Assembly: GCA_016192705.1 (NCBI GenBank)
Contig: JACPTQ010000048.1
Span: 1-64,000, forward strand
Length of the DNA stretch: 64,000 nucleotides
Direction of reading: 5' to 3'
Source of the DNA: Deltaproteobacteria bacterium
GTDB lineage: Bacteria > Myxococcota > JACPTQ01
This document shows, in pieces, positions 1 to 64,000 of the stretch. The position numbers and the translations under genes are program-made. Every line of letters begins with the position of its first letter. Position 1 is the stretch's first letter. The notes under the pieces are model-generated. The model saw only the letters and a list, made by a program, of their open reading frames with translations. It searched no databases and was not told the DNA's origin.

Positions 1-67
1 AATCTCGCCAGGCGGTTCGCAGGGGACCCTTTGCAGTATGACTTCCTCCCGCTGCAAAGGCGAAAAG

Positions 68-110
68 TGTCACCCGATCACCCGGGCTGAAATGTCACCC
101 GATCTCCCGG
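68..110. repeat. Pair of 18-bp direct repeats
   Basis: TGTCACCCGATCACCCGG at 68-85 recurs at 93-110 with one mismatch, a period of 25 bp. Closely spaced repeats of this kind can be the end of an IS element, but no transposase is in the window to the right and the left side is cut off. What they are is unknown. Confidence 0.5.
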
Positions 111-146
111 TTGCACACTCCCGCGCCCGCTTTACCTGCGTTCGCG

Positions 147-214
147 CCTCCTCTCTTGCCGCTTCGCGGGCCCTATTCCTTGCGGGGGCCGCGCTCAGCG
201 GCTTCGAGAGGAGG
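147..214 (+). promoter_or_regulatory. Leader hairpin that hides the ribosome-binding site of the 220 gene
   Basis: CCTCCTCTC (147-155) is the exact complement of GAGAGGAGG (206-214), which contains the Shine-Dalgarno sequence of the ATG at 220. Just inside, GCCGC (158-162) pairs with GCGGC (198-202), and GGCCC (169-173) can pair with GGGCC (186-190). The message would fold into one long stem with the SD fully paired. The neighbouring four-helix-bundle gene has a leader of the same design but different sequence. Control of translation by opening this stem is an inference. Confidence 0.6.
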
Positions 215-219
215 TTCTC

Positions 220-561
220 ATGTCTCATCGGTTCATCGCGTACGACGTTGCGTTCGAGTTAGCGAGTCACGTTCGTCCCGCGCTTGATGTCATTCGTCGC
301 AAGGATCGCAGTCTCGAAGATCAACTCCGGCGCGCAATGGCCAGTTGCGTTTTGAATATTTCGGAGGGGAATGGAAAATCCTCTCTTCGCGACCAGGCAC
401 GGTTCTTCGAGATCGCACGTGGCTCGTGCCGAGAAGCGCGAGCGGCACTTCGACTCGCGGCGATGTGGGGCTACGTCGACGAGCCGACGGTCGCCGAGCT
501 CGATGCGCTCGGCGATCGGGTGTGTGCGCTTCTCTCGCGGCTTATCCAACGAGCTGTGTGA
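220..561 (+). CDS. Four-helix-bundle protein, S23/IVP-like
   Basis: A 113-residue all-helical protein of the four-helix-bundle family (TIGR02436-like), first known from ORFs within 23S rRNA intervening sequences and also containing the Avd subunit of diversity-generating retroelements. The family signature is visible: a helix with the pattern LRRAMASCVLNISEGNG around residues 36-52, followed by RFFEIARGSCREARAAL. Its role in cells is not settled. The ATG is preceded by a strong GAGGAGG, buried in a hairpin. It runs convergent to a second member of the same family on the other strand, and their 3' ends overlap by about 20 bp. No reverse transcriptase or variable repeat lies nearby, so a DGR is not supported. 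Confidence 0.8.
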   Translation: MSHRFIAYDVAFELASHVRPALDVIRRKDRSLEDQLRRAMASCVLNISEGNGKSSLRDQARFFEIARGSCREARAALRLAAMWGYVDEPTVAELDALGDRVCALLSRLIQRAV

Positions 562-871
562 GCATCGCGATAACTCGCGACAACAGCTCGCCGATTTCAG
601 CCGGTGCATCGTCGATGAGGTCGAGCAGCGCGGCTGCCTCGCACGCTTCGCCGCGAGCAATTGCGTAACACCTGCGTTTGTCCGCCTTAGTAACGCGCCC
701 AGCGCCTTCGGCAACGTTTGTCAGCACCGAAATCGATGCTCGGCGGAACTGATCGCGGAGAACGGCGTTTGTAATCGGAAGCCTTTGTGCGAGACGAGCG
801 AAATCACGCGCGACGCGATAGCAGTCGAGGCGTTCGAGAGAAGCCGTCGTGGGAACGGAGTAGCGATTCAT
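542..871 (-). CDS. Four-helix-bundle protein, S23/IVP-like, second copy
   Basis: A 109-residue relative of the protein at 220-561, on the opposite strand. It begins MNRYSVPTTASLERLDCY and shows the same core pattern: LRDQFRRASISVLTNVAEGAG followed by RCYAIARGEACEAAALLDL. The ATG at 871 is chosen over longer starts because AAAGGAGG stands 7-8 bases before it and the family begins here. The two copies are clearly diverged, so this is an old pair or two separate acquisitions rather than a recent duplication. Like the first, its SD is paired in a long leader hairpin. Confidence 0.8.
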   Translation of the reverse strand: MNRYSVPTTASLERLDCYRVARDFARLAQRLPITNAVLRDQFRRASISVLTNVAEGAGRVTKADKRRCYAIARGEACEAAALLDLIDDAPAEIGELLSRVIAMLTQLVG

Positions 872-876
872 CGGGA

Positions 877-965
877 ACCTCCTTTGAAGCCCGCAACCGA
901 AAAGGCCCTTACCCGAAGCGCGGAGCGCGCAGGGGGCCTGCGGGGGTAAGGGCGAAAAAGGAGGT
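877..965 (-). promoter_or_regulatory. Leader hairpin that hides the ribosome-binding site of the 871 gene
   Basis: On the minus strand, ACCTCCTTT (965-957) is the exact complement of AAAGGAGGT (885-877), the SD of the ATG at 871. Inside it a perfect 10-bp inverted repeat, GCCCTTACCC with GGGTAAGGGC (944-953 and 905-914), extends the stem, and CGCAGG/CCTGCG forms an apical hairpin. The layout matches the leader of the 220 gene although the inner sequence differs, which suggests the structure is what is conserved. Confidence 0.6.
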
Positions 966-978
966 CGCGAAGAGGCAA

Positions 979-1037
979 CCCGCCCCCGCATCCGCCCCCG
1001 CTCCCGCGCCCGCAACCGCTCCCGCCCCCGATCCGAT
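979..1037. repeat. Degenerate CCCGCN hexamer run
   Basis: About ten imperfect copies of a C-rich hexamer (CCCGCN/ACCGCT type) lie between the four-helix-bundle gene and the palindrome array. Similar runs occur at about 4965-5008 and near 5690, always between genes, so this is a low-complexity habit of the genome rather than coding sequence. Confidence 0.6.
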
Positions 1038-1045
1038 CATTTTCT

Positions 1046-1228
1046 GATCTTCGAAATATCCCTTCGCCCGCCTGAGCCGGAAAATCGATATTTCGAAATA
1101 TCCAATTTCGGCCCCAACCCCGAAAAATGATATTTTCAAATATCCCCGGCTCGGGTTCGGGCGAAAAAAAGATATTTCGAAATATGCCGAAGCGCCGCCG
1201 CAGCCGAAATTCGATATTTCCAAATATC
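1046..1228. repeat. Array of five 16-bp palindromes at 41-42-bp spacing
   Basis: The core GATATTTCGAAATATC is a perfect 16-bp palindrome at 1087-1102. Variants stand at 1046-1060, 1129-1144, 1171-1186 and 1213-1228, giving starts spaced 41, 42, 42 and 42 bp. The 26-bp GC-rich spacers differ from one another, but most have CGAAA just before the palindrome. The spacing is four helical turns, placing all sites on one face of the DNA. Because 42 is a multiple of three, both strands stay open and translate to 14-residue repeats. I think these are shadows of the DNA repeat rather than a protein. Function unknown; operator or iteron-like sites are possible. Confidence 0.75.
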
Positions 1229-1267
1229 TTTCGGCGGCGACCGGACCCGAAACGTCGGCCGAATACC

Positions 1268-1723
1268 CTACTTGAGGGAAATAGCTACGGTTGCGCCACG
1301 GATGGTGTTTCCGCATAGCGCGTTGCCGCCGACGTGCAAGCCGTCGATGTCGTCGTAGACTAGGATGCCCAGCGGACGCAGGTCGAGCTTAAGATGAACG
1401 CGGTGCGCATCCAGTCGCGTCGCAAGGACCATCGAGACCGGCGACGACGCCCCCTTGCCCCAGAAGATAGAAACGTTCGAATCGGCCGTAACCACGATCA
1501 CCGAACCCGACTCGGAATCGAGGTTGTTCTGAACGACGCTCACCCGCCGCCCGGACGGCAGGTCAGGCGGCGTCGTCAGCGACAAACGCAGGGGATTCGC
1601 CTCAACGCGTAGCAGCGTCTGCCCACCGATTGAAATCAGCGTGTTGCAGTCGACGAATCTGTTTCCGCCAATCTCGACGGTCAAGCCCTCGTCTGCTACG
1701 CGCCGCGCCACCTCGCCGGTCAT
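1268..1723 (-). CDS. Hypothetical protein, third gene of the toxin-like operon
   Basis: A 151-residue protein rich in predicted beta strands, with no family I recognise. Its ATG at 1723 overlaps the stop of the gene before it (ATGA), so translation is coupled and the start is secure. It has no signal peptide or membrane segment and only two cysteines. Being last in a three-gene operon behind a toxin-like gene, it may be an accessory or immunity factor; that is a guess from position only. Confidence 0.6.
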   Translation of the reverse strand: MTGEVARRVADEGLTVEIGGNRFVDCNTLISIGGQTLLRVEANPLRLSLTTPPDLPSGRRVSVVQNNLDSESGSVIVVTADSNVSIFWGKGASSPVSMVLATRLDAHRVHLKLDLRPLGILVYDDIDGLHVGGNALCGNTIRGATVAISLK

Positions 1724-2007
1724 GCCGCCGACCTCCAGTCGCCGAACTCCAGCGGTCCCACCTCGGCCTGGGTGCCGCCCAAGTCACGGGCCGGTCCGAA
1801 CAAGTCCGCCCCCAGTTCGAAGGGAATGGTGTGCCGGTCGCCATACCCGCTGATCGCGCGATCGTTGAGCAGGCGGCGCTCTTCGTCGTCAAGCCCGTAC
1901 CAGAGCGGGTCCATCAGCTCGCGCAGCGCCTCGGCGGCCGGATCTTCGGCATCCAGAACGAGCAAGATACGCTCGAGTTCCAACAGAATCCGCATTCGCC
2001 CACTCAT
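1720..2007 (-). CDS. Small acidic helical protein, possible partner or immunity protein
   Basis: A 95-residue acidic protein that begins with two predicted helices; residues 5-45 carry the pattern LLELERILLVLDAEDPAAEA, then LRELMDPLWYGLDDEERRLL. I believe small proteins of this pattern are widespread in myxobacteria, but I know of no assigned function. The ATG at 2007 overlaps the stop of the upstream gene (ATGA), and its own stop overlaps the next ATG in the same way. The tight coupling and small size fit an antitoxin or immunity partner of the upstream Tse2-like gene, which is inference. Confidence 0.6.
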   Translation of the reverse strand: MSGRMRILLELERILLVLDAEDPAAEALRELMDPLWYGLDDEERRLLNDRAISGYGDRHTIPFELGADLFGPARDLGGTQAEVGPLEFGDWRSAA

Positions 2008-2447
2008 GGCCACTCCCGCGTCCAAGCGGCACGTGTCGCGGCGAGGGCAGCCTCGTACGCCAGGAGCAGCATCCGCAGAGCCGGCTCGACGAAAGCGTGC
2101 CCCAGAGGCAAATCCTCCCGCTCTGGCCGGACGAGCAGTGCTGACGGCTCCAGTGCGAACGGATCGACAGCAAATACCGCGTCTCGCGGAGGGCCGTAGG
2201 CGCCGGCATCGAGCCCGCGGGGGCGTCTCCACGGCGGGATTCCTTCCACCGTTCCGTTGACCGAGAGCCCACCGGTGCCGGGCGAAATGTTGCCCTCTGC
2301 ATCCGGAAATACGTCGAACCGTCCCTCCGCGAACGACGGCGCGGCGGCACCCCAAGGCGCAGGCCTCACACCGAGTTTCCGCGCGGATCGTCCCAGTTCG
2401 GGCAAACCGTTGTCCGCAGCGGTCATGCACCTGAAGTACCGTGGCAT
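2004..2447 (-). CDS. Possible Tse2-like ADP-ribosyltransferase toxin
   Basis: A 147-residue protein. The stretch PGTGGLSVNG near residue 55 and the helical C-terminal segment after LVRPEREDLPLGHAFVEPAL resemble the TGG-S-V motif and C-terminal helix of Tse2, the Pseudomonas type VI effector with an ADP-ribosyltransferase fold that also occurs as a chromosomal toxin. The N-terminus MPRYFRCM could supply the family's early Arg. The likeness is short and recalled from memory, so the family call is tentative. It heads a three-gene operon in which every junction is an ATGA overlap. The SD is weak (GAG six bases before ATG). There is no secretion signal or fused domain, so an intracellular toxin-antitoxin role is as likely as export. 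Confidence 0.4.
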   Translation of the reverse strand: MPRYFRCMTAADNGLPELGRSARKLGVRPAPWGAAAPSFAEGRFDVFPDAEGNISPGTGGLSVNGTVEGIPPWRRPRGLDAGAYGPPRDAVFAVDPFALEPSALLVRPEREDLPLGHAFVEPALRMLLLAYEAALAATRAAWTREWP

Positions 2448-2565
2448 TAACTCGATTTTGCCCTGCCTCGCCGGGGCTGTCCATTGTTCGTCCTTGAATG
2501 AAGGTAACGTAAAGGTTGGCGGCCATTACACGCTGGCAATCGGGTAGGTCTCGTTGCTTGTATTC

Positions 2566-2724
2566 TCACTCCGCCTCCGTAAGCGCGTCGTGCAACACCG
2601 CTTCGAGAAGGCGTTGGCTTTCGGTCTCGGTGGTCGTGAGCTGCGCTTCGAGCTGGTCGCAGAGCGCCATCAGCTCGTCGACCTTGGCGACGATGCGGTG
2701 CTGTTCGGCGAGGCTACGTTGCAT
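2566..2724 (-). pseudogene. 3' remnant of a type I restriction specificity gene (hsdS)
   Basis: About 50 codons on the minus strand encode SLAEQHRIVAKVDELMALCD and a following coiled coil ending RLLEAVLHDALTEAE. This is the characteristic C-terminal end of HsdS, the DNA-recognition subunit of type I restriction-modification systems, normally 380-450 residues. Nothing upstream matches the target-recognition domains; the homology stops abruptly near 2724 and the HNH gene begins to overlap. No hsdM or hsdR is present. The fragment marks a lost restriction locus. Confidence 0.75.
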
Positions 2725-2750
2725 TCCGATCGCTTCCTCGCTTCGCGTCA

Positions 2751-3878
2751 TTACCCTTCTGCATCCTGGATCACACCTCCGCCAAGAAACACCCGCACGT
2801 GACTTCTCCATTTCTTTCGGTCCACGCGGAGAAGGTTCTGGAAGTTGAAATCGGCGACTTTCTTATGATGATTTGCACAGAGCGGAATGAGGTTCTCCTG
2901 AATATCAAAGTCAAAGCGCTCCCCAAACTCCGCCTTGGCCCGTGCTCTCGGGAATATATGGTGAATCTCGATCATCTTGGGTTCAGCTGAACATCTCGTC
3001 GCGAAACACTTCCTCGGATCGACGTCCTCACCTTGCACCTTCTGTCGGAGAGCCATCGTGTTCTCCGAGTGCTTCTTGGGTGTCTTGTCCGAGATGCGGA
3101 CCACCTCCTTAACGAGTTCCTCTCGCGTCTTGAAGTACGGCCTATACCAGTGATAGCCGATTCCATAAAACTGAAGGTCGCTGCTGCGCAAGAAATGTTT
3201 GTTCTTGGAAATGTCGCCGAGCGACGACAAGTCATATCCAAACTTTGTTTCGAGTACCCACTTCACCGCATCCAGAATATTACGCTTGCCGTCGCGCCCA
3301 CGAAACGGGTGTCCGAGCTTACTATGTCGAAACTGGAACAATCTAAAAATCCCAGGGTATGAATTGCAAATGAGAAAAGCGACGGCCGGGAAGGATCGAT
3401 ATTCTGTATGTTTAGCTTTTTCTCTTGTCGCAAAATCGACGCAGCCAAAAAGGTCGTTCTTCGAAAAATGGGTGTTTGATATGCTTCGCGGCAAGAAATC
3501 GTCAATCGGAAGCCCCAGCTTGGTCTCGACCAACCAACGTGTCTTCCCGATCGCAATTTCCATATTCATATCGGATCGAGCTGTTTGAGTCGTAAGACCC
3601 AGTGTTCGATTCACCACCAAAGCAAACTGGGTCTCTGACATTCGCAACTGAGTGCGTATTTCTTCCGCGGGAATTCGATCGATGTTATCCCGAATGTAGA
3701 CGAGTTCCTCGGGACGAGCGTATTCGGAGATCCCCTTTTCTCGTAACCACGCACTCAGATCTAGAAGCTCCAGTGAAAGGCGCTGCGCCAGAACATGAAG
3801 CGGAATCAAAGCGAGGGTCTTGCGAATAAACTGAATTTCCGATTCGGTGAGGTCGGCGACGTTTCGTTTAGACGGCAT
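2751..3878 (-). CDS. HNH endonuclease with N-terminal helical repeats
   Basis: A 375-residue protein. The C-terminal 85 residues form a clear HNH nuclease. A first Cys pair stands at about 291/296 (CFATRC), the catalytic His pair IEIHHIFPR at about 306-307, an Asn in QENLIP, and a second metal site CANHH at about 334-338. The N-terminal 95 residues look like two copies of a helix-turn-helix-like unit (EIQFIRKTL...LAQRL and ELVYIRDNI...IRTQL), then about 190 residues unlike any domain I know. Its base composition is clearly lower in GC than the rest of the window. With an hsdS remnant touching its 3' end, this is probably a horizontally acquired defence or restriction gene. Target and partner are unknown; no methyltransferase lies alongside. 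Confidence 0.8.
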   Translation of the reverse strand: MPSKRNVADLTESEIQFIRKTLALIPLHVLAQRLSLELLDLSAWLREKGISEYARPEELVYIRDNIDRIPAEEIRTQLRMSETQFALVVNRTLGLTTQTARSDMNMEIAIGKTRWLVETKLGLPIDDFLPRSISNTHFSKNDLFGCVDFATREKAKHTEYRSFPAVAFLICNSYPGIFRLFQFRHSKLGHPFRGRDGKRNILDAVKWVLETKFGYDLSSLGDISKNKHFLRSSDLQFYGIGYHWYRPYFKTREELVKEVVRISDKTPKKHSENTMALRQKVQGEDVDPRKCFATRCSAEPKMIEIHHIFPRARAKAEFGERFDFDIQENLIPLCANHHKKVADFNFQNLLRVDRKKWRSHVRVFLGGGVIQDAEG

Positions 3879-4110
3879 GGCGCCTCCAAGGGGCGATGTC
3901 CCGTTCGCTGAGGAGCTTTTTGTTCAACGTAAGTTCCATTGTCGCCAACAGAGGTGACCCGAGCAAGTTTGGTGACCCAGATCGAATCCCCCCTTGCCAT
4001 CCCCCGCCAACTCGCGATACGCCACCCCACACACAGCGGCCGACAAATGAGCACAGGGGACATTGGGTCCCGCACCGATTGAGGCCACGCAACCGCACGA
4101 GGGGAACAAG

Positions 4111-4962
4111 ATGACAAAGACAAACGACACGACCGAGCAGGCGACGCACGCCGCAACCGACGCGATCACGCTTTCAGGCGGCGACGAGGCGCTCGCGAAG
4201 CTCCGCGCGACGCTCGACGCGATCCCCGCGCACGCCGTAACGCCGTTTCGCGCGCAGGTCCCCGAGGCCGTCGCGGCGATCATCCAGAACGCCCAGAGCT
4301 ACGCCGCCGACCGCGCCCGCTTCGTCGCGACGTTTGCCGCCGCCGCGTTCGACCCGGCCGCGCACGACAACCTCGTCGTTCGCGCGCAAGCGACCTGGCA
4401 GGCCGACCTCCTCTACCGCCGCGCGACCGACCCCGAGGGGCTCGCCGCCGAGCTTATCGCCGCCGCAAAACCGCTTCGCCAGCGCATCCTCCGCGCCGCG
4501 AGTTACCTCTGGGGCCACGACGACGTGATCGCGCCGCAGCTCGCCCATATCCGCGAGGGGCAAGGCCACCTCGACACCGCCGACGACTTGGCCGCGCTCG
4601 CGGGCCTCTTCTCGGCGAACTGGAGCACCGCGAAGGGGCGCTGCGACATTACAGAGGCTGACGTCACGCAGGCGCAAAACATCTCGGTGAAGCTCGTGAA
4701 CGCCCTCGCCGCGAAATCGGACGACCGCGAGGTGATAAAGGCGCGCGACCTTCGCGATCGCGCCGCGACGTATGCGCGCTACGGCGTCGACACGATTCGC
4801 GCCGCGGCCGGCTTCATCTTCCGCGACGACGAAGCGGCCCTCGATCGCTATCCGACGATCTTCGTTTCGCGCGGCCGGAGACGTCCGACCGCACCGAAGT
4901 CAGCGCCGACTACCGTCGCGCCCGCATCGCCCGCGCCCGCCACTCCAATCGCCCCGCGTTAA
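4111..4962 (+). CDS. Hypothetical all-helical protein
   Basis: A 283-residue protein, Ala-rich and predicted helical, ending in a Pro/Ala/Thr-rich tail of about 25 residues (PTTVAPASPAPATPIAPR). I do not recognise the family. The ATG at 4111 is chosen because AGGGG stands 7 bases upstream; an in-frame ATG at 4063 lacks one. It has no signal peptide or membrane segment. It sits alone between accessory DNA and the YceI gene on the other strand, and its GC content is typical of the genome. Confidence 0.65.
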   Translation: MTKTNDTTEQATHAATDAITLSGGDEALAKLRATLDAIPAHAVTPFRAQVPEAVAAIIQNAQSYAADRARFVATFAAAAFDPAAHDNLVVRAQATWQADLLYRRATDPEGLAAELIAAAKPLRQRILRAASYLWGHDDVIAPQLAHIREGQGHLDTADDLAALAGLFSANWSTAKGRCDITEADVTQAQNISVKLVNALAAKSDDREVIKARDLRDRAATYARYGVDTIRAAAGFIFRDDEAALDRYPTIFVSRGRRRPTAPKSAPTTVAPASPAPATPIAPR

Positions 4963-4964
4963 TT

Positions 4965-5008
4965 TCCCGCTCCCGCTACCGCGTCCGTTACCGCGTCGGT
5001 CACCGCGC
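4965..5008. repeat. Degenerate CCCGCT/ACCGCG hexamer run
   Basis: A run of imperfect GC-rich hexamers between the convergent genes ending at 4962 and 5000, of the same style as the run at 979-1037. A short, similar stretch lies upstream of the YceI gene near 5680-5695. No function is evident. Confidence 0.5.
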
Positions 5009-5656
5009 CACGCGTTTCGCGTTGATGCTCAGTTTGATAAGCACGTTGTCGCGAATGAGATCGTCTTTCATGCCGGGATAAACAATCCCAAAATCTTTTC
5101 GGTTGATCGAGAATTCGCTGGTCGCCGTCACCGCGGCTGAATTGTCCACGAAAGCCACCGTGGCCGGGAACGCAACCGACTTCTTCACGCCGTGCAGCTC
5201 GAGGTTGCCGGTGATGGTGTGCGTCGCCTTATCCGTCCCGCCCGCGCGAATGTCTGTCGAGGCAAACGTCGCTTTGGGAAACTTCGCAACGTCGAAAAAG
5301 TCCGCCGATTTCAGGTGCGCCGTCAATTTCTCGGTGTCGCTGAAGAGTGACGTGGCGTCGATTTCGACCGTAATCGAACCCGGCTTTTGCGCATCGGTGT
5401 CGACGGTCCCAGTGAACTTCGCGAAGCCACCCACGTGCGACCCCGTCACCTTCGAACCCACGAATCCAATCTTCGACGTGTCGGCTGAAATCGCGTAGGT
5501 CGCCCCCGCCGCTCCCCGCGCCGCCGTCGCTTCGCGCCTGTCCGGCACCGCGGCCCCCACGGTTGCGCGCGGCTTTCCCGCCGATGGGTCTTTACACGCC
5601 ACGACCGCAACCCCGACCACCAGAATCGCGCCAACGCGCATCACCGCCGTTTTCAT
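5000..5656 (-). CDS. YceI-family lipoprotein
   Basis: A YceI-like protein of 218 residues with a lipoprotein signal (hydrophobic segment then VVVACK, the lipobox Cys at about residue 21). After a Pro/Ala-rich linker the YceI lipocalin-like beta barrel begins at ATYAISADTSKIGFVGSKV and continues through FTGTVDTD, SADFFDVAKFP, FASTDI and the closing NRKDFGI segment. Family members bind isoprenoids or other lipophilic molecules in the periplasm; the ligand here is unknown. ATG 5656 is preferred over GTG 5665 because AAGGAG lies 8 bases before it. It would be anchored to the outer or inner membrane. Confidence 0.85.
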   Translation of the reverse strand: MKTAVMRVGAILVVGVAVVACKDPSAGKPRATVGAAVPDRREATAARGAAGATYAISADTSKIGFVGSKVTGSHVGGFAKFTGTVDTDAQKPGSITVEIDATSLFSDTEKLTAHLKSADFFDVAKFPKATFASTDIRAGGTDKATHTITGNLELHGVKKSVAFPATVAFVDNSAAVTATSEFSINRKDFGIVYPGMKDDLIRDNVLIKLSINAKRVAR

Positions 5657-5717
5657 TCGTCTCACTCCTTCACCCCCGTTACCGCACCCGTCCCGCTGCT
5701 CACATCTCCAGTGATCC

Positions 5718-5727
5718 GTTATATAAC
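5718..5727. promoter_or_regulatory. Palindrome GTTATATAAC before the pseudouridine synthase
   Basis: A perfect AT-rich 10-bp palindrome stands 6 bases upstream of the GTG at 5734, in otherwise very GC-rich DNA. It contains a TATATAA run that could act as a -10 element of a near-leaderless transcript or as an operator. Only its sequence supports this. Confidence 0.35.
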
Positions 5728-5733
5728 AGCCGG

Positions 5734-6654
5734 GTGCCGCGAATCATTCCCTTCGTTGTACCACCCGAGTGGGACGGCGCGCGCGTCGACCATTTTCTCG
5801 CCGCCAGACTTCGCCGCGCGTCGCGAACGCGAATTCACCGCCTCATCGTCGATGGCGACATCACGCTCAACGAACGCCACCCCAAAGCCCACACGCGCGT
5901 CCACACCGGGAGTCGCATCGCGGTTCACGTCGAGCCGCTCGCCGAGCCCGACGCGCCGATGTCGTTCGGCGTCCTCTATGAGGATGCGTCGCTCCTCGTC
6001 GTCGACAAGCCGGCGCTCCTCCCGATGCACGCGGGCGGCCGATTCAAGACGCGAACGCTCGTCCACGCGCTCGTCGCTCGATTCCCTGGTGAGCCGCTTC
6101 AAATCGCGCACCGCCTCGACCGCGAAACGTCCGGCTGCGTGGTCGTTGCCCGCGGCGTCGATTCGGCGCGCGTCCTCAAGCGGGCCTTTGCGCGTCGGCT
6201 CGTCGAGAAAACTTACACGGCGATCGTGCGCGCCAAACCGCCTTGGAGCGTCGGCGAACGAATCACGATCGACATCCCGATCGCGCGCGATAAGGACGTG
6301 ACAGGTCCCGACAGTCCCTTCGGCGGCAAGATGGTCGCCGCGCGCGATGAGATGGCGTCTCGAAAAGCGGTCACGCATGTGACCCTCGTCGCGGCTGGAC
6401 GATCGGCCGGGCTCGTCACGTGCCGTCCCGTGACCGGGCGCCAACATCAGATCCGGGCGCATCTCGCGCTTATCGGATTTCCGGTGGCCGGCGACAAAAT
6501 CTATGGCGGCGGCGCGAGCGATGGACTTGCCCGCCACGCGCTGCACGCCGCGCGCATCGCGTTTCCACACCCCGTCACGGGCGCGCGCGTCGAGGTCGCA
6601 AGCGCGCTCCCGGCCGACTTGCAGGACTATTGGAATCGCGCGCTCGACAGCTGA
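5734..6654 (+). CDS. RluA-family 23S rRNA/tRNA pseudouridine synthase
   Basis: A 306-residue enzyme that converts specific uridines to pseudouridine. An S4-like domain spans about residues 10-70 (DGARVDHFLAARL...RLIVDGDITLNE). The catalytic domain shows LLVVDKPALLPMHAGG, the catalytic Asp in HRLDRETSG near residue 130, and the closing RPVTGRQHQIRAHLA and GDKIYGG motifs of the RluA/RluC/RluD branch. The exact target cannot be read from the sequence. The GTG at 5734 puts the S4-like domain at the start; the frame is open far upstream but without domain content. No strong SD; a short or absent leader is possible. Confidence 0.9.
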   Translation: MPRIIPFVVPPEWDGARVDHFLAARLRRASRTRIHRLIVDGDITLNERHPKAHTRVHTGSRIAVHVEPLAEPDAPMSFGVLYEDASLLVVDKPALLPMHAGGRFKTRTLVHALVARFPGEPLQIAHRLDRETSGCVVVARGVDSARVLKRAFARRLVEKTYTAIVRAKPPWSVGERITIDIPIARDKDVTGPDSPFGGKMVAARDEMASRKAVTHVTLVAAGRSAGLVTCRPVTGRQHQIRAHLALIGFPVAGDKIYGGGASDGLARHALHAARIAFPHPVTGARVEVASALPADLQDYWNRALDS

Positions 6655-6667
6655 GAACGGATTGGTC

Positions 6668-7156
6668 TCAGAGATGGGGAACGTAGGCGGGCGCACGCAA
6701 CTCTTTGGTGTCACGCTTTCGCGCAAGCACCGACGTCGCTCCGCGCAATTCGCGCCGCGCACCCGACACGATGACAAGGCATTCGCCGCGCCGCACGCGC
6801 GACGACATCTCGCGCGCATCGCGCTTCGGAACGCCCAGCCGCGAGAGCCCGCGCGACAAGGCCGCTTCGCCCCCCGCGCTGCCCCCGGCGAGCGTTCCAA
6901 CGAGGGGCCCGGCGAATTTCTCCGCGAGCGGACCCGAGATCAACGTCGGCCCCAGCCCCGGCAACGCAAACACACCCGTCCACGACCCATTCCCCACGCG
7001 CACCTCGGCCAATGTTCGCGCGCTGCACGCGCGTTCCCGCGCGACGATCGACACGCGCTCCATCGCATACCCGCTTTGCCGAAGCGCCCGAACCGCGCCC
7101 ACCGCCGATCGCCGACTGTCAAATGTCGCAACCGCTGCGTCTTGATCTTCTTTCAT
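6668..7156 (-). CDS. General-stress-like protein with N-terminal YflT-type domain
   Basis: A 162-residue protein. Its start (VATFDSRRSAVGAVRALRQSGY followed by MERVSIVAR) fits the alpha/beta domain of heat-induced stress protein YflT and related DUF families. A Gly/Ala-rich middle (residues 65-95) could insert in or touch a membrane, as in many such stress proteins. Function is unknown in the family. It converges on the pseudouridine synthase with only 13 bp between the stops. Confidence 0.55.
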   Translation of the reverse strand: MKEDQDAAVATFDSRRSAVGAVRALRQSGYAMERVSIVARERACSARTLAEVRVGNGSWTGVFALPGLGPTLISGPLAEKFAGPLVGTLAGGSAGGEAALSRGLSRLGVPKRDAREMSSRVRRGECLVIVSGARRELRGATSVLARKRDTKELRAPAYVPHL

Positions 7157-7280
7157 CTTGTCGTCGTTTCTCCTCGTTCAGAGTCGAAGCAACTCATGTG
7201 CCGACCGCGCCCTCGGAACACCTCGCGTCACGACGCCACATCGCGGGCATCGGCGTGTGCGAGCGACAGGGCCGCGCGCG

Positions 7281-7318
7281 CAGAATGAGAGGCTTCGTCG
7301 CCGCGCGTTTTCATTCTG
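7281..7318 (-). terminator. Hairpin downstream of the HAD hydrolase
   Basis: CAGAATGA (7281-7288) and TCATTCTG (7311-7318) form a perfect 8-bp stem with a GC-rich loop, just 3' of the HAD gene on the minus strand. No clear T-run follows, so it may be a weak terminator or an RNA-processing hairpin. Confidence 0.35.
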
Positions 7319-7333
7319 AGAGTCGGCGCGCGA

Positions 7334-8158
7334 TCACCGCGGTAGAAGATGTTCGCGATTCAGGAGTTCGGGAAGCTCGGCCGCACTCGCGAGCAGAAAC
7401 GCATGCGCCTCTCGCCCAAGCGAAAGCGCATCGTGACTTCCCGACAAGACCCCGACGTTGAGCCCGACGCCGGCGTTTCGCCCTTCATGAAGATCAAACG
7501 GCGTATCACCGACCTTCGCGACGCGCGCAACGCTTTCGATCCCAAGCTTCGTCATCGCCGAAAAAATCATAAACGGCGCCGGCCGCCCGCGCGGGACTTC
7601 ATCGGACGTGACACACGCGTCGATGATTCCACGATCCCAACCGAGCCGCGAAAACAATATATCGACAACGCGCCGATAAAACCCCGTCGACGCCGCAACG
7701 CGAATGCCGCACGCCTTAAGCCGCTCAAAGCACCGTTCGACGCCCGGCAACGGCTCAACCGGGCCCGTGCGATACCGCTCTTCGAGGTTTCGCTGAAACG
7801 CGGCATACCCCTTCGCCGCTCGCTCCTCGATGGTCGCCTCGTCGCCCCCCATCCGCCTCGAAAAATGCTGAAACACCTGCTTTTTCGCGGCACCCATCCA
7901 AGCGTTCATCTCGCCGCGGTCTGCGCGAATATTGGCCTCACGTGCGGCGCCCAGGAAACACTCGAGCACCGTCGCGTCGTCATCGCGAATCGTGGTCCCC
8001 GCGAGATCAAAAACGACGAGGTCGATACCGCACGACCCGCGCACCAATAATTCGTCTCCTTTCGCTGTGCGAGGCGTTTCGACGTGCGGCGTTTTGTCGA
8101 TTGCGAGCCGAAGCAAAACTTCTCGCGCGACTTCTCGAATCTCAACATCGGTCGCCAT
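7334..8158 (-). CDS. HAD-family hydrolase, phosphonatase-like
   Basis: A 274-residue HAD phosphohydrolase of subfamily I. Motif I is DLVVFDLAGTT (nucleophile Asp and acid/base Asp replaced by Ala-Gly-Thr, as in the phosphonatase-like group TIGR03351), the helical cap runs through MGAAKKQVFQHF, motif II is AASTGF, and the late acidic motif is KVGDTPFDLHEG. The family cleaves C-P or phosphate-ester bonds; the substrate here is unknown. About 45 residues precede motif I, longer than usual, so the true start may be later; ATG 8158 is the most upstream plausible Met, with no good SD. It follows an ABC permease gene on the same strand after a 48-bp gap. Confidence 0.75.
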   Translation of the reverse strand: MATDVEIREVAREVLLRLAIDKTPHVETPRTAKGDELLVRGSCGIDLVVFDLAGTTIRDDDATVLECFLGAAREANIRADRGEMNAWMGAAKKQVFQHFSRRMGGDEATIEERAAKGYAAFQRNLEERYRTGPVEPLPGVERCFERLKACGIRVAASTGFYRRVVDILFSRLGWDRGIIDACVTSDEVPRGRPAPFMIFSAMTKLGIESVARVAKVGDTPFDLHEGRNAGVGLNVGVLSGSHDALSLGREAHAFLLASAAELPELLNREHLLPR

Positions 8159-8206
8159 GAGCGGACTGCATCGTAATCGGTCGATCGCCACGGTCAAGTG
8201 CGTTCG

Positions 8207-9055
8207 TCACCCTTTCGTGCTTCCAGCGGCGAGTCCGTGAACGAGGTGGCGCTGCAGCAAGAAAAAAAGAATGACAACCGGAAGTGAAACGATGACCGAC
8301 CCCGCGGCAAAGCTCCCCCACGCCGATGCGCGCGGATCCGAAAACTGCGCAAGCACAACCGGCATCGTGTAGGCGCTCTCGCGCGATAAAAACGTCGCCG
8401 CCAAAATAAACTCGTTCCAAGCAGTCATGAACGAGAAGAGCCCGACCACAGCGAGGGCCGGTCGCGAAATCGGGAGAATGATGCGCCAGAAGAGCGTGAC
8501 CGCCGACGCGCCATCAAGCCGGGCCGCCTCGTCGATTTCGCGCGGGATCGTGTCGAAGTACCCTTTCAACGTCCAAACTGAAAACGGAATCGACGTCGTC
8601 GAGTAAACGAGAATAAGGCCGAGCGCATTATCGAGGAGCCCGACAGAGTCGAGGATCGCGTAGAGCGGAATGATAAAAAGGGTCGACGGGAAAATCTGCG
8701 TGACGAGAAGAAGCCAAAGTCCAGCGCGTTGACCTGGAAAGCGGAGGCGCGACAAGGCAAACGCTGCCGCCATCGAAAAAAGAAGCCCGACGATGGCGGT
8801 GCCGATTGAAACGATGAGGCTGTTCGCGAGTTGGTGCAAAACCGACGGCGCGGCGCGCGAGTTCCCCTTGAACAGGTTCGCGAAATGTTCACCTGAAAAA
8901 CTCGTTGGGATCGGCGAGACGCCAACGTCGAGGGACTGCCCACGCGAAACCGATTTCTTGACGACGAGCGCAACGGGGTAAAGCGTCGCCAAAGTCGCGG
9001 CGGCGACGAAAACGTAAACGAGGACGCGAAGCGGCGCGGGCGGGCGATGGCTCAT
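8207..9055 (-). CDS. Carbohydrate ABC transporter permease, MalG type
   Basis: A 282-residue inner-membrane permease of the MalG/binding-protein-dependent type with six predicted membrane helices. The EAA loop, the contact site for the ATPase, is clear: EIDEAARLDGASAVTLFWRI followed by LP. Substrates of the group are sugars, polyols and glycerol phosphate. Unusually, no MalF partner permease, binding protein or ATPase is adjacent: the gene upstream is divergent and unrelated. ATG 9055 is preferred over GTG 9076, though neither has a strong SD. Confidence 0.85.
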   Translation of the reverse strand: MSHRPPAPLRVLVYVFVAAATLATLYPVALVVKKSVSRGQSLDVGVSPIPTSFSGEHFANLFKGNSRAAPSVLHQLANSLIVSIGTAIVGLLFSMAAAFALSRLRFPGQRAGLWLLLVTQIFPSTLFIIPLYAILDSVGLLDNALGLILVYSTTSIPFSVWTLKGYFDTIPREIDEAARLDGASAVTLFWRIILPISRPALAVVGLFSFMTAWNEFILAATFLSRESAYTMPVVLAQFSDPRASAWGSFAAGSVIVSLPVVILFFLLQRHLVHGLAAGSTKG

Positions 9056-9186
9056 TCGACGAGCGCGCCGTTGCACTTAGCGACGCCCGTCCACTTTTCT
9101 AACGGACAGCTAAAACCAGCGCCGTCGCGCGAGCGAACAAAACGCGCGAAATCCCTTGGCATAGCAAGTGCTTATCACGGCACTCG

Positions 9187-10059
9187 ATGATCACACAACG
9201 ACCGCCTGTCGATGAGATCGACCCAAACGAACTTGAGCTCGAAATCGACGAAACAGACCTCGTGTCGGACGAGAACGACGCACCCGCTCTTCGTGCGCAC
9301 GACCCCAACTCTGCAGGCGAGCGGTTGTTAGCGCTGGACGGCGCATCGGCACCGAACCAGACGGACGACACAAGTTTCGTCGAAGTCGTTGAAATCACCG
9401 ACGCCGACGTCGTGGCGACCGACCCCATCGCGGTTGCGTCGTTCGATAAAACAGCGTCCGTCGAGGAAGAGCTGACGGCCGACGATCTTTTGGCCGACGA
9501 GGGCGGCGGCGATATCGACTGGTCAAACGCGCGTAGAGCGGCTGAGCCGCTTAACGTTTGGTGGAAAGGGCTGGCACCCGAGATCGCTTTTTCGTTGGAC
9601 GACGATGACGATGAACCGCTCCTCGTCGAAATTGAGCAAGGCGAGCTTTCGGCTTTTCGTCGCTCGACCGGTGGCGCGTCGCTTTCAAGTGGCGGTGAAA
9701 CGGTTCCCCCTCCACGACGCGACCTCATCTGGTCGTCAGATTCAGCGCCAACCGACGACGTGAAAAACGTGCTTTCCGGTGCCGAGTCTCTCCTCGAAAA
9801 GGGCCGCCACGAAGACGCGGCGATGCAAGTTGCCATCGCATCGCGCCTTTCGCCACTCGACCTCGAGCTTCAGGAGCGCGCGAAAAACCTTTATCTCAAA
9901 CTTGGAATGCCGGCGTCAGCGGTCGAGCGCCTCATTCACCTCGCGATCCTTGCGTTCGAATCCGGCGCCCGCGCCCGCGCGCTCAGCTACGCCGAGGAAG
10001 CGCTCGCATTGTCACCGGATAACCGCGGGGTCATGCGCCTCGTTGAGCGCCTCGTCTGA
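9187..10059 (+). CDS. Acidic protein with C-terminal TPR-like helices
   Basis: A 290-residue protein. The first 190 residues are strongly acidic and probably disordered (runs of Asp/Glu, DDDDDEPLLVEIEQ near residue 140). The last 90 residues form TPR-like helical pairs: SGAESLLEKGRHEDAAMQVA, then RAKNLYLKLGMPASAVERL, then RALSYAEEALALSPDN. TPRs mediate protein contacts. Acidic tails with TPRs are common among myxobacterial signalling and gliding-associated proteins, but no specific role can be assigned. It is monocistronic and ends against an inverted-repeat element. Confidence 0.7.
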   Translation: MITQRPPVDEIDPNELELEIDETDLVSDENDAPALRAHDPNSAGERLLALDGASAPNQTDDTSFVEVVEITDADVVATDPIAVASFDKTASVEEELTADDLLADEGGGDIDWSNARRAAEPLNVWWKGLAPEIAFSLDDDDDEPLLVEIEQGELSAFRRSTGGASLSSGGETVPPPRRDLIWSSDSAPTDDVKNVLSGAESLLEKGRHEDAAMQVAIASRLSPLDLELQERAKNLYLKLGMPASAVERLIHLAILAFESGARARALSYAEEALALSPDNRGVMRLVERLV

Positions 10060-10185
10060 CAGGTTGCTGAAAAACCCCATCTGCGGCGTTGGCGCGTCGC
10101 CGCTCCCTTCCGCGTACACCTGAGTACTGCGTCCGGTCGCGGCTTTCCGCGCCTGCCTTGCATCTGGACATTTTTCAGCAACCTG
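10060..10185. repeat. 126-bp element with 15-bp terminal inverted repeats
   Basis: CAGGTTGCTGAAAAA (10060-10074) is inverted exactly as TTTTTCAGCAACCTG (10171-10185); the middle is GC-rich with CTGCGGCGTTGGCGCG and further internal pairing. A partial third copy, AGGTTGCTGAA, stands at 10206-10216. The pattern matches a small dispersed non-coding element I have seen in many deltaproteobacterial genomes. It lies between the 3' ends of convergent genes (10059 and 10225) and probably also terminates transcription. Confidence 0.7.
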
Positions 10186-10224
10186 CAAAACCGACTCTCT
10201 CAAAAAGGTTGCTGAAATACCGCG

Positions 10225-11736
10225 TTACTGACAGCTGGTGCTTGTCCCGACGACAACGCCCTTACACTCAACCGTCTGATCGCGAAGAATAAAATAGAGC
10301 GCAACCCCAGTCCCCGCAGCCGCTCCAATCGCCGTCCAAAACCACCACTTCTTCAAGATCGAGCCGCTGCTCGTCTCAATCGTACTCGGCGGTGTCGGCG
10401 GCGCCGTCGCGGTGACGGCCGGTCCAACAGGAAGAATTTCCGGTGGCCTGTCGTCCGAAAACTTCTTGGCCATCATTTCGTATTTCGCTTTGAACGGTGC
10501 GAGCAACTCAGGGGGTTCTTTCTGGTCGCGCATCAACTCATCCGCGCGCTGCAGCCGCTCATTCAACCGAAACAGCATGTCCTTAATCTCGAACGGCTCG
10601 AGAATCTTGTGGAACTCGTTCAACGTAAAAAAGAGATGCTCAAGCTCTTTCTTGACGTGGGTGAGCTCAGTGTCCTTTTGATCGTCTTTCTTCGCCTTCA
10701 GCGACTTGATCCGCTCCTCGCGCCACTTCACGAGACTCCGCTCCAAGTTTTTTTCGGTCGCCGTGATGACAACGTCATCGCTAATGATTGCACCCACGCC
10801 CTGAAGCGACGACTGCGCGAGCTCAAGACTCCCGTTTTCGATGTGCGCATCGATCGTCTGCAGCGTCTGCCGCAGCTTCGTGTCGGTCTTCGGATACCGC
10901 TTATAGCGCGTGATATTCAGCACAATGTACGGAAGGTCGGTGAACTCCTCGTCCGTTTTCTCCCAAACCAGCCGATTCCCTCGCATTTTCAACTTGCTCA
11001 TCAGCGTGTTCGGCCGAAGCTCTTTGAACTTTGCCGGCGCATCCGCGGGCGGCGTCGCCATCAAAATATGCCGACTCGCCGTGAAGAGAAGGTCGGGCTT
11101 GTCGCGATAAACGCGATCCGAGGGGAAAAACGTCGTGCCATAATTCCACGTCTTCTGCGCGAATCCACCGAAGACGTTCGCAAACATCGATACACCCTGT
11201 GCCACACCCGAATCCTTGATGGGATTAATCTTTTTAAGACTGTCGCCGAGTGGCCCGACCAGCTGCGCGCGGATGAACTGACTTTGGGGTCCTGGGACCG
11301 CCGTGAAGTGGAAATTAATCGTGACGTTTTCGCCCTTATAAAGGAACGGCTCGATGACAACTAAATTGTCAAAGTTCAGAAACGCGTGCTCGCCAACCCC
11401 CTTTCGCGAATCGAGAACCGTCTTGATCGTTTTGCCGTCGCCCAAAACACCCGTGATTTCAAATCCGAATGCGACGTCCGCGTCACCAATCCCTGGCAAG
11501 TTTCTAAAAAAAACCGAATCGAGCGAAATCGAAACGTAGTGCAAGTTCGTGCTGATGGCGGTTCGCGCAATCTCGTCCCGATCGAACGTCGAGTATTCGA
11601 GCTTTGTCCCCGTCGACCGAAACGCGACGTGGTTGCGCCAATTTACCGTGGTGCCACACGCGGCCGTTAACAACACGAAGCCGATGACGCACGGGCCAAC
11701 TCCCCACGTGCGACGCCTCGGACACAGTTTAGACAT
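10225..11736 (-). CDS. Large lipoprotein with C-terminal membrane anchor
   Basis: A 503-residue protein with an N-terminal lipoprotein signal (VIGFVLLTAACGTT, lipobox Cys near residue 26). Domain order: about 200 residues of mixed beta structure, then charged, coiled-coil-rich helices (residues 300-420), a Pro/Thr linker, and a single membrane helix near the end (KKWWFWTAIGAAAGTGVALY) followed by a short Cys-containing tail. A lipid anchor plus a C-terminal helix would tie both ends to membranes. No family recognised. ATG 11736 is chosen because GAGGAG lies 8 bases upstream. Confidence 0.7.
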   Translation of the reverse strand: MSKLCPRRRTWGVGPCVIGFVLLTAACGTTVNWRNHVAFRSTGTKLEYSTFDRDEIARTAISTNLHYVSISLDSVFFRNLPGIGDADVAFGFEITGVLGDGKTIKTVLDSRKGVGEHAFLNFDNLVVIEPFLYKGENVTINFHFTAVPGPQSQFIRAQLVGPLGDSLKKINPIKDSGVAQGVSMFANVFGGFAQKTWNYGTTFFPSDRVYRDKPDLLFTASRHILMATPPADAPAKFKELRPNTLMSKLKMRGNRLVWEKTDEEFTDLPYIVLNITRYKRYPKTDTKLRQTLQTIDAHIENGSLELAQSSLQGVGAIISDDVVITATEKNLERSLVKWREERIKSLKAKKDDQKDTELTHVKKELEHLFFTLNEFHKILEPFEIKDMLFRLNERLQRADELMRDQKEPPELLAPFKAKYEMMAKKFSDDRPPEILPVGPAVTATAPPTPPSTIETSSGSILKKWWFWTAIGAAAGTGVALYFILRDQTVECKGVVVGTSTSCQ

Positions 11737-11846
11737 CTCGCAACTCCTCGTTTTCTCTCGCACGGTTTCGCAAAAAGCCATCGCGGCCTGCCCCTCTCCC
11801 GTGTACTACTTTAGTGCCGCTGGTCGAGTGAAGTCAAACACTCAAC

Positions 11847-12953
11847 TTACTTCGGGATGCACCGAAGTCGACGTGCAACCTGCTCTAATTGCCGCGCTTT
11901 GTACCTGTCGTGAGAGTTGTCACCGCGTTCGTTGGCCGCGGCTGTGGTGGCATCCAGCAGCTGAAACTCGACAAGGACGAACGTGATGCGTCCAAGCCCC
12001 TGCGGCCCCGACGAAACAGTTCGGTTGACGCGGTCATCGGGAATGGCGATCGGAACATCGACGACGAAATTAAGGTCGCGGTACGTCGTTCCTGAGAATT
12101 CGTTCAATCGCCCCTGAGGGTCGCCGCTGGAATCGAGCGGCTCCGCCAAATCGGCGCCGAGAGCCGCTAAGGAGCGATGACCACGCACAAAGGCGCCGAA
12201 ATCGACGATTTGATTTCGCGACTGGCCCGGCACGATGTAGTTGAACGGAAAAACCTCGTCCGTCAGCCCCACAAGGAGGGGGATCACCGCGTCGCGCGAT
12301 TCCACGACGATACGGAACCGCAGCTTGTCGAAAATCTGCGTCGCGAGCGTTTCACGCTTCGACAGCAGTTTCGTCACAAGGCTGTCTTTGAGCTTCCGGC
12401 TCCCCGACACTTCGACGATCGGCAAACCGCGATCGCGCAGTCGCGTGAGTTTCGCTATCGACCGCTCCTCAAGGCGCTGAAACAGTTCGCGGTCGGAGAG
12501 CGGATAGAGGAACCCCAGCTCGCGCGCGTCGATGTGGTTAATGATGTGAACGACTTTGAGGAGCATGCACGCCGACTGCTGAAGTCCGACGTCGCCCGCG
12601 CGTGACGACGCCAAAAAGAAAAGGTCGGTGATGCGGTCGGGGTGGACGACGTCGCGTTCGAGCGCGATGCCGAACGTGCGCTCGATGTAGTCCGCCGCGC
12701 GTCGCGTCAACTGCCAAAGTCGCTCGACGTCGCGCTCATCGTCGAGGTCGAGCTCGTTGACTTTCAAAAAGCGCCGAACGCCATCGTCGCTCGAAAAGTA
12801 AAACCGCGGCCAGTCGACGATCGACGACCCGCGAAGAATCAGCCGGATCATCTCGAGATCCCCCAGCGTCAAGCGCGACGCCCAGTCGGTTGGAAACCCG
12901 CGTGCGCCCAGCTCGCCGCCCGAAAGCCCCGTTGGATACGCCGGCGACGTCAA
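11847..12953 (-). CDS. Myxobacterial conserved protein, TIGR04552-like
   Basis: A 368-residue soluble protein that resembles the TIGR04552 family known from myxobacteria. Motifs seen are DWPRFYFSS, VVHIINHIDARELGFLYPLS, QIFDKLRFRIVVES and FPFNYIVPGQSRNQI. The KLRFRIVVE segment looks a little like the nucleotide-binding strand of RelA/SpoT synthetase domains, but the catalytic residues cannot be confirmed. Its ATG at 12953 overlaps the stop of the upstream phosphatase (ATGA), so the two are translated together. That coupling hints at a shared signalling role. Confidence 0.55.
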   Translation of the reverse strand: MTSPAYPTGLSGGELGARGFPTDWASRLTLGDLEMIRLILRGSSIVDWPRFYFSSDDGVRRFLKVNELDLDDERDVERLWQLTRRAADYIERTFGIALERDVVHPDRITDLFFLASSRAGDVGLQQSACMLLKVVHIINHIDARELGFLYPLSDRELFQRLEERSIAKLTRLRDRGLPIVEVSGSRKLKDSLVTKLLSKRETLATQIFDKLRFRIVVESRDAVIPLLVGLTDEVFPFNYIVPGQSRNQIVDFGAFVRGHRSLAALGADLAEPLDSSGDPQGRLNEFSGTTYRDLNFVVDVPIAIPDDRVNRTVSSGPQGLGRITFVLVEFQLLDATTAAANERGDNSHDRYKARQLEQVARRLRCIPK

Positions 12954-13768
12954 GCCGTCCCCGATCGCTCGGCGCCGACCGCCTCAACGAGAACAACCGA
13001 AATGTTGTCGTCGCCGCCGCGCGCGTTCGCGAGATCGATGAGTTCTGCGGGCGCCTTTTGATAGTAGCTCGAGCGCAGCGTCTCAGCGATTTCGTCGTCG
13101 GTCACGAGGTTGCTTAGGCCGTCCGAACACATCAAGAGGAGATCCCCGTCTCGAACGAGAAGCGCCTCGGTGTCGACCTCAACGTCGCGCTCGAATCCGA
13201 CGGACCGCGTGATGACGTTTTTGTACCGGCTGCTCCGCGCCTCGTCCGCGGTCAAGAGTCCGCCCTTCACTTGTTCGTTGACCCACGAGTGGTCGTCGGT
13301 CACTTGCCGAATCGCGCCGTCGCGCAGCAAGTAGGCGCGGCTGTCACCGACGTGACCGATGATGGCCCTCGAATCGTGAAAGACGACCGTCGTCGCGGTG
13401 GTTCCCATGCCGGCGTATTCGTTGATTCGCTGCGCGAGGTCAAAGATGCGCGCACAGGCGAGTTGAACCGACGCCGAAACAACCCGCGTCACCGCGTCAG
13501 GCCCCGACTCATCAAACGGAGACGGCTTGCGGCGCCTCTGGCGAAAAATCTCCTCCTCGATAATCTCAACGGCCATGCGGCTCGCCAGCTCGCCATGCGC
13601 GTGCCCCCCCATCCCGTCGGCCACGATGAACGTCGCCAGCTCGAGGTTAATCAGGTAACTGTCTTCGTTGTGGAGACGTTTTCGCCCAACGTCGGTCAGC
13701 CCCCATGCGCGCGCGCTAAACCGCTGCGCGGCCGTCCCAGATGACGTCGCGTTCACCTCAACCGGCAC
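12950..13768 (-). CDS. PP2C-family Ser/Thr phosphatase
   Basis: A metal-dependent protein phosphatase of about 272 residues. Motifs in order: GLTDVGRKRLHNEDSYL (metal Asp/Glu), FIVADGMGGHAHGE (metal site), GMGTTATTVVF, IGHVGDSRAYLLRDG, LLMCSDGLSNLV and the closing GGDDNISVVLVE Asp site. All metal ligands are present, so it should be active and reverse Ser/Thr kinase phosphorylation. The start is uncertain. GTG 13768 overlaps the end of recN by 11 bp. A TTG at 13804 would add 12 residues. Downstream it is coupled to the TIGR04552-like gene. Confidence 0.9.
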   Translation of the reverse strand: MPVEVNATSSGTAAQRFSARAWGLTDVGRKRLHNEDSYLINLELATFIVADGMGGHAHGELASRMAVEIIEEEIFRQRRRKPSPFDESGPDAVTRVVSASVQLACARIFDLAQRINEYAGMGTTATTVVFHDSRAIIGHVGDSRAYLLRDGAIRQVTDDHSWVNEQVKGGLLTADEARSSRYKNVITRSVGFERDVEVDTEALLVRDGDLLLMCSDGLSNLVTDDEIAETLRSSYYQKAPAELIDLANARGGDDNISVVLVEAVGAERSGTA

Positions 13769-15401
13769 GGGCGACTCTCTTTCGTCCCACGCGAGCCCCC
13801 GCAATCATCGACCGAGCGTGGGCCATCGCGTGCTCAGAAATTTTTTCGCCCGCAAGCATCCGCGCGATCTCGCCGGCTCGCTCCGCGTTGTCAAGCGGCT
13901 GAACGTCGGTGACGGTCCGGCCCGCCGCTTCCCGCTTCGAAACGGTAACGTGGTGATCGGCGAGAGCCGCGATCTGCGCGTGGTGGGTAATGGCGATGAC
14001 TTGGCCGCGCGCGCCGGCAATCCTCAGCTTGCGACCAACCGCTTCCGCCGCAGCACCGCCTAACCCTGCGTCGATCTCATCGAACAGCGTGCAGTTCGCG
14101 GGGGCGCGTTCCGCGAGCGCCTCGCAGAGCGCGAGGTGAACCCTCGAAAGCTCTCCGCCCGAAGCGACGCGCAGAAGCGGCTGGGTCGGTTCCCCGCGAT
14201 TCGCGCTCAGCACAAACGATACCGACTCGGCCCCACGCGGGCCCGGCGGCTCAACCGGCGAAACCGCCACATCGAATGTTGCCGCGGCCATTCCAACTTC
14301 GGCGAGCCCCAGGGTCACGCGTCGGCTGAGTGCCTTTGCCGCACGGCGGCGCGCCCGCGATAGCCCCGCGCACACGTCGTGGTGCATTCGTTCGGCCGCC
14401 TCAACCGCGCGGGTCGCCTCCGCGAGGCTCGTGTCGAGATCCTCGAGGGTCGCGACTTCAGCGCGCGCGTTGTCGGCCGCCGCGAGCGCCGACGCGATCG
14501 AGCCGCCATATTTCCGCTCGAGCTTTTCGATCCGATCGAGGCGCGCTTCAATCGCATCAAGCGCCAGCGGCTCCACATCAAGTCGCTCCGCGAAGTCACG
14601 TACCTCCGCCGCGACGACCTCGACCTCGGCTTTGGCTTCGGCCAGGCGCGCGGCCCAGTCGCCAAATTTCCCGTCGATGCGCGCCGTCCGTTCGAGAGCC
14701 GTTCCCGCGACGTGGAGCCGTCCAACAACCGCACCCTCCCCGGCGTACAGCGTGTCCAGAGCGTGCGCAACCACCGCAGCGAGCTCTGCGCCGTGCTTCG
14801 CGCGAACGCGCTCTTCCGCTAATTCTTCGTCCTCGCAAAGTCGAAGCGCCGCCTCGCCAATCTCAGCCGCGACGTGCCGAAGCCAAGCCGCCCGCTCATC
14901 GCGCGACCCCGCAAGACCGCGAATCCGCTCAAGCTCGGCCCGCGCCGCCACGACCAACTCATGCGCGCGCGCAACTTCAATCAGCGCAGACGCGGGGCCC
15001 GCAAACCGATCCAACCAATCGAGTTGACACGCCTCGGACAGAAGTCGCTGATGCTCGTGCTGCCCGGCGATCGATATCTGAGACCCGAGCGTCGACCCCA
15101 GCATTGCGACCGTTGCAAGTGCGCCGTTCAGCATGACCTTCGACCGCCCATCGGCTTGAAGCGTTCGCCGCACGGCTATCTCTTCGCCGTCGACCTCAAA
15201 AACCGCCTCGACCACCGCCTCGGCCGCGCCACTTCTCACGAGGTCCGACGACGCGCGCCCACCCGCAAGCAGCGAAAGCGCCTCAACCAGGATCGACTTT
15301 CCAGCGCCGGTTTCGCCGGTCACAGCCGTAAACCCAGGCTCAAACGACAAATCGAGCGCGTCAATCAAAACAAAATCGGTGATGCGCAGGCGACTCAGCA
15401 T
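13758..15401 (-). CDS. recN: DNA repair ATPase RecN
   Basis: A 547-residue SMC-like ATPase involved in early double-strand break repair, close to the usual 550. It begins MLSRLRITDFVLIDALDLSF with the Walker A GETGAGKSILVEALSLL near residue 34. Long coiled coils follow, with a middle hinge. The C-terminal half carries the signature LLRVASGGELSRVHLAL, the Walker B segment TLFDEIDAGLGG, and a late His in ITHHAQIAA. An open frame runs about 160 codons further upstream but has no RecN content, so ATG 15401 is chosen. The PP2C gene overlaps its 3' end. Confidence 0.95.
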   Translation of the reverse strand: MLSRLRITDFVLIDALDLSFEPGFTAVTGETGAGKSILVEALSLLAGGRASSDLVRSGAAEAVVEAVFEVDGEEIAVRRTLQADGRSKVMLNGALATVAMLGSTLGSQISIAGQHEHQRLLSEACQLDWLDRFAGPASALIEVARAHELVVAARAELERIRGLAGSRDERAAWLRHVAAEIGEAALRLCEDEELAEERVRAKHGAELAAVVAHALDTLYAGEGAVVGRLHVAGTALERTARIDGKFGDWAARLAEAKAEVEVVAAEVRDFAERLDVEPLALDAIEARLDRIEKLERKYGGSIASALAAADNARAEVATLEDLDTSLAEATRAVEAAERMHHDVCAGLSRARRRAAKALSRRVTLGLAEVGMAAATFDVAVSPVEPPGPRGAESVSFVLSANRGEPTQPLLRVASGGELSRVHLALCEALAERAPANCTLFDEIDAGLGGAAAEAVGRKLRIAGARGQVIAITHHAQIAALADHHVTVSKREAAGRTVTDVQPLDNAERAGEIARMLAGEKISEHAMAHARSMIAGARVGRKRVARAG

Positions 15402-15503
15402 TCGGTTGGGTGTTGCTCGTCCTTTAACACGCCCGCGAATCCGAATCCACAACCCCCTGATTCCCGGATAACGGGCAACATTTGCGTGGGGCGGGAGGGG
15501 GCT

Positions 15504-15660
15504 GGGCTCGCTCCGGCTCGCAAAAGTCTTCGGGTCTGACATGAAATGTGAGTCTGTACGAAATGAATCAAACATCATGAGAACGGCAATTCCACGCCCC
15601 ATCGGCACCTCATCCCCTGCGGATGCGACCCGAAGCAAGCCCAATCCCCGCCCGCCGAAC
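15504..15660. repeat. Dispersed intergenic element, copy A
   Basis: Starts GGGCTCGCTCCGGCTCGC followed by AAAAGTCTTCGGGTCTG and ends in CACCTCATCCCCTGCGGATG, then AAGCCCAATCCCCGCCCGC. The same two blocks in the same order occur at 26697-26850. CTTCGGGT and ACCCGAAG form an 8-bp inverted repeat across the element. It is non-coding. Confidence 0.6.
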
Positions 15661-16031
15661 CAGAACCCGGCCGTTTTCCTGGAACGACGGCTAGGAGACG
15701 CGGGGGTCGATCGATCGTCTGCCGACACCCAGCGGGTGAACTCCTCGTGCCGCCCCCAAGCCAAGAAAACATGTCTCCGGAAAGCGGTCCGCCCGGATTT
15801 GCGTGGGGTCGGCAGGGGCGCCGCGCAGGCGCGCATCCGCAGGGTCTGCAGCGCGATATCGGATGGGAATCTCCGAGATTTCACACGCCACAAAACAGCG
15901 GCTCGAGCGCTCGTTCGCGTTCAGACCCGAGGACGTCGGCGCGCCGAAGCGGGCTCCTGTCGACCCTCACGCTCACGAGGGAATGAACCGCTTAAGCGGG
16001 GATTGGGGTCCACAACTCGAAAAAAGAAAAG

Positions 16032-16050
16032 GCACCTCCCCTGGGTGCCC
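16032..16050 (-). terminator. Rho-independent terminator of the DUF465 gene
   Basis: Read on the minus strand: GGGCACC, a short loop, GGTGCC, then TTTTCTTTTTT. Stem plus T-run lies 27 bp past the stop of the gene at 16077. Confidence 0.75.
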
Positions 16051-16076
16051 TTTCCCGCCTCAATATCCCGTTGGGG

Positions 16077-16292
16077 TTAGGCGTTGCCTCCCCGCGAAAC
16101 CAACATTTGAATCTGATCCTTTTTGAGCAACTTGAGCTTTTGAATTCGCTTTCGCTCAATCTGCTCTTCAGGCGTCAGGTAAATGTGCGCGTTAAGTTCT
16201 TCCAGCTTCCGCTCGAGATCCGAATGCTCGGCGCGAAGCTGGTCAACATTCACCTCGTCGGCTCCAAACTGATGTGTCGTCTCCCGAATCAT
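16077..16292 (-). CDS. DUF465 (YdcH-like) small protein
   Basis: A 71-residue helical hairpin protein with the DUF465 pattern: LRAEHSDLERKLEELNAHIY, then LTPEEQIERKRIQKLKLLKK at the C-terminus. Family members are short coiled coils of unknown role. GGGGG stands 8 bases before the ATG. It has its own terminator and an AT-rich upstream region. Confidence 0.85.
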   Translation of the reverse strand: MIRETTHQFGADEVNVDQLRAEHSDLERKLEELNAHIYLTPEEQIERKRIQKLKLLKKDQIQMLVSRGGNA

Positions 16293-16497
16293 CGCTAAGA
16301 CCCCCTTGGTGGTTGTGTTACGAAAAGAATGCGGCGAACACCTTGCATTCGGGCGGAATACTCGCCCATTTTTAGAAAAAAATCAACTTCAAAAAAATGG
16401 GGGTTGCGACGACCATTTGACGCAACGTTCGCTTGCACCCCCCTCACGGTTGGATGACGTTGGCCGTCATGGTAAACCCGGGACCTGGAGGGCGCAC

Positions 16498-17361
16498 ATG
16501 CGGGTCATCGTCCTGAAAGTTTGCGCGACCGTCGGCGCGATATCGACGTTCGGGACCGGTCGAGCCGATGCCGGTTCTGGCGACGGCCCGCGGCTCAAAC
16601 GAAACCTCGTTCTTGACCGCGACGTGATTGAAGCCCGCACCGCGCTTCACCTCGGCCTCACGAAAAACGCCCGGTCGGTCGCTCCACTCTCGCTTGACCT
16701 CGGCGGCGCCCTTTCCCTTTTTGACCATTTCGAAATTGGGCTCGGCGTCGGCCTCAGCATCGTCGATAAGCGCGGCTCGTTGTCGGGCGCAACGATCCTC
16801 ACGGGCACGGGCGCCGACGATCGCGCCGCTAATTCCGGCTACAACACCGAACCGCCTCATCTTTACGCGCTGTATCAGTTTGGCGACTGGGGCCACGGCG
16901 CGGGAATCGTGGGCGTCCGCCTGGATCTTCGCTTCCCGTCCGGCAGCTCGAACGACGTCGACGCGTCGGGGTACGCAGGCTCGAAGCTGGGTTTCGCGGT
17001 TTCGATCCCAACGCGATTTAAGCTCGCCGATCTCTTTGGTTTCGACTTGGCGGTCGGTTTCGCCCTCACGCTCACAGACCCCGAATCGACAAAGACGCTT
17101 TGGCTGGCCGTGACGCCGACGATTCAAGCGACGGACGATCTTTATTTCGCCGTGACGGCAACGTTGACGCTCAAGGCGGCCGCTGACCTCTTTTCAGCAA
17201 CCGCGTTCGATGTTGGATTATCGATGCAGGTCGGCGTCCAGCTATCGCCGCGTGTCGACTGGTATCTCGCCTTCGCCTTCACCGATCTCAACCCCGTCGC
17301 GGGGAGTTCGATCGACGGCCGCTCGCTTTGGACGGGGCTCAATTTCCGGTTTGGCCTCTGA
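16498..17361 (+). CDS. Probable outer-membrane beta-barrel protein
   Basis: A 287-residue protein with a cleavable signal peptide (VIVLKVCATVGAISTFGTGRADAG). The rest is a series of amphipathic strands with alternating hydrophobic residues and many Gly/Asp turns (for example DHFEIGLGVGLSIVD, DLFGFDLAVGFALTLT, DDLYFAVTATLTL). It ends in SLWTGLNFRFGL, a terminal Phe-x-Phe-Gly-Leu typical of barrels handled by BAM. No specific family recognised. GGAGG stands 6 bases before ATG 16498, which decides the start. Confidence 0.7.
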   Translation: MRVIVLKVCATVGAISTFGTGRADAGSGDGPRLKRNLVLDRDVIEARTALHLGLTKNARSVAPLSLDLGGALSLFDHFEIGLGVGLSIVDKRGSLSGATILTGTGADDRAANSGYNTEPPHLYALYQFGDWGHGAGIVGVRLDLRFPSGSSNDVDASGYAGSKLGFAVSIPTRFKLADLFGFDLAVGFALTLTDPESTKTLWLAVTPTIQATDDLYFAVTATLTLKAAADLFSATAFDVGLSMQVGVQLSPRVDWYLAFAFTDLNPVAGSSIDGRSLWTGLNFRFGL

Positions 17362-17466
17362 ACAGTCTGAACAGTCGACAGTCAAGAGTTAACAGTCGAG
17401 AGTTGAGAGCAAGGAATTCAGGATCTCAGTACTCTTAACTCTCGACTCTCGACTATAGACTGTCCC
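17362..17466. repeat. ACAGTCGAGAGTT hairpin repeat between convergent genes, copy 1
   Basis: Short units of the ACAGTC/GAGAGTT type are repeated and then inverted. AGTCGAGAGTTGAGAG faces CTCTCGACTCTCGACT with 15 of 16 bases paired. The element fills the gap between the stops at 17361 and 17471. A related element fills the gap between the convergent genes ending at 58895 and 58972. It probably ends transcription from both sides. Confidence 0.7.
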
Positions 17467-17470
17467 GACT

Positions 17471-18760
17471 TCACTTCTTATCCCGCGGAATCACATACTC
17501 GCCCGTATCGTCCGCCACGTGGAACAGCTCGACCCCTTGCGACATAAGCGCCTCGTAATCAGCGCGTATCTCAACAAGCTCTCGATTCGCACTCCGCAGC
17601 CGCGCCGAAATCACCTGCAGCAAGTTCCAAAGCAGCTTAACCGACAGCGCCGGCTCGGACCGCAAGAGCGCATAAAAACTCGACCGCGCCAAAACCAAGA
17701 GCCGCGCGTCCTCCTCAGCGTTGACCGTCGCGCTCCGCGGGTTGCGATCGATGAGCGACATTTCGCCGACGTGCCCACCCGCCTCAATGACGCCGAGCGC
17801 AATGCCCCCCTTCTCAATTCGCAACCTCCCCGACACAACGATAAAAATTTCGCTCCCGCCGTGTCCCTCCGCGAGCAGAACCTGCCCTTTCTTGACGTGC
17901 CGCATCCGCGTCAAATTGAGCACCTTAATCAGCTCCTTGAACGACAAGTACCGAAAGAGCGGCATCTGCTTGCACGTTTCATATTTGTGCACCGCGTCCT
18001 TACCGCGCTCCTGCGTGATCTCGCCTTCAACCGCGACGAGCGCGACGGTGATGTTGTCGCGCCCGCCCCGCTCGTTGGCCAAATCGACGAGCTTTTTCGG
18101 CGCCGAATCAACCCCCGCAGCAAAGGCCTCCGCGATCTCCTCACGCTTGACGTACCCGTGAAGCCCATCCGAACAGACCAAAAACTCGTCGCCCGGAAGC
18201 ACATCAAAGTCGAGCGTATCGACCTCAACGTACGGCTGCACGCCCACGGCCCGCGTGAGCGCCGAGGCGTACGGCATCGAGTCGACTTCCTTTTCGCGCC
18301 CCTGCTTAATGAGCTCGCGCAACAGCGAATGGTCCTCGGTCAATAGGTGCACCTCGCCGCTTCGCCGAATGTAGACGCGGCTGTCGCCGACATGCGCGAT
18401 AACGCCGTGCCCCCCCCATATCCAAAGGACCGACAGCGTCGTCCCCATCCCGTGGCAGCCACTCTCCTCGCGCGCCTTGTTGAACACCGCCTCCGACGCG
18501 CGTTGCACGGCGCGATCGAGAATCGCTTGCACCTCCCAGCTTTTCCCCGCTCCGACGAGCCGTTCCAATTCGCCGCGCTTCGCCACAACCTCGGCCTTCA
18601 CCTCGTCAACAGCTAATTTGCTCGCGACTTCGCCCGCTGCGTGCCCACCCATCCCGTCCGCCACCACGTACAGACCGAGCTCCGCGTCGAGAAGGTACGA
18701 GTCCTCGTTATTCTCTTTGACTCGACCCACGTCGGTCGCGCCGTAAGTTGAAACGCGCAT
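17471..18760 (-). CDS. PP2C phosphatase fused to a cyclic-nucleotide-binding domain
   Basis: A 429-residue protein. Residues 1-245 are a complete PP2C phosphatase: ATDVGRVKENNEDSYLL, YVVADGMGGHAAGE, CHGMGTTLSVLW, AHVGDSRVYIRRSG, LVCSDGLHGYV, GGRDNITVALV. After a linker, residues 280-400 form a cNMP-binding beta roll (MPLFRYLSFKELIKVLNLTR, KKGQVLLAEGHGGSEIFIVV, GGHVGEMSLIDRNPRSATV), whose GEMSLIDRNPRSATV segment is the phosphate-binding cassette. This suggests dephosphorylation under control of cAMP, cGMP or another cyclic nucleotide. ATG 18760 is chosen for its upstream GGAAGG. Confidence 0.9.
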   Translation of the reverse strand: MRVSTYGATDVGRVKENNEDSYLLDAELGLYVVADGMGGHAAGEVASKLAVDEVKAEVVAKRGELERLVGAGKSWEVQAILDRAVQRASEAVFNKAREESGCHGMGTTLSVLWIWGGHGVIAHVGDSRVYIRRSGEVHLLTEDHSLLRELIKQGREKEVDSMPYASALTRAVGVQPYVEVDTLDFDVLPGDEFLVCSDGLHGYVKREEIAEAFAAGVDSAPKKLVDLANERGGRDNITVALVAVEGEITQERGKDAVHKYETCKQMPLFRYLSFKELIKVLNLTRMRHVKKGQVLLAEGHGGSEIFIVVSGRLRIEKGGIALGVIEAGGHVGEMSLIDRNPRSATVNAEEDARLLVLARSSFYALLRSEPALSVKLLWNLLQVISARLRSANRELVEIRADYEALMSQGVELFHVADDTGEYVIPRDKK

Positions 18761-18918
18761 TGAGAGGACCCTTCCTTTCTGGGCGAGCTCAGGGGCCGCC
18801 GCGTGACCTCGCGCATCGTACAAGGGTGGGGTCGCGCTTCGCAAGCCGGTTCCCGGGTTTGTGGCGCGCGGGAACGTGTGTTACGGTCGCGCCCCGTTTG
18901 GAAAGGAGTTTTCAAGGA

Positions 18919-19500
18919 ATGGAAAGGTTTGGTCGATCGGTTCTTTTTGTATGTTTGTTGGGATTCGGCGCGGCCTGCTCGGGCGAGAAACCGACTGCGG
19001 TCGCGAAGAAGATTGTGGACGCGATGAAGAGCGGCGACAAGAAAGCGCTCGAGGGGCTGGTGACGAAAGACAGCCTGAGCTTCTTGGCGAAGGCGTCAAG
19101 CGTCACGAAGTTCCTTCCGAGCGGCGAGACCGGGTTCGGCGCCGAAAATATCTCGGGAGCAACGGCGACGGTCGACGTCAAAGTCGCGGGCGTCATGACG
19201 CCGTGGACTTTCAAGAAGGAGGACGGGAAGTGGAAGTACGACCTCAAGGCGTCGTTCGACAAGCTGATTTCGACCGGGCTCGAGGCGGGACTCAAAAAAG
19301 CTTTTGGCGCGGGGCTCGACAAAGCGAAAGATCTTTTGCGCGGGCTCGCGCCGGGAACACCGGCCCCGGCCGCGCCAGCACCGGCTGCCCCGACGCCAGC
19401 GGCACCACCGGCGCCAGCAGCGCCACCAGCGCCAGCTGCGCCCCCAGCCGCACCGACGCCTGCTGCGCCACCAGCTCCGGCGCCTGGGCCCGCGCGATGA
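18919..19500 (+). CDS. DUF4878-like lipoprotein with Ala/Pro tail
   Basis: A 193-residue lipoprotein (signal FVCLLGFGAACSG). The core, AKKIVDAMKSGDKKALEGLV to DGKWKYDLKASF, matches the DUF4878/NTF2-like pattern in which one helix is followed by a curved sheet ending in a W-x-hydrophobic strand. The last 50 residues are a low-complexity Pro/Ala repeat likely to span peptidoglycan. SD AAGGAG precedes ATG 18919. Its stop overlaps the ATG of the next gene (ATGA). Confidence 0.7.
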   Translation: MERFGRSVLFVCLLGFGAACSGEKPTAVAKKIVDAMKSGDKKALEGLVTKDSLSFLAKASSVTKFLPSGETGFGAENISGATATVDVKVAGVMTPWTFKKEDGKWKYDLKASFDKLISTGLEAGLKKAFGAGLDKAKDLLRGLAPGTPAPAAPAPAAPTPAAPPAPAAPPAPAAPPAAPTPAAPPAPAPGPAR

Positions 19501-20576
19501 CGCGGTCGAACAGAGTTGGAAGCGTTGGCGTTTCGTTCCTCCTAGTGGGAATGCTCGTGGCGACTGTTGTTGGATGCAAGAAAGATGCGCCCCCTGTTCA
19601 GCCGGACCTGAGAGCGCAAGCGACACCGCCGGCCGCACGAACAGACGAGGCAAAGCGTCTGTCGGGCGCGACCGATCCCGCGACGCCCGGCGATCCCGCG
19701 GCGAGACCGATCGGTCCAGAAGGGGCTGGGACGCCACCCGCAACGCCGCCGCCGGCGACACCGCCTGTTCCCGAGCCGACCGCTCCGACGGGCAGCGCAA
19801 CGGCAGCGCTTTATAAGTTCGTTAAGGCGTCGGCGAACAACGACTTCAAGGTGCTAAAAACGCTCGTGACGAAGGAGTCGGTCAAGCTGATCGAGATGGC
19901 CGAGAGCGCTCAGGCGTCGCGGCCAACGCCAAACCCAAAAAAGGACGAGCCGCTTCCAACGGACGTCGTCGAAAAGCTCGAAGGCAACCGTGCAACGCTC
20001 AGCTTCACGGAACCCGCGAAAGCGGGGGCCAAGGCCAAAAAGGGGAAGGTCGTCTTCGTTAGGGAGGAAGGCGCGTGGAGGTTCGACTTCCAGGCGACGA
20101 TGTCGGCCGCGATGTCAGACCCGTCGTTTGGGGCGGAGGACGGCGCGACGCCGCTTAAAGAAAAGCCGTGCGCGAAGAAGGCCGACGCCTCAACGCCGAA
20201 GAAGGCGATGGACGCGCTCGTAGCGGCCGCAAAAGCTGAGGATCTCGGGTGCTTACGGCTTTATTTCTCGAAGTCGTCGCAGAATTTCATCGATGCGTCG
20301 CGACGCTCGGGGAAAAAGGACGTTTTCCGGATCGGAAAGACACCGATCGCGGGCGCGACCGAGAAGATTTCGGGCGATTCCGCAGTTGTTTCGGTCAAGG
20401 AGGGGCCGGTTGACCAGTCGCTGCACTTTGTTAAGGAGGGGAGCGCGTGGAAACTCGACTTCATGAAAACGGTTGAAGAAGGTCTCAAGAAGATGCAGGA
20501 AATGATGAAGAAAATGCCGAAGATGGACTTCGGCGCGCGCAAGGGCGACCTCGGGCCAGCACCATCCCATCCTTAA
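19497..20576 (+). CDS. Lipoprotein with two DUF4878-like repeats
   Basis: A 359-residue lipoprotein (VGMLVATVVGCKK) with a Pro/Ala/Thr-rich linker at residues 25-100. Two NTF2-like units follow: ATAALYKFVKASANNDFKVL to GAWRFDFQATM, and STPKKAMDALVAAAKAEDLG to SAWKLDFMKTV. Each resembles the single unit of the upstream gene, so the pair looks like a local duplication with extension. The ATG overlaps the previous stop and no SD of its own is needed. The function of the pair is unknown. Confidence 0.7.
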   Translation: MTRSNRVGSVGVSFLLVGMLVATVVGCKKDAPPVQPDLRAQATPPAARTDEAKRLSGATDPATPGDPAARPIGPEGAGTPPATPPPATPPVPEPTAPTGSATAALYKFVKASANNDFKVLKTLVTKESVKLIEMAESAQASRPTPNPKKDEPLPTDVVEKLEGNRATLSFTEPAKAGAKAKKGKVVFVREEGAWRFDFQATMSAAMSDPSFGAEDGATPLKEKPCAKKADASTPKKAMDALVAAAKAEDLGCLRLYFSKSSQNFIDASRRSGKKDVFRIGKTPIAGATEKISGDSAVVSVKEGPVDQSLHFVKEGSAWKLDFMKTVEEGLKKMQEMMKKMPKMDFGARKGDLGPAPSHP

Positions 20577-20663
20577 TCTCGTTCATTTCGAATCTGAATA
20601 AACCGCCTCACCGAATCGTCTATCTATATAGTGATACGAACGAACCATTTGAGGGAGGTTCGC

Positions 20664-21311
20664 ATGACACGACAAATCATAATCGCGGTTGTAGGCGTTG
20701 CGTTGCCGTTTGGTTCATCGTTCGCAGAGTCGGTGGCTCCAGCGCCGCCGAAAACGCCGAACGCGAAGATCACAAGTTTGCAAACCTACTTCCATTACAA
20801 CTGGTTCTCGGAAGTGGTTGTGCGACTCAACGACCGAAAGAAGTTGAAGCGCGGCTGTTGGGGCGAGGTGATCGGACTTGAAAAGCCGAACACCTTCGTC
20901 ATTCAACGTGAGTTCCACAACGATGAAGGCTGGACTGTTCTTCAGGCGCTTACGGCAACCCTTCTCGGCGTCGGCGACACGTACCGCAAAGCGCACGGAA
21001 TCACGCGCACCATCGACAACGCGCGAATCATCGATTCGGTTTGGGTGAGCTGCACGCCGCTAAAGCCGTTCAAGCTGAACCCAGCGATTACGTGGGTCAA
21101 GAAGGTTCGGGGCGGCGTCGACGTCGCGATCAACCGCGGAACCAGCGTCGGGGTCGAGGCGCGCAAATGCACGGGGAGTATCGACGGGGTCGCGGGATCA
21201 TCGTTCGTCATTAAGTCGGTCAAGGACGGCGACAAAGCGTTCGCGACGATTCAGCTCGGCGCCGATAAAGTGAAAACGGGCGCGCGCGTGACGCTCACGT
21301 GCAATCCCTGA
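20664..21311 (+). CDS. Exported hypothetical protein
   Basis: A 215-residue protein with a signal peptide (QIIIAVVGVALPFGSSFAES). The mature part is beta-rich with a few cysteines. I do not recognise it. GGGAGG stands 5 bases before ATG 20664. A TATAGT at 20627-20632 could be its -10 element, in an AT-rich patch, but no good -35 accompanies it. Confidence 0.65.
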   Translation: MTRQIIIAVVGVALPFGSSFAESVAPAPPKTPNAKITSLQTYFHYNWFSEVVVRLNDRKKLKRGCWGEVIGLEKPNTFVIQREFHNDEGWTVLQALTATLLGVGDTYRKAHGITRTIDNARIIDSVWVSCTPLKPFKLNPAITWVKKVRGGVDVAINRGTSVGVEARKCTGSIDGVAGSSFVIKSVKDGDKAFATIQLGADKVKTGARVTLTCNP

Positions 21312-21349
21312 CAGGGAATGAAACGGCGCCCACCCCCAGTTGTAAAGAT

Positions 21350-22276
21350 GTGAGGAGCCGGCGAAAGTGTGGTGCGCTTCCTTGGCTGCTGGCCCTCGGC
21401 GTCGTCACGACAACGACCTTCGCGACGGCGGCCGAGGTTCGGCGCATTCAGGCAAACGACCTTCCTTCCTTGTGTCGCACCCTCGCACTCGCTCGAACCG
21501 GCTCCTCATTTCGCTCTGCGCCACCCGCGAACGCAACGCCACCGCGCGGGCGCCTCTTCAAGTCGACGGTTGAAGGCTGGGGTTGGACGCGGAGCGATGG
21601 CGTGCACCGCGCCATCATCATCGACACGACGCTTCCGCTTGCGCTCGGGCCCGAGGGGTTTCTTGCGACGCGCGACACCGAGAAGCTCCATTTTTTCGCG
21701 TCGGTTGATGACATCGCCGCGGCCGCTGTTCCGCAGCGCATCCCGCTCTCCTTGACGTTTCGCCTCGCCAAAGGGACACGTTGTCTCCGGCTCGTCGACG
21801 GGCGTCTTGTTCTTCCCGTTGAGATTGCGTCGTATGCGGTTGCGCGACTTGCTTCGCCGCGCAATGCGTACGCAAAGGCCAACCGCGAGCGCAAAGCCCA
21901 ACCGTCTCGCCCACTCGATTTCTCGTGGCGAGCCGCGGCCGCGACGCCGATCGCGCGCGTCGTCGTTGTGCCGCCGAGCGAATCTGAAATTGGCGCCGAG
22001 AAGCGATCCGCGTTTTCGGGGGCGCTTCAACCTTATACCCAGGCACTGCGCCGGTGCTACGAGGCAACACTCAAGGAGCGCGGACCGGTGCAGGGTGCGC
22101 TCGTTGTGCGGTTTGCCGTCGATGGGAGTGGCCTCGTGACGGAACAGATTGTCACGGTCGACTTGTTGGCGTCGCCGCCGCTTTCAACGTGCGCACTCGA
22201 GATGCTCCGTCGGCCGAGGTTCGCCCGCGACGCATTCCGCGGACACATGACGATTTATTTCAAGCTCGACCGCTGA
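21350..22276 (+). CDS. Exported protein with TonB/AgmX-like C-terminal domain
   Basis: A protein of about 308 residues. N-terminal RSRRKCGALPWLLALGVVTT makes a signal peptide, which favours the GTG at 21350. The middle 150 residues are unfamiliar. The last 85 residues have the pattern seen in myxobacterial AgmX/PglI-like proteins and TonB C-termini: YTQALRRCYEATLKERGPVQ, then VVRFAVDGSGLVTEQIV, then CALEMLRRPRFA. That domain is thought to mediate periplasmic contacts. The end overlaps the convergent ThiE/TenI-like gene by 17 bp. Confidence 0.6.
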   Translation: MRSRRKCGALPWLLALGVVTTTTFATAAEVRRIQANDLPSLCRTLALARTGSSFRSAPPANATPPRGRLFKSTVEGWGWTRSDGVHRAIIIDTTLPLALGPEGFLATRDTEKLHFFASVDDIAAAAVPQRIPLSLTFRLAKGTRCLRLVDGRLVLPVEIASYAVARLASPRNAYAKANRERKAQPSRPLDFSWRAAAATPIARVVVVPPSESEIGAEKRSAFSGALQPYTQALRRCYEATLKERGPVQGALVVRFAVDGSGLVTEQIVTVDLLASPPLSTCALEMLRRPRFARDAFRGHMTIYFKLDR

Positions 22277-22883
22277 GGGCTAGAAGCGCGTCGACCAGCC
22301 ACCGCGCGGGATCGCGCGCGGTCAGCCAATCGCGAATGACCGCCACTCCGTGTGCGCCCGCTTCGCGAACGGCGGCGATTCGGCCGATGTCGATTCCGCC
22401 AACGCCGAACACGGAACGTTTACCCGCGCATATGACCGCGTCGCGAAGGCCGTCAATGCCTTGCGGCGGGCCGAACGCCGCTTTCGACGGCGTCGCAAAG
22501 ACGGGACCAAAGCGAAAAAAATCGGCGCCCTCCATCCGCGATTCACCGGGAGCATGAATCGAACAGCCGACAAAGCGGGCGTCGCCACAAAGCGAACGCG
22601 AGACAGAGACGGGAAGTCCGTTAGCGGGCAAATGCACGCCATCCGCGCGCGTCGCAAGCGCGACGTCGACCCGATCGTTCACGATGAGCGCAGCGCCGCG
22701 AGAAACCGCCACCTCACGCGCCAGAACGGCAAATTCAATGAGCGCGCGCGTCGGAATCGCTTTCCCGCGCACTTCAACCGCCACGCGCGAATCGAGCGGC
22801 ATCGATCGAAGGCGAGCGAGCGTCTCTTCCGCGCCGACGAGTGCGGTGTCGGTGACGAGAACAAGCTGAAAGCGCGGCTTCAA
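22260..22883 (-). CDS. ThiE/TenI-family protein
   Basis: A 207-residue TIM-barrel protein of the thiamine-phosphate synthase group. The phosphate-binding and substrate motifs ALIVNDRVDVALATRADGVH, FFRFGPVFATPSK and VFGVGGID are present. The usual ThiE motif HLGQ-D is replaced by HLPANGLP, closer to TenI (thiazole tautomerase) and related proteins. So ThiE activity is not certain. No other thi gene is in the window. It is divergent from the sulfate-binding protein gene, with only 31 bp between the starts. Confidence 0.75.
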   Translation of the reverse strand: MKPRFQLVLVTDTALVGAEETLARLRSMPLDSRVAVEVRGKAIPTRALIEFAVLAREVAVSRGAALIVNDRVDVALATRADGVHLPANGLPVSVSRSLCGDARFVGCSIHAPGESRMEGADFFRFGPVFATPSKAAFGPPQGIDGLRDAVICAGKRSVFGVGGIDIGRIAAVREAGAHGVAVIRDWLTARDPARWLVDALLALSGRA

Positions 22884-22907
22884 CTAAACCCTTGTCCAAA
22901 CTATACT
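22879..22907 (+). promoter_or_regulatory. Probable promoter of the sulfate transport operon
   Basis: TATACT at 22902-22907 is a good -10, with TTCAAC at 22879-22884 as a weak -35 and a 17-bp spacer. Transcription would begin 0-2 bases from the GTG at 22915, so the first message is probably leaderless. Confidence 0.45.
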
Positions 22908-22914
22908 CCGGGCC

Positions 22915-23886
22915 GTGTCGGTTGCGGCCATTCGATTGAAGGCGATCGTTCTCTTCGTCGCATCGACTTGTGCGACCCGCGCGGACCATGATGACAAGGC
23001 CGTGCAATCGCTCATCGTCGCCGCATACAGCGCACCGAGAGAGGCGTTTGAAAAATCGGTCTTCCCGGCGTTTCGCGAACATTGGCGAAAGCAATCGGGG
23101 CGCGACGTCCGCGTTCGTGCGTCGTACTTGGGCTCGGGCGCGCAGGCGCGCGCGGTGATCGATGGCTTTCCGGCCGACATCGTCGTGCTCGCGCTTGAAC
23201 CCGACATCGACAAGATCGCGAAAAAGGGGCTCATCGCAAGCGATTGGCGAATGCGCACGGGCCAAAACGGAATCGTCACCCGCACGGCGGTCGCTCTCGC
23301 CGTTCGCACCGGGAACCCCAAAGGGGTTCGCGACTTCAAAGACCTCGGGCGCGCGGGGCTCGAAGTCGTCGTCGCAAATCCCGTGACGTCAGGCGCCGCG
23401 ATGTGGACGTTCCTCGCGTTCGTCGGCACGCGCCCCGTCGCCGACGCGCTCGGGGAAATCCGTGCGACAGTTGGAAACATCGTGGTGATGGACAAGGGCG
23501 CGCGCGAGTCGATCATCAACTTTGAGCGCGGCATCGGCGACGTCGCCGTGACGTACGAGCAGGAGACGGTTGTTGCGCGACGCGCGGGGCGACGGTACGA
23601 CGTGGTGGTGCCCGAGGCAACGCTCGTCGTCGAAATCCCCGCCGCGGTCGTTGACCGGAACGTCGATGCGCGCGGAACGCGGGCATCGGCCGAAGCGTTT
23701 GTCCGATTCCTGACGACAGCGGAGGGCGAACGGCTCATGGGCGAGTGGGGATTTCACCCGGCGCGAGCCGCCGTTCCCGGTGTCGCGAAACCGTTTTTTG
23801 TGCGCGATCTTGGCGGTTGGTCAAAAGCACGCGAACTTTTCGGGAAAGACGGCGCCATCACGCGCGCGGTAGGGGACGCCCGATGA
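22915..23886 (+). CDS. sbp: Sulfate ABC transporter, periplasmic binding protein
   Basis: A 323-residue periplasmic sulfate/thiosulfate-binding protein. A signal peptide (AIVLFVASTCATRA) precedes the family's opening VQSLIVAAYSAPREAF. The oxyanion-binding and hinge segments SYLGSGAQARAVIDG, ADIVVLALEPDIDK, VVVANPVTSGAAMWTFLA and VTYEQETVV are all recognisable. It delivers sulfate to the CysT/CysW channel. GTG start. It is first of four genes joined by 4-base overlaps, with cysK following after a 268-bp gap. Confidence 0.92.
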   Translation: MSVAAIRLKAIVLFVASTCATRADHDDKAVQSLIVAAYSAPREAFEKSVFPAFREHWRKQSGRDVRVRASYLGSGAQARAVIDGFPADIVVLALEPDIDKIAKKGLIASDWRMRTGQNGIVTRTAVALAVRTGNPKGVRDFKDLGRAGLEVVVANPVTSGAAMWTFLAFVGTRPVADALGEIRATVGNIVVMDKGARESIINFERGIGDVAVTYEQETVVARRAGRRYDVVVPEATLVVEIPAAVVDRNVDARGTRASAEAFVRFLTTAEGERLMGEWGFHPARAAVPGVAKPFFVRDLGGWSKARELFGKDGAITRAVGDAR

Positions 23887-24731
23887 CGCGGTCAAACGCA
23901 ACAGCGCTCGTTACACCGTCACGCAGGCGCTCCTTATCGTCTCGGGGCCGCATCTTTCTTCGCGTCGTAACCGCCGGCTACCTCGGCGTCCTCATCGCAT
24001 TGCCGCTCCTGGCCCTCCTCGCGACCGCATTCGAAAAGGGGGTCTCGGGCGCCATCCTGGCGATCGTCTCACCCGAAGCGCGCGCCGCGCTCTGGCTCAC
24101 GCTTTGGACCGGCGGCCTCGTCGCGATCCTGAGCGCGATTCTCGGCACGCTCACGGCGTGGGTTCTCGTGCGCTATCGCTTCCCGGGGCGCGCCGTCATC
24201 TCAGCGCTCGTCGATTTGCCACTCGCGGTGCCGACGCTCGTGACCGGCCTCATGCTCATCCTTCTCCTCGGCCCCACAACACCGCTTGGAGACTGGCTGA
24301 ACGCTCATGGCCTCCGCATCATCTTTGCGAAACCCGCGATCATCCTCGCGCTCCTCTTCGTCACGCTTCCGCTCGTCGTCCGCACCGTCGAGCCGGTCCT
24401 TCGCGAAATCGATCCCGCCGAAGAAGAATCCGCGGCGACGCTCGGCGCCTCGCCCCTCACCATCTTTCGCCGCGTCCTCTTTCCAGCGCTCTGGCCCGCA
24501 ATCGCCGTCGGCACTTTGCAGACGTTCGCGCGCGCGCTCGGCGAGTTCGGTTCGGTCGTCATCATTTCGGGTAACCTTCCGCGCCGCACCATGACGGCGC
24601 CGGTTCATATCTTTGGCGCAATTGAGAGCGGTGAGCCACACGCCGCGGCGGCAGTTTCTGTCGTCCTCGTCGCCGTGTCGGTCGCGCTTTTTGTTTTTGC
24701 GGAGCATCGGTTGCGCGCGAGGCCCACGTGA
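23883..24731 (+). CDS. cysT: Sulfate ABC transporter permease CysT
   Basis: A 282-residue inner-membrane permease (CysT, also CysU) with six predicted helices. The EAA loop is EESAATLGASPLTIFRRVLF followed by PALWPA. It ends GEFGSVVIISGNLPRRTM, typical of CysT and related molybdate/sulfate permeases. With CysW it forms the channel. ATG 23883 overlaps the previous stop (ATGA). Confidence 0.92.
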   Translation: MTRSNATALVTPSRRRSLSSRGRIFLRVVTAGYLGVLIALPLLALLATAFEKGVSGAILAIVSPEARAALWLTLWTGGLVAILSAILGTLTAWVLVRYRFPGRAVISALVDLPLAVPTLVTGLMLILLLGPTTPLGDWLNAHGLRIIFAKPAIILALLFVTLPLVVRTVEPVLREIDPAEEESAATLGASPLTIFRRVLFPALWPAIAVGTLQTFARALGEFGSVVIISGNLPRRTMTAPVHIFGAIESGEPHAAAAVSVVLVAVSVALFVFAEHRLRARPT

Positions 24732-25558
24732 CGACGCCGCTTCGTCGCAGGGTGCTCATCGGCGTCGTCGTGGTCTGGGTCGTCTTCCTCGTCGGCGCAC
24801 CCATCATCGCGCTAACGGTCGGCGCTTTCTCAAGCGGATTCGGCGCGGTGCTCGAAGCGTTATCGGCCACCGACTCGGTCTCGGCCCTCGCGTTTTCGCT
24901 TGCTCTGGCCACGATCGCGGTCGCCGTGAACACCGTCTTCGGCACCATCGCCGCGTGGGTTCTGACGCGCGATCGTTTTCGAGGCCGCACGATCCTTCTC
25001 GCGTCGGTCGATATTCCGTTCGCCATTTCGCCGGTTGTGGTCGGGCTCTGCTTTATCCTCTTGTTCGGGCCACACGGCTGGTTTGGGCCGTGGCTCAAAG
25101 CCGCCGGGATACAGATCGTTTTTTCGTGGCCGGCCATGGCGCTTGCGACGGTCTTTGTGTCGTTGCCGTTCGTCGTGCGTGAAGTGTCGCTCGCCCTCGT
25201 CGAAGCGGGCACCGACGAAGAGGATGCAGCCCGCACGCTCGGCGCCTCGTCCCTGGCCGTTTTTTGGCGGATCACGCTCCCGAACATCCGTGCGGGACTC
25301 TTGAACGGCGTTCTCCTCACAAGTGCCCGCGCCCTTGGTGAATTCGGAGCTGTGCTCGTCGTGTCGGGGGGAATCGCGGAACTCGCGGAAACCGGGACTC
25401 TGTTTGTGTTTCGCGCGCTCGACGATCGGCGCGATGTGGCCGCTTACGCCATGGCGCTCGCGCTTGCAGCGATCACAATGGCGATTCTCGGCGCCCTCTT
25501 CGTTGTCCGGCGACGCGCCGCGCACTCACCCGTGCGAACGCGTGAGGTTTTGCGTTGA
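24728..25558 (+). CDS. cysW: Sulfate ABC transporter permease CysW
   Basis: A 276-residue permease, partner of CysT. It has six predicted helices and the EAA loop EEDAARTLGASSLAVFWRIT followed by LPNIR, then ARALGEFGAVLVVSGGIAEL. The order T-W-A is the usual one. It begins with GTG overlapping the cysT stop (GTGA). Confidence 0.92.
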   Translation: MTTPLRRRVLIGVVVVWVVFLVGAPIIALTVGAFSSGFGAVLEALSATDSVSALAFSLALATIAVAVNTVFGTIAAWVLTRDRFRGRTILLASVDIPFAISPVVVGLCFILLFGPHGWFGPWLKAAGIQIVFSWPAMALATVFVSLPFVVREVSLALVEAGTDEEDAARTLGASSLAVFWRITLPNIRAGLLNGVLLTSARALGEFGAVLVVSGGIAELAETGTLFVFRALDDRRDVAAYAMALALAAITMAILGALFVVRRRAAHSPVRTREVLR

Positions 25559-26646
25559 GCGTTATCGGCCGAGGGCTCTCAAAACGTTTCGCGAAGGCGG
25601 CGCGGCCTGCGATCCATTCGGTCGACTTCAATGCGCCATCGGGAAGCATCACGACGCTTCTCGGCCCGTCGGGTTCCGGCAAAACAACGGTGCTTCGAAT
25701 CGTTGCAGGGCTTGAGATCGCGGATGCCGGCAACGTTTCCATCGTCGGCGAAGACGTCACGGCGGTGCCGCCGGAACGGCGTGGCGTCGGCATGGTCTTC
25801 CAAAGCTACGCTCTCTTCAAGCACATGAATGTTGCGGACAACATCGCGTTTGGGCTTTCCGTCCGCAAGGAGCCGAAGGACGCCATAAAGGCGCGTGTCA
25901 ACGAGCTCCTCGAGCTCGTGCAACTTGATGGCCTTGGCGATCGCTGGCCGTCACAACTTTCTGGAGGTCAACGTCAGCGCGTCGCCCTCGCCCGAGCGCT
26001 CGCGATTCGGCCACGCGTCCTCCTCCTCGACGAACCGTTCGGTGCCCTCGATGCGCGCGTCCGCATTGAGCTTCGCGACTTCTTGCGGCGACTCCATGAC
26101 GAAACCCATCTGACCACTCTCATGGTCACGCACGACCAAGACGAAGCCCTGGAGCTCTCGCACCACGTCGTCGTGATGAACGAAGGCCGCGTCGAACAGG
26201 CCGGCGCACCGCACGACATTTACGATCACCCCGCGACGCCGTTCGTTGCTGCGTTCGTTGGTGGCGCCAATGTTCTTCGCGGTCACGTCACAGACGGCCG
26301 CGCGGAGGTCGGTTCGTTTTCGGTTGATTTGCCGACGGGCGCGACGGAAGGCGCCGCGGCGACCGCGTTTGTGCGACCGCACGACGTGAAGATCGCGCCG
26401 GTGCCAGACGAAGGAACTGCCGCGCGCAGCGTGACGAACGACGCGCCAGAGGTCGCGCTTGCGAAGATCGAGCGGCTCGTGCGCGTTGGAGGGATGGTCA
26501 AGGTGACGCTCAAACTACCTTCGGACGAATCGATGACCGTCGAGATGCCGAAGTCCGAGATCGACGCGCTCAGCCTGTCGGAGGGCGACCGCGTCATGGT
26601 AGACCTCAGGCAAGCCAAGGTTTTCGTGGAGGACTACGCAATATGA
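25555..26646 (+). CDS. cysA: Sulfate ABC transporter ATPase CysA
   Basis: A 363-residue ATPase that powers sulfate import. Walker A GPSGSGKTTV at about residue 37, Q-loop VFQSYALFKHM, signature LSGGQRQRVALARAL, Walker B VLLLDEPFGALD, and switch His MVTHDQDEALEL are intact. A C-terminal regulatory TOBE-like region follows (FVRPHDVKIAPVP). The start codon appears to be TTG at 25555, overlapping the cysW stop as TTGA. The whole operon is therefore translationally coupled. Confidence 0.93.
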   Translation: MSVIGRGLSKRFAKAARPAIHSVDFNAPSGSITTLLGPSGSGKTTVLRIVAGLEIADAGNVSIVGEDVTAVPPERRGVGMVFQSYALFKHMNVADNIAFGLSVRKEPKDAIKARVNELLELVQLDGLGDRWPSQLSGGQRQRVALARALAIRPRVLLLDEPFGALDARVRIELRDFLRRLHDETHLTTLMVTHDQDEALELSHHVVVMNEGRVEQAGAPHDIYDHPATPFVAAFVGGANVLRGHVTDGRAEVGSFSVDLPTGATEGAAATAFVRPHDVKIAPVPDEGTAARSVTNDAPEVALAKIERLVRVGGMVKVTLKLPSDESMTVEMPKSEIDALSLSEGDRVMVDLRQAKVFVEDYAI

Positions 26647-26696
26647 TTTTTGGTTCCTGGGCAACGAGCTTTGCGGTGGGCGCGCGCGCGAGTTTC

Positions 26697-26850
26697 GGGC
26701 TCGCGCCGATTCGCAAAAGTCCTCGGGCCTGTCGCAAATCCCCCCGTCCTTGCGAGGGCGGATATCGAACGCACATTCGAGTCCGCGCCGCATCGACACC
26801 TCAGGCCCTGCGGATGCGAATCTCTGCTCGCCCAAACTCCGCCCGCGCAT
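26697..26850. repeat. Dispersed intergenic element, copy B
   Basis: Shares with copy A (15504-15660) the opening GGGCTCGC then TCGCAAAAGTCCTCGGGCCTG, and the closing CATCGACACCTCAGGCCCTG, CGGATGCGA and CCAAACTCCGCCCGCGC. The middle differs. GGGCCTG and CAGGCCC form an inverted repeat. It fills most of the gap between cysA and cysK. Confidence 0.6.
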
Positions 26851-26914
26851 CACGCGTATCGTCGTCGCAGTGGAATCGGCGTAATGGGGCTCACTGGTTG
26901 AGGGGATTCTTGCG

Positions 26915-27844
26915 ATGATGAGCGATCGCATCATCGACACCGTTGGGCGAACGCCGCTCGTTGAGTTGAAGCGGCTGGGCGCGGGGCTTGCCGGGCGAAT
27001 TGCGGCGAAACTCGAGTCGCGAAATCCCGCGGGGTCGGTGAAAGACCGCGTTGGGGTTGCGCTCATCGAGGATGCGGAACGACGCGGTGTTCTCACGCCG
27101 GGCGCGACGATTGTTGAGCCAACGAGCGGCAACACGGGCATCGCGCTTGCGTTCGTTGCGGCATCAAAAGGGTATCGCCTGGTCCTCACGATGCCGGAGC
27201 GAATGAGCCGCGAGCGGATCCTGCTTTTGCGTTACTTGGGAGCGGAAGTTGTCTTGACGCCCGGCGCCTTGATGAAGGAGGCCGTCGAGCGCGCAACGGA
27301 GCTTGTTCGCGAGCGCCCAGGATCCGTGATGTTGCAACAGTTTAAGAACCCGGCAAACCCGGAGGCGCATCGGCGCACGACTGGCCCAGAGATATGGGAA
27401 GACTCCGCGGGTGGCGTCGACGTTTTTGTCGCGGGTGTCGGCACCGGTGGCACAATCACCGGCGTCGGCGAAGTGCTTAAAGCGAAGAAGCCGGGCGTAC
27501 GTGTCGTCGCGGTCGAACCCGCGAAGGCGGCCGTGCTCTCAGGCGGACGCGCGTGCAATCACCTCATTCAAGGGATCGGCGCTGGGTTCATCCCCGACAT
27601 TCTCAACCGCGCGATCATCGATGAAGTCTTGCCCGTCCACGACGACGACGCGTTCACCGGCGCGCGCCGACTCGCGCACGAGGAGGGCATTCTCGCGGGA
27701 ATCTCGTCTGGCGCGGCGCTCACGGCCGCTGTCAATGTCGCCTCGCGCCCCGAGATGCGCGGAAAGCTTGTTGTGTTTATGGTGTGCGACTCGGGCGAGC
27801 GTTACGTCAATACGCCTCTGATGACCGAGCTCGCACGGACCTAG
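26915..27844 (+). CDS. cysK: Cysteine synthase (O-acetylserine sulfhydrylase)
   Basis: A 309-residue PLP enzyme that makes cysteine from O-acetylserine and sulfide. The PLP lysine is in NPAGSVKDR near residue 43. The substrate loop EPTSGNTGIALA, the PLP-phosphate loop GVGTGGTITGVGE and the closing CDSGERYVNTPL are all present. Length and motifs fit CysK; CysM cannot be excluded. Next to the sulfate transporter it completes a sulfate-to-cysteine theme, though the reductases are elsewhere. Two adjacent ATGs follow a GGGG; the first is taken. Confidence 0.92.
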   Translation: MMSDRIIDTVGRTPLVELKRLGAGLAGRIAAKLESRNPAGSVKDRVGVALIEDAERRGVLTPGATIVEPTSGNTGIALAFVAASKGYRLVLTMPERMSRERILLLRYLGAEVVLTPGALMKEAVERATELVRERPGSVMLQQFKNPANPEAHRRTTGPEIWEDSAGGVDVFVAGVGTGGTITGVGEVLKAKKPGVRVVAVEPAKAAVLSGGRACNHLIQGIGAGFIPDILNRAIIDEVLPVHDDDAFTGARRLAHEEGILAGISSGAALTAAVNVASRPEMRGKLVVFMVCDSGERYVNTPLMTELART

Positions 27845-27936
27845 CCCGCCCCCACTTCCGCTTCTCCCCGACAACTGCCCCTTCGCAATCTCTGCGTGCC
27901 CATGAATTCTTCGCGCAACGTTCGCGTCCAACGGCC

Positions 27937-27964
27937 TTCGATCCCCGCTTTTTCCCCATATAAT
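27937..27964 (+). promoter_or_regulatory. Promoter of the benzoyl-CoA operon
   Basis: A consensus -10, TATAAT (27959-27964), follows TTCGAT (27937-27942) by 16 bp in GC-rich DNA. It predicts a leader of about 36 bases before the ATG of oah at 28007. This separates the aromatic operon from cysK. Confidence 0.6.
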
Positions 27965-28006
27965 GATGGCGCGTTTCTTGAGAAACGCAAAACCGAGGAC
28001 AAACCG

Positions 28007-29110
28007 ATGACAACATTCGACTTTCGAAACCACGAAATCGACGCGAACTACCGGCTGACCGACGTCGCGTATGAGCTCCACGCCTGTAAAGACAATGCGG
28101 GCCGTCCCGTCGACGGCCTTTACGCCGCATGGGTGATTCTCAACAACCCAAAAGAGATGAACGCCTACACAACGCGCATGATCAAAGACGTCATCGTCGC
28201 GCTCCGAAGGGCGGCCACGGCACGTGACGTCGTCGCGGTCGTGCTCACGGGCGCGGGCGACCGAGCCTTCTGCGCGGGCGGCAACACGCGCGAATACGCG
28301 GAGTATTACGCGGGGCGCCCGGAAGAGTACCGACAGTACATGCGCCTTTTCAACGACATGGTGACGTCGGTCTTGACGTGCGACAAACCGGTCATCTGCC
28401 GCGTGAATGGCGTGCGCGTCGGCGGCGGTCAGGAAGTCGGCATGGCGTGCGACTACACGATCGCCAGCGACCTTGCGACGTTTGGACAAGCCGGACCGCG
28501 CCACGGGTCGGCGCCCATCGGCGGCGCGACCGATTTCTTGCCGCTCTTCGTCGGCGTCGAAAACGCGATGCTCTCCTGTACGGCGTGCGAACCCTGGAGC
28601 GCGTACAAAGCGCATCGTTTGGGGCTCATCACCGACGTCGTGCCCGTGCTCAAGGTCAACGGCGCCTTCGTTCGAAACCCGCGCGTCGTGACCGACCGCT
28701 GGATCGACGACGGCCGCATCGTCTACGGCGAATTGAAAACAGGCGATGAAGCGCGGGCGGCGCTCGACGTCGTGAAAGCGGGCACGATCGATTTCTCGCG
28801 GCTCGACGCCCGCGTCGATGCGCTCGTTACATCGCTCATGAATACTTTCCCCGGGTGCCTCACGAAAACGGTGGAAGCGATCCGCACGCACAAACTCTTC
28901 CATTGGGACCGAAACCGCGAATCGGCGCGCGCGTGGCTCGGGCTCAATATGCTCACCGAAGCGAACGCCGGCTTCCGCGCATTTAACGAAGGGCCAAAAG
29001 ACGCACGCGAAGTCGACTTTGTTCGCCTGCGGAAGAAACTCGCGGCCGGCGAAAAATGGTCGGACACGCTCATCGACAGCGTTCTACCAAAGGGAGGAGA
29101 CGCCAAATGA
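28007..29110 (+). CDS. oah: 6-oxocyclohex-1-ene-1-carbonyl-CoA hydrolase
   Basis: A 367-residue crotonase-superfamily enzyme, close to the about 377 residues of the Thauera protein. In anaerobic benzoyl-CoA breakdown it adds two waters to 6-oxocyclohexenecarbonyl-CoA and opens the ring to 3-hydroxypimelyl-CoA. Diagnostic segments: HEIDANYRLTDVAYELHACK, WVILNNPKEMNAYTTRMIK, GDRAFCAGGNTREYAEYYAG, VGGGQEVGMACDYTIASDL and AGPRHGSAPIGGATDFLPLF. GAGG precedes ATG 28007. It is first in oah-dch-bcrCBAD, all overlapping or close. The preceding pathway enzyme, the alcohol dehydrogenase Had, is not in the window. Confidence 0.9.
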   Translation: MTTFDFRNHEIDANYRLTDVAYELHACKDNAGRPVDGLYAAWVILNNPKEMNAYTTRMIKDVIVALRRAATARDVVAVVLTGAGDRAFCAGGNTREYAEYYAGRPEEYRQYMRLFNDMVTSVLTCDKPVICRVNGVRVGGGQEVGMACDYTIASDLATFGQAGPRHGSAPIGGATDFLPLFVGVENAMLSCTACEPWSAYKAHRLGLITDVVPVLKVNGAFVRNPRVVTDRWIDDGRIVYGELKTGDEARAALDVVKAGTIDFSRLDARVDALVTSLMNTFPGCLTKTVEAIRTHKLFHWDRNRESARAWLGLNMLTEANAGFRAFNEGPKDAREVDFVRLRKKLAAGEKWSDTLIDSVLPKGGDAK

Positions 29111-29862
29111 GCATTCGCACCGAGTGGCTCTTCGACGGCGCTCTGCTGAAGGTGGTGTTGAATCGCCCAAAGGCGAACATCATCGACACAGACATGCTTC
29201 GCGCGATCAGCGAATTTCTCGGAACGGTCGCGCCGGAAACAAAGGCGCTCATCTTCGAGGGCGCAGGTGATCACTTTTCGTTTGGCGCGAGCGTCCAGGA
29301 GCATCGCCGCGAGTCGGCGGCTGAAATGCTGCGGCGTTTTCACGCCGTTTTTCGTCAGCTCCTCGCGCTCTCGGTGCCGACGATCGCCGTTGTCCGCGGC
29401 CAGTGTTTGGGCGGCGGGCTCGAGCTCGCATCGTTCGCGTCGTGGGTATTCGCGAGCGACACAGCGGTGTTCGGCCAGCCCGAAATTCGGCTCGGGGTTT
29501 TTCCGCCTGTCGCGTCAGTCCTTTTGCCGTGGCGCCTCGGCGGCGGCGCAGCGCTCGACCTTTGCGTATCCGGGCGCACGTGGAGCGCGACGGAAGCCCA
29601 CACGCGTGGCCTTGTTCACGCGGTCGTGGCCAACCCTGCGGCCGCTGCTGAAACATTCGTTCACGACGAGCTTCTCCCAAAGAGCGCGAGCTCGCTTCGG
29701 TTCGCCGAACGCGCCGCGCGCCACTCCCTCGACGCCGAATTCGACGGGCGCCTTCGCGCACTCGAGGCGATCTACCTCGGCGAACTCATGACGACGCGCG
29801 ATGCGAACGAGGGGATTGCGGCTTTCATCGAAAAGCGTGCCCCCCGATTTCAAAACCTATGA
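29107..29862 (+). CDS. dch: Cyclohexa-1,5-diene-1-carbonyl-CoA hydratase
   Basis: A 251-residue crotonase-superfamily hydratase. It would add water to the dienoyl-CoA made by benzoyl-CoA reductase, giving 6-hydroxycyclohex-1-ene-1-carbonyl-CoA. Family features: KVVLNRPKANIIDTDMLRAI, the oxyanion segment HFSFGASVQEH, and CLGGGLELASFASWVFASD with FGQPEIRLGVFPP. The dienoyl-CoA hydratase call rests on the RPKANI-D start, the SFGASVQEH signature and operon position. The ATG overlaps the oah stop (ATGA). Confidence 0.88.
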   Translation: MSIRTEWLFDGALLKVVLNRPKANIIDTDMLRAISEFLGTVAPETKALIFEGAGDHFSFGASVQEHRRESAAEMLRRFHAVFRQLLALSVPTIAVVRGQCLGGGLELASFASWVFASDTAVFGQPEIRLGVFPPVASVLLPWRLGGGAALDLCVSGRTWSATEAHTRGLVHAVVANPAAAAETFVHDELLPKSASSLRFAERAARHSLDAEFDGRLRALEAIYLGELMTTRDANEGIAAFIEKRAPRFQNL

Positions 29863-31016
29863 CACTCGCCGCCGTCATCGCCGAGATCGAAAAGCTCTAC
29901 TTCGATATCGACCTTGACGCCGTCGCCGCGTGGAAGGCGCGCACTCACCAGAAGGCGATCGGTACCCTTCCCGTTTATGTCCCGCGCGAGATCGTCACGG
30001 CCGCCGAGATGCTTCCGGTTGGCCTCATGGGCGCCGGCGCACAAATCGAAATCATTCGTGGCGACGCCTACTTCCAGTCGTACATTTGCCAGCTCCCGCG
30101 CAGCACCATTGAGCTCGCGCTTACAAAGCGACTGGCCGTGCTCGACGGATTTCTTTTTCCATCGACGTGCGACGTCATCCGCAACCTTTCGGGCATGTGG
30201 CAGCTTCTCTTTCCCGACACATTTGTTCGCTACCTCGATCTACCGCAAGCGTCGGGCGCAGTCGCCGCGCGTTACCACCGACGCGACCTCGAAAAACTCG
30301 CACGCGAGCTGGGCGACCTGTCTGGTCATCCGGTGACGAACGCTTCGCTCGCCTCCGCCATCGCGCGCCATAACAAGAATCGCGCCGTCCTCGATCGCAT
30401 CTACGAGCTCCGCGCCAAAGCGCCGTGGACCTTCCCGACGCGCGAAGTCTACCTGCTTCTTCGCGCCGCGAATCTGCTCGACGTCGACGACCACACGCGG
30501 CTCGTCGAGCGTTACATCGCCGCCGCGACGCGCGAAAACCGCCCCGTGCGCGACCACACGCGCGTTGTCGTTGTCGGCGCGTTTTGCGAACAACCGCCGC
30601 TCGAGCTCATTCAAACGCTCGAAGCCGCTGGCTGCTACATCGTCGATGACGACTGGGTTCTCGGGCCACGCTGGCTTCAAGGTCCTGTCGCGCCGGGCGC
30701 CGACGCGCTTCAAGCCCTCGCAAACGCTTACCTCGCCCAGAGCGTCGCCTCCCCGCTGAAATTCGAACCCGGGATCCGCAAAGGCGACGCGCTCGTCGAA
30801 ACGGTCCGCGCGCGCCGCGCCGAGGGCGTCATCTTTTGCGCGCCGAGTTTTTGCGATCCGGCACTCCTCGAGCAGCCGATGCTTGAGGCCGCCCTCGCCC
30901 GCGCGGGGATTCCGTCGACGGCATTCAAGTACGCCGAAAACCTTGGCCAGTTTCAAGTCATTCGCGAACAAGCGGGAACTTTTTCCGACTCGATCCGACT
31001 TTGGGGGGCCGCATGA
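29859..31016 (+). CDS. bcrC: Benzoyl-CoA reductase class I, subunit C
   Basis: A 385-residue subunit of the substrate-binding half (BcrBC) of ATP-dependent benzoyl-CoA reductase, a 2-hydroxyacyl-CoA dehydratase relative. The family's cluster cysteines are kept: Cys77 (QSYICQLPRST), Cys104 (PSTCDVIRN) and Cys327/Cys332 (VIFCAPSFCDPALLEQ). It begins in the usual way with PVYVPREIVTAAEMLPVGLM. It should bind a [4Fe-4S] cluster that passes electrons to the aromatic ring. The ATG overlaps the dch stop and its own stop overlaps bcrB. Confidence 0.93.
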   Translation: MTLAAVIAEIEKLYFDIDLDAVAAWKARTHQKAIGTLPVYVPREIVTAAEMLPVGLMGAGAQIEIIRGDAYFQSYICQLPRSTIELALTKRLAVLDGFLFPSTCDVIRNLSGMWQLLFPDTFVRYLDLPQASGAVAARYHRRDLEKLARELGDLSGHPVTNASLASAIARHNKNRAVLDRIYELRAKAPWTFPTREVYLLLRAANLLDVDDHTRLVERYIAAATRENRPVRDHTRVVVVGAFCEQPPLELIQTLEAAGCYIVDDDWVLGPRWLQGPVAPGADALQALANAYLAQSVASPLKFEPGIRKGDALVETVRARRAEGVIFCAPSFCDPALLEQPMLEAALARAGIPSTAFKYAENLGQFQVIREQAGTFSDSIRLWGAA

Positions 31017-32413
31017 ATAAAGGCGTTCGAAAAGAGCCGAGCATGGTGAAGCAGAAGGAGCTCATCGCGAACCACTTCACGCGACTCTCCAAGGCGCGCG
31101 CGCTGGGGAAAAAAGTCGTTTACACGTTCGTGCCCGGGAATCTCACGGAGCTGCTTGCGGCGTTCGATGTGCTCCCGGTGCTTCCAGAGATAAACGCACT
31201 GCAATCGGGCATGCGAAAGCTGTCCGCGCGTTACATCGCCGAGGCAGAACGCGCGGGGCATTCGGAAGACGTTTGCACGTACGTCAAATGCGACATCGGC
31301 ATGGGGATGACCGGAAACGTCGGCCCAACGGGCGAGCCGCTCCCAGAGCCAGACCTCTTGCTTCTCTCGTACACCGGCTGCTTCGTCTTCATGAAGTGGT
31401 TCGAGCTCCTTCGCGAACGCTACAAGTGCCCGGTTGCGATGCTCCACGTGCCGTACCAAGGCGAAGGCGTCGTCACGCCTGAGATGACGGCGTATGTCGT
31501 CGAGCAGCTGAAGACCGAGGTGATTCCAAAACTTGAGGCGGTGACGGGGCGTCGTTACGACGAAGCGCGCCTTCGTGCGGCGCTCGCGCTCTCCGCGAAG
31601 GCCGAAGACGATTTCGTGTGGGTTCTCGACTCGGCGAAGAACCGCCCGTCGCCCATCGATGCATACTTTGGCGGCGTCTACTACATCGGCCCCATCTTCA
31701 CGGCGTTTCGCGGAACGGCCGAGGGCGCCGACTATTACGCAACGCTCCGCCGAGAAGTCGAAGAGCGCCTCGCCGCCGGCGAAAGCCCGCTTACGCCGGA
31801 AGGCCAGATGGGGCGTGAAAAATATCGTCTTGTCGTCGAGGGGCCACCCAACTGGACGAGCTTTCGCGAGTTCTGGAAAATGTTCTATGACGAAGGCGCG
31901 GTGGTCGTCGCGTCGACCTACACGAAGGTCGGCGGTCTCTACGACCAAGGGTTTCGGCACAACCCCGAGCGCCCGCTCGAAACACTCGCCGAGTACTGTA
32001 TGGGCTGCTACACGAATCTGAATCTTCCATCGCGAACCGCACTCATTGAAAAATATGTGCGCGACTTTCACGCGGACGGATTCCTCTTCAACTCCGTCAA
32101 AAGCTGCAACAGCTTTTCCGCGGGCCAGCTGTTGATGTTGCGAGAAATCGAAAAGCGGACGGGCGTTCCGGGTGGCTTTATCGAAAGCGACCTCGTCGAC
32201 CCGCGTTATTTTTCGGAAGCGAATATCAAGAATCGGATCGAGTCGTATTTGCAGATGATCGAACAGAAGAGAAGAGGAACCACGGAATTTCGCGAGCAAT
32301 CTGCCGAGAGCCCAGCGGTCTCTCGGCGCGAGCGAAATGGGGAGCCCGACGGAGACGGAGGGCGAACGCCACCTATTCCACCGAAACACGGAGGCTTCAG
32401 GGAGCCGACATGA
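31013..32413 (+). CDS. bcrB: Benzoyl-CoA reductase class I, subunit B, with extra C-terminus
   Basis: A 466-residue partner of BcrC in the ring-reducing half. Motifs include VVYTFVPGNLTELLAAFDVL, CTYVKCDIGMG, VPYQGEG and the cluster cysteines Cys329/Cys332 (YCMGCYTNLNL) and Cys365 (VKSCNSFS). The family normally ends near IKNRIESYLQMIEQKRRG, about residue 420. Here about 45 extra residues, polar and Pro/Gly/Arg-rich, follow. They are encoded by repeat-like DNA containing a CCGAGAG/CTCTCGG hairpin (32304-32326). The frame stays open right to an ATGA overlap with bcrA, so coupling is kept. Confidence 0.93.
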   Translation: MNKGVRKEPSMVKQKELIANHFTRLSKARALGKKVVYTFVPGNLTELLAAFDVLPVLPEINALQSGMRKLSARYIAEAERAGHSEDVCTYVKCDIGMGMTGNVGPTGEPLPEPDLLLLSYTGCFVFMKWFELLRERYKCPVAMLHVPYQGEGVVTPEMTAYVVEQLKTEVIPKLEAVTGRRYDEARLRAALALSAKAEDDFVWVLDSAKNRPSPIDAYFGGVYYIGPIFTAFRGTAEGADYYATLRREVEERLAAGESPLTPEGQMGREKYRLVVEGPPNWTSFREFWKMFYDEGAVVVASTYTKVGGLYDQGFRHNPERPLETLAEYCMGCYTNLNLPSRTALIEKYVRDFHADGFLFNSVKSCNSFSAGQLLMLREIEKRTGVPGGFIESDLVDPRYFSEANIKNRIESYLQMIEQKRRGTTEFREQSAESPAVSRRERNGEPDGDGGRTPPIPPKHGGFREPT

Positions 32414-33699
32414 AAGGATTTGTGGGCATAGATCTCGGGTCGACAACGACGAAGGCGATCATCGCGGATGCCGACGGCATCGTGCTTGGACGCGGCATCA
32501 CCAACAGCCGTTCGAACTACCAGCACGCGGCGGCGATTTCGACGGAGGAGGCGCGGATCGAAGCGAGGTTCGCGATGCTTCGGCGTGCGCTTTTGCAAGC
32601 GGGCGGCGCAAATGAGCTTCATGAGAAGCTGTTCGTCGCGCTCCAGCATAGATTTCGACTCGAACAGAACATTGCGCAGCTCGACCGCCTCGCCGAACTG
32701 GCTGTCGCCGAGACGCATGCCGCTACATTCCATGCCCACAACGGCCGGTTCACGACGCGCGTCGCGGAAATCTTCTCCGAGATGCGACGTCGCGCCCTCT
32801 CGCCCCTTGCGCCAGCGCGACCATCCGAGTTCTTTCGCGACGACGCCATCAGCCAGTTTTCAACGCTGGCGATCGCCGGCGCCGATGCGGCGATTTCGTT
32901 TGAGACGCTGATGGGCATCTTCGACAAAGCAATTGTTGCGATTGAAGGTGAGCGTCTCGATCTTACGTTTGAGGGGCACATTCACCGCTCAATCGAAGCC
33001 GTCGCGAATTCGTTTGGGAGGAACGCAGCGGCCGAACTCTCGCGCGCCGCGGAAGCTGCGCTTGCCGAACCGCTCGAAATCAACGCGACCATTTGCACGG
33101 GTTATGGGCGGCAGCGGCTTCCATTTCCAAAGGAACAAATCCGTTCAGAGATTCTATGCCATGGGCAGGGCGCGCACGCGCTCTTTCCCGACACACGCAC
33201 CGTCCTCGATATCGGTGGGCAAGACACGAAAGCCATTCAGGTCGACGAGAACGGCATTGTCACGAGCTTCCAGATGAACGACCGCTGCGCCGCCGGATGC
33301 GGGCGCTACCTCGGCTACATCGCGGACGAGATGAGCCTTGGCATCCACGAGCTTGGCCCGCTCGCCGACACGAGTACGCGGCGCGTAAAAATCACCAGCA
33401 CGTGCACCGTGTTCGCGGGCGCAGAGCTTCGCGATCGCCTGACGCTCGGGCAAAAGCGCGAGGACATTCTCGCGGGAATGCACCGCGCGATGGTGCTTCG
33501 ATCGATGGCGCTTCTCGCGCGATCGGGCGGGATCCGAAACGAGTTCACGTTTACGGGTGGTGTCGCGAAAAACGTCGCCGCCGTGCGCGCGCTTCGGGCG
33601 CTTGTTGCCGAGAATTATGGCGAGCGCACGATCAACATTTCACCCGATTCGATTTACACGGGGGCGCTCGGGGCCGCGCTCTTTGCGGTGCGGACGTAG
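32410..33699 (+). CDS. bcrA: Benzoyl-CoA reductase class I, ATPase subunit A
   Basis: A 429-residue ATPase subunit of the ASKHA fold that uses ATP to drive low-potential electrons from ferredoxin to BcrBC. Phosphate-1 motif: GFVGIDLGSTTTKAIIAD at the start; adenosine motif TGGVAKNVAAV near the end. It supplies cysteines for the [4Fe-4S] cluster shared with BcrD: Cys293/Cys297 in NDRCAAGCGRYLG and Cys332 in TSTCTVFAGAE. The insert around residues 40-160 is what separates BcrA from the shorter BcrD. ATG overlaps the bcrB stop; GGGAG lies upstream. Confidence 0.93.
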   Translation: MKGFVGIDLGSTTTKAIIADADGIVLGRGITNSRSNYQHAAAISTEEARIEARFAMLRRALLQAGGANELHEKLFVALQHRFRLEQNIAQLDRLAELAVAETHAATFHAHNGRFTTRVAEIFSEMRRRALSPLAPARPSEFFRDDAISQFSTLAIAGADAAISFETLMGIFDKAIVAIEGERLDLTFEGHIHRSIEAVANSFGRNAAAELSRAAEAALAEPLEINATICTGYGRQRLPFPKEQIRSEILCHGQGAHALFPDTRTVLDIGGQDTKAIQVDENGIVTSFQMNDRCAAGCGRYLGYIADEMSLGIHELGPLADTSTRRVKITSTCTVFAGAELRDRLTLGQKREDILAGMHRAMVLRSMALLARSGGIRNEFTFTGGVAKNVAAVRALRALVAENYGERTINISPDSIYTGALGAALFAVRT

Positions 33700-33705
33700 A
33701 CCGAA

Positions 33706-33762
33706 AAGAACATGCACCACAGAGGCACAGCGCAAAGCACAGAGGAAGACACAGAGAAGAGA
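33706..33762. repeat. CACAGAGG-type dispersed repeat between bcrA and bcrD
   Basis: CACCACAGAGGCACAG, CACAGAGGAAGACACAGAG and shorter variants form a purine-rich run in the only real gap of the bcr operon. Repeats of this sequence are scattered in many unrelated genomes. It adds a possible but unlikely upstream start for bcrD (33712) and may supply its SD (AGAGAAGAG). Confidence 0.55.
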
Positions 33763-34632
33763 ATGGTGGCGAACACAAGAGCGATCGTAACTTTGGGCAT
33801 CGACGTTGGGTCGAGCGCCGTCAAGGTCGCGGTCGTCAAGAGCTCCGCGGGAAGCGGACGCGCGCGGACAGGAGCGGAGATCGTCGCGAGCGTGACGGAA
33901 CGAACGCACCGGCGCGACCAACGCGAAGTTATCGCGCTTTCGGTGTCAAAGGCGCTTCGGCACGCGAGGATCACGCGCGCTGACGTGTCGTACCTTGCGA
34001 CAACTGGCGAAGGCGAGCTCGTCGAAGATCGCACGGGCCATTTCTACGGAATGACGGCTCACGCGCGAGGCGCCCTCTTCCTTGAACCGGACGCACGCGC
34101 GGTCCTTGACGTCGGTGCGCTCCACGGCCGCGCGATGAAGATCGACGACGCTGGCAAAGTCGTCTCGTACGAAATGACAAGCCAATGCGCTTCGGGCTCG
34201 GGCCAATTCCTCGAGAACATTTCGCGCTACCTCGGCGTCACGCTCGAGGAAGTCGGGACGCTCTCACAACGCGCGGACAGTCCTGAAAAAGTGTCGAGCG
34301 TCTGTGCGGTCCTCGCTGAGACCGACGTCATCAACATGGTGTCGCGTGGCATTACGGTTCCCAACATCCTTCGCGGCATCCACGAGTCGATGGCCGGGCG
34401 CTTCGTAAAGCTCCTTCGCAAAGTCAAAGCCGAAGGCGTCGTCCTCGTGACGGGCGGTCTCTCGGCCGACTGCGGCCTCCAGAAGTGCTTGCAAGCCGCC
34501 ACCTACGACGGCGGCGACCTTGAGTTCCGCACCGACCCGCGCGGCATCTTCGCGGGTGCGCTCGGCGCCGCGCTCTGGGGCGCCTATCGATTCGAGCGCC
34601 TCGCGCAGTCGCCGGCCGACGCCCCTTCGTAG
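33763..34632 (+). CDS. bcrD: Benzoyl-CoA reductase class I, ATPase subunit D
   Basis: A 289-residue second ATPase subunit, shorter than BcrA as expected. Phosphate-1 motif: TLGIDVGSSAVKVAVVKS; cluster cysteines Cys142 (SQCASGSGQFLENI) and Cys181 (VCAVLAETDVINM); adenosine motif VLVTGGLSADCGLQKC. With BcrA it forms the electron-activating half of the enzyme. ATG 33763 is preferred over ATG 33712, which would add 17 residues encoded by repeat DNA. The order CBAD matches the Thauera/Azoarcus type operons. Confidence 0.92.
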   Translation: MVANTRAIVTLGIDVGSSAVKVAVVKSSAGSGRARTGAEIVASVTERTHRRDQREVIALSVSKALRHARITRADVSYLATTGEGELVEDRTGHFYGMTAHARGALFLEPDARAVLDVGALHGRAMKIDDAGKVVSYEMTSQCASGSGQFLENISRYLGVTLEEVGTLSQRADSPEKVSSVCAVLAETDVINMVSRGITVPNILRGIHESMAGRFVKLLRKVKAEGVVLVTGGLSADCGLQKCLQAATYDGGDLEFRTDPRGIFAGALGAALWGAYRFERLAQSPADAPS

Positions 34633-34706
34633 CCGCCTCGCGCCGTTGGCTCACGATCATTCGCTCTTTCCGTGCGTCCCACCTGCCGATCTGCTACGTA
34701 GACCTC

Positions 34707-35468
34707 GTGTTTCGTTTTGCGCGGTGGGTCATCCACGCCCTCTTCATCGATCGGTGGCGAGAAATTGAGGCTGAATCCGACACGCGCTCGCGCGACCTCG
34801 ATCGTCGACCGTTCGTCATCCTCGTCGCCAGCGCTATTCTCCTCACGCTCGTTCGCTTCTGGGGAAATCGTCAAACCCTGAATTCGGTTTTCGGAATCGA
34901 TCCAGACGGCCCCTTCGCCATCTTGAACGGTGAAATCCTCTGGGTTGCCACCATTTTCGTCGGTTTCTTTATCGTGCCGGCCCTTATCCTCAAGCTCATG
35001 GGCGAGCCCGTACTTGACTACGGTCTTCGCTCCCGCGGTTTCGCCAAACACGTCAAGGTTTACGTCATTCTGTACCTTGTGGTTCTCCCCTTCATCATTG
35101 TCGCGTCGACTTCCCCACGATTTCTAGAGACCTACCCTTTTTATCGACTCGCGGGTCGCAGCGCTTTCGACTTTCTCGTCTTCGAGGCGTTCTACGCGCT
35201 CCAGTTTCTTGCGGTCGAGTTCTTCTTTCGCGGCTTCATGCTCTTTGGGTTGAAGGCTCGTTTTGGAGCGCACGCCATATTCGTGACGATCATTCCTTAC
35301 GCCATGATTCATTTTCAAAAACCGTTCGCCGAGGCGCTCGGCGCGACACTCGCGGGGTTGGCCCTCGGCACGCTCGCGCTCTGGACGCGCTCAATTTATT
35401 GCGGCGCGCTCGTGCATATATCAGTCGCAGTGACCATGGACGTCTTCGCGATCTTGCGATTGCGATGA
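34707..35468 (+). CDS. CPBP-family intramembrane protease
   Basis: A 253-residue integral membrane protein with about seven predicted helices, of the CPBP/Abi (CAAX protease and bacteriocin-processing) family. The three motif regions are present: VEFFFRGFMLFG (motif 1, of which the usual Glu-Glu pair keeps only one Glu), then MIHFQKPFAEALGA with the His of motif 2, and GALVHISVAVTMD with motif 3. Loss of one Glu may affect activity. The family includes proteases and bacteriocin-immunity proteins; the target is unknown. It starts with GTG. Confidence 0.8.
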   Translation: MFRFARWVIHALFIDRWREIEAESDTRSRDLDRRPFVILVASAILLTLVRFWGNRQTLNSVFGIDPDGPFAILNGEILWVATIFVGFFIVPALILKLMGEPVLDYGLRSRGFAKHVKVYVILYLVVLPFIIVASTSPRFLETYPFYRLAGRSAFDFLVFEAFYALQFLAVEFFFRGFMLFGLKARFGAHAIFVTIIPYAMIHFQKPFAEALGATLAGLALGTLALWTRSIYCGALVHISVAVTMDVFAILRLR

Positions 35469-35489
35469 GCGAAACTTCACCTTTTGCGC

Positions 35490-36326
35490 TCAGCGCGTCG
35501 CGCGACGCGGCGCGGCGGGCTTGAGATCGAGCGCTTCGATCGGATCGCGAATAAGCTTTTCGCGAAGGCGCGCAATGAGATCGCCCATCACGTGGACCGC
35601 CGCATCGACCAGCTCCGCGGGCGGTCTCGACAGCGCGTGCCCTTCTATCCGGCGCGCGAACAGCTGGACCTCTTTGCCAACAAGATCGCCGATCGCCTCC
35701 AAATACAGCGCCAAATCCTCGAGCGGAAACAGGTCTCGCGACAACCCGAGCGCCCGCGCACGCCCAACAACTTCACTAATCGCCGTATCCTCTGACGAAT
35801 AAAAAACCGCGCGCTCCGTCCGCACAGGCTCAATGATATTGAGGCGCGCAAGCGCATCGAGGTCGTCGGTTGAAACGCCGGTCTTCGTCAAAACCTCGTC
35901 GCGCGAAAGACGACCGTTCTGGGGTGGGCGGTCCAAGAACGGTAGAATCTTCGACTCCAGTTCAACGACCAAACGTGCGGCATCCGATTCGCCCCCACCG
36001 TTGCCGGCGCCTCCAGCCGCCGCGCCACGACCCGCAGCCGCCCGACGAACGCGCCGCGCTGAACGCGTTCCACGGTCCGCGGGGGCCGCGTTTGCGAGGA
36101 GGGACTTGATCACGCGAAGCGATAACCGCTTCGTCTCCTGGAGCCGCCGAATGAGCCGAATCCTCGTCAAAAACGACTCGTCGTAGTACGCCATGTTGCG
36201 CGACGTTTTGAGAGTCGGAACGGGAAGTAACCCCTCGCGAATATAAAAATTGATCGTCGCCGGCGAGACGCCCGTCTGCCGCGACAAATGACTCATCTTC
36301 AAAAGACCTTGTTGTGGAGTGTCCAT
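35490..36326 (-). CDS. MerR-family transcription regulator
   Basis: A 278-residue regulator. Residues 8-75 are a typical MerR winged helix: LLKMSHLSRQTGVSPATINF, the wing REGLLPVPTLKTSRNMAYYD, and the helix RIRLIRRLQETKRLSLRVIK. A Gly/Ala/Arg linker (about residues 85-110) leads to a long helical effector region with no recognised ligand site. ATG 36326 is taken over a GTG two codons upstream. It ends 21 bp from the convergent CPBP gene. Whether it controls the nearby bcr operon cannot be told. Confidence 0.82.
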   Translation of the reverse strand: MDTPQQGLLKMSHLSRQTGVSPATINFYIREGLLPVPTLKTSRNMAYYDESFLTRIRLIRRLQETKRLSLRVIKSLLANAAPADRGTRSARRVRRAAAGRGAAAGGAGNGGGESDAARLVVELESKILPFLDRPPQNGRLSRDEVLTKTGVSTDDLDALARLNIIEPVRTERAVFYSSEDTAISEVVGRARALGLSRDLFPLEDLALYLEAIGDLVGKEVQLFARRIEGHALSRPPAELVDAAVHVMGDLIARLREKLIRDPIEALDLKPAAPRRATR

Positions 36327-36643
36327 GTCCACTATCTACGCCCCTCCGCGACTTTGGTCAACGGCGTTGCGACCCCGATCGTTGCCGCCGTCTCGAAATG
36401 CTGCGACACGACAATCTTCCACGCATTCTCGGAATCGTTGTGCGCCGCGTGAGGACTGAAATCTCCAGCGGCCGGTCGCGGCCAACCCCAGCGTTTTTAT
36501 CAAACCCCAGCGTTCGTATCCTAGATGCGCCATCCGATATCGCGGATGCGCCATCCATTAGAGAAACCCTTGAATTGCGCACCGAACCACGGCCGGCCCC
36601 GAACTTGCGATGAAGGGTCGCATCACCGAGAAAGGATTCAACC
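36327..36643. other. Divergent gap with tandem repeats
   Basis: Holds the start regions of the MerR gene and of the metalloprotease gene and the two repeat pairs at 36484-36556. I see no gene in it. Confidence 0.5.
36484..36556. repeat. Two pairs of tandem direct repeats, possible operators
   Basis: AACCCCAGCGTTTTTATC (36484-36501) recurs at 36503-36520 with two mismatches, a 19-bp period. Then GATGCGCCATCC occurs at 36524-36535 and 36545-36556, a 21-bp period, with GATATC between. They lie in the divergent gap, 88 bp before the metalloprotease start, at roughly two helical turns each. Confidence 0.5.
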
Positions 36644-38101
36644 GTGCAAAGATTCATCCTCGCCCTTGCCACGACCGGAATCGCGGCGACCCTCGCGCCT
36701 CCACGCGCCCTCGCGTGGCCGTCCGAGTACAACGTCAGCGTCAGCGGCCGCTGCATCACGAACGACGGCACCCCGATACCACACGCCCGCGTCGAAGTCC
36801 GTGACGACGACTGGATGCCGCACGACGCCGATATCGTTGGCCCTATTGCCGTCGACGCTTCCGACAACGACATCTGCGCAACCGGCCTCTCGGGCGCGGA
36901 CGGGAGCTTCGCCCTCAGCGGAACTTGCGGCGACTTCGCACTTTTCGAGGCGATGTCCAAACCCGACCTTTACGTCCGTTGCTCGCTCGAAGGCCCAGCC
37001 GGTCGCATCTTTCAGCCGAGCGCGCCCTGGACCCTTTACAACGCCACAAGTGCACAGCGCGACAACAGCGACGACCCGTACGACGTCGGCGACGTAAAGA
37101 TTGAGAGTGGCGCGGGGAAGACGTTCATATCGCTGAATAAAACCGTCCAAACAATCGAATCGCATCTGGGCATATCGCTCTATCCCATTTGGACCATGTA
37201 TCCAGGCGGACGCGAGGTGGTTATTGAAAACACGGGACAAACCTATTGGGGCTCGTACGCGGCCTACATCTTCATGGCGATTGCGGTCGGGCAAGAAGGG
37301 GACACCCTCGCGCACGAATATGGGCACATGTTGCATTTTCAGGCGCTCATCGCCGATCGGTCGTCCTTCCTGGCGTTTCTGAACACGTTTCGCGCGGGCG
37401 TGGAGTCTTACATGTCATTGACCGGCGAGGGTCACACCTTCGAAACCATCTCAAACCCCGTCGTGGCGTTTTCGGAAGGCTGGGCCGAGTTTATCCAAAC
37501 GGTCGTTTATGGAACGGGCGCGCCGGATTGCACCACGTGGAAAGAGATCGGCGCGACCGAGGCGGACAAGATCAAAGTCGAAGGGAACATCGCGTGTCGG
37601 TTGAGGCGCCTTTACGAGAATTGGGGCCTCATCGACATTTGGAATGCGGAGAGGACGTCGAAGGCGACAAACTACGATCAATTCATCGACGAGTTTCGGC
37701 GCATACACCCGGACGCGGACGCCGTGGCACTTGGGACCGTGGCAACACCGACGACGCCGCCGGACACGGGAACGAGTGCACCGCCTGATACGGATGCCGA
37801 CGCGGGGGACAGTTTGGACCCGGATGCGGATGCCGATGCGGGAGCGGCCACGGATGTCGATGCGGGGACAACCGTTGTCACACCAACCCCCGAGGAGCCG
37901 TTGCCGCCCGTCGTAACGCCGGCTGAACCGGCGCGCAGCGGCACACAAGCGCCCGCCGCGCACCAGAACGTTCAATCACCGGAAACAGGGTGCGCCATCA
38001 CTCAATCGCCCGCGCACAGCCTGGCTGTTTGGTTTCTCATCGCGGCAGCGGTTCTCGCCGTGTTCCGCCGACGACGGTCCATCGCCGCCGTACGCTGTTA
38101 A
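36644..38101 (+). CDS. Secreted zinc metalloprotease with MYXO-CTERM-like tail
   Basis: A 485-residue surface protein. Signal peptide FILALATTGIAATLAPPRAL, then a transthyretin-like unit (TNDGTPIPHARVEVRDDDW...LSGADGSFAL). The peptidase core has the zinc motif AHEYGHMLHF near residue 225 and a downstream FSEGWAEFIQ, the third ligand Glu of gluzincin-type enzymes. A Pro/Thr/Asp linker (residues 370-440) leads to GCAITQSP, a membrane helix and RRRR, which is the MYXO-CTERM sorting pattern. GAGAAAGGA precedes the GTG start. It converges on an MFS gene with 4 shared bases. Confidence 0.85.
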   Translation: MQRFILALATTGIAATLAPPRALAWPSEYNVSVSGRCITNDGTPIPHARVEVRDDDWMPHDADIVGPIAVDASDNDICATGLSGADGSFALSGTCGDFALFEAMSKPDLYVRCSLEGPAGRIFQPSAPWTLYNATSAQRDNSDDPYDVGDVKIESGAGKTFISLNKTVQTIESHLGISLYPIWTMYPGGREVVIENTGQTYWGSYAAYIFMAIAVGQEGDTLAHEYGHMLHFQALIADRSSFLAFLNTFRAGVESYMSLTGEGHTFETISNPVVAFSEGWAEFIQTVVYGTGAPDCTTWKEIGATEADKIKVEGNIACRLRRLYENWGLIDIWNAERTSKATNYDQFIDEFRRIHPDADAVALGTVATPTTPPDTGTSAPPDTDADAGDSLDPDADADAGAATDVDAGTTVVTPTPEEPLPPVVTPAEPARSGTQAPAAHQNVQSPETGCAITQSPAHSLAVWFLIAAAVLAVFRRRRSIAAVRC

Positions 38102-39369
38102 CGATTTCGCTCTCGAACGGTGAGAACAAACCCGAGCGCGGTCGCGAGCGCCGAGCAGAACACCAGAAGGTAGAACACCGTCGACCACGAATAACGCTCG
38201 GAGAGAAAGCCGCCACCGATTCCCGACAGGGCCGCGCCAACATACCCAACCGCGTCGATGAACCCAGCCGCGGTGCCGGTCAAGCGCGTTCCACCAAAAT
38301 CGATCGCCGCGACGCCGGTTACGAGTGAATACGGCCCGTAAAGAAAAAATCCGATCAGCCCCAACGCGACAAACCCCAGTATCTGCGAGCGATCGCCGAA
38401 CGCCGCGAGCACAAAAAGGCACGCCGTGAGCACGACGAGCATGAGCGCAATCGTTCCGCCGCGGCGCGCGCGCCCATAATGATCCGAGATCCAGCCCGCG
38501 AGAATCGTTCCGAGACATCCCATGAATGGAAAAATCGCGCTCTTGAACGCCGCGACGTCGAGCTTGCCACCGAGCGCATTCAGATAGGTCGGCGTCCACA
38601 CCATGAAGAGCGCGCGGATGAACGTGAGGATGACGCTCAGCGAACAGATCAAGATGAAGCCACGCATGCGAAAAAGTTCGCCAAGATCGCGCCACAGCTG
38701 GCCTCGCGCGCGCACCGACGCGGAATCGGTGACCCACGGCGGCGACTTCTCACCGATATCGCGCGGCTCCTCTTTCATCGTCTGCGTCGCGACAACCCCA
38801 AACAGCACCAGCCAAACCGCGGGCACGAAAAAAAGCTCGCGCCAGCCAAAGCCAAGCGACACGAGCGCGCCGACCGCGAAAAGCGAAACGACGTTCCCCA
38901 GCTGGTAATTGACGCTGATGAGTCCGCACGCCGTGCCGACCTCCTCTGGTGCGTACCAGCGCGACACGACGCGGATGAGACCGTTCCAACCGCCCGACAG
39001 CGCGAAGCGGTTAAGCGACCACGCGAAAATAAAAAATGGCATCGACGCGCCAAGCCCAAACGTCGCTGAAAACAGCGCCGACAAAAAAAGCGACGCGAGA
39101 AACATTCGTTTGCCGCCCACCCGATCGACGAGTGGGCCACTCACGAGTTTCCCGAGCGCGTACGCGAGCGTCGATATCGTGATGATGATCCCGGTGTCTT
39201 CGTTTGTCCACGTAAACGCCTTCTGGATGAGCGGCATCGCGACCGAAATGTTTTCACGGCAAAAATAAAACGCGCCGTAAACGATGAGCACCGTCCAAAA
39301 CGTCGAACGCCGCCACGCGAGGTAACGTGCGGAATGCGCTCCCGCTGCGGGAATCGACGACAAATTCAC
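38098..39369 (-). CDS. MFS transporter, GlpT/UhpC-like
   Basis: A 423-residue carrier with 12 predicted helices in the organophosphate:phosphate antiporter branch of the major facilitator superfamily. Seen: YGAFYFCRENISVAMPLIQK in helix 1, the motif-A loop GPLVDRVGGKRMF, SLNRFALSGGWNGLIRVVSR and GWISDHYGRARRGG. The likely substrate is a phosphorylated sugar or glycerol phosphate. It starts at ATG 39369, with the kinase gene divergent. Confidence 0.85.
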   Translation of the reverse strand: MNLSSIPAAGAHSARYLAWRRSTFWTVLIVYGAFYFCRENISVAMPLIQKAFTWTNEDTGIIITISTLAYALGKLVSGPLVDRVGGKRMFLASLFLSALFSATFGLGASMPFFIFAWSLNRFALSGGWNGLIRVVSRWYAPEEVGTACGLISVNYQLGNVVSLFAVGALVSLGFGWRELFFVPAVWLVLFGVVATQTMKEEPRDIGEKSPPWVTDSASVRARGQLWRDLGELFRMRGFILICSLSVILTFIRALFMVWTPTYLNALGGKLDVAAFKSAIFPFMGCLGTILAGWISDHYGRARRGGTIALMLVVLTACLFVLAAFGDRSQILGFVALGLIGFFLYGPYSLVTGVAAIDFGGTRLTGTAAGFIDAVGYVGAALSGIGGGFLSERYSWSTVFYLLVFCSALATALGFVLTVRERNR

Positions 39370-39446
39370 GCCGGCACCTTATCAGCGTCGTGACGCGCCT
39401 GAGAAGCGCGCTTCACAATCGCTCATCGAGCTGTGAGAATACGGCC

Positions 39447-40705
<1,259 letters not shown>

Positions 40706-40709
<4 letters not shown>

Positions 40710-41299
40710 ACCCCAAGCACCACACGATTCTCATCGTTGACGACGAAGTCCAAATCCTCACGGCGCTCCGCCGAACCCTTGAGCCCGAAGGGTACCGCAT
40801 CATAACGACGTCAGAGCCAAGCAAAGTCCTCGACCTCCTCCAACGTGAACGCGTCGACCTGCTCATTTCGGACATCGAGATGGGCCCCGTCAGCGGCATC
40901 GATCTCGTCGCGAGCGCACGCGCCTGGTACCCCGACGTCGTCCGGATCTTGCTCACCGGAAACGCCAACCTCGAAACGGCGCTCGAGGCGATCAACTCCG
41001 GCGAGGTCTATCGCTACCTGACAAAACCGTGGGACGTGAGTGTCATTTGCGAAATCGTGCGTTCGGCGCTTGAACGGCTCGACGAGCACCGGCGCGGCGC
41101 GACGGCTGACCGCGTTGCGTCACGGCGACGGCAGCTCCTCGACGACCTCGAGCAGGAACACCCCGGAATCACGCGCGTCGAACGCAACGGCGCGGCCTAC
41201 ATCCTCGACGAGTGGCGGATCGAAACAATTCTACAGAGTTTGAAATCCGACGATCGCTTCGCAATGACCGCGCTTCTTCCGGCGGACACGACTCCGTAA
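40706..41299 (+). CDS. Response regulator
   Basis: A 197-residue protein. The receiver domain (residues 5-125) has the acidic pair VDDEVQ, the phosphoacceptor Asp in LLISDIEMGP near residue 55, a Thr at RILLTGNA and the Lys in YLTKPWD. It is followed by 70 residues with no DNA-binding or HD-GYP domain; similarity to RpfG-like receivers is visible. Its ATG overlaps the kinase stop, so a kinase and a two-component receiver are made together. Confidence 0.9.
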
Positions 41300-41422
41300 T
41301 CTGAGGCTAACAGTCCCCACTTGCCGATCGGCACGAATGGAGACTACGGACCCCATATCCTCCAACCCCGCACTGAGCCTCAGCTTATGGGCGGCACAGC
41401 GGTTGCTTTTCTCCTGGGCGCC

Positions 41423-44400
41423 ATGAAATCGATCAAATGCACGCCGTTCCTCGTTCTCCTCGCCGCGCTTGCCACCGCATGCGGACCCAACACGATCCTT
41501 CCACCGCTTGCGCCCAGGGAGGGCGACCTTCCGCGCACCGAGGATCCAAACGCGCCCCCCGCGCCACCCGCCGAGCCACCCCCCAACCCGGCCCCCACGC
41601 CGAGCACACCCGCGGACAACGAAGTCCCCATCGGCGAAATCGACGACCAGAACTCCGACGACCCGACGTGGGGCGCCGCAACCGCGTGCAAACCGATCCC
41701 CGCACTCACCGCCCTTCGCGAGCCAACGCTCACCATCTCCGTGCGCGGTCTCACGCTTCGTCTTCGTGATCGCGCCTCCAACTTCGAGCGCGTCTACCCG
41801 ATCGGCGCGGGCCGCATCGGCGCCAACAACGAGTCCGCATCGCTCGTTCCCGTGCGCCTTTCGGGCGGCGACACCTTCAGCGTTATCGACGTCGACCCTT
41901 GCAAAGTGTGGATCACCGTCCCGAACACCGGCGCGCGCGTCCCGGTTTACGCGGGGTTGCCTTTCATCCGCTTTTACGACGGTTATGCGATTCACGGCCC
42001 GATCGACAATTACCGCAATGCGAGCGGCGGCACGCTTCGACGCGGGTATGTTTCGGACGGGGCCATCCGCATGGAGGCGGCCGATCTGCTCGAGCTGACG
42101 GCTCTCATTGGGGGCAGGACGGCGGCCGTCGGCGTTCCGATTCAGATTCTGCGCGACATCGAGCGAGACGCCGAGGGCCGCGCGATCGACATCCCTGCGC
42201 GGTGGATCGGGTCCGAGTGCCGCCGCGACAACGATTGCAACTACGCGGGCGGCAAGTGCCGGATTGTCACCGCGACCGGCATCGGCACGTGCACAGCCGC
42301 GTGCGACCGGTACTGCCTCTACGACAAATACGGTTATTCGCAAACCTATTGCATTGAAGCCGAGCCGAACCGCACCGGCATCTGCGCGATGCAGGCGACG
42401 CCGTTCAACGCCAACTGCACGCGCTTTGAAGGCCTCTCATCGATGACGCGTGTCCGCCACTCGAACGGTGCCGACGTGAGCGTCTGCTTTGCCAATGCGC
42501 CCGCGCAACCTGCGCCACCTCGGCCGCCGCTCGACACGCCACGTGTTCAACTTTACGCGCTCGACATTTGGGGACAGCCGCTTCCGACCAGCGCGAAGGT
42601 GATCGTCGAACGAAACGGCACGCCCGTCGCGACTTACGGCTTCCCCGCCGTGACGTTCTTACTCGAGCCCGGCACGTACAACGTCTCGATCACCGCGCCT
42701 TACCACCACGAACTCCACGCGACGTTTTCGTACGACGGTTCGACCTTCGCAAAGAGTTCCCCCCTCGCCGTCTCGCTGACCCGCGGCGGCCCCGCGCACG
42801 GCCTCTCGCAAACACGCGATTCGCGCATCTTCCCTCCGATGATTGAACCCGTCGCCGTTTTCAACATCTTCCTCGGCCTCCGTCACGCTTACTTCTCCGC
42901 GGAAGGCCGCCCCGCGCGCTCGGGCAACGACATCCAGCTGCTCATGGACGGCGAAGAAAGTTGGACCCGCGTCTGGCAAGACCTCACGCGCGCCCAAAGC
43001 TCAATCCACATTTCGACGTGGATGTGGGATTCGACGTTCGAACTCTTGCGCGACGCCGCGACACATCATCTCCTTTCGTCGGCTGGCCGCGCGGCCAATA
43101 CCATTCTCTCGATCCTTGAGGCGAGCCCCGCGTACAAGCGCGTCCTCGTAAATCAACTTGTCGCGCAGGACAACTTCGCCACAAACTGGCTAACAACCGA
43201 TACGGCGCTTCGCGCGCATGGGCCTCTCGCGAGCGACAGTTTTGAATACATGGGACAGAAAAACGACGCAACGGGCCGCTTTCGAATGGCGCCGCGGAGT
43301 TTCCGGTTCGCGGACCGCGTGCGGAAAGTCTTCGCCGACTTTGCGGCGCGTCCATTTGATCCCGAAGACGAAATCGCGTCGCCGATCGCGCCGCGCATGG
43401 TCGACCTCACGCGCTGGCCCGTAACGCTCGACATTCCGCACGCTTCTCAGCACCAAAAGTTCATGGTGTTGGACGGCACGACGGCGTTTGTCGGCGGATT
43501 AAATTATGTCCGCGCCGATTGGGATTCATCGCAACATCGCGTTTTCGACCATCGCCGCATGCTCTTCGCAGCGACACAGGCGGAGCGCGAGGCGGTCTTG
43601 GCGAAGAGCGACACGCCCGACATGGCTCCGCGCAAGGACTACTTGGTGCGCGTGAAAGGCCCAGCCGTACAGGATGTCGCGGACGTCTTCAAGGTGCGCT
43701 GGGACACGAACATTGCGCGCGCCGCGGAGTATTCGATTAACGCGACGACGTTTCTCGTGAATCGCGCGCAGCCGTCGTATGCCGGCGGCGCAACCGTGCA
43801 GCTCACAACGACCATGCCCGACCCGTGGAACGAACACTCCATTCTAGAATCGTGGCTCGCCGCCATATCGCAGGCGAAATCGTTCATCTACATCGAAGAT
43901 CAGTATTTCCGCAGCACCGTTCTGAACGACGCTATCACCGCGCGCATGAATGCGGTTCCGGACTTGAAGCTCGTCGTTGTCACTAAGCCCATCAACGAGT
44001 GGGTCGACCCCGCGTGTTACTGGACGGCGCGGCTGCACAACAATATGAAGGCGCGCTTCCCGGACCGCTACCGCGTCGTCCAGCTCCGTTCGTTCGACAC
44101 GGCGCCGAGTTTTGGCATCGACGAAACAGCAGGCGTTTTCGCCGACATCGATATCCACTCGAAGATGCTCATCATCGACGACCTCTACATGAGCGTCGGC
44201 TCAGCCAACAAAAACAACCGCGGCATCTTTTACGAAAGCGAGATGAACCTCGCGATCTTGGACGCCGTGTGGGTGAAGAACGCGCGACGCCGCATTTTCG
44301 CGAACCTCTTCGGCTCGTCGGCGTTTGCGACCGACGACGTTCGCGTTTGGTGGAACTACTTCTCGGTCTTCGCGAATTGGAACGACTACGTCAAACAAAA

Positions 44401-44542
44401 CTGGTCGAGCGCGTGGGGCGATCTCAACTTGAACGGGGCGCCGCTACCGTCGACGTATCAGCCGCGCGGATTCCTCTACAACCTCGACTTCCGCGACGCC
44501 TCTTACTGCCTCATCGAAGCCGTTGGCGAAGACATCATGTAG
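41423..44542 (+). CDS. Lipoprotein: degenerate L,D-transpeptidase fused to phospholipase D
   Basis: A 1039-residue lipoprotein (signal FLVLLAALATACGP; Pro-rich linker to residue 70). Residues 95-225 look like a YkuD L,D-transpeptidase domain, with the conserved His-Gly at 191-192 (AIHGPIDNY). The active-site motif S-H-G-C-I-R is changed to S-D-G-A-I-R (211-216), so His and the catalytic Cys are lost. A Cys-rich stretch (residues 260-345) follows, then a beta domain. Residues 480-1010 are phospholipase D with both HKD motifs: HQKFMVLD (His677) and HSKMLIID (His912). It is presumably periplasmic or surface and acts on phosphodiesters. No good SD is seen; the ATG is set by the signal peptide. 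Confidence 0.82.
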   Translation: MKSIKCTPFLVLLAALATACGPNTILPPLAPREGDLPRTEDPNAPPAPPAEPPPNPAPTPSTPADNEVPIGEIDDQNSDDPTWGAATACKPIPALTALREPTLTISVRGLTLRLRDRASNFERVYPIGAGRIGANNESASLVPVRLSGGDTFSVIDVDPCKVWITVPNTGARVPVYAGLPFIRFYDGYAIHGPIDNYRNASGGTLRRGYVSDGAIRMEAADLLELTALIGGRTAAVGVPIQILRDIERDAEGRAIDIPARWIGSECRRDNDCNYAGGKCRIVTATGIGTCTAACDRYCLYDKYGYSQTYCIEAEPNRTGICAMQATPFNANCTRFEGLSSMTRVRHSNGADVSVCFANAPAQPAPPRPPLDTPRVQLYALDIWGQPLPTSAKVIVERNGTPVATYGFPAVTFLLEPGTYNVSITAPYHHELHATFSYDGSTFAKSSPLAVSLTRGGPAHGLSQTRDSRIFPPMIEPVAVFNIFLGLRHAYFSAEGRPARSGNDIQLLMDGEESWTRVWQDLTRAQSSIHISTWMWDSTFELLRDAATHHLLSSAGRAANTILSILEASPAYKRVLVNQLVAQDNFATNWLTTDTALRAHGPLASDSFEYMGQKNDATGRFRMAPRSFRFADRVRKVFADFAARPFDPEDEIASPIAPRMVDLTRWPVTLDIPHASQHQKFMVLDGTTAFVGGLNYVRADWDSSQHRVFDHRRMLFAATQAEREAVLAKSDTPDMAPRKDYLVRVKGPAVQDVADVFKVRWDTNIARAAEYSINATTFLVNRAQPSYAGGATVQLTTTMPDPWNEHSILESWLAAISQAKSFIYIEDQYFRSTVLNDAITARMNAVPDLKLVVVTKPINEWVDPACYWTARLHNNMKARFPDRYRVVQLRSFDTAPSFGIDETAGVFADIDIHSKMLIIDDLYMSVGSANKNNRGIFYESEMNLAILDAVWVKNARRRIFANLFGSSAFATDDVRVWWNYFSVFANWNDYVKQNWSSAWGDLNLNGAPLPSTYQPRGFLYNLDFRDASYCLIEAVGEDIM

Positions 44543-44563
44543 GTCGGCCCGAAAATCGGCCAA

Positions 44564-45871
44564 TCAAAGGGGTGCACGGTCCGAAGTCGCAAAGAATCGC
44601 GCCATCAAATCGATCATCGGCGCGACGTCACGCGCACCCGACATCTCGCGAACCGAGTGCATCGAAAGCATCGCGTTCCCGACGTCAACCGTGCGGATGC
44701 CGAGGCGCGAGGCGCTGATGGGGCCGATCGTCGTTCCGCATGCGAGGTCGGCGCGATTAACGAACTCTTGCGTCGTGACGCCCGCAGCGCGACCCAGGGC
44801 TCGAAAAAACCCGGCCGATTCGCCGTCGGTCGCGTAACGCAGATTTGAATTGGTCTTAATGACGGGACCGGCGTTCAAGCGAGGCATGTGGGCGCCGTCG
44901 TGCAAGTCGGCGTAGTTCGGATGGACGCCGTGCGCCATGTCGGCGCTCACGAGAAGGCTCTGCGATGCCGCGCGTGGCCACGCTTCGTGCGCGGCTCCAG
45001 CGAGGCGGCCTAAAATGTCGACAAGCATCGGGCTGTCGGCGCCGCGTGCCGACTGGCTTCCAACTTCTTCGTGGTCAAAGAGCGCGAGCACGGCGGTCGC
45101 GGAGGCTGCGGTTCTGTTGTCGCCGCTTGGGAGCCGCAAGAGCGCCGTGAGTCCCGCGTGGCACATCGCCAAATTGTCGAGTCGCGCCGAGAAAATGAAC
45201 TCTCCGTCGGCTCCGCCCCGCGCTGGGGGCGCCGCATCAAAAAGGGAAAGGTCCGCACCCACAATCGCGTCCCGTGAAACAGCCGCGGCACCCGCGAGCC
45301 GTTCCTCGAATGCGGCACGCGGATCGCCGTCGGCGCCCCACTCGGCAAAAATGGGCGAGAGGTGCCGGTGTCGGTTGAGAATGAGCCCCGTCTCGTTCAC
45401 TTCGCGGTTCAAGTGGATCGCAACGTTGCCAATGCGGGCAAGCGCGCCGTCGAGGCGAATGAGTCGGCTCACAAGGCGTCCGTCCCCCTCGTCAACGACC
45501 ACGCGCCCCGCGATGCCGAGGTCGCGGTCGGCCCAGCTCGCAAGAATCGGCGACCCGTACACCTCGACATCGAGTGCGATAAAACCTTCGCGCGAGCGCG
45601 CCGCGCGTGGCTTTAAGCGCAGCCCCGGCGAATCGGTGTGCGCACCCACGATATGAAAGCCCGCGTCAGCGACCGGCTTCGCGCCCAAGCTAAAGGCGAC
45701 GATCGAGCCGCCCCCGCGCTCAACAAAATGTCGCCCACGTGCCGCGACGCCCCAAGCGGCGCCTTCGTCGAGCCGCGAAAAACCAGCCGCCTCGAGCCGC
45801 CGTTGCACCTCCGCAACCGCGTGAAACGGCGTTGGGCTCGCGTTCAAAAAGGCGATGAGATCGTCGACCAT
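44564..45871 (-). CDS. apeB: M18-family aspartyl aminopeptidase
   Basis: A 435-residue cytoplasmic dinuclear zinc aminopeptidase that removes N-terminal acidic residues. Metal ligands are in VGAHTDSPGL, SARLDNLAMC, LFDHEEVGSQS, LLVSADMAHGVHPNY and MLSMHSVREMSG. Length and start (MVDDLIAFLNASPTPFHAV) match the family exactly. It converges on the phospholipase D fusion gene with 21 bp between. Confidence 0.93.
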   Translation of the reverse strand: MVDDLIAFLNASPTPFHAVAEVQRRLEAAGFSRLDEGAAWGVAARGRHFVERGGGSIVAFSLGAKPVADAGFHIVGAHTDSPGLRLKPRAARSREGFIALDVEVYGSPILASWADRDLGIAGRVVVDEGDGRLVSRLIRLDGALARIGNVAIHLNREVNETGLILNRHRHLSPIFAEWGADGDPRAAFEERLAGAAAVSRDAIVGADLSLFDAAPPARGGADGEFIFSARLDNLAMCHAGLTALLRLPSGDNRTAASATAVLALFDHEEVGSQSARGADSPMLVDILGRLAGAAHEAWPRAASQSLLVSADMAHGVHPNYADLHDGAHMPRLNAGPVIKTNSNLRYATDGESAGFFRALGRAAGVTTQEFVNRADLACGTTIGPISASRLGIRTVDVGNAMLSMHSVREMSGARDVAPMIDLMARFFATSDRAPL

Positions 45872-45937
45872 CGTTGCGCCGCGATGTTACGCAAGACAAA
45901 GCGGTTTGGATAGTCCCAATCGTTCATCTGTTTTTTT

Positions 45938-46969
45938 TTATCGATTGCGGTCGTCGCACTCGAAAGACGCATCCGTACACTTGTCACCACAAACCCGATA
46001 TTTATCTCCGCAGCGGCTCTCACACGAATAGGCGTGATTACAATCGGCTTCGCAGTCCTTTCTGTTGTTGACACAACGCGTGATGCACCGGCTGTGTACG
46101 GCATCGCAGTTGACCCGTTTCGGGCGCGCCGGCCGCGTGCTTTGCGATTCCGCCGCGCTACCCGCGTTCTTAGCTGTCGCTCGCCATCCACCCTCCGCCT
46201 TTAGGCTCGCTGCATAGCGCACGGCCGGGAAGACGTTGACGATGAGGCCACCCGGCGCGCGCTCGATCACGACGAACCCATGGCCGTACGGTTGTCGCTC
46301 GACACGAACGATTCGCGAGGGGAGTTTTCCCGTGTAATGAAATCCGCGCCCGACGACTCGAAACGGATAGAGCGTTTTCGCGCGTTCGCCCTCGAGAAAC
46401 TTGTGGAGATCCGGCGAAACTGGGATCGGCCCCTTTGCATACCCCTTCATCACGAGCGCGATTGAGCCAACGAGCTTGCCAAACTCCTCGCGTTCGCGAT
46501 CGTTCGACGGTCTTAGGCCGGTGACCCGCGCACCCGAAAAACCCGTCGTCAGAATTGCCAGGCGGAGGGAATCGTGGGACGCGCGAACGTTGTCGGCGCC
46601 GTCAGGAATATCGACCGAGAATCCAAGATACGTTTGCGGCGAATCGCCGTCCGGGGGGGCAAACGTACCCCAGCCGATTCTCGATGCGGCACACAAGGAC
46701 CGATGCGGATCGCGCGAGCTTGGCCCGCAGTCGAACGCCGCCGCGAAACGTTTCGCAAGCGCCTGCACGCCTTCGTCGGATAACAGGGCATCCGGCGTTC
46801 CGTTCTTCGTCACGGCTGGCGCCGCCGTGGAAGGTGCCGTCGTCGAAGCGGCAGCGCCCGCGCCCCGCGGGGTCGTCGGCTCGCTCGGAACCGCAGACGA
46901 TTTGCTACAAGCCGTCGCAACCAAACCGACGATCGCAATCCATGAGATTCTGAGATCCACCGTTGTCAT
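45938..46969 (-). CDS. Lipoprotein with Cys-rich C-terminus
   Basis: A 343-residue lipoprotein (IAIVGLVATACSKS). A low-complexity Ala/Thr/Pro linker runs to residue 55, a globular domain follows to about 285, and the last 60 residues hold 13 cysteines in Cys-x3-Cys-type spacing (SRCITRCVNNRKDCEADCNH and so on), likely disulfide-bonded. No family recognised. It is monocistronic, divergent from the aminotransferase. Confidence 0.7.
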   Translation of the reverse strand: MTTVDLRISWIAIVGLVATACSKSSAVPSEPTTPRGAGAAASTTAPSTAAPAVTKNGTPDALLSDEGVQALAKRFAAAFDCGPSSRDPHRSLCAASRIGWGTFAPPDGDSPQTYLGFSVDIPDGADNVRASHDSLRLAILTTGFSGARVTGLRPSNDREREEFGKLVGSIALVMKGYAKGPIPVSPDLHKFLEGERAKTLYPFRVVGRGFHYTGKLPSRIVRVERQPYGHGFVVIERAPGGLIVNVFPAVRYAASLKAEGGWRATAKNAGSAAESQSTRPARPKRVNCDAVHSRCITRCVNNRKDCEADCNHAYSCESRCGDKYRVCGDKCTDASFECDDRNR

Positions 46970-47196
46970 CTTTTTCTCCCTCTCTTTCGTTTTTCTACCT
47001 ATTGGCCGTTTGAACCTCGATGATAGATTTACCCCGATCGCCGCACCACTGACATCGCCTTACAAAGCCTTACCGGGCTTGGTGGAGAACGGCGCAAGGG
47101 AACGGTCGCGTTGATTGAAATTCGTCCACGGTATACTCATCCGCAAGTCGCCGCGCCGCGTTTATCCCGTTCGACGCGCCGACGTGAGGAGGCCCG

Positions 47197-48360
47197 ATGA
47201 TTTCGGCGAAACTTGCCCCTTTCGGCACAACGATATTTAGCGAGATGACACGCCTCGCAAACGCGCACGGCGCCATCAATCTCGCGCAGGGCTTTCCCGA
47301 TTTTGACGGGCCACCCGCGATGATCGACGCCGCCGCGCGCGCGCTTCACGACGGTCACAACCAATACACGCGGTCGATGGGCCACCCGAAACTCGTCGAG
47401 GCGATCCGTCGCTTCATCGAACGCACGTACGGCCTCGCGTACGACCCCGAAACGGAGATCGCGGTGACATCTGGCTGCACCGAAGCGATCGCGACGTCGC
47501 TCATCGGCCTCCTCAACCCCGGCGAAACGGTGCTTCTCTTTGAGCCATTTTACGACAGCTACCCCGCGAGTGTCGCCATGGCCGGGGCAACCGCACGCTA
47601 CGTCACGCTCCGTCACCCCGATTTCGCGCTCGACGAATCAGCGCTCGCGAGAGTTTGGGACGCGTCCGTTCGCGTGGTGCTCGTCAACAATCCGCACAAC
47701 CCATCGGGCAAAGTTTTCACGCGTGCCGAGCTCGAGCTCGTCGCCAACTTCGCGCGACGACACGACACCATCGTCGTCTCCGATGAGGTGTACGAAAACC
47801 TCACGTACGACGGCGCGCCGCACAACCCGATCGCATCGTTACCCGACATGCGCAAACGCACGCTCACTCTTTCCAGCGCCGGAAAAACGTTTTCGTGCAC
47901 CGGCTGGAAAGTTGGCTGGGTGACGGGGCCCGCGTCCCTCGTCGCCGCAACGCAAGCCGCTCATCAATTCACAACGTTCTGCACGCCACCCGCGTTTCAA
48001 ATCGCCGTCGCCGCCGCCCTCGACGCGGCCGATGCCGCATTCCTCGCGACCTATCGCGCCGAATACACCGCGCGACGAGATTTCTTGCTCGCCGCCTTGC
48101 AAGCGTCTGGCTTTTGTCCCATCCGCCCGCGCGGCACTTACTTCATCCTCGCCGACTACTCGGCTCTGTCTCACGATGACGATTTGACGTTCGCGCGCCG
48201 CCTCGTCACCGAAATCGGCGTCGCCGCAGTTCCGCCGTCCGTCTTCTACGCAGCCGACAAAACCGAAGGCCGCCGCCTTCTCCGATTCGCATTTTGCAAA
48301 CGTCCCGAAACGCTCGACGCCGCCGCCGAACGTCTCAACAAGCTTCGCCTAACGCAGTGA
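47197..48360 (+). CDS. PLP aminotransferase, class I/II (methionine/kynurenine type)
   Basis: A 387-residue fold-type I aminotransferase close to YbdL methionine aminotransferase and kynurenine-oxoglutarate transaminase. Family motifs are AINLAQGFPDFDGPPAMIDA, NQYTRSMGHPKLVEAIRRFI, TSGCTEAIATSL, VNNPHNPSGKVF, VVSDEVYENLTYDG, and the PLP lysine in SSAGKTFSCTGWKVGW. The exact substrate is uncertain. GAGGAGG 5 bases upstream fixes ATG 47197. Confidence 0.9.
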   Translation: MISAKLAPFGTTIFSEMTRLANAHGAINLAQGFPDFDGPPAMIDAAARALHDGHNQYTRSMGHPKLVEAIRRFIERTYGLAYDPETEIAVTSGCTEAIATSLIGLLNPGETVLLFEPFYDSYPASVAMAGATARYVTLRHPDFALDESALARVWDASVRVVLVNNPHNPSGKVFTRAELELVANFARRHDTIVVSDEVYENLTYDGAPHNPIASLPDMRKRTLTLSSAGKTFSCTGWKVGWVTGPASLVAATQAAHQFTTFCTPPAFQIAVAAALDAADAAFLATYRAEYTARRDFLLAALQASGFCPIRPRGTYFILADYSALSHDDDLTFARRLVTEIGVAAVPPSVFYAADKTEGRRLLRFAFCKRPETLDAAAERLNKLRLTQ

Positions 48361-48412
48361 ACCTTACCGTGCGCACGAATGGTCTTGGTGCATATCCCTG
48401 CGTGAGCTCAAT

Positions 48413-49339
48413 TCACGAACATTTTCCGTAGCAGCCCCATGCCGGATTCTCTGACGTGCAGTCTGTATTCGACGCACATTCTTCTGCCCGATCATAGCAC
48501 AAGCCTGTCCTCCCGCATTCCCAACAGCCCCGAGTAAGCGAGCAAACATCTGAAGCGCACTCCTCATTGTTCTTGCAAAGTTTGCCTTCCGACGCTTTCT
48601 CGAAGCAGGTCAGTTTGTCGCGATCACAGAACATTCCCTTGTTTGGGCGCAGTGGATCGGTACAACCAATAGCGATGGTGCACTCTTCACCCCTCATACT
48701 GCGGCACCTGCCCTCGTTAGCGCTGCATCTGTTGCTCATACACTGAACATCTGCGGTGCACTCAGTCATGGCGCTGCGGGAGCGTTCTGGATAGCAGGTG
48801 GGCATTGTGCGGCCATCCAACGCGGCACAGAATAGGTTGGCACCGCACGCATCGATCCCAAGGCTTGCGCAGCAGGGTTGCGATACCGTTTGTGAAGGTC
48901 CATAGGCGCACGCTCCGGCGTCGACCGGACCGCCGATAGGCACTCTTCCGCTCGTCCCGCCGTCCGAGCGATTGACGGGGCGGCCGACACAGACGCTTGG
49001 ATTCGCCAAAGTCTCTGCCAAGCGGTTGCATGGCGCCGAAAGAATCGAGGCGACGCAGTTCCCGTCGAACGAAGCGCCGTCGACAGCCCCTGCGATCGCG
49101 TCACAGCTCCCACCGGGCATCGCACGCTCGACGCCCAACGCAAACGTCGCGGCGTTCGTCGACGCGAGCGGACCGGGGTTGCACCGCGCGTAAGTATCAT
49201 AGGCCGCGGTAATAAAATCACGGCACGCCTGCGCGGGTGACACCACATTGCTCCCACAAGCGCCACCCTTCGACAGAGCCGCCACGCAGAAGAGCAGCGT
49301 GGACCACCTAGAGTCCAGTATTCGTCTTGTTTTCATCAT
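48413..49339 (-). CDS. Cys-rich lipoprotein
   Basis: A 308-residue lipoprotein (WSTLLFCVAALSKGGACG). From about residue 130 it carries many cysteines in disulfide-knot-like spacing (CSANEGRCRSMRGEECTIA, CFEKASEGKLCKNNEECASD), the style of several other surface lipoproteins in this window. No enzymatic motif. GGAG lies upstream of two adjacent ATGs. Confidence 0.7.
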   Translation of the reverse strand: MMKTRRILDSRWSTLLFCVAALSKGGACGSNVVSPAQACRDFITAAYDTYARCNPGPLASTNAATFALGVERAMPGGSCDAIAGAVDGASFDGNCVASILSAPCNRLAETLANPSVCVGRPVNRSDGGTSGRVPIGGPVDAGACAYGPSQTVSQPCCASLGIDACGANLFCAALDGRTMPTCYPERSRSAMTECTADVQCMSNRCSANEGRCRSMRGEECTIAIGCTDPLRPNKGMFCDRDKLTCFEKASEGKLCKNNEECASDVCSLTRGCWECGRTGLCYDRAEECASNTDCTSENPAWGCYGKCS

Positions 49340-49608
49340 TGTCTCCAAGTTTCTGCTACCGCGCCGAGCGGGCAACATACCTGAACTTGACGGCAGAAGT
49401 AAAGGAGATTCATCGGTTTGAAACGGTCGCTGAATTGGATCCGTCGAAGGCTGCAAGGGAAGAGGCCTCATTCATTGCGTCATTGCTCCTTTGCGCCTTG
49501 GCGATGAAATCTTCTGCGGTTGCGGAAACGGGGGCAGGCGCCATCGCGCGCGCGACCCCTTGCCCAGCAAGGATCGCCGGTGGTATTTTTGATTGGAGAC
49601 AAAAAGAG
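49340..49608. other. Gap before the PBP2-RodA gene, possible dispersed repeat
   Basis: The reading frame is open here but the translation lacks PBP2 features. The stretch CATTGCGTCATTGCTCCTTT then GCGCCTTGGCGATGAAAT (about 49472-49510) resembles a widely scattered intergenic repeat of the CTTTGCGCCTTTGCGTG type. I read it as upstream DNA, not as coding. Confidence 0.4.
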
Positions 49609-52600
49609 TTGGCGCTTTCGCGAAACGACCCTTCCCTCGACACCCTCCGGGTTCGCGCGTGGTTTTTGTACATCCCTCTGTTTGCCGCATTTGGCGTCAT
49701 CGCGTGGCGACTTCACGTGTGGCAAGTTGACGAAGGCGCGGAAAACGTTCGCCTCGCCGAGATGTCGAACACGGTGGAAGAACGCGTCGTCGCACCGCGC
49801 GGGCGCATCCTCGACCGAAAGGGCCGCGTGCTCGCCGCGAATCGCCCCGCCTACAACGTCTACGTCGTCCCCAAACTGTTGCCGCGCTCAGGCCGGCTCT
49901 GGCGCGAACTCCGCGACACGTTTCGATTGACGCCCGAACAAATCAAGGACATTCAGGCTTCGATCGAACGCTCGCTCGCCGGCGCGGGTTCGCTCTCGAC
50001 GAGAGAGCCCATCTTTCTCAAACAAGCCACGTCGCCGAGTGAAAACGCGGCCTTCGAAAACGCCGCGTTTCGCTTTGGTGAAATTGAAATCCAGCGCGGC
50101 GAAGGCGGTTCCACGCGCGCGTCGCTGAACGTCGCGCAGTTCCCCTCGCGCCGACGCGTCCTTCGCGACCTTCAAGAGATCCTCGCGCTCGAAAACGAAA
50201 AACTCGACGAGATCGAAGTCCGCATTTCGTCGCTCGCAGTCCCCGACCTGGGCGAAGCGATCCCCGTCAAACGCGACATCGACCCCAAGACGGAAATCCC
50301 GCTCCTCGAGGCCAACGCCCATCGACTGCCCGGCGTCCTCATCAAAAAGGAGCTCTTGCGGTTGTATCCGTTCGGCGAATCCGCGGCCCATATGGTCGGC
50401 TTCATGCAGGAGATGACTCCCGCGGAGTACAAAAACCACCGCAGCATCGGGTACCGCTTGGGCGACATGCTCGGCCGATTAGGAGCCGAGCGGCTTTACG
50501 AGCGCGAATTGCGCGGCCAGGACGGCGTCGAATACGTCATCGTTGATGCGCGCGGACGCCGTCGCGATGACCCGGCTGCGCGACGACTCATCACGGGAAT
50601 GCCGAACCGCGCGCCGATTCCCGGCAACGACGTTTATCTTTCGATCGACGTCGACCTGCAGCGCTCCATGGAGGAGTTTGTGCGCGGCCACCCGCGCGTG
50701 GCACTCGTCGCGCTCGACGCCAACACCGGGCAAATTCGAGGGCTCGTCTCAAAGCCGAGTTTCGACCCGAACACCGTTCTCAAAAACTGGAAGCGCCTTC
50801 TCGCGGACCCGGCGAAACCGATGAACGACCGCGTGACGCAGGAATCGTACTTCCCGGGCTCAACCTACAAAGTTGTCGCGGGAATGGGCGCCATCGAGCT
50901 CGGCAAAGTCACGCCGCACCAGTCGTTTCATTGCTCGGGCTCGCTCTACTTTGGTCGCAAATTCGAGTGCCACCGGCGCCACGGTTCGACCGATTACAAA
51001 CACGGCTACATGTTTTCGTGCGATGTTTACTTCTACAACATGGGACTGCGCGTTGGAATGGACGCCATGGCGCGGTTCGCGCGCGACCTCGGATACGGCG
51101 AACGTCCCGGGCTTGACCTCACGAAGGAAGCCGTCGGCACGGTGCCCACGATCGCGCACCACAAGCGCGTTTCGGCCGAAGGGTATGTGCGCGGCTTCGA
51201 CCTCAACACGGCGATCGGCCAGGGCGAAGTCCGCGTGACGGCGCTGCAGCAAGCGCTCGCGTACGCGGCGATATCGAACGGCGGGAAGCTCCTGAAACCG
51301 ACGCTGCTCGAAAAGATCGTCTCGGCCGATGGGGTTTCGCGGGCGGCGCCGCTTGTCGTGAAAAGAAAGATCCATGTGAGCGAGCGAACGCGTCGCTTAA
51401 CCCACGAAGCACTCACGGCGGTCATGAATACGCCCGGAGGCACGGCGTATTTTCGGCGCTCAAAGCGAATCAAGGTGGGCGGCAAAACAGGAACCGCGCA
51501 GCGGCGACACAACATCAAGGGCAAGGACTGGGAGCGGACCTACGAAGACCGCGACGACGCATGGTATGTCGCGTTCGCGCCGGCCGATAAACCAGAACTC
51601 GCGGTCGCGGTGCTTGTTGAACACGGCGGCCACGGCGGCGCAACGGCCGCGCCCATTGCCGTCAAAATCTCCGAACGTTGGTTCGAGCTTGAAGGGAAAC
51701 TCTCGCCGGTGGTCGCGAAAGCCGTGCGGAATAAGCCCCAACGCGCGGGCGACACGACGAAGCCAGGCGGAAAACCGCCGAACGGCGCGCAAGGTCCGTC
51801 AATCGCCCCGCGAAAAGGCGAGCGCCGCCCGCGCCGAACCAACCACCCGTCGCGATGCACCTCGTTCGCCCGGTGCAACGCCGTGACGCTTTTCGCCCGT
51901 CGCCATCAAGGCGTCACGCTCCGCGGTTCTTTTCGTCACGGTGCCCGCACCACCATTGAATTCGATTGGGTACTCCTCTTTACGTTCATCGCGCTCGCCC
52001 TCGTCGCGACGATCAACCTCGGCAGCTTCCCGCGCGCCGTCGCCGAAGGAAAGCACACGTCGCAACTCATTTTTTTTCTCGGCTGCTCCGCGATCGCCGG
52101 CGTTCTTGTCGTGTTCGACTACCGCCACTTCGCGCGTTTGGTCATCCCGGCCTACATCGGCAGTCTCGCGCTTCTCGTACTCCCACTTGTCGCCGGCCCC
52201 ACCATAAACGGGGCCCGCCGCTGGGTCTTTTTGGGTTCAATGTCGTTCCAGCCCTCCGAACTCTCGAAACTTGGCCTCATTCTCTTTACCGCCTGGTGGC
52301 TCGACCGCCGAAACCGCGTCGACGCGGGCCTCGGTTTTGCCGACGTCGGCGTTCTACTTGCCGCGCTCGCCCCCGCCCTCGCGCTCATCCTCAAAGAGCC
52401 CGACCTCGGGACCGCGATGATCCACGTCTTCATCGTTGCCTCGATGATGCTCTTCGCCAAAATCAACTGGAAGGTCCTTCTCGTCATCGCGGCAATCGGC
52501 GCAGGCGGCGCATATCTCGGGGTGAAACACCTGAAACCGTATCAGCGCGATCGCATCACGACGTTTCTCGACCCCGAGGCCGATCCAAAAAACAAGGGCT

Positions 52601-53022
52601 ACCAGGCGCTCCAAGCGAAATACGCCGTCGGCTCGGGGCAACTCCTCGGGAAAGAGTATCGCCAAGGAACGCAAACGCAGCTCGAGCGAATCCCCGAACA
52701 ACACACCGATTTCATCTTCACGGGGTGGGCCGAGGAGTGGGGTTTTTGGGGATCGCTTTTCCTCCTCGCGCTCCTCTTTTTTCTCATCGGATGGGGGATC
52801 ACGATCGTGCGAAACGCCCGCGATCGTTTCGGGAGTTTTCTCGCGATGGGGTGCGTCGCATTTCTGTTTTGGCACGTGGTGATCAACATCGGCATGGTGA
52901 TCGGCCTTTTGCCCGTTGTCGGTGTGCCTCTCCCCTTCATGAGCTACGGCGGCTCATCGATCTTCGCGGTCTGCCTCGCGCTTGGCGTCATGATGAACGT
53001 GTCGATCCGGAGAAATCAGTGA
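49609..53022 (+). CDS. mrdA-rodA: Natural fusion of penicillin-binding protein 2 and RodA
   Basis: One open frame of 1137 codons joins the two core enzymes of cell-wall elongation. Residues 1-690 are a class B PBP: one N-terminal helix (AWFLYIPLFAAFGVIAWRLH), the pedestal start VAPRGRILDRKGRVLAANRP, and the transpeptidase with Ser418 in PGSTYKV, SCDVYFYNMG (470-472) and KTGTAQ (Lys626). A basic, Pro-rich linker of about 90 residues follows. Residues 785-1137 are RodA: ten membrane segments, LKEPDLGTAMIH, the periplasmic loop DPEADPKNKGYQALQ, GTQTQLERIPEQHTDFIFTG and PFMSYGGSSIFA. Both parts look active. The start is uncertain: TTG 49609 has GGAG upstream; the frame is open to 49327. In most bacteria these are separate adjacent genes. 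Confidence 0.85.
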   Translation: MALSRNDPSLDTLRVRAWFLYIPLFAAFGVIAWRLHVWQVDEGAENVRLAEMSNTVEERVVAPRGRILDRKGRVLAANRPAYNVYVVPKLLPRSGRLWRELRDTFRLTPEQIKDIQASIERSLAGAGSLSTREPIFLKQATSPSENAAFENAAFRFGEIEIQRGEGGSTRASLNVAQFPSRRRVLRDLQEILALENEKLDEIEVRISSLAVPDLGEAIPVKRDIDPKTEIPLLEANAHRLPGVLIKKELLRLYPFGESAAHMVGFMQEMTPAEYKNHRSIGYRLGDMLGRLGAERLYERELRGQDGVEYVIVDARGRRRDDPAARRLITGMPNRAPIPGNDVYLSIDVDLQRSMEEFVRGHPRVALVALDANTGQIRGLVSKPSFDPNTVLKNWKRLLADPAKPMNDRVTQESYFPGSTYKVVAGMGAIELGKVTPHQSFHCSGSLYFGRKFECHRRHGSTDYKHGYMFSCDVYFYNMGLRVGMDAMARFARDLGYGERPGLDLTKEAVGTVPTIAHHKRVSAEGYVRGFDLNTAIGQGEVRVTALQQALAYAAISNGGKLLKPTLLEKIVSADGVSRAAPLVVKRKIHVSERTRRLTHEALTAVMNTPGGTAYFRRSKRIKVGGKTGTAQRRHNIKGKDWERTYEDRDDAWYVAFAPADKPELAVAVLVEHGGHGGATAAPIAVKISERWFELEGKLSPVVAKAVRNKPQRAGDTTKPGGKPPNGAQGPSIAPRKGERRPRRTNHPSRCTSFARCNAVTLFARRHQGVTLRGSFRHGARTTIEFDWVLLFTFIALALVATINLGSFPRAVAEGKHTSQLIFFLGCSAIAGVLVVFDYRHFARLVIPAYIGSLALLVLPLVAGPTINGARRWVFLGSMSFQPSELSKLGLILFTAWWLDRRNRVDAGLGFADVGVLLAALAPALALILKEPDLGTAMIHVFIVASMMLFAKINWKVLLVIAAIGAGGAYLGVKHLKPYQRDRITTFLDPEADPKNKGYQALQAKYAVGSGQLLGKEYRQGTQTQLERIPEQHTDFIFTGWAEEWGFWGSLFLLALLFFLIGWGITIVRNARDRFGSFLAMGCVAFLFWHVVINIGMVIGLLPVVGVPLPFMSYGGSSIFAVCLALGVMMNVSIRRNQ

Positions 53023-53591
53023 CGCACAGACTTGCAGAGCGTCTCCCCGCGGTGCTGCTCGTCATCGCAATCTCCGCGTGTAAGAGCGAAGGCGTCTCCA
53101 ATTGGACCGGCGAAATTAAGAAGACGACGGTCGGTGGCCCTGTAGCGATTCGGTCTGTGTTTTTCACACTGCCGTCGCTCGGCCTCGAAATCGACATGCC
53201 GGCCGATTCGAAGGCCGAAGTCATCCTGGGCGATACGGTCGCGATTCACTCGGAGGCGGCGTTTCGATGCGGCGTGCGGGTTTGGGCCGAAAAACGGGAG
53301 TTCGACCCAGACTACGCGCATCTCGTCGCGTTGGGGAAGGTCGGAAGACCCAGCGGGGGACCTGCGGAGTCGCTCTCCCACGAAAAAAACCCGAGCGGCG
53401 AATGGCGCGTCGAGTGGGTCGAAACGCTCCCCTCGACTGGCCGAAAACTGTTTCCGGGAACTTATCGACGAATCATCGACGGCAAACCATATCGGTGCGT
53501 CCGTTCAGCCTCGACAACGCCCGAAGCTGCCGACTGCGCAGCTCGCGCCTGCATGAGCTTGCGAAAACCGTCTGCGCCACCAACCCGTTAG
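53019..53591 (+). CDS. Lipoprotein coupled to the PBP2-RodA gene
   Basis: A 190-residue lipoprotein (LPAVLLVIAISACKSEG). The mature domain is beta-rich with a few cysteines near the end. Its GTG overlaps the stop of the fusion gene (GTGA), with GGAGA upstream, so it is made together with PBP2-RodA. Role unknown; coupling suggests an envelope or elongation function. Confidence 0.7.
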   Translation: MTHRLAERLPAVLLVIAISACKSEGVSNWTGEIKKTTVGGPVAIRSVFFTLPSLGLEIDMPADSKAEVILGDTVAIHSEAAFRCGVRVWAEKREFDPDYAHLVALGKVGRPSGGPAESLSHEKNPSGEWRVEWVETLPSTGRKLFPGTYRRIIDGKPYRCVRSASTTPEAADCAARACMSLRKPSAPPTR

Positions 53592-53986
53592 CTTGGCCCG
53601 TTATGGGCTGGCTGACGATCGAACCCGTGTCACCCGAATCACGATTCTCTTGCGTTTGGACGGGTCGAGCACGATCCGAGGCCGCGTACCAGGCTTTAGC
53701 GAAAACCTCGACGTCGTGTTTGGCTCACGGGCGTCGTCGCTCCGTCCCCCTTGCACTTCGAGCCAAACCTTCAATCGGTCTCTCTTATTTTCGGCAAGAG
53801 CCATTTTTTTCAACTGATTCATCCGGCCTTTCTTCCTGTTTCGTCGGTCCGGGCCGAAGCCGACCCACCGGTTTGTGACCATACATTACAATATATATGG
53901 TGTCAAAAAATGGGTATGTTTGGCGCGTGAATAATCTCAGGGAACGCGCCGTCTAACGATCGGTGGTGAATACCGGAGGGATCTTC
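53592..53986. other. 395-bp gap, no gene seen
   Basis: No convincing gene. A minus-strand frame (53601-53882) is basic and has no SD. An AT-rich patch, TACAATATATATGG at 53887-53900, may be the promoter of the next gene, with TTGTGA at 53873-53878. Confidence 0.4.
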
Positions 53987-54412
53987 ATGAACATCAAACC
54001 GTTAACTTTGCCGTTGATCGTGCTCGCGCTCGCGACTGTCCCAGGTCTCGCGTCCGCAGCGTCCGACATCGACTGCACCAACAAAATCAACCCGAACACG
54101 ATGACCCAGCGCGACTGCATGGCGACTGGCTGGGGCACGAATGCGTGCAAATTCCTTCTGGAGCGTCGAGCCAAGGGCGCGCGCTACCGCACGCTCAACG
54201 ACATCGTTAACATGGTTCGGCTTAAATACGGGAACGACGAGAGCAAATGCGTCAAGCGGCGCGGCGAGAGTTTTAAGACGTGGATTTGGCCGAAGGCCGC
54301 GTGTGAAATGACGAAGAAATCTGAGCGCTGCGACAAGAAATCGGGAAACATGTGTCCGAGACGAGTCGAAGCGGGCGGCGATTTCTCAACCTGCTCCGAA
54401 AACCCGATGTAG
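53987..54412 (+). CDS. Small exported Cys-containing protein
   Basis: A 141-residue protein with a signal peptide (LPLIVLALATVPGLASAA). The mature protein has 9 cysteines and is rich in Lys/Arg. I do not know the family. GGAGGG stands 5 bases before ATG 53987. Its stop touches the stop of icd on the other strand. Confidence 0.65.
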   Translation: MNIKPLTLPLIVLALATVPGLASAASDIDCTNKINPNTMTQRDCMATGWGTNACKFLLERRAKGARYRTLNDIVNMVRLKYGNDESKCVKRRGESFKTWIWPKAACEMTKKSERCDKKSGNMCPRRVEAGGDFSTCSENPM

Positions 54413-55660
54413 TTAGAACTTCTCGATAATCTTCCCGGCGAACTCGCTGCACTTCAGCTCGCGCGCGCCCTCCGTTTGCCGCGCGAGATCGTACGTCACC
54501 GTCTTCTCGAGAATCGTCTCTTCAATCCCCTTGACGACGAGCGCCGCCGCCTCACCCCCCCCCATATGCTCAAGCATCATAACCCCCGACAACATGAGCG
54601 ACCCCGGATTCACCTTGTCGTGCCCCGCGTACTTCGGCGCCGTGCCGTGCGTCGCCTCGAACATCGCGTAACCATCGCCAATATTCGCACCCGGCGCCAT
54701 CCCCAGGCCGCCAACCTGCGCCGCACACGCATCCGACAAAAAGTCTCCATTCAAATTTGGCGTGCACAAAACCGAATACTCCTCCGGCCGAAGCAGCGCC
54801 TGCTGGAACATCGAGTCAGCGATCCGGTCTTTGACAACAACCTTGCCGGCCGGCGCCTGTCCGCCATGTTTCGAAGTGACGTCCTCCTCCGTAACGCACG
54901 CACCTTGAAACTCCTCGCGCACAAGCTCATAACCCCAGTCGCGAAACGCGCCCTCCGTGAACTTCATGATGTTCCCCTTGTGCACGAGCGTTGCCGACGA
55001 CTTGCCGTGCGCGATCGCGTACTTCAGCCCCATCTTGATGAGACGCTTTGACCCAAACGCGCTCATCGGCTTGACGCCAATCCCGCTCATCTCGCGAATT
55101 TTCGTCTTGAGCTCGCGGTTCATAAAGCTGATCACCCGGTTCGCCTCGTCAGAGCGCGCTTTCCACTCGATCCCAGCGTAAACGTCTTCCGTGTTTTCGC
55201 GAAAGATGATGACGTTCAATTTTTCGGGTTGCTTCACGGGCGACGGAACGCCTTGAAAGTAGCGCACCGGCCGAACGCACGCATACAGATCGAGCACCTG
55301 GCGAAGCGTGACGTTAAGCGAACGAATGCCGCCTCCAATCGGCGTTGTAAGCGGGCCCTTTATCGCAACGCGGTACTCCTTGACCGCTTCGATCGTGTCG
55401 TTCGGGAGCCACTCATCGTATTGGCGCTTCGCCTCTTCGCCCGCAGGCACCTTAAACCAAACGAAGCGACGCGTTCCGCCGTACGCCTTGTCGACCGCCG
55501 CGTCCCAAACACGCTGTGACGCGCGCCAAATGTCGGGGCCGATGCCGTCGCCCTCGACGTACGGAATGATCGGATCGTACGGAACATTGAGCGACCCGTC
55601 CGCGTTGACGCCGATCTTTGAGCCGCGGGTTGGTGGGGTCACGTATTTGTACGTCGCCAT
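54413..55660 (-). CDS. icd: Isocitrate dehydrogenase (NADP type)
   Basis: A 415-residue TCA-cycle enzyme that oxidises isocitrate to 2-oxoglutarate. Recognised segments: [38 protein letters not shown], the phosphorylatable/substrate Ser in that loop, [35 protein letters not shown], and the cofactor region [13 protein letters not shown]. It is the bacterial Icd type with length typical of it. Downstream gene contact leaves no room for a terminator between the two stops. Confidence 0.95.
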
Positions 55661-55861
55661 CTGCTCCTCCTCGTTGATGCCAAAAGAGTGATGAGGGGAG
55701 TTTTTATCAGGAAAGCAGGAAGGCAGGAAGCCCTAATGGCGTCGGCTAGCCGGCTTTCGCGGTGACATCGACCTCTTTCATCCAGAACCAAATGCGAAGG
55801 CGTGCTCACGCGCCGAGAAAGCGCCATCCGCGCCGATCGTTCTATCGGTGCGCCGGCCGGG

Positions 55862-56296
55862 TTACGGGGAAAGAAGCGCGCCGTCGATATTCTCGGTGAC
55901 GTCGCCAGCGACCGTGACGGTTCTCACGACGTACTTCTCGGGTGTCTGCTGGCCACCGACGAAAATGCCGATGGTGATGGTCGTCGGTCCCGCGTCAAAA
56001 ACCGTCTCGGGTGTCACCGTCGGATCGCATGGGTTGTCTCCAGCGTCTGGCGTATTGGTCATCGCTGTCGCCGTCAGCGCGAAGGAATTCGACGTGATCG
56101 AGGAACAGAGGCGACTCACGTTCGTCGCGGTCGCGAAAAAGATCTTGTTGGCCTGGTTTGAAATTGTCGTTGTTGAGATAAAGATGCGACCGGGTCCCGA
56201 TCCCGCGTCGCCCGTCGGCGAGGTTCCCGACGAAGCGCAAGCGGCGCCACCAACAAGGCCCGCACAAAGCACCGAACGAAATCGCGTGGTCACCAT
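55862..56296 (-). CDS. Small lipoprotein
   Basis: A 144-residue lipoprotein (SVLCAGLVGGAACASSG) with a beta-rich mature part containing ISTTTISNQANKIFFATATN and TVTPETVFDAGPTTITIGIF. No family recognised. A textbook AAGGAGG lies 7 bases upstream of the ATG. Confidence 0.7.
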   Translation of the reverse strand: MVTTRFRSVLCAGLVGGAACASSGTSPTGDAGSGPGRIFISTTTISNQANKIFFATATNVSRLCSSITSNSFALTATAMTNTPDAGDNPCDPTVTPETVFDAGPTTITIGIFVGGQQTPEKYVVRTVTVAGDVTENIDGALLSP

Positions 56297-56381
56297 GAAA
56301 AACCCTCCTTGAAAAAGATGCCCAAGAAACGCAAAACTTTGCGAAGCATTCGCAATACCCTATTGGCCGTCAAGCACCACG

Positions 56382-57563
56382 TTAACGCCGAAAATCTTGC
56401 TCGCGGAAGAGGTCGTTCGTGCGCGAAAGCGTGCGCCACGTGGAAATCCACTCGCGATCGCGAAGAAAGCGCGGCGTGAATTTCGGCGGCCGGAGCAGCT
56501 TCGCCTCGAGGAGCGCCGACGCGAGGGGGACGTCCTCAACGGTCATTTTTCCGCAGATGAAAACGTACGGGTCCGCGACGCCGAATCGAAACGCGTTTCG
56601 CACTTTGTTGAAGCCGTGTTCGTAAATGGCGTCCTTCGTGAAGAGGCCACCGCGAAAAACGCGCTCGCAGATGTAGTAGGCGTCGTCTTCGTCGAAGCGG
56701 TGCCGATCGACCATCTCGCGAAACACGTCGAAAAAATCGGCGCCCGACACGGCGAGGTCGATTCCGACCGTGCGCGCGCCCAAAATCGCGAGGCGCTGGT
56801 TCGTGAGGGCCTTCGCTTCCTCCTCGGCCCAAATCGCGCCCCCCTCTTGGTCCGCGAGGTAACCCGGCGTGCCGATCTCAAAGAGGCGAATCGCGTGCTG
56901 CTTCGCGTTGTACGTCGTGACGACGTGAAATCCAACTTCATGCACCGCGAGCCGAACACACTCCTTCGCCGAATAAACGACCCCTTTGCGAAGCGAGATC
57001 CCGCTCTCGCCCGCGGCCGCGTTCGCGCTCATATGCTCTTTGACGCGCACCGAGCACTTGAAACCGTATCGCGAAATCTCTTCTTTGAGCACCGACTCAG
57101 CCGAGCCTGGTCCCATCGCGGGCACGACCTTCGGCTCCTCCTCACGCGGTGCGGCGAGCCAGAGCTTCGCGACTTCGAGCGAGCGCGCAACGCCATACGG
57201 CGACACCGACGGGATGCCATAGAGCGACACCGAATACCCCAGAAACCGTTGCCGGTCGCCGACGGCCCCGACGAGCAGCACCTCTGTGTTAATCTCGTCG
57301 ATCTTTCGTTTGTAAAGCGTCCCGAGCTCCGAATTGTCGAGCTTCTTTTCAAGCGCCACAAGCGCGCGCGTGGTTTTGCCGACATCGAACTTGAGCGGCC
57401 GATATCTAAACCTCGGCGCGTACCGGTGCCCGCGGTGAACCTCGCGAAAAAAATGTTCGCGCTCGTGCGCCGCGTTGATCGGGTTAATGTAGTAAAGGGT
57501 TCGGACCTCACGCGCGAGGCGGTAAAGCGCGACATCAACCTCGCGAAGCTCCTTTGAGAGCAT
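56382..57563 (-). CDS. DUF1704 protein (QEGLA-type putative metallopeptidase)
   Basis: A 393-residue protein of the DUF1704/TIGR02421 family. The zinc-like motif HEVGFHVVTTYNAKQH is followed by GTPGYLADQEGGAIWAEEEA, where the usual QEGLA is QEGGA. It also has GISLRKGVVYS and the C-terminal CERVFRGGLFTKDAIYEHGF. The family resembles tyrosine carboxypeptidases (TcpMAT1-like) and is annotated as modulating flavohemoglobin; the true substrate is unknown. ATG 57563 starts the domain; a longer frame to 57884 lacks content. Confidence 0.8.
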   Translation of the reverse strand: MLSKELREVDVALYRLAREVRTLYYINPINAAHEREHFFREVHRGHRYAPRFRYRPLKFDVGKTTRALVALEKKLDNSELGTLYKRKIDEINTEVLLVGAVGDRQRFLGYSVSLYGIPSVSPYGVARSLEVAKLWLAAPREEEPKVVPAMGPGSAESVLKEEISRYGFKCSVRVKEHMSANAAAGESGISLRKGVVYSAKECVRLAVHEVGFHVVTTYNAKQHAIRLFEIGTPGYLADQEGGAIWAEEEAKALTNQRLAILGARTVGIDLAVSGADFFDVFREMVDRHRFDEDDAYYICERVFRGGLFTKDAIYEHGFNKVRNAFRFGVADPYVFICGKMTVEDVPLASALLEAKLLRPPKFTPRFLRDREWISTWRTLSRTNDLFREQDFRR

Positions 57564-57626
57564 CGCCGACACTTTACCACGTCGCAGAGATTGTGCTAAT
57601 TGAGCGCGTTCTTCGCTGGAGGACGC

Positions 57627-58895
57627 ATGAAACGATTCGCCACAACACTGACCGCTCTCGCGTTTTTCGCCTGCTCGAAAGTTGAGGAAAAAAAGACCGA
57701 GTATTTTCCCATCTTCTTTACGGGCGTGATGTTCCCGGGATTCGTGTCGGGGCAGCCGGACCAAACCGAGCAGGTCAAGTTCATTCAGTGGCTCAAGGCG
57801 CGCCTCGCAACGCGAAGCTACGAGGCGGTCGCGGGATACAACCTCTTTGACCTTGGAAACGACTCGCTCTGCAGTCGCCTTCAAAACTCGGGGCTTCAGG
57901 TGATTTCGGGGCGCACCTACGACAACGGCTGGGCTTGGCCGCCCGTTACGTGCGCTTACGGTTTTTGGTCAGAGACGGGTCTCGCGAAGCTCGCGTGGGA
58001 CCAATGGCGACTCACATCGGCGTCGACCGATTTCCCGGCGTCGAAGCGCGCCATGGCGATTAACGATCGCGACGTGAAACTCATTCGCGATTTCGCCGTG
58101 GACGGCGGGCAGCTCTCGGGCGGCGATATCGTTTACATTTCAAAGCCGATTTTCGATGTCGTGGCGAAGCCGTACGTCGATGGCGGCAACTCGCCCGACC
58201 TCGACTTCGAAGTCGACCGCACCGTCACCAACATCTACAGCTCGCTCTCGCAGGCCGGCTGGAACCCGCAGCGCGTCGCACTCGCGATCGAGCTTCTCGA
58301 TCCGCGCGCGACCGCCACCGCGCCGACAACGAAGGCTGGGCAGCCGGTCCCGTCGAGCGCCCAGGGCCTCGTCGACACCTTGACGTGTGACACTTCGATC
58401 GCGACGTTCGCGACAACGTGTTACCGATCGTTCGTCAAAAACCTCGTGCGACAAGTCGCTCTCGCGAAGCAGCCCGAATGGCTCTTTGTGGGGACGAGCC
58501 TCGAACGTTACGCGGTCGCGAATCCGCAAGACTTCACAAATTTGGCGTCGCTTTACCGAGAGATTTATTTCGACCTCAAAGACGCGGGCGTCACGTCGAA
58601 GATTGGTCCGGGAATCGACTGGGCCGTCCTTCGGGCACAAGCCGCATCGGGCGGCACCGGGACCGATGGCGGCGCTGCGGCCGTTTCGATGTCGACCTAT
58701 TGGGCGAGCGTCGTTGCGCCGTTCCTCCATCAACCGGTCGCGACGGGTGTCGATGGCGGCGTCGCCTACACCGGAGCGGCAACCGCTGATCTCATCGGCG
58801 TTTCGGCATTCATCAACTCCGCGGATTACAACGGCTTCGCGAACGACATCCCGACGACTTACTTCGACGACCTCTTTGTTCTAGCGGTGAAGTAA
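57627..58895 (+). CDS. Lipoprotein of unknown function
   Basis: A 422-residue lipoprotein (TLTALAFFACSKV). Alternating helices and strands such as WLFVGTSLERYAVANPQDF, SLYREIYFDLKDAGVTS and IGPGIDWAVLRAQAA recall TIM-barrel glycoside hydrolases, but I see no firm catalytic motif. GGAGG precedes ATG 57627. It is divergent from the DUF1704 gene. Confidence 0.6.
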   Translation: MKRFATTLTALAFFACSKVEEKKTEYFPIFFTGVMFPGFVSGQPDQTEQVKFIQWLKARLATRSYEAVAGYNLFDLGNDSLCSRLQNSGLQVISGRTYDNGWAWPPVTCAYGFWSETGLAKLAWDQWRLTSASTDFPASKRAMAINDRDVKLIRDFAVDGGQLSGGDIVYISKPIFDVVAKPYVDGGNSPDLDFEVDRTVTNIYSSLSQAGWNPQRVALAIELLDPRATATAPTTKAGQPVPSSAQGLVDTLTCDTSIATFATTCYRSFVKNLVRQVALAKQPEWLFVGTSLERYAVANPQDFTNLASLYREIYFDLKDAGVTSKIGPGIDWAVLRAQAASGGTGTDGGAAAVSMSTYWASVVAPFLHQPVATGVDGGVAYTGAATADLIGVSAFINSADYNGFANDIPTTYFDDLFVLAVK

Positions 58896-58896
58896 G

Positions 58897-58970
58897 CAAA
58901 CAGTTCACAGTTGACAGTTAACAGTCCGGAATCTTGACTGTCGACTGTGAACTATTGGCTGTTAACTGTT
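58897..58970. repeat. ACAGTTAACAGT hairpin repeat between convergent genes, copy 2
   Basis: AGTTCACAGTTGACAGT faces GACTGTCGACTGTGAACT with 16 of 17 bases paired, flanked by ACAGTTAACAGT-type units. It fills the gap between stops at 58895 and 58972, as the related element at 17362 does between its pair. Likely a bidirectional terminator made of a dispersed repeat. Confidence 0.7.
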
Positions 58971-58971
58971 C

Positions 58972-61770
58972 TTACTCCGTCAAACAAAGCCCCGCGGGGC
59001 CAATCGGCAAACAACTGAGAACGCCCGCATCGTCATTGGGCGCCCGGTCGCAACACATCCCCGTCGGACAATCGCTCTCCTTGACGCAGCCCTTGGAGCA
59101 GAAGGCGATCCCGAATCGCGCGTCAATCGCCAAACAGAACCCCGTCGAACACATCGCGTTGCCAAAACACTGCGTCCCAACCCCCGCGTCGACCGCGTGG
59201 CAGTAACTGTCGACAACGGCAATTTGATACGGGGTGTAGAATCCACCGTCACCGTCCGACGCAACGGGCTGGTTGCAAACGCCGCCATCCTCCGGCACCA
59301 GCTGCATCTGCGGCGGCACACAGCGATACGTCCCGGCATCGAAGGTCTTCGCGCAAGCCCAACCTTCGGGACACTTCTGGTCTCCGCTTCCCGATCCTCC
59401 GCAGTAATAGTCCGGGAACTGTAACGAGCAAACGTTTCGATGTCCGCCGTCAACGACAAGATCCGCGAGGCAAATCGCAATTCCGGCGTCGGCGTCGCAA
59501 CCGCCATCGAAGATGTTCGTCGGACACGTCGAGCACTGTCCAATGCCGCTCGGGCAAAGGTCGCCAAAGACGCCGCCGTCGCGCACCGTGAAGCTGCCGC
59601 CGTCCGGGACGAACCCACAAAGCCCGAGCCGATTCGGCACGCATGTAAACTGCCCCGCGTCGCCAAGTCCGTCGATGTCCTTGCAGCAATACTCGCCTGC
59701 ATCGCCGCCGCAGTCGTTCGCCGCCGCGCACGTCTTCGTGCAGACGCGCGCGTATTTGTTCGGGCTCGCGTACCGCGTGGCGCCGAGCGGATCGACCGTT
59801 CGACACGAGAGCCCACCGGCGTCGAGGCAGTCTGAGTTGCCGTGCGGACAAATTCCGCCGAGCGCCGACACGAGCGGGATGTGCGCCGATGAGAGGCAGA
59901 AACCGCCGTTAACGCCGCCGTCACCGTAAACGCCGCCCACGTTCGTCGTGCCGCGGCAACCCGTTCCCGTCTCGCACGGCTGGAATTCCGCGCCGCACGG
60001 CTTCGCGCAAACGCTCGCGTCCAGCGTCACCAGCGAACGCACGCACGCCTCGCTGCCGAGCAAATTGCACTCCTCGTCCTTCGCGCATGGATCGCCGGCC
60101 GGAGTTGGCGCCGGGCAATCGAGCCCCGTTTGGCAATACTTCTGTGCGCCACCATCAAACGCGACGCAGCATTCGCCCATTTCACAACCGCCCTGCCCCG
60201 TGCAGGCTCTTGTGCAGTGCTTCGCGCTTTGCCCCGACGGCTGATAACAGAGCGGCGACGACGGATCGCAATCGACCGCCTCGTCGCACGGGTATTGATA
60301 CCCCGACAACTTGCAGTGCGTTTGGAGTCGACACCGCTTGTCGGTCGAAAGCGAGCCGTACCCCTGGATCGTTTGGCAACACATTCCGCCCGGCCCCGCA
60401 TCCTGTGTGCAATCCGACCGCTGTGCGCAGTTCTTCGTGCAGAAGAAACTCCCAGCCGGCGCCGCTGCTCCACAAAGCGTCACGCTCCCCGGGTTGTTGA
60501 TGTCGTATATCGTTCCCGCGTCGTTCGTGTCGCAAAGGCACTCGGGCGCGAGCGCCGGATCGCAGAGCACAACCGACGACGTCGCGCCGCACGCGTTCGT
60601 CGCCGACTGTCGACACGACGTTTTCCCGACGCCAAGAAGCGCGGTCGCGGGCGGCACCGTGAATTCGAACGATTCGCCCGTCGTGAGAAGGTTCGCAACT
60701 GGAAGACAGCACGTGCCGCCGTCGCAAACGTTCGGCGTCGTGCAACGTTTCGCGCAATACGCGCTTGCGCCGCCTTGCGGTATCGCACAATCATCGGTCA
60801 CCGATGGATTGCAGTCGCCCGGTCCCGAGCACGAGGCGCCAACGCCACCGCCCAGCGTCCCCTTCTGCGCGCACCGCCCGCGCAGCGTGTGGCAAAACCG
60901 CGTCGTGTCGACCGCGCCGCCGTCCTTACAATCGGAGTCGCTCGTGCAGTCGATGCTGCAATCCTGCGGTGGCACGCAGACCGCGCCCGCATCGCCGTCG
61001 CCAAGCGCTTTCGCGCGACAACAAAAACTGTCGGGGCAGCCGAGGTCTGTTTGCGCACAGCAAGTCTTGGTGCAGTAATTGACGTTTTTGCCAAAATCGG
61101 TGAAACACAAAAGTCCCTGGCCCGAGTTACACGGCGTCAGCCCGTTTCCACAAAGCGCGCCGACCGCTCCGCCCAAGGGTGCGACGCAAACTCCGTTTTG
61201 ACATACGTATCCAAACGAGCAGTCGTCCGCGCGCGCGCACGATGTTCCGCAGGTGCCGGTCGGGAAACAGCGGTTGATCGTGGTGCCACCGAGCCCTTGC
61301 GGATGGTCGCAACAGAATCCGTTTACGCCACAGACGCCGGCATCGGCACACGGCTGCGAGCAGTATCGAACCCCGTTTAAGGGCGCCGTCTCGCAAACGC
61401 CGGTCGAGCAATCACACGCCTGATTGCACGTCCCACCGAGCGCCAGCGGCCCGCCGTCGGATGTCAAGCACCCCGCGTCGACGCCTCCGTCCGCACCAAC
61501 TCCCGCGTCCGTGCCCGAATCCGCCGCTCCCCCATCCGACGCCGATCCCGCGTCGCCCGCAACGCAAACGCCACCCGCATCGACATCACACACCATCCCG
61601 CCGCCGCCGCACTCCTCATTCGTTGTGCAACCTACGGCTTCGCACTTTCCACCGACGCATGCGCGCCCGGCGCCGCACTGCGCGTTCGACGTGCACTCCG
61701 ACGACGTGATCTTACACCCCGCAACCACTGTAAGGGCCAGTAGGATCAAGAGAAATTGGATTCGCCTCAT
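58972..61770 (-). CDS. Large Cys-rich surface lipoprotein
   Basis: A 932-residue lipoprotein (FLLILLALTVVAGCKITSSE). It consists of about 20 short Cys-rich modules, each with two to four disulfide-prone cysteines and Gly/Asp turns (TSNAQCGAGRACVGGKCEAV and TGVCETAPLNGVRYCSQPC are examples). Modules of the Cys-x5-Cys-x5-Cys kind are typical of myxobacterial surface proteins with adhesion or scaffolding roles. No enzyme domain is seen. ATG 61770 is set by the signal; its SD is weak. Codon use is unremarkable. Confidence 0.75.
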   Translation of the reverse strand: MRRIQFLLILLALTVVAGCKITSSECTSNAQCGAGRACVGGKCEAVGCTTNEECGGGGMVCDVDAGGVCVAGDAGSASDGGAADSGTDAGVGADGGVDAGCLTSDGGPLALGGTCNQACDCSTGVCETAPLNGVRYCSQPCADAGVCGVNGFCCDHPQGLGGTTINRCFPTGTCGTSCARADDCSFGYVCQNGVCVAPLGGAVGALCGNGLTPCNSGQGLLCFTDFGKNVNYCTKTCCAQTDLGCPDSFCCRAKALGDGDAGAVCVPPQDCSIDCTSDSDCKDGGAVDTTRFCHTLRGRCAQKGTLGGGVGASCSGPGDCNPSVTDDCAIPQGGASAYCAKRCTTPNVCDGGTCCLPVANLLTTGESFEFTVPPATALLGVGKTSCRQSATNACGATSSVVLCDPALAPECLCDTNDAGTIYDINNPGSVTLCGAAAPAGSFFCTKNCAQRSDCTQDAGPGGMCCQTIQGYGSLSTDKRCRLQTHCKLSGYQYPCDEAVDCDPSSPLCYQPSGQSAKHCTRACTGQGGCEMGECCVAFDGGAQKYCQTGLDCPAPTPAGDPCAKDEECNLLGSEACVRSLVTLDASVCAKPCGAEFQPCETGTGCRGTTNVGGVYGDGGVNGGFCLSSAHIPLVSALGGICPHGNSDCLDAGGLSCRTVDPLGATRYASPNKYARVCTKTCAAANDCGGDAGEYCCKDIDGLGDAGQFTCVPNRLGLCGFVPDGGSFTVRDGGVFGDLCPSGIGQCSTCPTNIFDGGCDADAGIAICLADLVVDGGHRNVCSLQFPDYYCGGSGSGDQKCPEGWACAKTFDAGTYRCVPPQMQLVPEDGGVCNQPVASDGDGGFYTPYQIAVVDSYCHAVDAGVGTQCFGNAMCSTGFCLAIDARFGIAFCSKGCVKESDCPTGMCCDRAPNDDAGVLSCLPIGPAGLCLTE

Positions 61771-61817
61771 GCACCTCAGTATGAGGGGCGAAAACCAAGT
61801 TTTCAACTCTTGGGTGG

Positions 61818-63290
61818 TTACTTCTTCGTCGTCCAAAAGATGCGCTTCGCGCCACCATCAGCGGATCCCGCAATGTATCCCGCCCATACGACGTGAACGC
61901 CATCCAAGCCCGACGGGTTCGCTGCAACCGCGGGGGCATCGACGCCTCCGCCCGACACAACGGTCGTCGCCGAACCGACGCCCAAACCCACAACAAGCCC
62001 AACGCGGATCTTCGTTCCGTCTTCGCGCCATACGACGCCACCCGAGCCGTTCGGCGCCAAGGCGAGATGCGCGCCGTCGCTCGATGGGCCCAAGTCGCTC
62101 ACCGCTTTCGCCGTACTCCACGGTACCCCGAACGCCGCGTTGAACCCCGACGTAAAAATAGCCGGCTGAAACACGCCATCGGGCGGTTGCCGCCAAATCG
62201 CCACCGCACCGCCGTCCCCATCGACGCCGATTTCAGCCGCCGATGCCGCGGTTGTCCCTGTGCTCACCGTGCCCGCGTCACCCCAACCCGCGTCGGGCGT
62301 GTAGCGGTTGTACCAGATTCTTGTTGAACCAACCGATTCCTGTTCCCAAACGACGATGGCGTTCCCCAATCCATCAACTGCGATGCGAGGACCATTAACG
62401 TTCGCGTTCGGCTCGCTGTCGATGCGAAGTGCGTTCGAACTCCAACCGCTGGTCGTGAGGTTTGTTTTTCGGACGAACACGCTTCGCGTCGCCAACGGTT
62501 GCCGAACAAACGCAAAGAAGACGTCGCCCGAGGTTGGGTGGAGCGCGACAACTGGAAACGTCGCCGACGCATCCGCGTCGTCAGAAACTTCCGCGACCGT
62601 GGCCCATCCACCGTCCACCGCGACGTTCCAATAGATCCGAGCATCGCGCTCCCAAACCACCGCAACACTTCCATAGCGATCGGCGCCGACACGGACATTC
62701 GTTGATGCGTCAGCACCGTTCGGGACGGAGGTCTCAATTAGGAGCGGGTTCGAAAAACCACCGTCCGCGTCGAAAAGAGCCGCGTTGATTCGAGACGACT
62801 GTATCCACGCAACAACGCCAAACCCATCTGCGCCCACCGCGACTTGCGGCGACGCGCAGTTCGCAGCGAGCGATAAGACCCCAGCGTCGAGCCAGCCCGC
62901 ATCGGGCAAGTACCGCCGCGTCCAGACGTAATCGCCACTGCCTTGAGACAACTCTTGCAGCCACGCGGTCATCACGCGCCCCGTCCTATCAACGGCAATC
63001 GTGGGACTGGTCGCGGGAAGACCTGTGGCGGGACTAATCGGCGTGTTTGTCCCGGCGCCCGCATCGCCCGCGTCCCCAGCGTCGCTTCCGCCATCCGAAC
63101 CGACAACACCGCCATCGGAGCATTTCGACAGCGCGATGCACACGTTGCCGCAGCACACTTCACCTGAAAAGCAACCGCTGTTGTTGATGCAGCTTGTCCC
63201 GGGTTTTTCAAATTTCCGACACGCGGTCGACGCCCCAATAAGGGCCGCGAGAAGCGCGACAAGGAAACTACCGCCGAATCGCAATCGCAA
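61818..63290 (-). CDS. Lipoprotein with beta-propeller-like repeats
   Basis: A 490-residue lipoprotein (LVALLAALIGASTACRK). A Cys-rich module (CINNSGCFSGEVCCGNVCIA) and a Gly/Asp linker come first. Then come about seven repeats built on a D-x-x-G strand: SPTIAVDRTGRVMTAWLQE, SPQVAVGADGFGVVAWIQS, VRVGADRYGSVAVVWERD, and so on. This is a propeller-type fold. It may bind ligand or protein at the surface. It is part of a run of minus-strand lipoprotein genes. Confidence 0.78.
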   Translation of the reverse strand: MRLRFGGSFLVALLAALIGASTACRKFEKPGTSCINNSGCFSGEVCCGNVCIALSKCSDGGVVGSDGGSDAGDAGDAGAGTNTPISPATGLPATSPTIAVDRTGRVMTAWLQELSQGSGDYVWTRRYLPDAGWLDAGVLSLAANCASPQVAVGADGFGVVAWIQSSRINAALFDADGGFSNPLLIETSVPNGADASTNVRVGADRYGSVAVVWERDARIYWNVAVDGGWATVAEVSDDADASATFPVVALHPTSGDVFFAFVRQPLATRSVFVRKTNLTTSGWSSNALRIDSEPNANVNGPRIAVDGLGNAIVVWEQESVGSTRIWYNRYTPDAGWGDAGTVSTGTTAASAAEIGVDGDGGAVAIWRQPPDGVFQPAIFTSGFNAAFGVPWSTAKAVSDLGPSSDGAHLALAPNGSGGVVWREDGTKIRVGLVVGLGVGSATTVVSGGGVDAPAVAANPSGLDGVHVVWAGYIAGSADGGAKRIFWTTKK

Positions 63291-63999
63291 ACCCCGGCAT
63301 TCTCGGTCCTGACAGCGTTGGGACGGTCAAGTCGAACGAGACGCGCGTACTGGGGACGTCCTTGTGGAGCAAGAAAAGCGCAAGCGACACACCGCCAATA
63401 ATTCCGCCGCCAATCATGAGCCCCGTGCCGATATCGATTTTGAGGTTCGCTGAGTCGACGTCGGCGTTGACGGTCTCGCGCGAACCGCCCATCGTTGGAG
63501 ATGTCGCGAAGTAGAGAATCGACCCGACCGCAAGGCTCACGGTCGATACGCCGAGCGTCACCCAGCCCCACGGCCGCGTGTTTCGGCTCGGCTCGAACAC
63601 CGCGTTGGTCTTTAACGGCGGCGTCGTCGCGGTGGTTAACGTGCTCGTCGTCGTTGTCGTGCTCGTACTCGTATGCGTGGCCGTAGACGGTTCGGTCTTC
63701 GCTGGAGGCGTCGCGACCACGGCAGGCGCAGACTTTACAAGCGTCCCGTCAACGGTTGTCTCGCGACCCGCTTCGATCTCAACATCGCTCATCTTCGAAT
63801 CAAACCCCGCGCGCGAAACAGAAACCGTTCGCTTGCCGGGCGCAACCGCCACGCGTTTCAGCGGCGTTCGCCCAACGGGCGCACCGTCAACGTGAACATC
63901 GCTCCCCGCGGCCCCTGTCACGGCAAGGAATCCAACGCGCGCTTCAAGGTCGAGCGTCAACACGACGGTCTTGCCAACGCCAACGACGACGTTATCCAT
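63268..63999 (-). CDS. PEGA-domain protein, 5' end beyond the window
   Basis: The window ends inside this gene. The visible 243 codons start with a PEGA domain (FLAVTGAAGSDVHVDGAPVG, then TPLKRVAVAPGKRTVSVSRA). A Thr/Ser-rich linker follows, and then two predicted membrane segments (WGWVTLGVSTVSLAVGSILY; GLMIGGGIIGGVSLALFLL) with a basic C-terminus. The ATG at 63999 is probably internal, since such proteins usually carry an N-terminal signal. Its stop overlaps the start of the propeller gene by 23 bp. Confidence 0.8.
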   Translation of the reverse strand: MDNVVVGVGKTVVLTLDLEARVGFLAVTGAAGSDVHVDGAPVGRTPLKRVAVAPGKRTVSVSRAGFDSKMSDVEIEAGRETTVDGTLVKSAPAVVATPPAKTEPSTATHTSTSTTTTTSTLTTATTPPLKTNAVFEPSRNTRPWGWVTLGVSTVSLAVGSILYFATSPTMGGSRETVNADVDSANLKIDIGTGLMIGGGIIGGVSLALFLLHKDVPSTRVSFDLTVPTLSGPRMPGFAIAIRR

Positions 64000-64000
64000 G

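Follow-up and report, generated by a model that had tools for sequence, protein, structure and literature searches.

A catalytically depleted YkuD domain on a eukaryote-type phospholipase D lipoprotein of a myxococcotal genome: a candidate docking or sensing module

The window, a 64,000-nucleotide stretch of contig JACPTQ010000048.1 from a Deltaproteobacteria bacterium (GCA_016192705.1; a 5.2 Mb draft genome in 88 contigs, 96.65% complete), holds on its forward strand an open reading frame (41423-44542) for a 1,039-residue protein. In this protein, a YkuD-type L,D-transpeptidase domain and a Cys-rich domain precede a phospholipase D (PLD) half (Table 1). The translation opens with a lipoprotein-type start ending in LATAC, which we take to be a lipobox with Cys20, the signal being putative. 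No stop interrupts the single 1,080-codon open frame in which the fusion gene lies, and the coding signal of the gene is even, with GC3 at 0.77-0.83 along its length and similar GC by codon position throughout. A scan for promoters and terminators gave no informative signal. Among NCBIfam families, none scored above cut-off. Upstream on the same strand, a serine/threonine kinase gene (39327-41299) overlaps a response-regulator gene and ends 123 bases before the fusion gene; on the opposite strand, a lipoprotein-like open reading frame with a Cys-rich C-terminus (45938-46969) matched no Pfam family above cut-off.

Table 1. Features of the fusion gene, in positions of the window
Feature	Coordinates	Strand	Basis
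Lipoprotein-type signal peptide, putative lipobox Cys20 (LATAC), Gly at +2	41423..41482	+	Translation, by eye
Pro-rich tether, residues 21-78	41483..41656	+	Translation
YkuD-fold domain, putative pseudo-L,D-transpeptidase, residues 98-246	41714..42160	+	AlphaFold2, Foldseek, VIA, paralogue identity
H191-G192, kept; H191 at presumed catalytic-base position	41993..41998	+	Translation, alignments
Degenerate motif S211-D212-G213-A214-I215-R216-M217 (family: S-H-G-C-x-R-M)	42053..42073	+	Translation, alignment, codons
Cys-rich domain, residues 262-356, common with intact YkuD relatives of alignment A6	42206..42490	+	Alignments
Linker with Pro-rich stretch (fusion joint)	42491..42535	+	PLD paralogue homology starts at residue 372
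N-terminal segment of PLD half, ~90 residues, also in PLD paralogue	42536..42802	+	Homology
Eukaryote-type PLD domain, residues 461-1039	42803..44539	+	PF00614, PF13091; profile match to PLD2 6ohm
First HKD motif, residues 677-694	43451..43504	+	Translation, Pfam, profile
Second HKD motif, residues 912-929	44156..44209	+	Translation, Pfam, profile

An initial annotation had described a PLD lipoprotein bearing a degenerate L,D-transpeptidase domain, with HG and an SxGxIRM frame retained and the motif His and catalytic Cys lost, and motif, Pfam scores, paralogue and predicted fold all support that description. The catalytic Cys of S-H-G-C is absent (A214), while the Arg two residues after it is present (R216). 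The same genome encodes an intact paralogue, L003, a 333-residue lipoprotein-like protein with the motif SHGCIRM that is 52% identical to residues 67-361 and is the sister of the fusion protein in the YkuD tree (support 100/98). Codons 212 and 214 are GAC and GCC in the fusion gene and CAC and TGC in L003, one base difference at the former and two at the latter; three differences in two codons do not amount to one slip. The alignments also place an upstream His, H191, at the position of the catalytic base, which is His336 in LdtMt2 (PMC9094749). As the equivalence comes from the order of the motifs and not from aligning the structures residue by residue, we infer that H191 is the base. The lost motif His (position 212, LdtMt2 His352) thus appears to be a different residue from the base, which is kept.

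The Pfam YkuD family (PF03734) gives 13.9 bits for the fusion protein, under the gathering cut-off of 23.4 that L003 exceeds with 33.4, and a phmmer search of the PDB with the YkuD part returned one chance-level match and nothing else. The predicted structure is clearer. AlphaFold2, given 33 relatives, modeled residues 79-361 with a mean pLDDT of 88.6, and the best Foldseek match of this model is B. subtilis YkuD (1y7m, E 1.1e-6) at modest TM-scores of 0.54 by target length and 0.32 by query; the remaining best matches are also L,D-transpeptidases. VIA-align superposed the model on an M. smegmatis L,D-transpeptidase (4xvo; Z 14.9, rmsd 2.8, 120 residues) and on YkuD (4a1i; Z 14.8, rmsd 2.2, 111 residues), in rows mostly spanning model residues 20-168, so the match concerns the YkuD part and not the Cys-rich part. 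The model leans towards the YkuD fold because it was built on intact relatives, these being true homologues. A chance resemblance is excluded by the 52% identity to L003 together with fold matches up to Z 14.9, and residues 98-246 (model residues 20-166 in the VIA superpositions) are predicted to adopt the YkuD fold despite the weak Pfam score. A fold unrelated to YkuD is ruled out by the model and its Foldseek and VIA matches.

The PLD half carries PF00614 and PF13091 above cut-off, and both HKD motifs named in the initial annotation are present, as HQKFMVLD...GGLN and HSKMLIID...GSAN. A two-row profile of this half matched human PLD2 (6ohm, E 5.8e-22) and PLD1 (E 1.6e-20), which points to a eukaryote-type PLD. 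A stand-alone PLD paralogue of the same genome, L002, is 45% identical over 668 columns, and its homology begins at its own residue 17 (fusion residue 372), just past a signal-like start, marking the fusion joint. In a 23-row PLD tree the fusion protein groups with this paralogue at 92/94 (not starred), and in a 10-row tree at 87/78; two other PLDs are closer by identity, L118 (partial, 54%) and L109 (52%).

The region ahead of the PLD half differs among relatives. A profile of the C-terminal part of the PLD half matched in 59 of 195 genomes of the phylum (7 strongly, 52 at E 1e-18 to 1e-27), and this PLD also occurs in 14 of 31 genomes that hold YkuD relatives. Twelve of those 14 PLD frames are clear of a contig edge, and in all 12 the PLD half is preceded by just a short tail. 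In a clade of the same phylum (L098-L103; 100/99), members with a visible N-terminus instead carry Cys/Asp-rich repeats there, and MopE-type repeats (PF11617) scored above cut-off in three of five proteins scanned (L098, L099 and L103, not L100 or L104). Short tails are commoner than MopE repeats. These differing N-terminal regions suggest that the segment before the PLD half is a variable slot, occupied here by the putatively dead transpeptidase. More broadly, the PLD relatives (L098-L103, L109-L122) form a family of lipoprotein-like eukaryote-type PLDs with differing N-terminal regions.

Relatives of the YkuD part came from 195 genomes of the same phylum, from a contig scan (33 loci) and from 377 genomes of the phylum of one such locus (35 matching). 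Two other scans were negative: one of genome contigs, made first from a two-row alignment, gave 27 pattern matches and one of viral contigs gave 29, with no relative in either set. Of the 33 loci, 32 have titles of Myxococcota-type genomes or Deltaproteobacteria and one is titled 'uncultured proteobacterium'. The relatives are 28-53% identical to the YkuD part, and the rows of alignment A6 have the Cys-rich tail in common. In many members of this YkuD lipoprotein-like family (L003, L035-L067, L123-L157) the catalytic domain is followed by a Cys-rich repeat or a pair of them. Many YkuD lipoproteins (A6 rows) and some separate PLD lipoproteins (L119-L121) have a short K-A-D-G/A motif a little past the signal region. 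At one locus (L106:2767-9833) the neighbors of an intact YkuD gene encode a protein of FGE-sulfatase type on one side and one with NHL repeats on the other; a gene for an RCC1-repeat protein is close by.

The catalytic Cys is kept in all 57 relatives examined and the motif His in 56, the exception being L154 (SAGC). The 57 comprise 37 rows of alignment A7 (without the fusion protein), 15 new genomes and 5 further loci; two duplicates are left out (L008 and L009, of L044 and L064), and L134 and L058 are one protein. No PLD was seen in frame with YkuD in any of them, judged by absence of HKD motifs from the frame for 37 and 15 and by size for the other 5 (265-497 residues, too short for an extra 668-residue half), with the frames of L024 and L150 reaching the C-terminal-side contig end. 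The combined Cys loss and fusion has therefore been observed once. Loss of the Cys across the family is ruled out by its retention in 57 of 57 relatives, and the closest genomes that the searches listed share the phylum, none being nearer. The initial annotation had also allowed for a relative with an intact motif, which would mark the loss as a recent single mutation. Such relatives do exist, but a recent single mutation is ruled out by the 52% identity to the sister, the change of two motif residues (three bases) and the fusion itself.

Despite losing these two residues, the domain has changed little where the family is constant. The 35 intact relatives compared (L003 being treated apart, partial L024 dropped and columns filled in fewer than 30 relatives not counted) show no variation in 46 columns; L003 keeps 42 of these and the fusion protein 43. 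The three departures of the fusion protein are G186D (Asn in L003), H212D and C214A, and in the Cys-rich part it also retains each Cys column that is invariant in alignment A6. Together with the even coding signal, the 43 conserved columns rule out a plainly decaying pseudogene. The end branch of the fusion protein is nonetheless longer than that of L003 (1.01 versus 0.73), with more one-sided departures (39 versus 23, chi2 4.1); this somewhat faster change speaks against strong constraint, and mild relaxation would likewise produce it. On balance, the YkuD domain looks like one that was retained with its chemistry removed.

By homology, the gene joins two sources: one copy from a YkuD/Cys-rich lipoprotein family seen here in Myxococcota-type genomes, and a secreted eukaryote-type PLD. 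Two engineered Cys-to-Ala mutants, DpaA C143A (PMC8263019) and LDTBcn C354A (PMC10864386), are reported as inactive, and by analogy C214A and H212D would leave the YkuD domain without transpeptidation. The retained fold, H191, R216 and 43 of 46 invariant columns favor a non-catalytic docking or sensing module on the Pro-rich tether. By binding either a partner protein or a stem of peptidoglycan, such a module could keep the phospholipase at the interface of outer membrane and cell wall, or gate it, while the PLD half, given its intact HKD motifs, would cleave phospholipid head groups. The intact YkuD sister and stand-alone PLD paralogue in the same genome, together with the variable N-terminal slot, support reading the domain as an accessory module. 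We put the probability that an envelope lipase has taken over a pseudo-L,D-transpeptidase for docking or sensing at about even (roughly 0.5). Counting against this reading, the fusion is a single occurrence, with the nearest searched kin at phylum level. A Cys-less L,D-transpeptidase acting non-enzymatically has a parallel in LdtJ C390S, with which growth fitness and morphology were reported not to depend on enzymatic activity (PMC12548408).

Peptidoglycan, whose binding the initial annotation suggested might place the lipase at the wall, is a plausible ligand of the module, and the 43 conserved columns help that reading. The H212D change speaks partly against it by analogy, since it would put a negative charge where LdtMt2 His352, whose backbone NH lies in the proposed oxyanion hole, makes water-mediated contacts to the stem peptide (PMC11410929). 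Weak ligand binding by LdtMt2 also weighs against it: the isolated enzyme is described as having low affinity for monomer (PMC11410929), and its binding of a precursor was weak (mM) and took place away from the catalytic site, in an interdomain pocket (PMC9094749). On the supporting side, a structure of LdtMt2 C354S (8pxy) is titled, in its database entry, as 'in complex with natural substrate'. A more tentative and less probable suggestion is that the emptied pocket reads peptidoglycan stems (or, owing to the Asp, a changed stem), and would thereby position or gate the PLD at the outer membrane and couple lipid turnover to the state of the wall.

Alternatively, the YkuD half may have arrived with the fusion as a signal peptide and spacer, lost its activity without selection, and now serve as a passive folded spacer. 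The longer branch and excess of one-sided departures would fit such a history, as would the single occurrence of the fusion and the lack of any comparable module in L002 and in most separate PLD relatives. A spacer under no constraint is harder to reconcile with a count of conserved columns on par with that of the intact sister, with two of three departures falling exactly on the motif His and Cys, or with the retained Cys columns of the Cys-rich part; we regard this relic as possible but rather doubtful. Less likely again is that the domain is a pseudoenzyme regulator that pairs with L003 or with a cell-wall hydrolase, much as degenerate LytM domains pair with amidases. Reported precedents are EnvC and NlpD, degenerate LytM proteins that act as regulators (PMC8416486), and SpoIIQ, which is localized by its own dead LytM domain (PMC3533761). 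A six-frame YkuD search of the source genome at E 1e-3 found L003, the sister, as its sole match, which favors this pairing, yet the genes for L003 and the fusion protein lie on different contigs of the draft.

It is very improbable that the domain is still an enzyme of another chemistry, with H191, S211 and D212 as a new active site. H191 and S211 are indeed retained and an acidic residue has been gained; however, the nucleophile position holds Ala, as in the inactive engineered mutants above, and the Cys, kept in all 57 relatives examined, gives no sign of a Cys-independent branch. Least credible of all is that the fusion is an artefact of assembly or sequencing, whether through the joining of two separate genes or through miscalled bases in the motif. 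Although the assembly is a draft in 88 contigs, both halves differ from the genome's other copies at about half of their residues and so are not simply those copies joined; moreover, the frame is open throughout with even GC3, and base errors would have to account for three differences in two motif codons.

The preferred docking or sensing module can be set against several known systems. It resembles YkuD-type L,D-transpeptidases (PF03734; B. subtilis YkuD, LdtMt1, LdtMt2) in its fold (VIA Z 13-15), its HG...S-x-G-x-x-R pattern, H191 and R216, but differs from them in lacking the catalytic Cys and motif His, in scoring below the Pfam cut-off and in being fused to a PLD. The YkuD/Cys-rich lipoproteins of Myxococcota-type genomes (L003, L035-L067 and others), for which we met no published name, have a homologous YkuD part but keep the Cys, and no PLD was seen on them. 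Human PLD1 and PLD2 and plant PLDalpha likewise have two HKD motifs and a YIE-x-Q-Y/F-F stretch, whereas the fusion protein is a bacterial protein of putative lipoprotein type with a different N-terminal half. DpaA (LdtF) is another YkuD protein diverged from transpeptidation (PMC8263019), but in the opposite manner: DpaA has the Cys and lacks the Arg two residues after it, while the fusion protein has the Arg and lacks the Cys. In the degenerate LytM factors (EnvC, NlpD, SpoIIQ), too, domains of cell-wall enzymes that have lost their activity serve in regulation or localization, though they belong to a different enzyme family and the likeness is one of analogy. The open-access passages surveyed here yielded no natural dead YkuD domain.

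What is new here is a candidate pseudoenzyme module from an enzyme family already known; its domain architecture was encountered nowhere else in this survey. The reuse of dead cell-wall enzymes as regulators is already known for LytM domains (PMC8416486, PMC3533761), and a single example carries limited weight. If the module does bind peptidoglycan, however, it would allow substrate binding in YkuD pockets to be probed without reaction, and would present a case in which lipid remodeling is directly tied to the cell wall.
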